This document shows positions 1-34,242 of a stretch of 34,242 nt of DNA, piece by piece (the stretch's first letter is position 1; each line of letters starts with the position of its first letter). Position numbers and translations under genes: made by a program. Source of the DNA: Gammaproteobacteria bacterium (GTDB lineage: Bacteria > Pseudomonadota > Gammaproteobacteria > GCA-001735895); the NCBI GenBank assembly GCA_024224415.1, contig JAAENK010000174.1, positions 1 to 34,242 of the forward strand. The letters run 5' to 3'. The notes below the pieces were generated by a model that worked only from the letters and a program-made list of their open reading frames with translations, was not told the DNA's origin and made no database searches.

Positions 1-932
1 ATGCGGGCGATCATCAAATCAAGGTGCCCTCCGCCACCATTCTTAAACAGCGTGATATCTTCATCACTTTGTCGACCTGGGTGTTTTTGCTGACAGAGAT
101 CTATAAAGTCTGCTTTGATGTCGCTTTCGCTTATAACGCCATTTGCCAAAGGTATGATGAATTCACCGATATGATCGATGGTGGTTTCTCGTGCGTCGAC
201 AAAAATACTGGCGCGACGTAAACAGGTATCGTCGGCTTCACGCATTTCCGGTGTGAAAGCGCCGATTAAATCGACATGGGTTCCTGGTTGTAAGTAATCA
301 CCGGGAATAACCGGCATTGGGCTGGCCGTTGCTGAACTGACTAAATCAACCCGTGGTAGATATTTTTCTATCGAGTCTACTGCTTCAAATTTCACTTCAG
401 GAAGCCGTTCTGGGAGTTTTCCGGTACACAGGCTTTGTGCCTTCTCCTGCGTTCGATTGTAAACAAAAACCTGTTTTATCGATGGGTGAAGCTGGCAATG
501 TGCGGTAATCAAATGGAAGGCCATTTCACCAGCGCCAACCATGAGCATTTTACTGATGTTGTTACGCGCCAGCAATTTACCGCCGAGGGCAGAGTCTGTT
601 GCGGTTTTAATATAAGTCAGTGCGGTGCCGTCGAGGCAGGCGATGGGGGTGCCGTTTTCGCCTTCGAACAATATGTATACCGCCTGTATTGACGGCCAGA
701 TCTTTTTCTGGTTATTGCGTGGGAAAATAGTGACTATTTTGGCGCCTACTGCTTCTTCTTCCTGCCAGCCGGTGCGGATGAAAAAATGGTTCACATTATC
801 ATCGGCATCGACCGATTCAATGCGCAATTCATCGATCAGGCCGATGGGCCGCAAATGCATCTCGGCCAGTTCATCCACCAGTGTAGTGAATGGCAGCCTG
901 TTCAGCACGGCATTGGCGTCGAGCATTAACAT
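1..932 (-). CDS. Ornithine cyclodeaminase / mu-crystallin family protein (3' end off window)
   Basis: Reading the reverse complement from ATG at 932 gives 310 uninterrupted codons that run off the left edge. The protein starts MLMLDANAVLNRLPF. It has a Rossmann-type nucleotide-binding motif (KMLMVGAGEMAFHL), a VFVYNRT strand, and a family-like DLVSSATASPMPVIPGDYLQPGTHVDLIGAF segment split by nothing else. The visible end is DITLFKNGGGGHLDLMIAR. This family includes ornithine cyclodeaminase, NAD(P)H-dependent imine reductases such as delta1-pyrroline-2-carboxylate reductase, and mu-crystallin; the sequence alone does not decide the substrate. Family members are usually about 310-340 aa, so only a few residues are missing. 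Its start overlaps the stop of the upstream 204-aa gene (TGATG), so the two are probably translationally coupled. Family assignment is firm; the exact reaction is not. Confidence 0.85.
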   Translation of the reverse strand, partial: MLMLDANAVLNRLPFTTLVDELAEMHLRPIGLIDELRIESVDADDNVNHFFIRTGWQEEEAVGAKIVTIFPRNNQKKIWPSIQAVYILFEGENGTPIACLDGTALTYIKTATDSALGGKLLARNNISKMLMVGAGEMAFHLITAHCQLHPSIKQVFVYNRTQEKAQSLCTGKLPERLPEVKFEAVDSIEKYLPRVDLVSSATASPMPVIPGDYLQPGTHVDLIGAFTPEMREADDTCLRRASIFVDARETTIDHIGEFIIPLANGVISESDIKADFIDLCQQKHPGRQSDEDITLFKNGGGGHLDLMIAR

Positions 933-1546
933 CAGCTGGGGAACAGTTTTTCCAGATTGAGTTGTTTGCGCGTATGGCGTCGAATATCGATCCAGCGAAA
1001 ACGCACCGAATTGCGCACGATGTTTTCATCGCGCTCTTTGAGTTCGTCGGTAATTGGCGACCAGTGGTAGACCGCTTCGGGGCTCTGGCTGAAAATGGTA
1101 TCGTCGTCGCGTTCAATCAACCAGTCGCTGTTGTGAATGCGTTGCCCGGTTTGTTCGAAGATTACTTGCAGCGATGTGGATAGAACAGGTTGGATGCTTT
1201 CACTATTAATTTTTAACTGGTGCGCCAGTTGACCGATAAACACACTCAGATCAGATATCCAGGCCGTCCAGACATGCCACTTGGCTATATTGATGGAAAT
1301 CAGCAGGTCGGGGTTTTCGAATAATTCCGGAAAACGGGTACCAGTCCGGGTGCGCAGATAACCGTATGGTGTGGTCTGTGCGACGTGACTTGCCCGGCTA
1401 TTAATAAAATCGGCCAGACTTTCAACATCATTGATGATATGGGCTTTCTTTTGCATACCGATGCCAACATAGTTGCCAAGGGTTCGCCAGGAATCTGCCG
1501 ATAAAATCGGTTTGAAGAGAGATTGTGCAGTTTTTAATGCTTTCAC
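932..1546 (-). CDS. Conserved-looking hypothetical protein, 204 aa, coupled to ornithine cyclodeaminase-like gene
   Basis: GTG start at 1546 and stop at 932-934. I do not recognise the family. The protein has no signal peptide and no membrane segment. It is rich in Trp and charged residues (for example INIAKWHVWTAWISDL and HWSPITDELKERDENI) and ends with a basic stretch (RFRWIDIRRHTRKQLNLEKL). It precedes the ornithine cyclodeaminase-like gene on the same strand with a TGATG stop-start overlap, so co-expression is likely and a shared pathway is possible. A weak promoter-like pair lies upstream at 1565-1593. The coding call rests on length, coupling and the absence of any competing frame. Confidence 0.7.
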   Translation of the reverse strand: MKALKTAQSLFKPILSADSWRTLGNYVGIGMQKKAHIINDVESLADFINSRASHVAQTTPYGYLRTRTGTRFPELFENPDLLISINIAKWHVWTAWISDLSVFIGQLAHQLKINSESIQPVLSTSLQVIFEQTGQRIHNSDWLIERDDDTIFSQSPEAVYHWSPITDELKERDENIVRNSVRFRWIDIRRHTRKQLNLEKLFPS

Positions 1547-1564
1547 GAATTACTATTAAGTTGT

Positions 1565-1593
1565 TTGTTACGATAGGTAACGAGTTAGGTCAA
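1565..1593 (-). promoter_or_regulatory. Possible sigma70 promoter for the 204-aa / cyclodeaminase gene pair
   Basis: On the minus strand TTGACC (1593-1588) is followed by 17 nt and TAACAA (1570-1565), about 20 nt before the GTG at 1546. The -35 is good and the -10 is poor. It is the best candidate in the interval but remains weak. Confidence 0.3.
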
Positions 1594-1777
1594 ATTTGGC
1601 AATTATTATTAATAATATCTCATTTTGGGCTTTTTGGGATGCTTCAGCTATGGCAATCACGCTAATAGCTGTTTACTTACAGGCACCCACCAGCATCGTG
1701 GTTAGTTCAACGTTTAAGTTTGAATTGTAAAGGTAATTTGTTCATTGGCGATAGTTTAGACAAATAGGTGGGTGTGA

Positions 1778-1830
1778 AAAATTGAATCATCCCTGACAAA
1801 GACGCTGCCGTGTAGCGGTGATTCAATTTT
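1778..1830 (-). terminator. Long inverted repeat, probable terminator-like hairpin after the TPR gene
   Basis: AAAATTGAATCA (1778-1789) is perfectly complementary to TGATTCAATTTT (1819-1830). Inside the 29-nt loop CGCT (1803-1806) can pair with AGCG (1814-1817). On the minus strand it lies just downstream of the TPR gene stop and ends in a run of five T, so it could end that transcript. The stem is AT-rich and the loop is long for a classical terminator, so a miniature mobile element remnant or protein-binding palindrome is an alternative. Confidence 0.4.
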
Positions 1831-1854
1831 ACCCATTCAATGCCCAATTCAGTA

Positions 1855-2316
1855 TTACTTAACCAAATCAATCTTGTTGTCACGAAAATTAGCTAGTTCT
1901 TTCAGCTTTTGTGTTGAAGATTCCAGATGCATGAAAGAATCAATTCGAGGTAGCGGCTTCCAATTACCTGCATAGCCCAGCGCTATCGCTTTGCCGAATG
2001 CCTGGTCTGCTTCTTCAAGACGATTTAAGTGGTAATAAGATTTTGACAGTAAAATCCAGCCGTTTACATCGTCTTTTTGTGTTTCTAATCGTTGCTTTAG
2101 TCTGCTTATCAAGACATTAACTGATTCGAGCCTCTTTGTAGGCTTTTGAGTTTTTGATGTGGGCGTTTCAATCTCAGAGGTTGCTAGTTGCATTATTAAA
2201 AAATAGCCACCCAGGGCAGCTAGTACAATAACCACAAAGATTGGCAGTTTAAGCTTATTGGGATAACCATTACTCAAGGATGCTGACCCTATCAAATAGG
2301 TGAAGATTGAAAACAA
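1855..2316 (-). CDS. Small membrane-anchored TPR protein (CcmH/NrfG-type TPR region)
   Basis: 153 aa from an apparent TTG at 2316; no ATG is available before residue 41, so the exact start is uncertain. Residues about 24-43 form one hydrophobic segment (KLPIFVVIVLAALGGYFLI). A Thr/Lys-rich linker and a soluble domain (about 65-135) follow. The domain carries the pattern LISRLKQRLETQKDDVNGW followed by ILLSKSYYHLNRLEEADQAF, which resembles the TPR pattern of CcmH/CcmI and NrfG cytochrome c maturation proteins. The N-in/C-out topology would put the TPR in the periplasm. It is divergent from the giant multihaem lipoprotein across 142 bp. A chaperone role for that apocytochrome is attractive but is inference from position and TPR type only. 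Confidence 0.6.
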   Translation of the reverse strand: MFSIFTYLIGSASLSNGYPNKLKLPIFVVIVLAALGGYFLIMQLATSEIETPTSKTQKPTKRLESVNVLISRLKQRLETQKDDVNGWILLSKSYYHLNRLEEADQAFGKAIALGYAGNWKPLPRIDSFMHLESSTQKLKELANFRDNKIDLVK

Positions 2317-2458
2317 TAATACCCTTCAGTTGTATGCAGAAAAGCAACTATCTCTACTAAAGAATGGGATTTATTTCCCTATACTAATTTATCACCTCTG
2401 TTAATTTATACACTGAACTAGTTTGTAACCTTAAACCCGCCTGGACTATCTAAATTCG

Positions 2459-5400
2459 ATGCAAATTTTGCTTGCTCAGAGAATGACTCAAAAAATTTGT
2501 GGTTACCTGATTACAGTCATGCTTGTGGTAGCTCTGGCAGGTTGTGGTGAGAGGTCAGGTGAAGAAGATACCGATGTAGTCAATCCGGCACCATCGACAG
2601 ACACAGGTGACTTTGTTGTAGCCAGAGTGGGACCTATCCTTGCTATAAGAGTTGGGGAGACAGCCAGTTTAAGCGAGCAAAATTCCTATACCTTGTCGAC
2701 CGAACCATTGAGCTTCAGCTGGTCTTTTGTGCATAAACCGGATGCTAGTGATGCTGAATTGTTCAATGCCAGTTCGGCTAATCCCAGTTTCATTGCCGAT
2801 GCCAGAGGTACTTACATGGTGCAACTGGTGGCCAGTGCCGAAGGCGTTTCCAGTCAGCGCGTAATACAACAAGTCATGGCTACTATTGCGCCGGAACGCC
2901 CCACCGGGCCATGGAATCATCAGGGGCTGTCGTCGAATTGTGGGCGCTGTCATAATGATGGTTTTGTTGATATTGAAAGTAAATCACAGAATCATCTTGC
3001 AACCAGTAATACTTGCGAAACCTGTCACACGACTCTTGGTTTTGACCCGATTCCTTTCACTGATCATATTGAAGTGTTTGGAAATTGTAGTGAGTGTCAT
3101 AATAATGTGCTGGCTATCGGGAAATCGGAGTTTCATACATCCACGAATGCCGAATGCAATGAGTGTCATGGCACCGATTCCTTCCTGGAGCTGGAGTTAG
3201 ATGGCGGATTTGACCATTCGGGTATTACCGGTACCTGCTCTGGTTGTCATAATGGGACTGTGGCTATAGGTAAGACGCCTGGCGTCGACGACATTCCGCC
3301 TGGTACCCATCCGTACACCGTCACTGAATGCGGTGTTTGTCATACTACTGTCAGTTTTGTGAATGCCTATCCCGATCATACCGGCCCAGATGTCGTGGGT
3401 GCTAGATGCGATTCCTGTCATGGGTCTTCGGCTCAGGGAGAACCGAGTGGGCATCCAGCAATGGCCGTCGATTGTGATACATGCCATGGCATCGTGACCT
3501 TCAGTCTTGGTGGTGTGTTTAATCACCGCATTGACCCCACCGTACTTAGCTGTGAGACCTGTCATACCGAGCCTAATAGTTTAAATGCAACCGGAAAAAC
3601 ATCGACTCACACTGAAACTACTGCAGATTGTGGCTTGTGCCACAATACCGAGACCTTCAACTCTGCATTTGTAGATCATACTGATTTAACTGACAGGTGC
3701 GACTCTTGTCATAGTTTACCGGTGGATACTACATTATATGCTCACATGCCGATTACGACCGAGGATTGCGATGTCTGCCATACCCCAGGCATATTTAGCA
3801 CCGGCAGCTACGATCATGCCGGGGTTGTAAGTGGTTGTGCAACTTGTCACGATGACAGGATCAGTGTCGGTAAGCTTTCGAACCATTTTCCGACAATCCC
3901 CGATTCGCAGGATTGTATTGACTGTCACAGCACTACAACGTTTGTCGGTGCGACATTCGATCACCTGGGCATCACGGGTAATGATTGTGCATCTTGTCAC
4001 AACGGTACTTACACAACGACGAGTAACTCACTCTACGGCAAGCCGGGTAGTCATTTACCGACGACCCAGGACTGTAGTTTCTGTCATGCTACCGGCGTGG
4101 ACTTCTCGCCGGCTTCGAACTTTAGCCACGTGGGCATAACCGCTCAATGCGAGACCTGTCACAACGGAGGCTCAGTTTATGTTGAGGCTGGTGCAGTAGG
4201 GAAGAAGGACAATCATATCCCTGCACTGAATGATTGCGTCGATTGTCATGTAGATACCAGTTCGGGTGGGTTTGCATCGACGACAATATTTCTTGGCACA
4301 GTCCATGCGACCACTACCCATGGCTGCGAAGGCTGTCATACCAGCCATATCTTTCCCGACTTACCGCTGATTAAAGCTGCGGATCATTTGCCAGTAAGTC
4401 AGGATTGTTACGTCTGCCACAATATCAATACGTTCGCAGCACCGACAACAATGCTTGCTCACACAGGTATCACCGGTAATTGTATCTCTTGCCATGATGG
4501 TAGCTTTGTCGGAGTAGGCGCCAGAGCGAAAACGTCTTCTACGTCTCACCCAGTAACCACAGAAGATTGCGCCGTATGCCATAACACGACTAATTTTGCC
4601 GATGCTTTTGTCGACCATAACAACCCTGCTGTGCTAGCCGTTCGATGCGATTCCTGCCATGGCGTTACAGCAACAGGTAAAGATGCCATATCGGATCATG
4701 TTGCTACCACGCAAGATTGTGGTACCTGTCACGCAGCCGGGGCTAGCTTTTCGCCTGCGGTGTTTGATCATAGCGGTATCGTTGACAACTGTGCGTCTTG
4801 CCATGATGGAATTATTGCAACCGGAAAGGATGCCAGGACTAACCCTGCGCATATACCGACCAGCGAGGATTGCTCGGTGTGTCATGTACCCACCACATTT
4901 GCACAGGCATATTTCGACCACCAGAATATCGCGGATAATTGTGGTAACTGTCACGATGGCACTACTGTGTTCGGCAAACACAGTAGTCATGTACCAACCA
5001 ACGAAGATTGCGTCGGTTGTCACCAAACCACGGGTATTCTGCCAGCAACATTTTCTCATGATGGCATCCTGGATAACTGTTCTTCCTGTCATGATGCCGG
5101 TTTCGCTACGCCGAAGGATGCCGATCATGTCGAGACAGGCGAGGATTGTGGTGTTTGCCACACTCCTAACGCATTCATCCCCGCGACCTTCGATCATACA
5201 GGTATTGTGGATAACTGCGCCTCCTGTCATGGTGTTACCGCGACGCCCATGCCGGGCGATCATTTGACAACCGGCCTGGATTGCCATTTCTGCCATACCA
5301 CTGCAACTTTCGTGGGTGGAACCTGGATGCACGACTCAGGTAACGCTGGAAACTGTGACACCTGTCATAACCCGAGTGGTGGGGCAACTTCTAAACCAGG

Positions 5401-5716
5401 TTATCACCTGCCCACAACCGAACAATGTGATGTGTGTCATACTACAAACGCCTGGGCCCCAGCTAATTTTAACCACAGTTCCTCAGGTGACTATCCAGGA
5501 GATCATAGACGAGATCCGGGTTGTACCGGTTGCCATGGCACTATCCCGGATGTTGACTGGGGATGGTCGCAATACGCTCCGGACTGTGCTGCCTGCCATG
5601 CGGGTGACTTCGAAAGCGAGGGAGACCACATTGGCGGCAAAAGTGGAACCATTTCGCAGAACAGGGATTGTGGCAGGAGCGGCTGCCATAGAGTTAGCGA
5701 CAGGGATTTTGATTAG
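2459..5716 (+). CDS. Giant multihaem c-type cytochrome lipoprotein with 36 CXXCH motifs plus one CX4CH
   Basis: 1085 aa. Residues 1-28 are a lipoprotein signal with lipobox LAGC; Cys29 is followed by Gly, not Asp, so outer-membrane sorting is expected. ATG at residue 9 (2483) would give a more usual signal peptide. Residues about 50-143 look like an Ig/PKD-type beta domain (SFSWSF, GTYMVQLVAS). From Cys161 to the end I count 36 CXXCH motifs and a final CGRSGCH (CX4CH, 1071-1077), about 25 residues per haem. Two repeat flavours tend to alternate: DHxGIxxNCxxCHDG and HxPTxxDCxxCH. 27 motifs have a His exactly seven residues before the first Cys, and eight more have one at 6-10, which suits bis-His ligation. 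The likely role is periplasmic, surface or extracellular electron transfer; partners are unknown. No porin or other cytochrome gene is adjacent. Confidence 0.9.
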   Translation: MQILLAQRMTQKICGYLITVMLVVALAGCGERSGEEDTDVVNPAPSTDTGDFVVARVGPILAIRVGETASLSEQNSYTLSTEPLSFSWSFVHKPDASDAELFNASSANPSFIADARGTYMVQLVASAEGVSSQRVIQQVMATIAPERPTGPWNHQGLSSNCGRCHNDGFVDIESKSQNHLATSNTCETCHTTLGFDPIPFTDHIEVFGNCSECHNNVLAIGKSEFHTSTNAECNECHGTDSFLELELDGGFDHSGITGTCSGCHNGTVAIGKTPGVDDIPPGTHPYTVTECGVCHTTVSFVNAYPDHTGPDVVGARCDSCHGSSAQGEPSGHPAMAVDCDTCHGIVTFSLGGVFNHRIDPTVLSCETCHTEPNSLNATGKTSTHTETTADCGLCHNTETFNSAFVDHTDLTDRCDSCHSLPVDTTLYAHMPITTEDCDVCHTPGIFSTGSYDHAGVVSGCATCHDDRISVGKLSNHFPTIPDSQDCIDCHSTTTFVGATFDHLGITGNDCASCHNGTYTTTSNSLYGKPGSHLPTTQDCSFCHATGVDFSPASNFSHVGITAQCETCHNGGSVYVEAGAVGKKDNHIPALNDCVDCHVDTSSGGFASTTIFLGTVHATTTHGCEGCHTSHIFPDLPLIKAADHLPVSQDCYVCHNINTFAAPTTMLAHTGITGNCISCHDGSFVGVGARAKTSSTSHPVTTEDCAVCHNTTNFADAFVDHNNPAVLAVRCDSCHGVTATGKDAISDHVATTQDCGTCHAAGASFSPAVFDHSGIVDNCASCHDGIIATGKDARTNPAHIPTSEDCSVCHVPTTFAQAYFDHQNIADNCGNCHDGTTVFGKHSSHVPTNEDCVGCHQTTGILPATFSHDGILDNCSSCHDAGFATPKDADHVETGEDCGVCHTPNAFIPATFDHTGIVDNCASCHGVTATPMPGDHLTTGLDCHFCHTTATFVGGTWMHDSGNAGNCDTCHNPSGGATSKPGYHLPTTEQCDVCHTTNAWAPANFNHSSSGDYPGDHRRDPGCTGCHGTIPDVDWGWSQYAPDCAACHAGDFESEGDHIGGKSGTISQNRDCGRSGCHRVSDRDFD

Positions 5717-5748
5717 AATAACCGCAACACATAAAGCCCCTCAGCCAG

Positions 5749-5776
5749 TTGATTAGTTAGCTTTCTAATGTAGAAT
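5749..5776 (+). promoter_or_regulatory. Probable sigma70 promoter for tRNA-Val and thrS
   Basis: TTGATT (5749-5754), 16-nt spacer, TAGAAT (5771-5776), then a C/G-rich segment before the tRNA 5' end at 5793. The position and GC-rich discriminator fit a stable-RNA promoter. It would also read into thrS. Confidence 0.5.
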
Positions 5777-5792
5777 ACCCGACCTGATTTAT

Positions 5793-5869
5793 AGTCGCGT
5801 AGCTCAGTTGGTTAGAGCACCACCTTGACATGGTGGGGGTCGGTGGTTCGAATCCACTCGCGACTACCA
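5793..5869 (+). tRNA. tRNA-Val(GAC)
   Basis: A 77-nt cloverleaf with encoded CCA. Acceptor AGTCGCG pairs with CGCGACT, the D arm is GCTC/GAGC, the anticodon stem is CCACC/GGTGG with loop TTGACAT (anticodon GAC at 5827-5829), and the T arm is GGTGG/CCACT with one G-T pair and TTCGAAT loop. It lies 49 bp before thrS and probably shares its transcript. Confidence 0.95.
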
Positions 5870-5918
5870 CTATTTAACATCAAGTGGCCTTTGGTAGGGG
5901 TCACCACTGGAGAAAAGC

Positions 5919-7829
5919 ATGCCTCAAATAACCCTCCCTGATGGTTCCCAGCGTAGTTTCGATCATGCTGTATCGGCAATGGATATCGCTGCCGATATCG
6001 GTCCCGGTCTTGCCAGGGCGACACTGGCCGGCAAAATCAACGGTGAACTGGTTGATGCTTCGTACCTGATCGAAGAAGATGCTGAAGTTGCGATTGTTAC
6101 CAATAGAGACGATGAAGCCCCGGGATTATTACGTCACAGTGCAGCACATGTGATGGCGCAGGCGGTACAGGAATTATACCCCGGTACCCAGGTGACCATT
6201 GGCCCGGCCATCGAAGATGGTTACTACTATGATTTTTCACGCGACGAACCCTTTACACCGGATGATCTGGAAAGAATCGAGGCGCGTATGCATGAAATCG
6301 TCAAACGAGACTTGCCGATTGCGCGAGAGGTTATGGATCGGGAGACTGCCAGGCAGGCTTTTGCCGGGTTGGGAGAAACTTACAAGGTCGAGATCATCGA
6401 CGATATTATCGCTGAGGATGAAGAGGTATCGATTTATCGCCAGGGTGACTGGTTCGATGTCTGTCGTGGACCGCATTTACCTTCGACCGGCAAGCTGGGT
6501 AACGGTTTTAAAGTGATGAAGGTCGCTGGCGCTTACTGGCGTGGTGACTCAAATAATGAAATGCTGCAGCGTATTTACGGCACCGCCTGGCCGGACAAGA
6601 AGCAACTCAAAGCTTATTTGCATCGTCTCGAAGAAGCTGAGAAACGCGACCACCGCAAAATCGGTCGACAGCTCGATTTATTCCATTTACATGAAGAAGC
6701 GCCGGGTTCGGTTTTCTGGCATCCCAAAGGCTGGACCCTGTTCCGGCGATTGATAGGTTATATGCGTCATCGCCAGGATAATGCCGGTTATGTCGAAGTA
6801 AATACGCCAGATGTGATGGATCGTAGCCTGTGGGAGACTTCGGGGCACTGGTTTAATTATCAGGAACACATGTTTTCGACCCAAACCGAAGACGAACGCG
6901 TGTTCGCGCTCAAGCCGATGAATTGTCCCGGTTCGGTGCTGATGTTCGCACAGGGATTAAAGAGTTATCGCGACCTGCCGTTACGTATGGCAGAGTTCGG
7001 TAAAGTTCATCGTTACGAGCCGTCTGGCGCGCTGCATGGTTTGATGCGGGTGCGTCATTTTACCCAGGATGATGCGCATATTTACTGTACTGAAGAACAA
7101 ATGGAACAGGAGTGTATCGATGTTGTCGCGCTGGTGCTGGATATTTATAAAGACTTTGGTTTCGAGGATGTGGTGATTAAGCTGTCTACCCGCCCGGATA
7201 ACCGAATCGGTTCCGATAAGATATGGGATAAGCTGGAAGGCGCATTGGTAAACGCACTCGAAGTGATGGGTCTGGAGTATGTATTATTCCCCGGTGAAGG
7301 AGCATTTTACGGGCCCAAGCTCGAATTCGTGCTGCGTGATGCGATTGGTCGCGACTGGCAGTGTGGCACCTTGCAGGTAGATATGAACCTGCCCGAACGC
7401 TTCGATATTTCCTATGTTACTGAAGACGGGTCGCGTCAGCGTCCGGTAATGTTGCACCGCGCTTTATTCGGTTCACTGGAGCGTTTTATTGGTATTTTGA
7501 TCGAACATTATGTTGGTAAATTTCCAGTTTGGTTGACGCCGATTCAGGCGGTTGTGATGAATATTACCGATAAACAGGCCGAGTATGTCGAAAAAGTAGA
7601 AAAAATCCTTAAAAATCAGGGAATCAGGGTCATTTCTGACTTGAGAAACGAAAAGATCGGCTTTAAAATTCGCGAGCACACTTTGCAGCGCATTCCCTAC
7701 CTGTTGGTAGTTGGTGATCGTGAGATGGAAAATCATAGTGTTGCGGTGCGTAGCCTGGGTGGTGAAGACCTGGGAGCAATGCAGATTGACGACTATGTCA
7801 AGCTGGTATGTGAACAATCCGGTTTTTAG
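5919..7829 (+). CDS. thrS: Threonyl-tRNA synthetase
   Basis: 636 aa, close to the usual 640. It charges tRNA-Thr with threonine and edits Ser-tRNA-Thr. The domains in order are TGS (about 1-60), the editing domain with [10 protein letters not shown] and CRGPHLP motifs (about 65-220), the class II catalytic core (about 245-530) and the anticodon-binding domain (about 535-636). The zinc ligands expected for the family are present as Cys in [10 protein letters not shown] and His in [12 protein letters not shown] and [16 protein letters not shown] at 5919 has a GGAG eight bases upstream. The short leader can form two competing 5-bp hairpins, one using the tRNA-Val CCACT end. It is first in the thrS-infC-rpmI-rplT-pheST-ihfA order common in proteobacteria. 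A terminator-like hairpin overlaps its stop. Confidence 0.98.
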
Positions 7830-7846
7830 ACCGGATTAATTTTTTT
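7816..7846 (+). terminator. Terminator-like hairpin between thrS and infC
   Basis: AATCCGG (7816-7822) and CCGGATT (7831-7837) form a perfect 7-bp stem with an 8-nt loop, followed by AA and seven T. It overlaps the thrS stop codon. Because infC and the ribosomal protein genes follow within 40 bp, it probably acts as a partial terminator that uncouples synthetase from infC levels. Confidence 0.65.
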
Positions 7847-7873
7847 GTTAGTTTGTAATCGGGAGATTCTCTA

Positions 7874-8392
7874 ATCGCAGATAATAAACAGAGCCGTTTA
7901 AACGATGATATTACCGCGCCTGAAGTCAGGCTGATTGCCGAGGATGGTGAGCAGAAAGGCATCGTCACCCTGGAAGAGGCGAAACAATTCGCCGAAGTCG
8001 CCAAACTGGACCTAGTTGAACTGGTACCCGATGCAAAGCCCCCCGTCTGTCGGTTGATGGACTACGGCAAATTCAGATTCCAGCAAAAAAAGAAGTTGCA
8101 TGATCAGCGCAAGAAGCAGCGCCAGGTGCATATCAAGGAAATTAAATTTAGACCTGGCACGGAAGAGGGTGATTATCAGGTCAAGCTGAAGAAGCTGGTT
8201 AAATTTATCGAAATCGGTGACCGCTGTAAGGTTACCGTGCGTTTTAGAGGTCGGGAAATGGCGCATATGGAGTTAGGCACCGATCTGCTCAAACGCGTCG
8301 AAACAGACATGCAGGAATTCGCGACGGTGGACCAGTATCCACAGTCCGAAGGTCGCCAGATGACTATGTTACTGGTGCCCAAAAAACGTTAG
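7874..8392 (+). CDS. infC: Translation initiation factor IF-3, apparent ATC start
   Basis: 172 aa. IF-3 binds the 30S subunit, prevents premature 50S joining and proofreads the start codon. The reading frame opens at 7859 after a TAA, and no ATG, GTG or TTG occurs in frame before conserved IF-3 sequence begins ([19 protein letters not shown]). ATC at 7874, eight bases after GGGAG, gives the expected N-terminus ([11 protein letters not shown]). The first in-frame ATG (8054) would remove the whole N-domain. AUU/AUC-type starts are established for infC and are the basis of its autoregulation. The C-domain shows [20 protein letters not shown] and FRGREMAH. Start choice is confident though not proven. 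Confidence 0.93.
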
Positions 8393-8406
8393 TTGATTGA
8401 AACTGA

Positions 8407-8446
8407 CGTCTTACCCAAAGACGCGTCTCCGGCGTCCAGGGTCTTT
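8407..8446 (+). promoter_or_regulatory. Candidate rpmI-rplT leader with mutually exclusive hairpins
   Basis: In the 83-nt gap between infC and rpmI, CGTCTT (8407-8412) pairs with AAGACG (8418-8423). AAAGAC (8417-8422) can instead pair with GTCTTT (8441-8446), and GACGC (8420-8424) with GCGTC (8432-8436). These structures exclude each other. L20 is known to repress rpmI-rplT through a structured leader in E. coli, so this is the expected location, but I have not matched it to a described motif. Confidence 0.4.
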
Positions 8447-8475
8447 GAAATTGAAACTTTAAACTGGAGCATACA

Positions 8476-8673
8476 ATGCCAAAAATGAAGTCAAACAGTG
8501 GCGCGGCCAAGCGTTTTAAACGCACCGGATCCGGCGGCTACAAACGTGGGCAGTCGCATCTGCGCCACATCCTTACCAAGAAGAGCAGCAAGCGTAAACG
8601 TCAACTTGGCGAAATGCTTGAAATCCACGAAAACGATGTGCGTATGGTGCGTCGTATGTTGCCTTACACGTAG
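8476..8673 (+). CDS. rpmI: Large ribosomal subunit protein L35 (bL35)
   Basis: 65 aa, the standard bL35 length. It is highly basic, with the family start [14 protein letters not shown], a central [17 protein letters not shown], and ends MVRRMLPYT. It is a component of the 50S subunit. GGAG lies eight bases before the ATG. It is followed ten bases after its stop by rplT, as in most bacteria, and the two are probably regulated together by L20 acting on the upstream leader. Confidence 0.98.
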
Positions 8674-8683
8674 GGAGTAGAAA

Positions 8684-9046
8684 ATGCCAAGAGTAAAGAG
8701 AGGCGTCACCGCCCACGCACGTCACAAGAAAGTTCTCGATAAAGCCAAAGGTTACCGCGGTGCGCGCAGTCGCGTACTACGCGTCGCCAAGCAGGCTGTC
8801 ACCAAGGCGGGTCAATACGCTTATCGCGACCGTCGTCAACGCAAACGTCAGTTCCGTGCATTGTGGATTGCCCGCATTAACGCCGGCGCACGCGAAAACG
8901 GTATGTCGTATAGTGTATTTATGAATGGCCTGAAGAAAGCCGCGATCGAAATCGATCGTAAAGTGCTTTCCGATATCGCTATTTTCGACAAGCCGGCGTT
9001 TACCGTCCTGGTCGAAAAAGCCAGAGCCAGTCTGGAAGCCGCCTGA
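8684..9046 (+). CDS. rplT: Large ribosomal subunit protein L20 (bL20)
   Basis: 120 aa, matching the usual 117-120. It starts [18 protein letters not shown] and carries [21 protein letters not shown], the conserved rRNA-binding core, ending in the globular C-domain ([18 protein letters not shown]). It binds 23S rRNA early in 50S assembly and, in characterised relatives, also represses its own operon. GGGAG precedes the ATG at good spacing. A strong hairpin follows the stop. Confidence 0.98.
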
Positions 9047-9061
9047 GCGTAATCCGTTGTC

Positions 9062-10132
<1,071 letters not shown>

Positions 10133-10147
10133 ACAGGAGTCGCATCG

Positions 10148-12520
10148 ATGAAAATTAGCGAAAACTGGCTACGCGAATTGGTAAACCCGGCTATTGATAC
10201 TGATACCTTGATGGATCAGCTAACCATGGCGGGTCTTGAAGTCGAGGGTGTCGAATCGGCTGGATCTGACTTACAGGGTATAGTGGTTGGTGAAGTAATC
10301 TCGCTCGAACAGCATCCGAATGCCGATAAACTAAGCCTGTGCCAGGTTAGCGACGGCAGAGAAACCGTGCCTGTTATCTGTGGTGCAAAGAATGTGCGAA
10401 AAGGGCTTAAAGTCGCCTTTGCCATGGTCGGCGCGAAATTATCCGATATTAAAATTAAAAGGGCAAAGCTGCGTGGCGTCGAATCACACGGCATGCTTTG
10501 TTCGGCGAGCGAGCTTAAACTGGCCGAGAGTTCCGAAGGCATCTTAGAGTTACCCGAAGATGCACCTGTAGGAACCGATTTCAACGACTATTTACAACTC
10601 GACGATCGGATAATCGAAATCGATTTGACACCGAATCGTGGCGACTGCCTGAGCCTTGCCGGGGTCGCCCGCGAAGTTGCGGCGATTAATGGTATTGCTG
10701 CCAATACACCAGATATCCCTGAGGTCGCAGAATCGCTGACCGATACATTCCCGGTTGAACTACTCGCGCCAAAAGCCTGCCCACGATACGTTGGCCGCAT
10801 AATTCGAGGTATTGATCCAAAAGCCACCACGCCGATGTGGCTGCAGGAAAAATTGCGCCGTTGCGATCTACGCCCAATCAGCCCGACAGTCGATATCACA
10901 AACTATGTGATGATGGAGCTGGGACAGCCAATGCACGGTTTCGACTTCGACAAGCTCGAAGGTGGTATTCAGGTGCGCATGGCCAGTGCTGGTGAAAAAT
11001 TGGCTCTGCTAGACCAGAGCGAGGTCGAATGCAGGGAAGACACCTTGCTAATTGCCGATCACAAAAAGCCCCTGGCGCTGGCTGGCATCATGGGTGGCCT
11101 CGACTCGTCTGTCCAGGCTGAAACTCGTAATGTCTTTTTCGAAGCTGCTTTTTTCACTCCCATAGAAACCGCTGGTAAAGCGCGTAGTTACAGTATGCAT
11201 ACCGATTCATCGCATCGATTCGAGCGCGGTGTCGATCCTCAACTTCAGTGGCACGCTATACAGCGTGCGACTGAGCTTTTGATAGAAATTGCCGGCGGTG
11301 AAGCCGGCCCGGTAATCGATGTTAGTGATAGCCAATATTTACCAGAACAGTCTCAGGTAACGCTGCGCTATGATCGAATCAACCGATTACTGGGCGTCCC
11401 CGTCAGTCGCGAAGACGTTATCGGCATGATTCAGAGTCTGGGTATGAAGCTGGTCGAAAATGATGAAGGCTGGACGGTGACACCGCCAAGTTTTCGTTTC
11501 GATATCAATATCGAAGCCGATTTGATTGAGGAAATCGGCCGCATGGTCGGTTACAACAACATTCCGGGAACACGCGAGGCGGCGCATGTGCGGGTTGAGA
11601 GTTTTTCCGAAACCGAGGTAAGCCTGAACCTTATCCGTGAAGTGTTGGTAGAGCAGGGTTTTCACGAGGCAATTACATATTCCTTTGTATCGCCAGAAAT
11701 CCAGGCGGTGCTTGATCCGGGGCAGGAAACCTTGCCTCTGTCGAATCCGATATCAACAGATATGTCAGTGATGCGGACCAGGCTCATACCTGGCTTGATT
11801 GAAGCTTTACAGCATAACCTGAATCGCCAGCAAAGCCGGGTTCGACTATTCGAAAGTGGACAATGCTTTGTTCCAGGTAAAGAAGGCTTAAGCCAGCGTC
11901 CGCATATCGCCGCGGTAATTACCGGCAACCTACTCGAAGCAGGGTTGTATGCAGAAGCTAACTCCGTCGATTTCTACGATATAAAGGGTAACTTGGAGTC
12001 GATATTACGTCTTTCTGACGAATCATCTTACCGATTTGTCAAATCGGTGAATCCGATAATGCATCCGGGGCAAAGCGCCGATATCATTGCAAATGACAGA
12101 GTAATTGGTTTTGTCGGTGCATTGCATCCCTCAATCCTGGCAAAACTTCAGTTAAATCAGCCTGTTTTTGTGTTTGAAGTCGATTTGAATTCGATATTGC
12201 AGGCGATATTGCCAACATTCAGTGAATTGTCCAAATATCCATCGATCCGACGCGATATTTCGCTCAGTGTCGATGCAGAAACCAGTGCCCATGAGTTGAT
12301 TGACTGTGTTTTTTCACTTAGAAACGAGATTTTACAGGAAGTATTTGTATTTGACGTCTATACTGGTAAGGAAGTGAGAAATAATCGAAAAAGTGTCGCT
12401 TTGGGCTTGATTTTACAGGACTTTTCCCGCACTCTTGTTGATGAGGACGTTGAAAAACTGGTAGCTAAAGTCCTCGCACAACTAGAAAATCAACACAACG
12501 CTGTCTTGAGGGATACCTAA
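10148..12520 (+). CDS. pheT: Phenylalanyl-tRNA synthetase beta subunit
   Basis: 790 aa (E. coli about 795). It holds an EMAP-like tRNA-binding domain at about 40-150 ([20 protein letters not shown]), B3/B4 editing region (about 210-390, including [19 protein letters not shown]), B5 domain (about 400-475), the inactive catalytic-like core, and a C-terminal FDX-ACB anticodon-binding domain ([13 protein letters not shown] to the end). AGGAG precedes the ATG. Its TAA overlaps the ihfA ATG (TAATG), a coupling that is typical of this operon. Confidence 0.98.
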
Positions 12521-12822
12521 TGTCATTGACCAAGGCTGATATGGCCGAAATGCTATTTGAAGAACTTGGTCTCAACAAAAGGGAAGCGAAAGAGATAGTT
12601 GAGCTGTTTTTCGAAGAAGTAAAGGTAGCACTGGAAACCGGGCATCAGGTTAAATTGTCGGGTTTTGGTAATTTCCTGACGCGGTCTAAAGCTGAAAGGC
12701 CGGGCAGGAATCCAAAAACTGGTGAAGAAATTCCCATATCCGCGCGTAAAGTAGTAACTTTCCGGCCCGGACAAAAATTAAAAATAAGAGTAGAAGCATA
12801 TGCTGGAAGCGAGCAACAATAA
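12520..12822 (+). CDS. ihfA: Integration host factor alpha subunit
   Basis: 100 aa (E. coli 99). DNA-bending protein of the HU/IHF family that works as a heterodimer with IHF-beta, encoded elsewhere. Conserved features are the N-terminal dimerisation helices ([20 protein letters not shown]), the [21 protein letters not shown] segment in two adjoining parts that carries the intercalating Pro, and [11 protein letters not shown]. It starts inside the pheT stop codon, and the MerR-like gene starts 23 bp before its end. Confidence 0.98.
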
Positions 12823-13156
12823 CGAATTACCGGTAATACCCGGTAAACGTTACTTCACTATCGGTGAAGTTGCTGAGCTTTGCGATGTAAAACCACATGT
12901 GCTTAGATACTGGGAGCAGGAATTTCCACAGTTAAAGCCGGTGAAAAGACGCGGTAATCGTCGTTACTATCAACGTCACGATGTGTTACTGATTCGCCAG
13001 ATTCGCAGCTTGCTATACGATGAAGGCTTCACCATTGGAGGAGCCAGACAGCGTCTGGACGGTGAAGGTGCCAAGGACGACATCAACCAAAGTCAGCAAA
13101 TCATTCGACAAACGCTGATAGAACTGGAAGAATTACTCTCCCTGCTTAAACGCTAG
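12800..13156 (+). CDS. MerR-like HTH transcriptional regulator
   Basis: 118 aa. Residues about 17-85 are a MerR winged HTH ([20 protein letters not shown], then [20 protein letters not shown] and [11 protein letters not shown]). A short C-terminal helix suitable for dimerisation follows ([13 protein letters not shown]). There is no metal-binding Cys pair or ligand domain, so the signal, if any, is unknown. It overlaps ihfA by 23 bp. A gene of this type after ihfA is common in non-enteric gammaproteobacteria. The target genes are unknown. Confidence 0.9.
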
Positions 13157-13182
13157 TTTCAAGCACAATCAAACCAGACAAT

Positions 13183-13259
<77 letters not shown>

Positions 13260-13374
13260 TTTTTACGAATAATTTCCCTTGTTGGATGAACTTCACCAAA
13301 ATCATCCTCGTCATTTCAATTTGAACAGGTAAATGTCATAATTTTCGATAGTAACTGCTCACCCGGGAGGATCT

Positions 13375-13713
13375 GTGAAAATCGTCAGTGCTATTATCAA
13401 ACCGTTTAAACTCGACGATGTTCGAGCCGCTTTGTCCGATATCGGTGTGAGTGGATTAACCGTCTATGAGGTCAAGGGATTTGGACGACAGAAAGGCCAC
13501 ACTGAGTTATATCGGGGTGCCGAATACGTGGTCGACTATATTCCGAAAGTGAAGCTGGAGATCGCCATTGACGATGAACTCGTTGAACGGGTAATCGACA
13601 CGATTGTTGATTCTGCAAAAACCGGGAAAATTGGCGACGGCAAGATATTTGTTACTAACCTGGAGAACGCAGTGCGCATTCGCACCAGCGAATCGGGGTC
13701 TTCGGCGCTTTAG
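13375..13713 (+). CDS. Nitrogen regulatory P-II protein (GlnB/GlnK family)
   Basis: 112 aa, the exact family length, from GTG at 13375 with GGGAGG upstream. P-II trimers sense 2-oxoglutarate, ATP/ADP and, through uridylylation, glutamine. Tyr51 of the T-loop, in ELYRGAEYVVDY, is intact, and both family signatures are present (GFGRQKGHTELYRGAEY; TGKIGDGKIFV). The modifying enzyme GlnD is encoded at 21268-23919. No amtB or glnA neighbour is present, so GlnB versus GlnK cannot be decided. I see no convincing sigma54 promoter upstream. Confidence 0.95.
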   Translation: MKIVSAIIKPFKLDDVRAALSDIGVSGLTVYEVKGFGRQKGHTELYRGAEYVVDYIPKVKLEIAIDDELVERVIDTIVDSAKTGKIGDGKIFVTNLENAVRIRTSESGSSAL

Positions 13714-13774
13714 TTTTAACCCAAAAGAAATTTAGTTAAGATTGGCAAAGTTTTTTCTAAAGCATAAGTTCACC

Positions 13775-14017
13775 ATGCTAATAGCGAAACAACCAAACGA
13801 TATACATCAATTTGTAGCAATTGCCATTTTTATCGGCACGGGGGCTACCAGTGTATATTTATTCTTTCTGATTACCGGATTAGCGATATTTCAAGGTACT
13901 ACGGAATATTTTACCCTGGTGGTGACGACCTTTGCCTGGATTTTGATATTTCCTGTCTGGATTATGTTATTTGCTGTGGCCATGTGGGTTTTAAATACCT
14001 TATCGAATACAAAGTAA
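13775..14017 (+). CDS. Small membrane protein of unknown function, two TM segments
   Basis: 80 aa from ATG 13775; a TTG at 13742 would add 11 residues. Two hydrophobic stretches are visible at about 13-37 (FVAIAIFIGTGATSVYLFFL) and 45-72 (LVVTTFAWILIFPVWIMLFA). There is no recognisable motif. It lies 61 bp after the P-II gene on the same strand and ends 3 bp before the 3' end of the convergent tRNA-Arg. It is not an AmtB fragment. The coding call rests on composition and membrane-like pattern only. Confidence 0.55.
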   Translation: MLIAKQPNDIHQFVAIAIFIGTGATSVYLFFLITGLAIFQGTTEYFTLVVTTFAWILIFPVWIMLFAVAMWVLNTLSNTK

Positions 14018-14020
14018 AAA

Positions 14021-14097
14021 TGGTGTCCCCGGCCCGGTTCGAACGGGCAACCTACGCCTTAGGAGGGCGTCGCGCTATCCAGTTGTGCCACGGGGAC
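14021..14097 (-). tRNA. tRNA-Arg(CCT)
   Basis: 77 nt with encoded CCA on the minus strand. Acceptor GTCCCCG/CGGGGAC, anticodon stem ACGCC/GGCGT with loop CTCCTAA (anticodon CCT, reads AGG), T loop TTCGAAC. A promoter-like pair lies just upstream. Confidence 0.95.
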
Positions 14098-14108
14098 GAT
14101 GCGGCGCG

Positions 14109-14137
14109 ATTGTAGCAGCTGGAAGCGATAATTTGAA
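14109..14137 (-). promoter_or_regulatory. Probable promoter of tRNA-Arg
   Basis: On the minus strand TTCAAA (14137-14132), 17-nt spacer, TACAAT (14114-14109), then a GC-rich CGCGCCGC discriminator before the tRNA. The spacing and discriminator fit a sigma70 stable-RNA promoter. Confidence 0.55.
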
Positions 14138-14159
14138 TATAGATGATGTAGACATTAAG

Positions 14160-14519
14160 TTATGCATTGATATCAGACCAAACTGCAAACTCATTACCAC
14201 CAGGTTCAGTAAAGTGGAAGCGACGGCCACCGGGGAATGAGAATATTGGCTTCACAACAACACCCCTGGCATTTTCTATTTTGACCTGGGTTGCTTCAAG
14301 ATCATTGCTATAGAAAACTATAAGAGCCGCCCCATTGCTTGTAGATGAGCATAATTCTGCCTTGAAAAATCCACCAGCAAGACCCTGGTTGAAAAAAGCC
14401 GTGTATTCAGGGCCATAATCTTGAAACGACCAGCCAAATACCTGGGTAAAGAACTCCTTTGTAGCCTGGATATCTTTTGCAGGGAATTCGACGTAATTTA
14501 TCTTCTCATGCTCATTCAT
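14160..14519 (-). CDS. VOC-family (glyoxalase/bleomycin-resistance-like) protein
   Basis: 119 aa, single VOC domain made of two beta-alpha-beta-beta-beta modules. Recognisable parts are INYVEFPAKDIQATKEFFTQ, VFGWSFQDYGPEYTAFF, AALIVFYSNDLEATQVKIEN and the C-terminal RRFHFTEPGGNEFAVWSD, close to the usual family ending. Members include metal-dependent lyases, isomerases and resistance proteins; the substrate cannot be told here. It lies 50 bp downstream of the DUF1330-like gene on the same strand and may be co-transcribed. Confidence 0.85.
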   Translation of the reverse strand: MNEHEKINYVEFPAKDIQATKEFFTQVFGWSFQDYGPEYTAFFNQGLAGGFFKAELCSSTSNGAALIVFYSNDLEATQVKIENARGVVVKPIFSFPGGRRFHFTEPGGNEFAVWSDINA

Positions 14520-14569
14520 TTAGTAAATACCTTTTTTCATGACAGTATGTTATGAGTGGGTTAGTACCT

Positions 14570-14860
14570 TTACATACCATCTACAATTATTAACGTGCAC
14601 TCAGCGTTTGCATGCCGAATAGCCTGTACCGGAGCATACTCTTCTGAGTTGGCAAATTGTTTCGCGCTTTCCAGGTCAGGAAATTCGACTATCACTATTC
14701 TTGTCGGTGACCAAAGATCTGATTCCAATATTTCGATATCACCGCCTCTCGTCCGGTAGGCACCGCCAAACTTTTCAACGATAGGGCGAGCTAAGCTTTT
14801 ATATTCTTCGTAAGCCTCAGCATCTTTAATTTTTGTATCGACGATAATAAATGCACTCAT
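14570..14860 (-). CDS. DUF1330-like dimeric alpha/beta-barrel protein
   Basis: 96 aa, the family length. It starts MSAFIIVDTKIKDAEAYEEY and contains FGGAYRTRGGDIEILE, RIVIVEFPDLESAKQF and the SEEYAPVQAIR segment seen in DUF1330 proteins. The fold is ferredoxin-like; the biochemical role of the family is not established. GGAGAG lies upstream of the ATG. It precedes the VOC gene. Confidence 0.85.
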   Translation of the reverse strand: MSAFIIVDTKIKDAEAYEEYKSLARPIVEKFGGAYRTRGGDIEILESDLWSPTRIVIVEFPDLESAKQFANSEEYAPVQAIRHANAECTLIIVDGM

Positions 14861-14948
14861 GTGGAACTCTCCTGTCTATTTGCATAACATCAAAGCATTT
14901 ATGCCGTGCGCAGCGCAACAGATAAATGTCGGTTAGATTGAGATTCGG

Positions 14949-14954
14949 TATAAT
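14949..14954 (+). promoter_or_regulatory. Possible -10 element of the SplB-like gene
   Basis: A perfect TATAAT lies 33 bp before the ATG at 14988. No good -35 is found at 16-18 bp, so it may be weak or activator-dependent. Confidence 0.35.
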
Positions 14955-14987
14955 CCCCAACCACAAAAATCCTTTACCCACTGTTCC

Positions 14988-16253
14988 ATGATCTCACCAC
15001 AAAATCGGATTTCACAACAGCCTTGCTATCCGCTGCTCAACGCCCAAATCCGGGCTTTTCTCGATGCGCAGGCCGCTGCATTACGCTTGTCAGTGCAGGA
15101 TTGTCGGCTAAGCTGTGAAATAGCTCTTGATTTACAGATGTGGGGTAATCAATCAATTGAGGATATCTGGCCTGATGCAACAAATTCGGGTGCAGCGGGC
15201 AAGGCGCTTAAACAGCAAATCATGAAGCAGTTACGCCTGAGCTGGGAGGGTTTGAAGTCGGAGCTTAATAGTTATCCGGCGGATACATCGGCGGCAAAAG
15301 TCAGTCTGGCTTCAAAACCGCTGACTATCGAGAAGGATAAAATTGGGATGGGTCGTTGCCCGGTAGCTTCCCCGCGTACTTTGTGCTGTAACCTGCAAAC
15401 GCTTGATGCGGTCGATAACTGTGGTTATGGTTGTAGTTATTGCAGTATCCAGTCTTTTTTCGATGGTAAACAAATCAGCTTCGATCAGGATTTTACCAAG
15501 AAGCTTTCGAAGCTGACGCTCGATCCTGAACAAATCTACCATATTGGCACGGGTCAGTCTTCCGACTCATTGATGTGGGGTAATAGTCATGGCGTGCAAG
15601 ATGCGTTGATTGATTTTGCCAGGGCTAATCCCAATGTAATCCTGGAGCTTAAAACCAAATCAGCCAACGTGAGTCATCTGCTTCGCTCACAGGCACCACG
15701 TAATATCATTTGTACCTGGTCGCTGAATACCCCAATATTGATTCGTCACGAAGAACATGGCACGGCGAGCCTCGATAAGCGTCTCGATGCGGCCCGTCGG
15801 GTTGCCGATGCTGGTCATATTATCGGTTTTCATTTTCACCCGATTATTCACTACGATAACTGGCGCGAGGACTATAGCGCGGTGGTCGAGGAGCTCACTG
15901 CCCGGTTTAGCGTCGATGAAGTTGCGCTCGTATCAATGGGAACCCTGACTTATATTAAATCGGTGATGCGTGAAATTCGTAGAAAGGCCATTCCCAGTCA
16001 GATACTAAAAATGCCGATGGTCAATGCCGATGGTAAGTTGTCCTACCCCGACGAGATTAAGCTATCTATGTTTAGACATGTTTATGATAGTTTCTCCGAT
16101 ATCTGGAAGGAATCGGTGTTTTATTATATATGCATGGAAAACCAGCGTTTCTGGAAGCCGGTATTTGGTTTCGATTATGCATCTAACGATGAATTTGAAA
16201 GTACGATGAAAAATAGTTATCTAGCTAAAATTGCTGCCTCAGCGCTGCGGTGA
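14988..16253 (+). CDS. Radical SAM protein of the spore photoproduct lyase (SplB-like) family
   Basis: 421 aa. The radical SAM cluster motif is NCGYGCSYCSIQSFF, a CX3CX2C with Cys145, Cys149 and Cys152, which binds a 4Fe-4S cluster and SAM. The about 120 residues before it form a helical extension, and the core includes ELKTKSANVSHLL, NIICTWSLNTP and GFHFHPIIHYDNW, patterns of the SplB/COG1533 group. Spore photoproduct lyase reverses the UV lesion 5-thyminyl-5,6-dihydrothymine in Bacillus spores; relatives in non-sporeformers have no settled substrate. It ends overlapping the convergent CobT-like gene by 15 bp. Confidence 0.85.
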   Translation: MISPQNRISQQPCYPLLNAQIRAFLDAQAAALRLSVQDCRLSCEIALDLQMWGNQSIEDIWPDATNSGAAGKALKQQIMKQLRLSWEGLKSELNSYPADTSAAKVSLASKPLTIEKDKIGMGRCPVASPRTLCCNLQTLDAVDNCGYGCSYCSIQSFFDGKQISFDQDFTKKLSKLTLDPEQIYHIGTGQSSDSLMWGNSHGVQDALIDFARANPNVILELKTKSANVSHLLRSQAPRNIICTWSLNTPILIRHEEHGTASLDKRLDAARRVADAGHIIGFHFHPIIHYDNWREDYSAVVEELTARFSVDEVALVSMGTLTYIKSVMREIRRKAIPSQILKMPMVNADGKLSYPDEIKLSMFRHVYDSFSDIWKESVFYYICMENQRFWKPVFGFDYASNDEFESTMKNSYLAKIAASALR

Positions 16254-17960
16254 CGTTGTAACCAGCTTTAATATATTTCTGAATACGGCATTGCTGAGTG
16301 ATTCACTCAGATCTATGGCCAGGCAGTGCCGGTAGTATGGGGTCAGACTCAGACCGACACCGATGCCGTAAATCTCAATACCTGAATGATGATCGTATTT
16401 TTCCACGACCTGTTTTAAATGATTGTCCAGGTAATATTCATCGTTGCTTAAGTTAGTCGCCGAGTCCATTGGGCTGCCATCGGAGATTACCATAAGTATT
16501 TTGCGTGCTTCACCATGGCGGCGCATGCGTTGGCAGGCCCATTTCACCGCTTCACCGTCCAGGCCTTCGCGGAAGTAGGGGGTTTTCAGCAATGCGGCGA
16601 TATTGCGTCGTGAACGCCGCCAGGTTGTGTCTGCATTTTTAAATACTAAATGACAACGTTCGTTGAGTCGCCCAGGGTTATCCGGTCGCCCCTGCGCCAA
16701 CCAGTCTTTGTAGGCCGCGCCACCATTCCAGTTGCCAGTGGTGAAACCGAGAATTTCACTGGCGATATTTGCCTGGTCGAGTGCGCGTGCGAAGATATCT
16801 ACCAGCATGGCGATGTATTCGATGTGGGCCTTCATCGAACCCGAACAGTCGATCAGAAACGATATCAGACAATCGTTTTTGAATAGATACTGATCCCTGC
16901 GAAACAACCGCCTTTCGCGTGGTGCGGTAACCAGTTGGGTCAGTCGACGGCCGTCGAGCAGACCTTCTTCTTCGCCGAACAACCATCCGTCGCGGCGAGG
17001 TGTCGAGAGCAGTCCCGATATGTGCCTGGCCAGGCGAGGGATATTGATGCCCTGATTGTGAATCAGGCGATCGAGCTGAGTGCGAAAGTTGCGTAATTCG
17101 GCCTCACGAACCTGCGAGGCAGCGACGATTTCACGATCATATTCTGTTGTGAATACTTGATAACCCTGATGCTGTTCATTTAATACCCTGCTCGAGCCAG
17201 TTACTACCGTTTTGATGTTGGCGTCTTCGGCTTCGTCGGAAAAGTCTATCGCCAGGGCGATGCGACTAAGCGCTTTCTCATTTACAGATTGAGTATTTTC
17301 GTGGCTGTTATGCTGCATTTCTGTGCTGAGCGAATCGTCGATGATTTGGGCGATGCGCAGTGCATGCTTGGCATATTTTTCCTGGTTAAAACGGTTTTTG
17401 CGTAATCCAAACAAATGACTGCCGATTACCGGGGTGATCTTGCCGCGGGTTACTTCAATTAAATCATCGGTTTCTTCCAGTGTTGGATAACCGGTAAGAC
17501 GTGACCAGGAGATTTGCGCGACGGTATATATGAGTAAGCCCAGGCTGGTTTCGGTATGACCGGCGTCGTGAAACTGTAGCGACCAGCATCGAAATCGATA
17601 ATAGAGGTTGGCCTTTATCCCTGGGTAAGCGTCGTCGACCAGGGTTTCCACTCTCAGCTGTTCGAGTAAGTCAAAGATCAGCGCTTGCAGGATGCTTTGC
17701 GGACAATGCGACTGGTGTAAGACGTTGTCGCTAAACCGAAGCCGTAATGCTACGCCATCGGCTATGCCGCGCTGCGAACGAAAGTTATCTTCGAGCGGAT
17801 TGGACTGTAAATGCGGTGCACCGGTATGCACACGTTTGCCTGCCAGAAACAGCGAGCGACCGCGGTGGCGTAGCTCGGTGAGTCCAGTCAGTGCACGGAT
17901 TGACGCGCCGCAGAGTTCATCTTCCTGTTGTAGTTGCTTCTGGCTCGGCAACTCAGCCAT
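16239..17960 (-). CDS. CobT-like VWA-domain protein (cobaltochelatase subunit family)
   Basis: 573 aa from ATG at 17960, which overlaps the CobS-like stop by 8 bp; the frame stays open further upstream but only inside that gene. The C-terminal about 200 residues form a von Willebrand A domain with a MIDAS motif (LIDCSGSMK, Asp371) and VISDGSPMD. The middle includes LFRRDQYLFKNDCLISFL, and the N-terminal 280 residues are helical. CobT works with the AAA+ CobS to drive cobalt insertion by CobN in aerobic cobalamin synthesis. CobN is not in the window, and other AAA+/VWA pairs act on other metalloenzymes, so the target is open. Confidence 0.85.
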   Translation of the reverse strand: MAELPSQKQLQQEDELCGASIRALTGLTELRHRGRSLFLAGKRVHTGAPHLQSNPLEDNFRSQRGIADGVALRLRFSDNVLHQSHCPQSILQALIFDLLEQLRVETLVDDAYPGIKANLYYRFRCWSLQFHDAGHTETSLGLLIYTVAQISWSRLTGYPTLEETDDLIEVTRGKITPVIGSHLFGLRKNRFNQEKYAKHALRIAQIIDDSLSTEMQHNSHENTQSVNEKALSRIALAIDFSDEAEDANIKTVVTGSSRVLNEQHQGYQVFTTEYDREIVAASQVREAELRNFRTQLDRLIHNQGINIPRLARHISGLLSTPRRDGWLFGEEEGLLDGRRLTQLVTAPRERRLFRRDQYLFKNDCLISFLIDCSGSMKAHIEYIAMLVDIFARALDQANIASEILGFTTGNWNGGAAYKDWLAQGRPDNPGRLNERCHLVFKNADTTWRRSRRNIAALLKTPYFREGLDGEAVKWACQRMRRHGEARKILMVISDGSPMDSATNLSNDEYYLDNHLKQVVEKYDHHSGIEIYGIGVGLSLTPYYRHCLAIDLSESLSNAVFRNILKLVTTSPQR

Positions 17961-18939
17961 TGTCGCTGTTGTGTTGTTGCATATAGGCGATGTCGAGATC
18001 TTCGTCGAAGCAGCGTTGAAAATACTCGGCGATGATCGGGTGCTCGTCTTCTTCGCATTTGTTGAGGAATGAGAGTTTAAAGGCGAGTACATGGTCATCG
18101 AAAATCAATGTGTTTTCCGCCCAGGAAATTACCGTACGTGGCGACATCAGTGTCGAAATATCGCCGACCACAAAACCTTCCCGTGTCAGCGTCGCCAGAG
18201 CCACCATCGATTTCAGCATTCGCGTGTTTTTCTCGCTGGTGAACTCGGCTACACGCGCCTGAACAATGCTCATCTCTTCGGTACTCGACAGATAGTTCAA
18301 AGTGGCGACGATGTTCCAACGATCGATCTGGCCGTGGTTGAGTAATTGCGTACCATGGTAAAGCCCGGTGGAATTGCCCAGACCGACAGTATTGGCAGTT
18401 GCAAACAGGCGAAAGCAGGGGTGTGGCGTTAACACGCGGTTCTGGTCGAGCAGGGCGAATTTACCTTCGCGTTCAAGTAGTCGCTGGATCACGAACATGA
18501 CGTCGGCGCGACCCGCGTCGTATTCATCAAACACCAGCGCCATTGGTCTTTGTAAAGACCAGGGTACGATGCCTTCCTGGAACTCGGTGACCTGGCGGCT
18601 TTCCTTTATGACGATGGTGTCCTTACCGACCAGATCGAGTCGGCTGATATGTCCATCCAGGTTTACACGCATGCAGGGCCAGTTTAGACGTGCGGCAACC
18701 TGTTCGATATGTGTTGATTTACCGGTGCCGTGCAGGCCCTGCAGCATGACGCGACGGTTGTGCGTAAAACCAGCCAGTATCGCCAGCGTCACCTCGGGAT
18801 TAAAGTGATATCCCTCATCGATATCGGGTACGTAATCGACCCGCTCGGCGAAAGCCTGGACGCGTAAATTACTGTCGATACTAAAGGTTTCACGAACCGA
18901 GAGTGTTGTTGTGGGAACTTCGCTGGGGGCGCTGGACAT
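17953..18939 (-). CDS. CobS-like AAA+ ATPase (MoxR-related, cobaltochelatase subunit family)
   Basis: 328 aa. Walker A is GLHGTGKST (68-76), Walker B is ALVFDEYD (134-141), sensor region LFATANTVGLGNSTGLYHGT. The long segment STHIEQVAARLNWPCMRVNL through DLVGKDTIVI and QVTEFQEGIVPW is closely CobS-like rather than generic MoxR. It is expected to form a ring that works with the VWA protein encoded next, whose ATG overlaps this stop by 8 bp. The start ATG at 18939 lies in a 142-bp gap shared with the divergent CoA-transferase gene; a TATACT-like -10 is present there (18979-18984). Confidence 0.9.
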   Translation of the reverse strand: MSSAPSEVPTTTLSVRETFSIDSNLRVQAFAERVDYVPDIDEGYHFNPEVTLAILAGFTHNRRVMLQGLHGTGKSTHIEQVAARLNWPCMRVNLDGHISRLDLVGKDTIVIKESRQVTEFQEGIVPWSLQRPMALVFDEYDAGRADVMFVIQRLLEREGKFALLDQNRVLTPHPCFRLFATANTVGLGNSTGLYHGTQLLNHGQIDRWNIVATLNYLSSTEEMSIVQARVAEFTSEKNTRMLKSMVALATLTREGFVVGDISTLMSPRTVISWAENTLIFDDHVLAFKLSFLNKCEEDEHPIIAEYFQRCFDEDLDIAYMQQHNSDNG

Positions 18940-19081
18940 GATGGATTCCGGACTATCAAGTTAGGCATAAAGCGCGCGAGTATACGCTATTCCAACTATG
19001 ACCGATAAGGCCAGATGGTCTTGCCTTTTTATGCCACTCTTGTCAAAGTGCGGTCATCAAAACTGGATGATGAGTATATCG

Positions 19082-20275
19082 ATGAGCAACAAAGGGCCGC
19101 TGGACGGTTACCGTGTCATAGAGCTGGGACAATTGCTGGCGGGGCCTTTTGCCGGTTGCATGCTCGGTTATTTTGGTGCCGAGGTAATAAAGATTGAGCC
19201 ACCGGATGGCGGTGACCCGATTCGCCGCTGGCGCGAAATACAAGGCGATACTTCGCTGTGGTGGCGTTCAATCGGGCGCAACAAGAAATCTGTTACCATC
19301 GATTTGAAATCTGACAGGGGTGTCGAACTGGTAAAGCGCCTGATTGATGACGCCGATGTGGTGATTGAAAATTTTCGTCCCGGCGTGGTGGAAAAATGGG
19401 GGCTAGGGCCGGATGAGTTTAAACAAAGCAATCCTGGCCTGGTGTATGCGCGTATCTCGGGTTACGGACAGGATGGGCCTTATGCCAGTAAGCCCGGTTT
19501 TGCCTCTGTCTGTGAAGGCATTAGTGGCTTTCGCTACGTGAATGGTAAACCGGGAGAAGCACCGATGCGGCCGAATTTGAGCATCGGCGATACTATCTCC
19601 GGTATCCATGCGGCGCTGGGTATCGTGATGGCCTTACTGGAGCAGAAAAAATCTGGCAAGGGCCAGGTGGTCGATGTGTCCCTGTACGAATCAATGTTTA
19701 ATTTAATGGAGGCAGTAGTACCCGAATACGATGGCGCGGGTGTCATTCGCGAACCATCGGGGAGTACTGTAACCGGCATTGTGCCAACCAATACCTATCG
19801 CTGCGCCGATGCAAAGTTCGTCGTCATCGGTGGTAACGGCGATTCGATATTCCAGCGCCTGATGATCGCAGCGGGTTACCCGCAAATGGCCGAAGACTCG
19901 CGGCTGGCGTCAAACCCAGGTCGAGTCGAACACGAGGCGGAAATCGATAAGGCGTTATCGGACTGGTGCGCGCAAAATAATGCCGATGAAATCCTAGTGT
20001 CGCTGGAACAGGCAAGGGTGCCAGCCGGCCCTATTTACAATGTTGAAGACATGGTCAAAGACCCGCACTTCCAGGCTCGCGGGCTTTTCGAAAAAGTTGA
20101 AATCAATGGTAAGCCGTTGAGAATTCCAGCGATCCTGCCTAAGTTTGAGCGTACGCCTGGTCAGACGCGTTGGCCTGGAGGTGAACTCGGTAGCCACAAT
20201 CAGGCGGTACTTGGGGACTTGCTGGATTTGAGTGAGGAAGAGCTGGCCAGGCTTTCGGGTGATGGTGTGATTTGA
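19082..20275 (+). CDS. Class III (CaiB/BaiF) CoA-transferase
   Basis: 397 aa from ATG 19082. This start is preferred because family proteins begin near GPLDGYRVIELGQLLAGPF; earlier ATGs at 19067 and 18998 add unrelated residues. Catalytic Asp170 sits in NLSIGDTISGIHAALG, matching Asp169 of formyl-CoA transferase. Other family segments are FGAEVIKIEPPDGGDPIRRW and VIENFRPGVVEKWGLGP. It moves CoA between carboxylic acids; the acids used are not evident, and no acyl-CoA pathway gene is adjacent. Its TGA overlaps the nudC TTG, so the two are probably coupled. Confidence 0.92.
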   Translation: MSNKGPLDGYRVIELGQLLAGPFAGCMLGYFGAEVIKIEPPDGGDPIRRWREIQGDTSLWWRSIGRNKKSVTIDLKSDRGVELVKRLIDDADVVIENFRPGVVEKWGLGPDEFKQSNPGLVYARISGYGQDGPYASKPGFASVCEGISGFRYVNGKPGEAPMRPNLSIGDTISGIHAALGIVMALLEQKKSGKGQVVDVSLYESMFNLMEAVVPEYDGAGVIREPSGSTVTGIVPTNTYRCADAKFVVIGGNGDSIFQRLMIAAGYPQMAEDSRLASNPGRVEHEAEIDKALSDWCAQNNADEILVSLEQARVPAGPIYNVEDMVKDPHFQARGLFEKVEINGKPLRIPAILPKFERTPGQTRWPGGELGSHNQAVLGDLLDLSEEELARLSGDGVI

Positions 20276-21249
20276 ACCTGTTTGACAGGGATAGTATTTA
20301 TTACGCTGGCCTGAGGCTCGACAGAGCCAGTGAGCAACGCAAGGATACTTTCTGGATTAAACAACAGTGGCAATTAGAGAGCTGTCGGGTGCTGTTGCTG
20401 CATGGCAACCGAAACCTTATGATCTGGAATCGAGATAGCAATCAAATGCCGCTTGCAGTCAGTCATAGTCGTGCAGAAGCAGCGTACCTATTACCTGAAC
20501 TGGAAGCGATGGTATTTCTCGGGCAAGAAGGGGCAACACCAATATTTGCTGCCGATGTTTCAGATTGCGACGAAATCGAGGTGCTGGCTTTGCCGGGCGA
20601 GCATGAACTGGTCGACCTGCGCGAGGCCGGTTGGCTATTGAGTGCCGAGGAAGCTGCCTTGCTCGCTTACGCGCGGGGATTATTGTACTGGAACCGACAT
20701 AATAGCTTTTGCAGCAATTGTGGTAGTGTCGCCGAAAGTCAGCAGGGTGGGCATGTGCGTCGTTGCACCAATGAAAAATGTGGCCGCTTGCATTTTCCGC
20801 GCACCGACCCGGCTGTGATCATGCTGGTTGAAGATATATCTGACCATAGCAATCCACGCTGTCTGTTAGGTCGTAACTCACGATTCCCCGCGAGACTGAT
20901 GTCGACCCTGGCCGGGTTTGTCGACCCGCTGGAAAGCCTGGAGAAGTGTGTCGAGCGCGAAGTGTTTGAAGAGGCCGGTATCCGGGTTGACAGGATAGCA
21001 TACCAGGCTTCGCAACCCTGGCCGTTTCCCTCATCGATTATGCTCGGCTTTCGTGCCCGTGCGTTGACTACGGATATTGATATCGATGGTGTCGAAATTG
21101 CCGAGGCTGACTGGTTTACCCCCGGGCAGCTCAAAAGCTTTGGCGAGTGGGGCGATGATGGCTGTGCTTACTGCCTGCCGCGACGTGATTCGATTGCGCG
21201 GTATTTGATCGAATCATGGATTAAAGATTTTGGCGCTGTAGCTGGGTGA
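20272..21249 (+). CDS. nudC: NADH pyrophosphatase / NAD-cap hydrolase NudC
   Basis: 325 aa from TTG at 20272, inside the end of the CoA-transferase gene. It hydrolyses NAD(H) to NMN(H) and AMP and, in E. coli, removes NAD caps from RNA. The parts are an N-terminal NudC domain, a zinc ribbon (CSNCG and CTNEKCG), the Nudix box GFVDPLESLEKCVEREVFEE followed by AGI (GX5EX7REUXEEXGU), and the NudC-defining SQPWPFP. It is longer than E. coli NudC (257 aa) but within the range of proteobacterial homologues. It is convergent with glnD across 18 bp. Confidence 0.95.
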   Translation: MNLFDRDSIYYAGLRLDRASEQRKDTFWIKQQWQLESCRVLLLHGNRNLMIWNRDSNQMPLAVSHSRAEAAYLLPELEAMVFLGQEGATPIFAADVSDCDEIEVLALPGEHELVDLREAGWLLSAEEAALLAYARGLLYWNRHNSFCSNCGSVAESQQGGHVRRCTNEKCGRLHFPRTDPAVIMLVEDISDHSNPRCLLGRNSRFPARLMSTLAGFVDPLESLEKCVEREVFEEAGIRVDRIAYQASQPWPFPSSIMLGFRARALTTDIDIDGVEIAEADWFTPGQLKSFGEWGDDGCAYCLPRRDSIARYLIESWIKDFGAVAG

Positions 21250-21267
21250 CAGTGCCCTGTATACTGG

Positions 21268-23919
21268 TCAGGCCACTTTTCGTGCTACTAAAGCTTCGGT
21301 TATCTGTGTTCGCAGTTTGTCCAACTCCTGTTCGTCGGTAATATTCTTACCATCGGGTGTGGTGAGATAAAAAATATCATCAATCTTTTCACCGAGCGTG
21401 GAAATCTTTGCATGCGTAATATTAATCTCCATGGTGGCGATAACGTTGGCAATTACTGATAGTAAACCCGGCATATCCATCGCGCTGATTTCCATTACAG
21501 TGCGACTGTTGAGGTAATCTTGTTCGAACTGGATTTCGGTTGGTCGGTCGAAGGCTTTTAATTGTCGCGGTTGGCGTTTGTGGCTGACGCTCTTGTATAT
21601 GCTGTTTGACTGTAATGCCCTGATTAACTCAGCTTCGATATGACGAATGGTTGCGTTATCGGTTACTGCTTCACTATTTTGATCCTGAATAATAAAGGTA
21701 TCCATGACCTTGTTATTCCGGGTGGTAAAAATTTCAGCATTAAGAATACTCAGGCCCAATGAACCGATAGTGCCTGTCACCTGCGAGAATACATAGGGAT
21801 TTTCGTCACAGTAAACGAATACCTTTGTGGTTTTGGTGAATTTAGCCTGACGGATATTGACCAGAATATCGGTTTCGAGATTATTAAGAATGGTATTCAC
21901 ATGCCATTTGATTTCGAGCGGTCTGTGACGCAGAAAATAGTCACCGGGTAGCTGGTCGCATAATGCATTGATATCATCGATTGGGTAGGGTAGGTCCCGC
22001 ATTTCGTCAAAGGCCGCATCACGGTTTTCCTGGACGATATCTTCGATGTCTGGTGCGATATCAATTCCTCGTCGAATTACCTGTTTGGTGGCACCGTAGA
22101 GTTGCTTGAGTAGCGCATCTTTCCAGTTATTCCACAGTTTGGGGTTGGTACTGCGGATATCTGCGACCGTGAGCAGGTAAAGATAATTGAGCATAGATAT
22201 ACTACCTACATGGCGGGCAAAATCTCGCACCACGTCAGGGTCACTGATGTCCTTGCGCTGCGCAGTGACCGACATGATCAAGTGGTCGCGCACCAGATGT
22301 GATACGACGCGTGTTTCTTTGCGATTCAAATTATGCTGCAGGCAAAACTGTGTTGCTTCGTCGGCGCCCAGTTCGGAATGGTCGCCGTCACGGCCTTTGG
22401 CGATATCGTGGAATAATGCCGCGAGATAAAGCAGGCAGGGATCTTCCAGCTCGCGATAAACCTCGTTGCAGAAAGGAAATTCATCTTCGTGTATATCGAG
22501 TGCAAAGCGGCGCAGATTACGAATTACAAATATGCTGTGTTGATCGACAGTATAGGCATGGAACAAATCGTATTGCATGCGCCCGGTGATTTTGCCGAAT
22601 GCGGGAATGTATGCCGCCAGAAAACCGTATGAATTCATACGACGCATCTGGTGGGTCATGCCGCTGGGTGCGCTCATGAGTTGCATAAACAGGTGGTTGA
22701 CTTCCTCATTACTGCTGAAGTCGTCGTCGACCAGGTAAAGGTGTTCGCGTACCAGCCGGATTGTCGAGGCGGTCACTCCATCGCATTTATCGTGTGTTGA
22801 AATCAATAAAAACAGTTCCACCAGCGCAGATGGTTGGCGTTTGAAAACATCGGCATCGCGTACTTCAATGTAGCGATTACGCAACATGAAGCGTTCGTTG
22901 ATAATGGAAATCTTTTTCTGTGCGTCGGTAAGCAGGATTTCCTCTCGAAAAATCTGTAGCAGCATTTCATTGAGCCGTTCCAGTTCCATGATGGTGCGAT
23001 AATACTGTTGCATGAACTGTTCTATGGCCTGATTATTCTTGCCTGCCTTGAACCCAAACTCGGTGGCAAGCTCGCTCTGGTAATCGAACAACAGTCGGTC
23101 TTCGCGGCGTTTCGCTAACCGATGTAAGGCAAAGCGGACCTTCCACAAGTGCTTCTGTCCAGCTTCGAGGATTTGGTATTCGTTTTCGGTGATAAACTCA
23201 TGGTCAACCAGTTCACGCAGTGAGCGCGCACCAAAATGTCGTTTCGCCACCCAGCCAATGATCTGGATATCGCGTAATCCTCCGGGGCCTTCTTTGATAT
23301 TAGGCTCCAGATTATAGGCGGTGTCGTTGTAACGCAGGTGCCGATTTTGCTGCTCTTCCAGTTTGGCTTCAAAAAATTTTCGTGAGGACCACATCTTTTT
23401 CGGTGCGATAGCTAGCTGGAATTTCTCATACAATGTAGTACTACCATGTAATAAGCGTGACTCGATCATATTGGTCATAACCGTGACATCGGCTTTGCCC
23501 TCACGAACGCAATCCTTAATGCTACGCACGCTGTGGCCGACTTCGAGGCCGATATCCCAGAGGAAGGTGAGGAAGGCGGAAATCTGTTCTTGCATATCCT
23601 TACCAGGTTTCTTTTCCAGCAATAGCATCAAATCTATATCCGAACCGGGTAACAATTCAACTCGACCGTAGCCACCGACTGCGATCAGACAACAATTGTT
23701 ACGCTTCTGGGATTTGATAAAATCTTCGATACAGACATTTAATACTCGATCAATAACGCTGGCTTTCCGATAGACCAGTGTTTCAATTGCAACACCTTTA
23801 TCAAAATCGTCGTAAAGACACTGGTTAGTTTTGTTCAGGCCTTCTATGATTGGGGCAATCTGCATACCAGTTGGTGTTTTCGCAGCATGCAAATATTGAT
23901 CAATTTCCTGCATATTCAT
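21268..23919 (-). CDS. glnD: Bifunctional [protein-PII] uridylyltransferase / uridylyl-removing enzyme
   Basis: 883 aa from ATG 23919, four bases after the map stop; ATGs at 23937 and 23967 would overlap map and have no visible SD, so the start is not certain. It uridylylates P-II at Tyr51 when glutamine is low and removes UMP when it is high. The nucleotidyltransferase motif is GGYGRVELLPGSDIDLMLL (near residue 82), the HD hydrolase motif is FHDIAKGRDGDHSELGADEA, and two ACT domains close the protein (starting at TKVFVYCDENPYVFSQ and RTVMEISAMDMPGLLS). Its substrate protein is encoded at 13375-13713. The map-glnD pairing beside rpsB is usual in gammaproteobacteria. Confidence 0.96.
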   Translation of the reverse strand: MNMQEIDQYLHAAKTPTGMQIAPIIEGLNKTNQCLYDDFDKGVAIETLVYRKASVIDRVLNVCIEDFIKSQKRNNCCLIAVGGYGRVELLPGSDIDLMLLLEKKPGKDMQEQISAFLTFLWDIGLEVGHSVRSIKDCVREGKADVTVMTNMIESRLLHGSTTLYEKFQLAIAPKKMWSSRKFFEAKLEEQQNRHLRYNDTAYNLEPNIKEGPGGLRDIQIIGWVAKRHFGARSLRELVDHEFITENEYQILEAGQKHLWKVRFALHRLAKRREDRLLFDYQSELATEFGFKAGKNNQAIEQFMQQYYRTIMELERLNEMLLQIFREEILLTDAQKKISIINERFMLRNRYIEVRDADVFKRQPSALVELFLLISTHDKCDGVTASTIRLVREHLYLVDDDFSSNEEVNHLFMQLMSAPSGMTHQMRRMNSYGFLAAYIPAFGKITGRMQYDLFHAYTVDQHSIFVIRNLRRFALDIHEDEFPFCNEVYRELEDPCLLYLAALFHDIAKGRDGDHSELGADEATQFCLQHNLNRKETRVVSHLVRDHLIMSVTAQRKDISDPDVVRDFARHVGSISMLNYLYLLTVADIRSTNPKLWNNWKDALLKQLYGATKQVIRRGIDIAPDIEDIVQENRDAAFDEMRDLPYPIDDINALCDQLPGDYFLRHRPLEIKWHVNTILNNLETDILVNIRQAKFTKTTKVFVYCDENPYVFSQVTGTIGSLGLSILNAEIFTTRNNKVMDTFIIQDQNSEAVTDNATIRHIEAELIRALQSNSIYKSVSHKRQPRQLKAFDRPTEIQFEQDYLNSRTVMEISAMDMPGLLSVIANVIATMEINITHAKISTLGEKIDDIFYLTTPDGKNITDEQELDKLRTQITEALVARKVA

Positions 23920-23923
23920 GCTT

Positions 23924-24691
23924 TTACAATCTGTCATCTGGGTGCAATGTGAGTACTTCGAAACCATCTTCGGTGACCAGATTGGTATGCTCCCATTGCG
24001 CGGAAAGGCTATGGTCTTTAGTGACTACGGTCCATTCATCTGGTAGTAGCTTTACATTGCGTTTGCCGAGGTTGACCATTGGTTCTATGGTAAAAGTCAT
24101 GCCTGGTTTTAGTGTTAAACCGGTATCGGGGTTGCCGTAATGTAGCACTTGCGGGTCTTCATGAAACATTTTACCGATGCCATGGCCACAGTATTCGCGG
24201 ACGATGCTACAGTTATTTTTTTCGGCGTGGGACTGAATTGCATAACCTATATCACCAAGGCGGATGCCAGGCTTGATCATTTCGATGCCAATTTTCATAC
24301 ACTCGTAGGCGATTCTTGTCAGGCGTTCCCCCTGGATGGTTGATTTGCCAACAATGAACATGGCGCTGGTATCACCGTGAAAGTCATCTTTAATAACGGT
24401 GATGTCGATGTTGATGATGTCGCCGTCTTTCAACTTCTTGTCCGAGGGTATGCCATGACAGACAACATGGTTGACCGAGGTACAGATCGAACGTGGGAAA
24501 CCGCGGTAATCCAGAGGAGCAGGTATGCTCTTTTGCTCGTTAATCATATAATCATGGCAAATATCGTTCAACCGCTGCGTGGTGACGCCAGGCTTAACAT
24601 ATGGGGCTATCATTTTCAGTACATCGGCGGCCAGGCGGCCAGCGATCCGCATTTTTTCAATATCTTGCGGCGATTTGATTGATACACCCAT
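23924..24691 (-). CDS. map: Methionine aminopeptidase, type I
   Basis: 255 aa (E. coli 264). It removes the initiator Met from new proteins. The five metal ligands are all present: Asp96, Asp107, His170, Glu203 and Glu234, with His79 in NHVVCHGIP. GGAGAC lies just upstream of the ATG. It is divergent from rpsB, sharing a 220-bp region that contains the rpsB promoter and leader, and is followed closely by glnD. Confidence 0.97.
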   Translation of the reverse strand: MGVSIKSPQDIEKMRIAGRLAADVLKMIAPYVKPGVTTQRLNDICHDYMINEQKSIPAPLDYRGFPRSICTSVNHVVCHGIPSDKKLKDGDIINIDITVIKDDFHGDTSAMFIVGKSTIQGERLTRIAYECMKIGIEMIKPGIRLGDIGYAIQSHAEKNNCSIVREYCGHGIGKMFHEDPQVLHYGNPDTGLTLKPGMTFTIEPMVNLGKRNVKLLPDEWTVVTKDHSLSAQWEHTNLVTEDGFEVLTLHPDDRL

Positions 24692-24710
24692 ATTTTTTTA
24701 GTCTCCTCGG

Positions 24711-24739
24711 TTGTTGGAAAAGGGGGATTATGGTATAAA
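24711..24739 (+). promoter_or_regulatory. rpsB-tsf promoter
   Basis: TTGTTG (24711-24716), 17-nt spacer, TATAAA (24734-24739), then GCGCGCGCC. The optimal spacing and GC-rich discriminator are typical of ribosomal promoters under stringent (ppGpp/DksA) control. Transcription should start near 24746. Confidence 0.7.
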
Positions 24740-24745
24740 GCGCGC

Positions 24746-24911
24746 GCCTTCGGCAACTACGAAGGCAAAATATCCCACACACATATCAAAACGTGATTAT
24801 GGGTGCCTGAATTTTACCAGAGTTCAGGTCGTAATCATTGGATATGTGGAGGCTTAACCCTGGATAGTTTGACGATTAAAAACTATCCATGAATGACATC
24901 TGGAGAAACTT
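24746..24911 (+). promoter_or_regulatory. Structured rpsB 5' leader (candidate S2 autoregulatory RNA)
   Basis: Five stems are visible. The first is GCCTTCG/CGAAGGC (24746-24752 with 24760-24766). A nested element follows: CACATATC/GATATGTG (24780-24787 with 24841-24848), TGATTA/TAATCA (24794-24799 with 24832-24837) and CCTGAA/TTCAGG (24806-24811 with 24823-24828). Last is a perfect 10-bp hairpin TGGATAGTTT/AAACTATCCA (24861-24870 with 24880-24889), 22 nt before the ATG. Repression of rpsB-tsf by S2 through the rpsB leader is established in gammaproteobacteria; that this RNA does the same is inference. Confidence 0.65.
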
Positions 24912-25922
24912 ATGTCTAACGTCACAATGCGTGAAATGTTGGAAGCGGGCGTGCATTTCGGTCACCAAACCCGTTTCTGGAATCCCAAAATGGCGCCGTT
25001 CATCTTCGGCGAGCGCAATAAAATCCATATTATCAATCTCGAGCAGACCATGCCATTGTGCAAGGATGCAGTAAATTACCTGGGTAAGGTCGCCTCGAAG
25101 AAAGGCAAAGTATTGTTTGTCGGTACCAAACGCGCCGCCAGCGATGCCGTAGCCAAAGAAGCACAGCGTTGCGGTATGCCTTATGTCAATCATCGCTGGT
25201 TGGGTGGCATGCTCACCAACTTCCGTACCGTTCGCGCCTCGATCAAGCGGCTCAAGGAACTTGAGGATATGGCGCAAAGCAATAACTACGAAAAGATCAA
25301 TAAAAAGGAAATCCTGCAATTATCCCGCGAGCAGGACAAGCTCGAAAAAACCCTGGGTGGTATCAAGGACATGGGTGGTTTACCAGATGTACTGTTTGTT
25401 ATCGACGTGGGCTATGAAAATATCGCCGTACTGGAAGCCTGTAAGCTGGGTATTCCTGTAGTTGGTGTGGTTGATAGCAATAATTCCCCAGACAATATCG
25501 ACTACATTATTCCCGGTAATGATGACTCGATGCGGGCCATCAAGTTGTATACCCAGATTGCTGCCGAAGCCATTTTGGTGGGTAAGGAAAATATTGCTGG
25601 TCCAGCCGATGGTGGCGCAGAATTAATCGAACTGGAAAGCGAAGACGCGCCAGCGCCTAAGGCGCCAGTTAAGATTTCTGCCAAGAAGCCTACCGTAGCA
25701 GCCAGTGCACCTGAAGAAGCAGTAGCCGAAGAAGCAGTAGCCGAAGAAGCAGTAGCCGAAGAAAAAACGGCTGAAGCAGCACCGAAAAAAGCAGCTACCA
25801 AAAAGGCGGCCACCAAGAAAGCAGCGACAAAAAAGGCTGCAACTAAAAAAGCAGCAACAAAAAAAGCAGCAACCAAAAAGGTTGCCGTCAAAAAAGCGGC
25901 AACCGAGGAGACCGACAAGTGA
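24912..25922 (+). CDS. rpsB: Small ribosomal subunit protein S2 (uS2) with long C-terminal extension
   Basis: 336 aa against about 241 in E. coli. Residues 1-235 are a complete S2 ([75 protein letters not shown]). The extra about 100 residues are low complexity: an acidic part with three EEAVA units (268-282) and then a basic part of eight five-residue units, mostly KKAAT (292-331). The tail is in frame with no stop and runs into tsf, whose GTG overlaps the TGA. GGAG precedes the ATG. The tail resembles histone-H1-like Lys/Ala repeats and could bind rRNA or other nucleic acid; this is inference. Confidence 0.97.
25713..25757 (+). repeat. Perfect 15-bp tandem repeat (3 copies) in the rpsB tail
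   Basis: GAAGAAGCAGTAGCC is repeated three times without mismatch and encodes EEAVA three times. The identity suggests recent expansion by slippage; copy number may vary between strains. Confidence 0.9.
25785..25904 (+). repeat. Degenerate 15-bp repeat (8 units) encoding KKAAT pentapeptides
   Basis: Eight consecutive pentapeptides, six KKAAT, one KKVAV and one KKAAT. At the DNA level the units differ at third positions (AAA/AAG, GCA/GCT/GCG/GCC), while the protein repeat is kept, unlike the identical EEAVA units just upstream. Confidence 0.9.
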
Positions 25923-26791
25923 CAATTACAGCATCTTTAGTCAAGGAGCTGCGTGAAAGAACAGGCTCAGGCATGATGGAATGCAAGAAAGCGCTGGTCG
26001 AATGCGATGGTGATATCGAAGCTGCAGCAGAGTTAATGCGCAAATCCGGCGCCGCCAAGGCCGACAAAAAGGCCGGACGCGTAGCCGCCGATGGTGCTAT
26101 TAAAGTCGGTGTTAGCGACGATGGTAAGCTTGCTGCTATTCTGGAAATCAACTCAGAAACCGATTTCGTCGCCAAGGACGAAAATTTTCAGTCTTTCGCT
26201 GATCAGGTTCTGGCTAGCGTCATGAGTGAAAAACCGGCCTCGGTTGAAGCCTTGAATAGCCTTACTCTGTCTGGCGGACAGACCGTCGAGGAAGCTCGTC
26301 AGGCGCTAATCGCAAAAGTTGGTGAGAACATTCAGGTACGTCGTTTTGAAATCGTCGAATCAGATCAAACCATCGCTTCGTACTCGCACGGTGCGCGTAT
26401 CGGCGTGCTGGTGGAAGCCAGTGCCGCTGCCGACATCAGCCGTGATATCGCGATGCATGTAGCTGCGGTAAATCCACAGTTCGTCGATGAGGCGGCAGTA
26501 CCAGCCGAGTTTATCGAGAAGGAAAAAGCGATTTTTATAGCCCAGGCGGAATCCAGCGGCAAGCCGATGGAAATTATCGAAAAAATGATTCAGGGAAAAA
26601 TGAAGAAGTATCTTGCTGAAATCACCTTGATGGGTCAAACTTTTGTCAAGAATGAGGATCAAACCGTCGAGCAACTGGTATCGAAAGCTGGTGGTTCAGT
26701 ATCGCGCTTTATTCGCTACGAGGTTGGCGAAGGCATCGAAAAGAAAGTCGAAGACTTCGCTGCTGAAGTGGCGTCTCAGCTTAATAGCTAA
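25919..26791 (+). CDS. tsf: Translation elongation factor Ts
   Basis: 290 aa (E. coli 283). Nucleotide exchange factor for EF-Tu. The N-terminal UBA-like domain reads [19 protein letters not shown], and the exchange motif is [17 protein letters not shown] start overlaps the rpsB TGA (GTGA), with GAGGAG inside the rpsB end. In E. coli the two genes are separated by an intergenic region, so the coupling here is tighter. A strong terminator follows the stop. Confidence 0.98.
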
Positions 26792-26796
26792 AACTT

Positions 26797-26826
26797 AAAG
26801 GCCGCATTAGCGGCCTTTATTTTAAT
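26797..26826 (+). terminator. Rho-independent terminator after tsf
   Basis: AAAGGCCGC (26797-26805), loop ATTA, GCGGCCTTT (26810-26818), followed by ATTTTAAT. A 9-bp stem with GC-rich core and a T-rich tail ends the rpsB-tsf unit, ten bases before pyrH. Confidence 0.85.
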
Positions 26827-26836
26827 CGGAATATGT

Positions 26837-27568
26837 ATGACAAAACTGCGATACAGACGTTTACTGGTAAAGCTCAGCGGTGAAGCGTTGATGGGCCAGC
26901 AGGATTTTGGTATTGACCCTGCGATGGTATTAAGTGTTGCAGAAGAGTTAAAGTTGTTGCTGCAGTCCGGCGTCGAGCTGGGTATTGTTGTCGGCGGCGG
27001 TAATATCTTTCGTGGTGCTGGGTTGGCGCAAGCGGGTGTCGATAGGGTGACGGCCGACCATATGGGTATGTTGGCGACCGTCATGAATGCGCTCGCGTTA
27101 AAGGATAGTTTGTTAAAAATCGGTCTGCGCGCCAGCGTTATGTCGGGTTTGAGTATGCCGCAGGTATGCGATGCTTACACGCAACGCGATGCGCGCGAAA
27201 GAATTGGTGCGGGTGAGGTCGTCATTTTTTCCGCTGGAACGGGTAGCCCGTATTTCACCACCGATACAGGCGCGAGTCTGAGAGCGGTTGAAATTCAGGC
27301 TGATTTAATGATTAAAGCCACCAAGGTCGATGGCATTTACAATAAAGATCCAGTCAAATACAGCGATGCCGTTCGATACGATGAATTATTTTACGATCAG
27401 GCCATCGACCAACGCCTGGCAGTGATGGATGTTGCAGCGATGATTCTGTGTAATGATAATGCACTTGATATGGTGGTATGCGATATTAACGAACCGAATG
27501 CCCTGTTGAATCTGGCAAAAGGTCAATCAGTCGGTACCCGAGTAACTCGTCAGGAGGTGAAGCGATGA
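26837..27568 (+). CDS. pyrH: Uridylate kinase (UMP kinase)
   Basis: 243 aa (E. coli 241). Phosphorylates UMP to UDP; member of the amino acid kinase family, unrelated to eukaryotic UMP/CMP kinases. Motifs are [12 protein letters not shown] at the N-terminus, [32 protein letters not shown] and [11 protein letters not shown]. The ATG lies ten bases after the tsf terminator, so it depends on read-through or a promoter I could not identify. Its stop overlaps the frr start (ATGA). Confidence 0.98.
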
Positions 27569-28122
27569 TAAATGAAGTAAAACAGGATGCTCTGAATCGC
27601 ATGAACAAGAGTATCGAGGCGTTTAAGATAGAACTGTCGAAAATTCGTACCGGCCGGGCGCATGTCAGCCTGCTCAACCACATTACGGTTGATTTTTATG
27701 GTAGCGAAGTGCCCATCGGCCAGGCGGCAAACCTTTCGGTAGAAGATTCGCGTACGCTGGCGGTAACGCCCTGGGACAAGAGCATGGTGCCGGTTATCGA
27801 AAAAGCGATTCTGACTTCTGACCTTGGGCTCAACCCCTCAACTGCCGGTACCGTGATTCGGGTGCCGATGCCGCCACTCACCGAAGAGCGTCGTAAGGAG
27901 CTGGTAAAGGTGGTCAGGGAACTCGCCGAAAACGCACGCGTCGCGGTGCGCAATATCCGCCGGGACGGCAATAACGATCTTAAGGCGCTGGCCAAAGACA
28001 AAGATATTTCGGAAGATGAGGAACACAAGGGCCAGGAACTGGTGCAACAAGTGACCAACCAGTCCACCAATGAGATTGAGGCTTTATTGCAGGCCAAGGA
28101 AAAAGAGTTGATGGAAATCTAG
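27565..28122 (+). CDS. frr: Ribosome recycling factor
   Basis: 185 aa, identical in length to E. coli RRF. With EF-G it splits the post-termination ribosome. Conserved parts are [40 protein letters not shown] and [17 protein letters not shown]-like (here [20 protein letters not shown]). ATGA overlap with pyrH and GAGGTG upstream indicate coupling. uppS begins three bases after its stop. Confidence 0.98.
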
Positions 28123-28125
28123 TCG

Positions 28126-28845
28126 ATGTCGGTACCTGCTCACGTTTGCATCATCATGGATGGTAATGGTCGGTGGGCGAAAAAGCGTATGATGCCCCGC
28201 ACTGTCGGTCACAAAAAAGGTGTCGAAACCACGCGGCTGGCGGTCGAATTTTTCGCCAAAGCTGGTGTCAAGCACTTAACCCTGTTCGCCTTCAGTAGTG
28301 AAAACTGGAACCGGCCTGCCGAGGAAGTCGGCAGTTTGATGGAATTGTTTTTGCAGTCCTTACAGAAAAATACCCCGGAATTGAATAACAAGGGTATTCG
28401 TATTCGCTTTATTGGTGACCGATTTGCTTTTTCAGACTCGCTAATGGATGAAATCGGCATGACTGAAACGTTAACCCAGGATAATCAAACCATGACTCTG
28501 AATGTCGCCGCTAACTACGGTGGTCAGTGGGATATTGTCAACGCGGTTAAAAAGATAGCTATCAGGCTTGATTCCGGTGAACTGAGTACCACAGCCGTCA
28601 ACCAGGCTTTGCTAGAGTCTGAATTGTCCCTCGCCGGAACCCCCGACCCTGACCTGTTCATTCGTACCGGAGGTGAGCAACGGATCAGCAATTTCCTGAT
28701 CTGGCAGCTAGCCTATACCGAATTTGTATTTACCGATGTGCTCTGGCCTGATTTTTCTGAACAGGAAATGCAGGCGGCGCTGAATGAATATGCCTCGCGC
28801 CAGCGGCGATATGGAAAAACTGGTGAGCAGGTCGAGGCTATCTAG
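28126..28845 (+). CDS. uppS: Undecaprenyl diphosphate synthase (cis-prenyltransferase)
   Basis: 239 aa. Builds C55 undecaprenyl diphosphate, the carrier lipid for peptidoglycan and O-antigen. The catalytic Asp12 lies in CIIMDGNGRWAKKR; other motifs are LTLFAFSSENWNRP and the C-terminal DLFIRTGGEQRISNFLIWQL and YTEFVFTDVLWPDF. The start at 28126 keeps the P-loop near residue 12, as in the family. It is three bases after frr and three before cdsA. Confidence 0.98.
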   Translation: MSVPAHVCIIMDGNGRWAKKRMMPRTVGHKKGVETTRLAVEFFAKAGVKHLTLFAFSSENWNRPAEEVGSLMELFLQSLQKNTPELNNKGIRIRFIGDRFAFSDSLMDEIGMTETLTQDNQTMTLNVAANYGGQWDIVNAVKKIAIRLDSGELSTTAVNQALLESELSLAGTPDPDLFIRTGGEQRISNFLIWQLAYTEFVFTDVLWPDFSEQEMQAALNEYASRQRRYGKTGEQVEAI

Positions 28846-28848
28846 ATC

Positions 28849-29661
28849 ATGCTAAAGCAGCGCATTATCACTGCGGTTATTCTCGCTGTTATTTTTATTA
28901 GCAGTATCGCGTTTGATTGGGTGAATGGCTTATTTGCCATATTTCTGGCCGTGGCTGTTTACGAATTATCCATGCTTACGCTGAAACCAGGCAATGCTGT
29001 GTCGATCACCATGGGTCTTGTTTACGGCATTTTATTCTGGTGGATTGGGGTCGATATCGATCATTCGATTATTTATTATCAATCGATCACCGGGGCGGTG
29101 CTCTGGGTCAGTATTTTCCTGTATATGCTGGTTTATCGGTTTTCTGGCAAATTAAATGCTCTAGTACGCAGCTTCTATTTCCTGCTCGGCATAGTTTTGC
29201 TGTGGATATGCGTACATGATTTGCTATTCCTGTATCGAAGCTTTGATCAGGGTGGCTGGATGATGTTATATCTATTAACGCTGGTATGGGTTGCCGATAT
29301 CGGCGCTTATTTTAGTGGTCGGCGGTTTGGTAAAAATAAATTGGCACCTGGTATTAGCCCGGGAAAAACCTGGGAGGGCGTCGCCGGAGGTGTCTTCGCC
29401 AATTTGCTGTGGATGTTGTTGGTATATAAATTAACCGAAGGCTGGGGGATGACACTGAGCTGGTTTGTCGGTGTTGGCCTGGCAACCTCGGTGATATCGA
29501 TTGTCGGCGATCTGTTTGAAAGTATTTTGAAACGTGAAGCTGGTGTAAAAGACAGCGGTAAGCTACTACCCGGGCATGGTGGTGTACTCGACAGAGTAGA
29601 CAGTGTCATCGCAGCAGCACCGATATTTGCCAGCGGTTTGTTTCTGGCTGGTGTAGTTTAA
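28849..29661 (+). CDS. cdsA: Phosphatidate cytidylyltransferase (CDP-diglyceride synthase)
   Basis: 270 aa, polytopic inner-membrane enzyme with about 7-8 hydrophobic segments. Makes CDP-diacylglycerol from CTP and phosphatidic acid. The family signature is present near the C-terminus as GDLFESILKREAGVKDSGKL followed by LPGHGGVLDRVDS, with DIGAYFSGRRFGKNKLAPGI before it. Its TAA is directly followed by the dxr ATG with no spacer. Confidence 0.97.
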   Translation: MLKQRIITAVILAVIFISSIAFDWVNGLFAIFLAVAVYELSMLTLKPGNAVSITMGLVYGILFWWIGVDIDHSIIYYQSITGAVLWVSIFLYMLVYRFSGKLNALVRSFYFLLGIVLLWICVHDLLFLYRSFDQGGWMMLYLLTLVWVADIGAYFSGRRFGKNKLAPGISPGKTWEGVAGGVFANLLWMLLVYKLTEGWGMTLSWFVGVGLATSVISIVGDLFESILKREAGVKDSGKLLPGHGGVLDRVDSVIAAAPIFASGLFLAGVV

Positions 29662-30837
29662 ATGCAGCGTATCACCCTGTTAGGTGCAACTGGTTCGATC
29701 GGTCGTAGCACCCTCGATATTGTCGCCCGACACCCGAACCGTTACTCGATATTTGCACTGACGGCGAATCGCAATGCTGAGAAAATGGCGGTTCTGTGTC
29801 ATCAATTCAACCCTGAATTTGCAGTGATGGCCGACGTTACAAGTGCGAAGAAATTAAAAACATTGCTGGACAATGAAAGGACAAAAGTACTAGCGGGCGA
29901 AGAGGAGTTGTGCGAAGTAGCATCCGAACCTGGGATTGATATCGTCGTTGCCGCCATTGTCGGTTCGGTGGGTTTAATGCCGACACTGGCTGCGGTGCGA
30001 GCTGGTAAGCGGGTATTGCTGGCCAACAAGGAGGCGCTGGTGATGGCAGGAGCTCTGTTTATGGATGAAGTTGCCGAGCACGGGGCTGAGTTGTTGCCGG
30101 TGGATAGCGAACACAATGCCATATTCCAGTGCTTGCCAGCAGGTTATAAAGTAGGCGCCAGACCATTGGGTATCACTCAAATTCTATTAACAGGATCGGG
30201 TGGTCCGTTTCGTGATTTGCCGATGGAAGCTTTCTCAACAGTGACACCCAAACAGGCCATAGCCCACCCAAACTGGGACATGGGGCCAAAGATATCGGTT
30301 GATTCCGCGACCATGATGAATAAGGGGTTGGAACTCATCGAAGCCTGCTGGTTGTTCGATGTTGGTGAGTCTGATGTTAACATTGTGTTACATAATCAGA
30401 GTATCATCCATTCGCTGGTGGCTTATAATGACGGTTCTGTACTGGCACAAATGGGTAACCCTGATATGCGTACACCGATTGCTCATGCGCTGGCCTGGCC
30501 GGAGCGGATCGACAGCGGTGTTGAACCTTTGGATTTGATTAAGGTCAGTCAGTTAAACTTTGAAGCTGCCGATACATTACGTTTTCCATGCCTGGCTTTA
30601 GCGCGGGCAGCATTTCGACAGGGTGGCACCAGTATGGCGATTTTAAATGCCGCTAATGAAATTGCTGTGGACTATTTTTTGTCGGAGCGGATTAAATTTA
30701 CCGAGATAGCACGATTGATAGAGCAAGCATTAGACCAGGTAGCTTCGCATGCGGCCAACGATTTACAGGTTATTCTGCAGGATGATTTACGCGGACGTGA
30801 ATTTGTATTGCAGCAACTTAAACAGATAGCTATTTAA
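29662..30837 (+). CDS. dxr: 1-deoxy-D-xylulose 5-phosphate reductoisomerase
   Basis: 391 aa (E. coli 398). Converts DXP to MEP in the non-mevalonate isoprenoid pathway, feeding the uppS reaction. NADPH-binding [20 protein letters not shown] at the N-terminus, KEALVMAG, the metal-site segment [15 protein letters not shown] and [20 protein letters not shown] are all intact. It starts directly at the cdsA stop and is followed eight bases later by rseP. Confidence 0.98.
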
Positions 30838-30845
30838 AGTATTCC

Positions 30846-32225
30846 GTGGATATTCTTTCGATTTTGTACAACATTGCTGCATTCGTGATTGCCATCGGCG
30901 TATTGGTTACTATTCATGAATTTGGCCATTACTGGGTCGCCCGCAAAATGGGCGTCAAGGTGCTACGTTTCTCGGTTGGCTTTGGTAAGCCACTGCTGAT
31001 TAAACGCGCGGGTGAGGACCAGACTGAATATGTGTTGGCGGCTATTCCGCTGGGTGGCTTTGTCAAAATGCTCGATGAACGAGAAGGTGATGTTGACACC
31101 GCTGAACTCGACCGGGCCTTCAACCGTAAGAGTGTCTGGCGACGTTTTGCCATCGTCGCGGCAGGGCCAGTTTTTAACTTTATTTTCGCTATTGCGGCTT
31201 ATTATCTGATTTATCTCGCCGGTGTCGCCGGAATAAAACCAGTGATTGGTGAAGTCGCCGTACCGAGCCCGGCGCATAGCGCGGGTATCGTCATGCAAGA
31301 TCGGATTCTTGCGGTGAATGGCATCGAAACACCAAGTTGGGAAAAGGCCCGGTTTACTTTGCTGGAGGAATCGATTGGGGCGCAGCAGATAACACTTAAA
31401 GTCCAGGGGGTGGATCTTCAGATACAGGATAAAGCTATCGATATCAGTAATCTGGGTCTATTGCAGGAAGAACAGATTGACCTCATGACTGACCTTGGAT
31501 TATCCACCTGGCGACCGGATATTCCCCCTTATATTGATGAAGTTGTTGTCGGAGGTGCAGCCGAAGCTGCCGGTATTAAGGCTGGTGACAAAATTGCCGC
31601 TCTTGATGGTCAAACGATTCGTAATGTGAATCAATGGGTGGAGATTATTCGAGCTAATCCAGAACGAGAGCTGGATCTGGTAGTTAACCGCGATGGCCAA
31701 CAGTTAGCTCTTAGCTTACGGCCGAGGTTGAAACAACAGGGCGGTGAAGCATATGGTTTTATTGGGGTAATGAATCGGGTTGAAATTCCAGAAGAAGTTC
31801 GCCTTGAAATGGAAGTTGTGGAACAATACGGCCCAGTTTCGGCACTACTCCAGTCTATCGACAAGACCTGGCGTATGTCCTGGTTGACACTGCGCGTTTT
31901 GGGTAAGCTGGTAATTGGCGAAGCGAGTGTTAAAAATCTCAGTGGCCCGATAACTATCGCCCGATATGCTGGTATTACCGCCAGAATCGGCCTGGAACAA
32001 TTTTTGGGATTTCTGGCAATCATTAGCATCAGTCTGGGAGTATTGAATCTGTTGCCAGTTCCTGTACTGGATGGCGGGCATCTGTTTTATTATTTGATCG
32101 AAATAATAAAAGGTAGTCCTGTATCCGAGGCTGTCGAAGTGGCGGGGCAGAAAGTCGGTTTGGCTTTATTGTTCGGGCTCATGTCACTCGCTCTTTACAA
32201 TGATCTGTTACGCCTGGTGGAGTAG
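30846..32225 (+). CDS. rseP: Site-2 zinc metalloprotease RseP
   Basis: 459 aa (E. coli 450) from GTG at 30846. Inner-membrane protease that cuts anti-sigma factor RseA after DegS, releasing sigma-E, and clears signal peptides. Zinc motif HEFGH at 24-28 in the first membrane helix, a third ligand Asp409 in LLPVPVLDGGHL, and two periplasmic PDZ domains between (about 115-215 and 215-310; VVVGGAAEAAGIKAGDKIAA marks the second). It ends two bases before the bamA start. Confidence 0.97.
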   Translation: MDILSILYNIAAFVIAIGVLVTIHEFGHYWVARKMGVKVLRFSVGFGKPLLIKRAGEDQTEYVLAAIPLGGFVKMLDEREGDVDTAELDRAFNRKSVWRRFAIVAAGPVFNFIFAIAAYYLIYLAGVAGIKPVIGEVAVPSPAHSAGIVMQDRILAVNGIETPSWEKARFTLLEESIGAQQITLKVQGVDLQIQDKAIDISNLGLLQEEQIDLMTDLGLSTWRPDIPPYIDEVVVGGAAEAAGIKAGDKIAALDGQTIRNVNQWVEIIRANPERELDLVVNRDGQQLALSLRPRLKQQGGEAYGFIGVMNRVEIPEEVRLEMEVVEQYGPVSALLQSIDKTWRMSWLTLRVLGKLVIGEASVKNLSGPITIARYAGITARIGLEQFLGFLAIISISLGVLNLLPVPVLDGGHLFYYLIEIIKGSPVSEAVEVAGQKVGLALLFGLMSLALYNDLLRLVE

Positions 32226-32227
32226 AT

Positions 32228-34242
32228 TTGAGAGGTATTGTACTAGTCGGTGCATTTGCACTGTTATTTGCTACGTTTTGTGCACGGGCGGATAGTTTCA
32301 CAGTTGACCAAATCGAAGTAGTTGGCGCCAGGAAAATATCAATTGGCACGGTTCTCAATTATTTGCCAATCAATGTAGGTGAAGTTTTCGAAGACCAGCG
32401 CTCGGCCGAATTGATACGTGAACTATATTCCACGGGGTTTTTTGAGTACATTGAATTGTTACAGGATGGTAATACTCTGGTGATCAAGGTTCGTGAACGG
32501 CCATCTATTGCCGAAATCAATATCGAAGGTAACGATGAAATCGACGATGAGGTATTGGACCAGGCGCTTGACCAGGTTGGTATGACTCGTGGTCGTATTT
32601 TCAACGAATTGCAATTGACTAAACTCGAACTGGAACTACAACAACTCTATTACTCACTGGGAAAATATGCCGTCAAACTTGAGGCAAAATGGCGTAGCCT
32701 GGATGAAGACCGTATTGCCATCGATATTAATATCTCGGAGGGTGAGCCAGCATTAATACGTTCGATTAATATTACCGGCAATAACAGTTTTGAAGAGGAA
32801 GACCTGCTTGATGAATTCCAGCTTGAAACCTCTGACAGCGGCTGGTTTGCCTCTGATCAATATGCCAGCTCGAAACTCACGGGTGATCTGGAGAAGTTGC
32901 GTTCCTTTTATCTTGACCAGGGTTACGTGAAGTTCAATGTTGATTCCAAGCAAGTCTCTATCAGCCCCGATCGCAAGGATATCAATATCTCGGTTAATGT
33001 TACCGAAGGCGAACAGTTTACCTTAAAAAATATCGACCTCGCTGGCGAGCTGGTAGTCGATAAAGCTGAACTAATGGCTCTACTGTTATTTCGCGAAGGT
33101 GAGATATTTTCACGTAAAAAAGTAACGCGAAGTATAACCCTGATTCAGCGCCGACTCGGTGAGGAAGGCTATGCCTTTGCAGAAGTACGAGCCATGCCTG
33201 AATTAAATGAAGAAAACGATACCGTCAATCTCAGGTTGCTGGTGAAACCGGGTAAGAAAATAATGGTGCGGTTTATCAAATTTTCCGGTAATGATGGCAC
33301 CCGTGATATCGTTCTGCGTCGTGAAATGCGACAAATGGAGGGAGAGATTTATCGCACCAGTAAAGTAGATCGATCGCGTACGCGTTTGCAACGACTAAAT
33401 TTCCTCGGCTCGGTGGATTTACGTACTGTTCGTGTCGAAGGCCATGATGACAAGGTTGATCTTGAAATTGTAGTAACTGAACGATTTTCAGGTAATTTCA
33501 CCATCGGACTCGGTTACTCGCAATCGCAGGGTGCAAACCTGATTCTTGGTCTGACACACGATAACATCTTCGGTACGGGTAATAGCTTTAGTGTCAATTT
33601 TGATAATTCTGACTCGACCCAAAGCTATGGATTTGCATATAATAATCCATTTTATACAGCAGATGGTATTAGTCGTGGCTTTAAGTTGAGCTTCACCAAG
33701 ACCGATGCTGCAGAGGAAAATATCAGTAACTATTTAATCGACCGATATCAGTTGTCGATGAATTATGGTATTCCGCTGTCAGAATATAATCGATTACGTT
33801 TGGAATTCGGTTTGATGCAGAATAACTTGACCCTGTCGTCATCCGCGGCCAATGAGGTTTTTGAATATGTTATTGCAAATTCAGATGAGTACGATTCGAG
33901 TAGCAGTACAGCAGATATTGATGATGTGGAATTTGCCAGTGCATTTGGTTCGATGAGTCTTTCTAAAGACACCAGAAATCGACGCATATTTGCTGATAAT
34001 GGCCATTTGAACAGCATCAAACTTGAACTATACGGTGGCGATCTTGAGTACTACAAGTTGCGCTATCAACATCAATCGGCCTTTTCGGTAACCGATGAGT
34101 TGACCTATAACTTTAAATCTAAAATCAGTTATGGTGACAGTTATGGTGAAACTACCGGCTTGCCATTCTTTGAAAATTTTACTGCTGGTGGAGTGCGTTC
34201 GGTGCGTGGTTATGAGCAAAATAGCCTGGGACCGCTGGATAG
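32228..34242 (+). CDS. bamA: Outer membrane protein assembly factor BamA (3' end off window)
   Basis: 671 complete codons from a TTG at 32228, with GGTGGAG inside the rseP end; no ATG fits near the signal peptide. The signal peptide is RGIVLVGAFALLFATFCARA, probably cut before DSFTVDQIEV. Five POTRA domains fill about residues 22-420, followed by the beta-barrel starting near FTIGLGYSQSQGANLILGL. The loop 6 motif VRGYEQNSLGP is at the right edge, so the last about 100 residues are missing. BamA folds beta-barrel proteins into the outer membrane. Position after rseP is standard for gammaproteobacteria. Confidence 0.97.
   Translation, partial: MRGIVLVGAFALLFATFCARADSFTVDQIEVVGARKISIGTVLNYLPINVGEVFEDQRSAELIRELYSTGFFEYIELLQDGNTLVIKVRERPSIAEINIEGNDEIDDEVLDQALDQVGMTRGRIFNELQLTKLELELQQLYYSLGKYAVKLEAKWRSLDEDRIAIDINISEGEPALIRSINITGNNSFEEEDLLDEFQLETSDSGWFASDQYASSKLTGDLEKLRSFYLDQGYVKFNVDSKQVSISPDRKDINISVNVTEGEQFTLKNIDLAGELVVDKAELMALLLFREGEIFSRKKVTRSITLIQRRLGEEGYAFAEVRAMPELNEENDTVNLRLLVKPGKKIMVRFIKFSGNDGTRDIVLRREMRQMEGEIYRTSKVDRSRTRLQRLNFLGSVDLRTVRVEGHDDKVDLEIVVTERFSGNFTIGLGYSQSQGANLILGLTHDNIFGTGNSFSVNFDNSDSTQSYGFAYNNPFYTADGISRGFKLSFTKTDAAEENISNYLIDRYQLSMNYGIPLSEYNRLRLEFGLMQNNLTLSSSAANEVFEYVIANSDEYDSSSSTADIDDVEFASAFGSMSLSKDTRNRRIFADNGHLNSIKLELYGGDLEYYKLRYQHQSAFSVTDELTYNFKSKISYGDSYGETTGLPFFENFTAGGVRSVRGYEQNSLGPLD

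What the first reader, a model, noticed from the sequence alone, without database searches (positions are those of the whole stretch)
2459..5716. Lipoprotein with 36 CXXCH haem motifs plus a C-terminal CX4CH
Seen directly: 36 canonical CXXCH motifs and one CGRSGCH between residues 161 and 1077 of a 1085-aa lipoprotein, about one haem per 25 residues. This is a very high haem count for a single gammaproteobacterial protein, set alone among housekeeping genes. The PKD-like N-terminal domain and lipobox suggest tethering at the outer membrane. A chain of this length could span the periplasm or form a conductive fibre.
Basis: partly seen in the sequence, partly recalled or inferred. Interest (0 to 1): 0.85.

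Follow-up and report, generated by a model that had tools for sequence, protein, structure and literature searches.

The report
37-haem surface lipoprotein of PCC3 conduits
This gene encodes an unusually long molecular wire: a lipoprotein that should carry 37 haems, always 37 in its close relatives, and that most likely sits on the outside of the cell and passes electrons to or from an outer-membrane electron conduit whose other genes lie elsewhere in the same genome.

Summary
In detail: 1085 aa, lipobox, PKD domain, 36 CXXCH plus a terminal CX4CH. It is not an orphan. In related genomes the gene ends a one-direction operon: inner-membrane cytochrome b-like protein, 21-haem cytochrome, 9-haem cytochrome, outer-membrane barrel, this lipoprotein, CcmI-like chaperone. 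That cluster meets the published features of the "PCC3" porin-cytochrome conduit, including the inner-membrane protein signature. In this genome the PCC3 cluster is on another contig with a 13-haem cytochrome, and the lipoprotein sits beside a short divergent CcmI-like gene. All 13 complete relatives aligned have exactly 37 haem sites, and 37 non-motif histidines are conserved, one about 7 residues before nearly every motif. So all haems are probably bis-His and the protein is a conductor, not an enzyme. The PCC3 slot cytochrome in the same genomes varies from 9 to 50 haems. A Thiodiazotropha version has 71 sites, as expected from doubling a 34-haem array before one 3-haem cap. Best reading: surface conductor (MtrC-like role) of a PCC3 variant. 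High haem numbers in PCC3 are already known; new are the lipoprotein/PKD design, the fixed 34+3 number, the chaperone partner and the dispersed gene. Surface exposure and electron direction are inferred.

The parts
2459..5716 (+). 37-haem PKD-domain lipoprotein (1085 aa)
   Evidence: 36 CXXCH + CX4CH; Pfam Cytochrome_C7 in 19 stretches (E 1.4e-46).
2459..2545 (+). signal peptide with lipobox LAGC, lipidated Cys29, Gly at +2 (no inner-membrane retention Asp; outer-membrane sorting inferred). The start codon could also be the ATG at 2483
   Evidence: Sequence; lipobox present in nearly every relative with an intact N-terminus.
2606..2893 (+). PKD domain, residues 50-145
   Evidence: PKD domains of KIAA0319L and KIAA1837; Z 11.9, 92 residues aligned, 2.1 A.
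2918..5440 (+). regular array of 34 haem units, His about 7 residues before each CXXCH, residues 154-994
   Evidence: a conserved His 7-10 residues before each of motifs 1-34, 7 in most.
5456..5713 (+). C-terminal 3-haem cap (YPGDHRRDPGCTGCH...APxCAACH...CxnCH), shared with capped PCC3 slot cytochromes
5669..5689 (+). terminal CX4CH haem site (CGRSGCH, residues 1071-1077); CX4CH or CX6CH in relatives, invariant C/C/H
   Evidence: 16 of 16 rows that reach this column.
1855..2316 (-). short divergent CcmI-like membrane-anchored TPR protein (153 aa; lacks the C-terminal Ig-like CycH domain of most relatives); putative apocytochrome chaperone
   Evidence: Pfam TPR_CcmH_CycH E 8.5e-8, below the curated cut-off; 42-58% identical to the TPR protein next to the lipoprotein in 7 relatives.

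Best explanation
The gene encodes the extracellular, outer-membrane-anchored electron conductor of a PCC3-type porin-cytochrome conduit. Proposed path: quinone pool - inner-membrane di-haem b protein - 21-haem periplasmic cytochrome - 9- or 13-haem cytochrome inside the outer-membrane barrel - 37-haem lipoprotein on the surface - mineral, metabolite, electrode or partner cell. The PKD domain next to the lipid anchor positions the chain at the barrel or surface; 34 evenly spaced bis-His haem units form a wire; the 3-haem cap is the terminal contact. The neighbouring CcmI-like protein presents this exceptionally haem-rich apoprotein to the Ccm machinery. Shown here by computation: motif count, conserved histidines, PKD fold, operon in relatives, PCC3 signature, co-occurrence. 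Inferred: haem loading, surface exposure, physical contact with the barrel, chaperone role, electron direction.
For: 37 sites in all 13 complete single-unit relatives, and 37 conserved non-motif His, each conserved in at least 94% of rows. Nearly uniform His-motif spacing. One-direction operon IMP-21haem-9haem-barrel-lipoprotein in G021, G024 and G009, with the CcmI-like gene last in G021 and G024. Same genus: all 9 genomes with the PCC3 IMP carry the lipoprotein and 20 genomes have neither (9/2/0/20, Fisher p 2.7e-6). Barrel found in 14 of 17 further genomes fetched with this family. IMP: two WX3HX13H and SGXXG in all 19 examined, five predicted TM segments in most. Barrel model is strand-rich and its Foldseek matches are mostly outer-membrane barrels. 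PDB profile hits are MtrC, MtrF, MtrA. Ccm present.
Against: In G000 itself the lipoprotein is not in the PCC3 cluster, and that cluster already has a capped 13(+1)-haem cytochrome, so the two may not form one complex here. The haem domain could not be modelled (pLDDT below 50). A lipobox does not prove surface exposure. The barrel was not found in 3 of 17 genomes (MAGs). Shared ancestry inflates the Fisher test. Barrel model confidence is only moderate (mean pLDDT 58.5).
Confidence: 0.68

Rival explanations
1. Periplasm-facing outer-membrane lipoprotein that bridges the periplasm to the inner membrane.
For: Outer-membrane lipoproteins face inward by default; a ~37-haem chain would be long enough (inference). 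In G000 the PCC3 cluster already has its own capped cytochrome.
Against: The same operons already encode a 21-haem cytochrome for that role (role proposed in PMC10734462). In operonic relatives the barrel slot cytochrome is a capless 9-haem form and only the lipoprotein carries the cap. PKD domains are typical of exposed proteins (general knowledge).
Confidence: 0.14
2. Polymerising extracellular cytochrome nanowire, like OmcS/OmcE/OmcZ.
For: High haem density and a long regular array.
Against: Lipid anchor and globular PKD domain at the N-terminus; fixed length with a terminal cap; no sequence match to filament cytochromes in the PDB profile search.
Confidence: 0.06
3. Mainly an electron store (capacitor) rather than a wire.
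For: 37 haems could hold up to 37 electrons; a capacitor role has been proposed for PCC3 cytochromes (PMC10734462).
Against: Operon placement next to the barrel and a fixed array with cap suggest connection; the two roles are not exclusive.
Confidence: 0.09
4. Cys motifs bind zinc or form disulfides, not haem.
For: None beyond motif ambiguity.
Against: CXXCH with a partner His for each, Pfam cytochrome families, Ccm genes, CcmI-like neighbour.
Confidence: 0.01

Closest known systems
PCC3 porin-cytochrome complex (He et al. 2017, PMC5566968; Gallionellaceae survey PMC10734462)
   Same: Barrel, 21-haem periplasmic cytochrome, IMP with WX3HX13H x2 and SGXXG, extracellular cytochrome of very high haem density and repeat structure.
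   Different: Here an additional or replacement extracellular cytochrome is a PKD-domain lipoprotein of constant 37 haems with a CcmI-like partner, often encoded away from the cluster. The main text of the 2017 paper does not contain the words lipoprotein, PKD or CcmI; its supplementary tables could not be read.
MtrC/OmcA surface decahaem lipoproteins (Shewanella Mtr)
   Same: Lipid-anchored cytochrome thought to meet a barrel-cytochrome pair; profile-level similarity of haem repeats.
   Different: 37 haems instead of 10; OmcA/MtrC model TIGR03507 far below cut-off (79.9 of 209.3 bits); no MtrB/PioB barrel found in G000.
OmcS/OmcE/OmcZ cytochrome nanowires
   Same: Multihaem conductor.
   Different: No sequence match found; lipid anchor, PKD domain and cap instead of a polymerising subunit.

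Membership tests
PCC3 | periplasmic multihaem cytochrome, ~21 haems | tested here: met
   G000:C137 5649-7223, 21 CXXCH; 21 in most complete related clusters examined.
PCC3 | IMP of ~300 aa, five TM helices, WX3HX13H in TM3 and TM5, SGXXG in TM4 | tested here: met
   All three motifs in G000 and 18 other IMPs; crude hydropathy gives five TM segments in G000.
PCC3 | outer-membrane beta-barrel porin gene in the cluster | tested here: met
   C137 8386-10509; the model of a homologue has ~19 long C-terminal strands and Foldseek matches to outer-membrane barrels; moderate confidence.
PCC3 | cytochrome with high haem number and 22-39 residues per haem | tested here: met
   37 sites, 29.3 residues per site.
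PCC3 | that cytochrome is extracellular | not testable with these tools
   Lipobox and Gly at +2 suggest the outer membrane; the side is not decided by sequence.
PCC3 | extracellular cytochrome encoded in the same cluster | tested here: inconclusive
   Met in G021, G024, G009; in G000 the lipoprotein is on another contig, and the cluster has a 13-haem one.
PCC3 | demonstrated extracellular electron transfer | not testable with these tools
   Needs a cultured organism.
MtrCAB / OmcA-MtrC family | TIGR03507 score above cut-off | tested here: not met
   79.9 bits, cut-off 209.3.
MtrCAB / OmcA-MtrC family | MtrB/PioB barrel (PF11854) in the genome | tested here: not met
   None found in G000, an 87% complete MAG.
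DmsE/MtrA family decahaem cytochromes | TIGR03508 score above cut-off | tested here: not met
   118.5 bits, cut-off 192.2.
OmcS/OmcE/OmcZ nanowires | sequence or fold relationship to filament cytochromes | tested here: inconclusive
   No hit in the PDB profile search; haem domain not modelled.

The most novel reading that the evidence does not exclude
A fixed-length molecular wire: a 34-unit regular haem array plus 3-haem cap whose length is held constant by selection, in contrast to the freely varying PCC3 slot cytochromes, and which can be lengthened by doubling the array (71 = 34+34+3 in a Thiodiazotropha). Wire length would then be a selected property set by its partners or by the distance to the electron partner.
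Probability: 0.3. Interest if true: 0.72.

Novelty: new variant of a known kind. Interest (0 to 1): 0.56.

Why it matters
PCC3 conduits are known almost only from gene clusters. A lipoprotein with a constant, probably fully bis-His 37-haem array gives a defined single-chain object for testing how bacteria build long-range electron wires: what fixes their length, how dozens of haems are attached to one chain, and whether a dedicated chaperone is needed. The carriers are mostly uncultured Gammaproteobacteria; this genome has RuBisCO and a dsrA-like gene split over two contigs, so the wire may link sulfur-based autotrophy to extracellular electron exchange.

Tried and rejected
AlphaFold2 of the whole protein: only the PKD domain is confident; the haem domain is below pLDDT 50, so no haem geometry is claimed. 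phmmer of the single sequence against the PDB gave only weak hits. Strict exclusivity between the lipoprotein and a long capped slot cytochrome was tested and rejected: several carriers have both. Insertion at tRNA-Val/thrS: tRNA-Val-thrS is conserved while the DNA 5' of it differs between genomes, but no integrase or att repeat was looked for, so no mobile element is claimed. Separate origin of lipoprotein and slot caps: the tree separates the two groups in 61% of bootstrap trees (57/86 support), suggestive only. The 77- and 81-site forms do not fit exact doubling, so exact doubling is claimed only as the arithmetic of the 71-site form. Foldseek search of the barrel did not list MtrB; not taken as evidence either way. 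The PCC3 literature search is limited to open-access papers.

Full report
Observation. window:2459-5716 (+) encodes 1085 aa with 36 CXXCH and a terminal CGRSGCH. Only Cys14 and the lipobox Cys29 lie outside these motifs. Shuffled sequences give at most 3 CXXCH in 1000 trials. The window is the whole contig G000:C174 of a 3.07-Mb, 347-contig, 87% complete MAG.

Anatomy. Signal peptide and lipobox LAGC, then a PKD domain (residues 50-145; Pfam hits across relatives; Z 11.9 to solved PKD domains), then the haem region. A conserved His stands 7-10 residues, mostly 7, before each of motifs 1-34; the last three motifs form an irregular cap. Thirteen complete single-unit relatives, 50% or more identical in the alignment, all have exactly 37 sites: in three of them (L049, L052, L053) one CXXCH has become CX4CH, and the terminal site is CX4CH or CX6CH. 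Leaving out five poorly conserved His and the terminal motif His, exactly 37 non-motif His are conserved, each in at least 94% of rows. The simple reading is 37 bis-His haems and no open catalytic site. This is inference from sequence; no structure of the haem region could be obtained.

Context. In G021, G024 and G009 the gene ends a one-direction cluster: IMP, 21-haem cytochrome, 9-haem cytochrome, barrel, lipoprotein, with a CcmI-like TPR gene downstream in G021 and G024. In G000 the corresponding cluster is on C137 (IMP, 21-haem, 13-haem with its own cap, barrel) without the lipoprotein, which lies in the window next to a shortened, divergent CcmI-like gene, 42-58% identical over its aligned part to those of 7 relatives. 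G025 has the same short divergent CcmI-like neighbour, and its IMP cluster is on a different contig. Other carriers have the lipoprotein at other loci, for example beside hisG/hisD-like genes in G021, G024, G013, G018 and G006 (those gene names are read from the sequences, not searched).

Distribution. In 31 same-genus genomes 9 have both the IMP and the lipoprotein, 2 fragmented genomes have only the lipoprotein, none has only the IMP, and 20 have neither (Fisher p 2.7e-6; shared ancestry is not corrected for). A scan of 84,980 species genomes gave 38 loci, the close ones almost all Gammaproteobacteria MAGs including a Candidatus Thiodiazotropha; two close loci carry Nitrospira/Nitrospirota record titles. 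The PCC3 barrel was found in 14 of 17 of the further genomes searched.

Identity of the system. The cluster matches PCC3 (PMC5566968): barrel, 21-haem periplasmic cytochrome, cytochrome with 22-39 residues per haem (here 29.3), and an IMP whose WX3HX13H pair and SGXXG motifs are present in G000 and 18 others. It is not Mtr by family cut-offs, though the profile of the lipoprotein finds MtrC, MtrF and MtrA as nearest solved structures.

What is different. The PCC3 slot cytochrome in genomes around this family varies widely (9, 13+1, 19, 19+1, 31, 47+1, 49+1 sites), whereas the lipoprotein stays at 37. Outside the 37-site group there are 33-site forms (L066, L069) and long forms with 71, 77 and 81 sites. 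The 71-site form equals 34+34+3, and BLAST shows two near-complete copies of the array. In G021, G024, G009, G013, G006 and G005 the slot cytochrome is a capless 9-haem form, so the lipoprotein supplies the cap; but several carriers combine the lipoprotein with a capped slot cytochrome, G000 among them, so this is not a rule.

Function. Best explanation: surface conductor of a PCC3 variant, MtrC-like in role, confidence 0.68. Direction is open: this genome has RuBisCO and a dsrA-like gene in two pieces whose scores sum to more than the cut-off although neither reaches it alone, compatible with lithoautotrophy using either electron uptake or electron discharge.

Verdict. New variant of a known kind. 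High haem number alone is not new for PCC3; the lipoprotein/PKD design, constant 34+3 array, chaperone partner and dispersed gene are the new points, as far as the open-access literature searched shows.

Noticed in passing
L135:4984-14808 (G069:C131; genome of loci L067 and L069, isolate Ww183): A complete 3274-aa ORF with 129 CXXCH motifs and a Gly/Met-rich tail, above the 85 sites named as the largest in PMC5566968; two further ORFs in the same genome have 79 and 51 sites (L136).
   Followed up: partly
window:25700-25922: rpsB (30S protein S2) ends in a Lys/Ala/Thr-rich repeat tail, (KKAAT)n, about 50 residues.
   Followed up: no
window:5793-5919: tRNA-Val-thrS order is conserved in the relatives examined, but the DNA 5' of tRNA-Val differs between genomes; here it is the cytochrome gene.
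   Followed up: partly
L034:1402-4706 and relatives: An FAD/4Fe-4S pyridine-nucleotide oxidoreductase and a Sel1/ankyrin-repeat protein with a signal-like N-terminus are divergently encoded next to the PCC3 IMP in many of the genomes examined; role unknown.
   Followed up: partly
L029:11021-17239: G035 carries a 2072-aa, 77-site double form in addition to a normal 37-site copy (L028).
   Followed up: yes
L050, L055: Two close lipoprotein loci lie in MAGs titled Nitrospirota/Nitrospira; could be transfer or mis-binning.
   Followed up: no
L041:4508-5984: G013 has a second, partial and more divergent lipoprotein copy (about 50% identical) at a contig end.
   Followed up: partly
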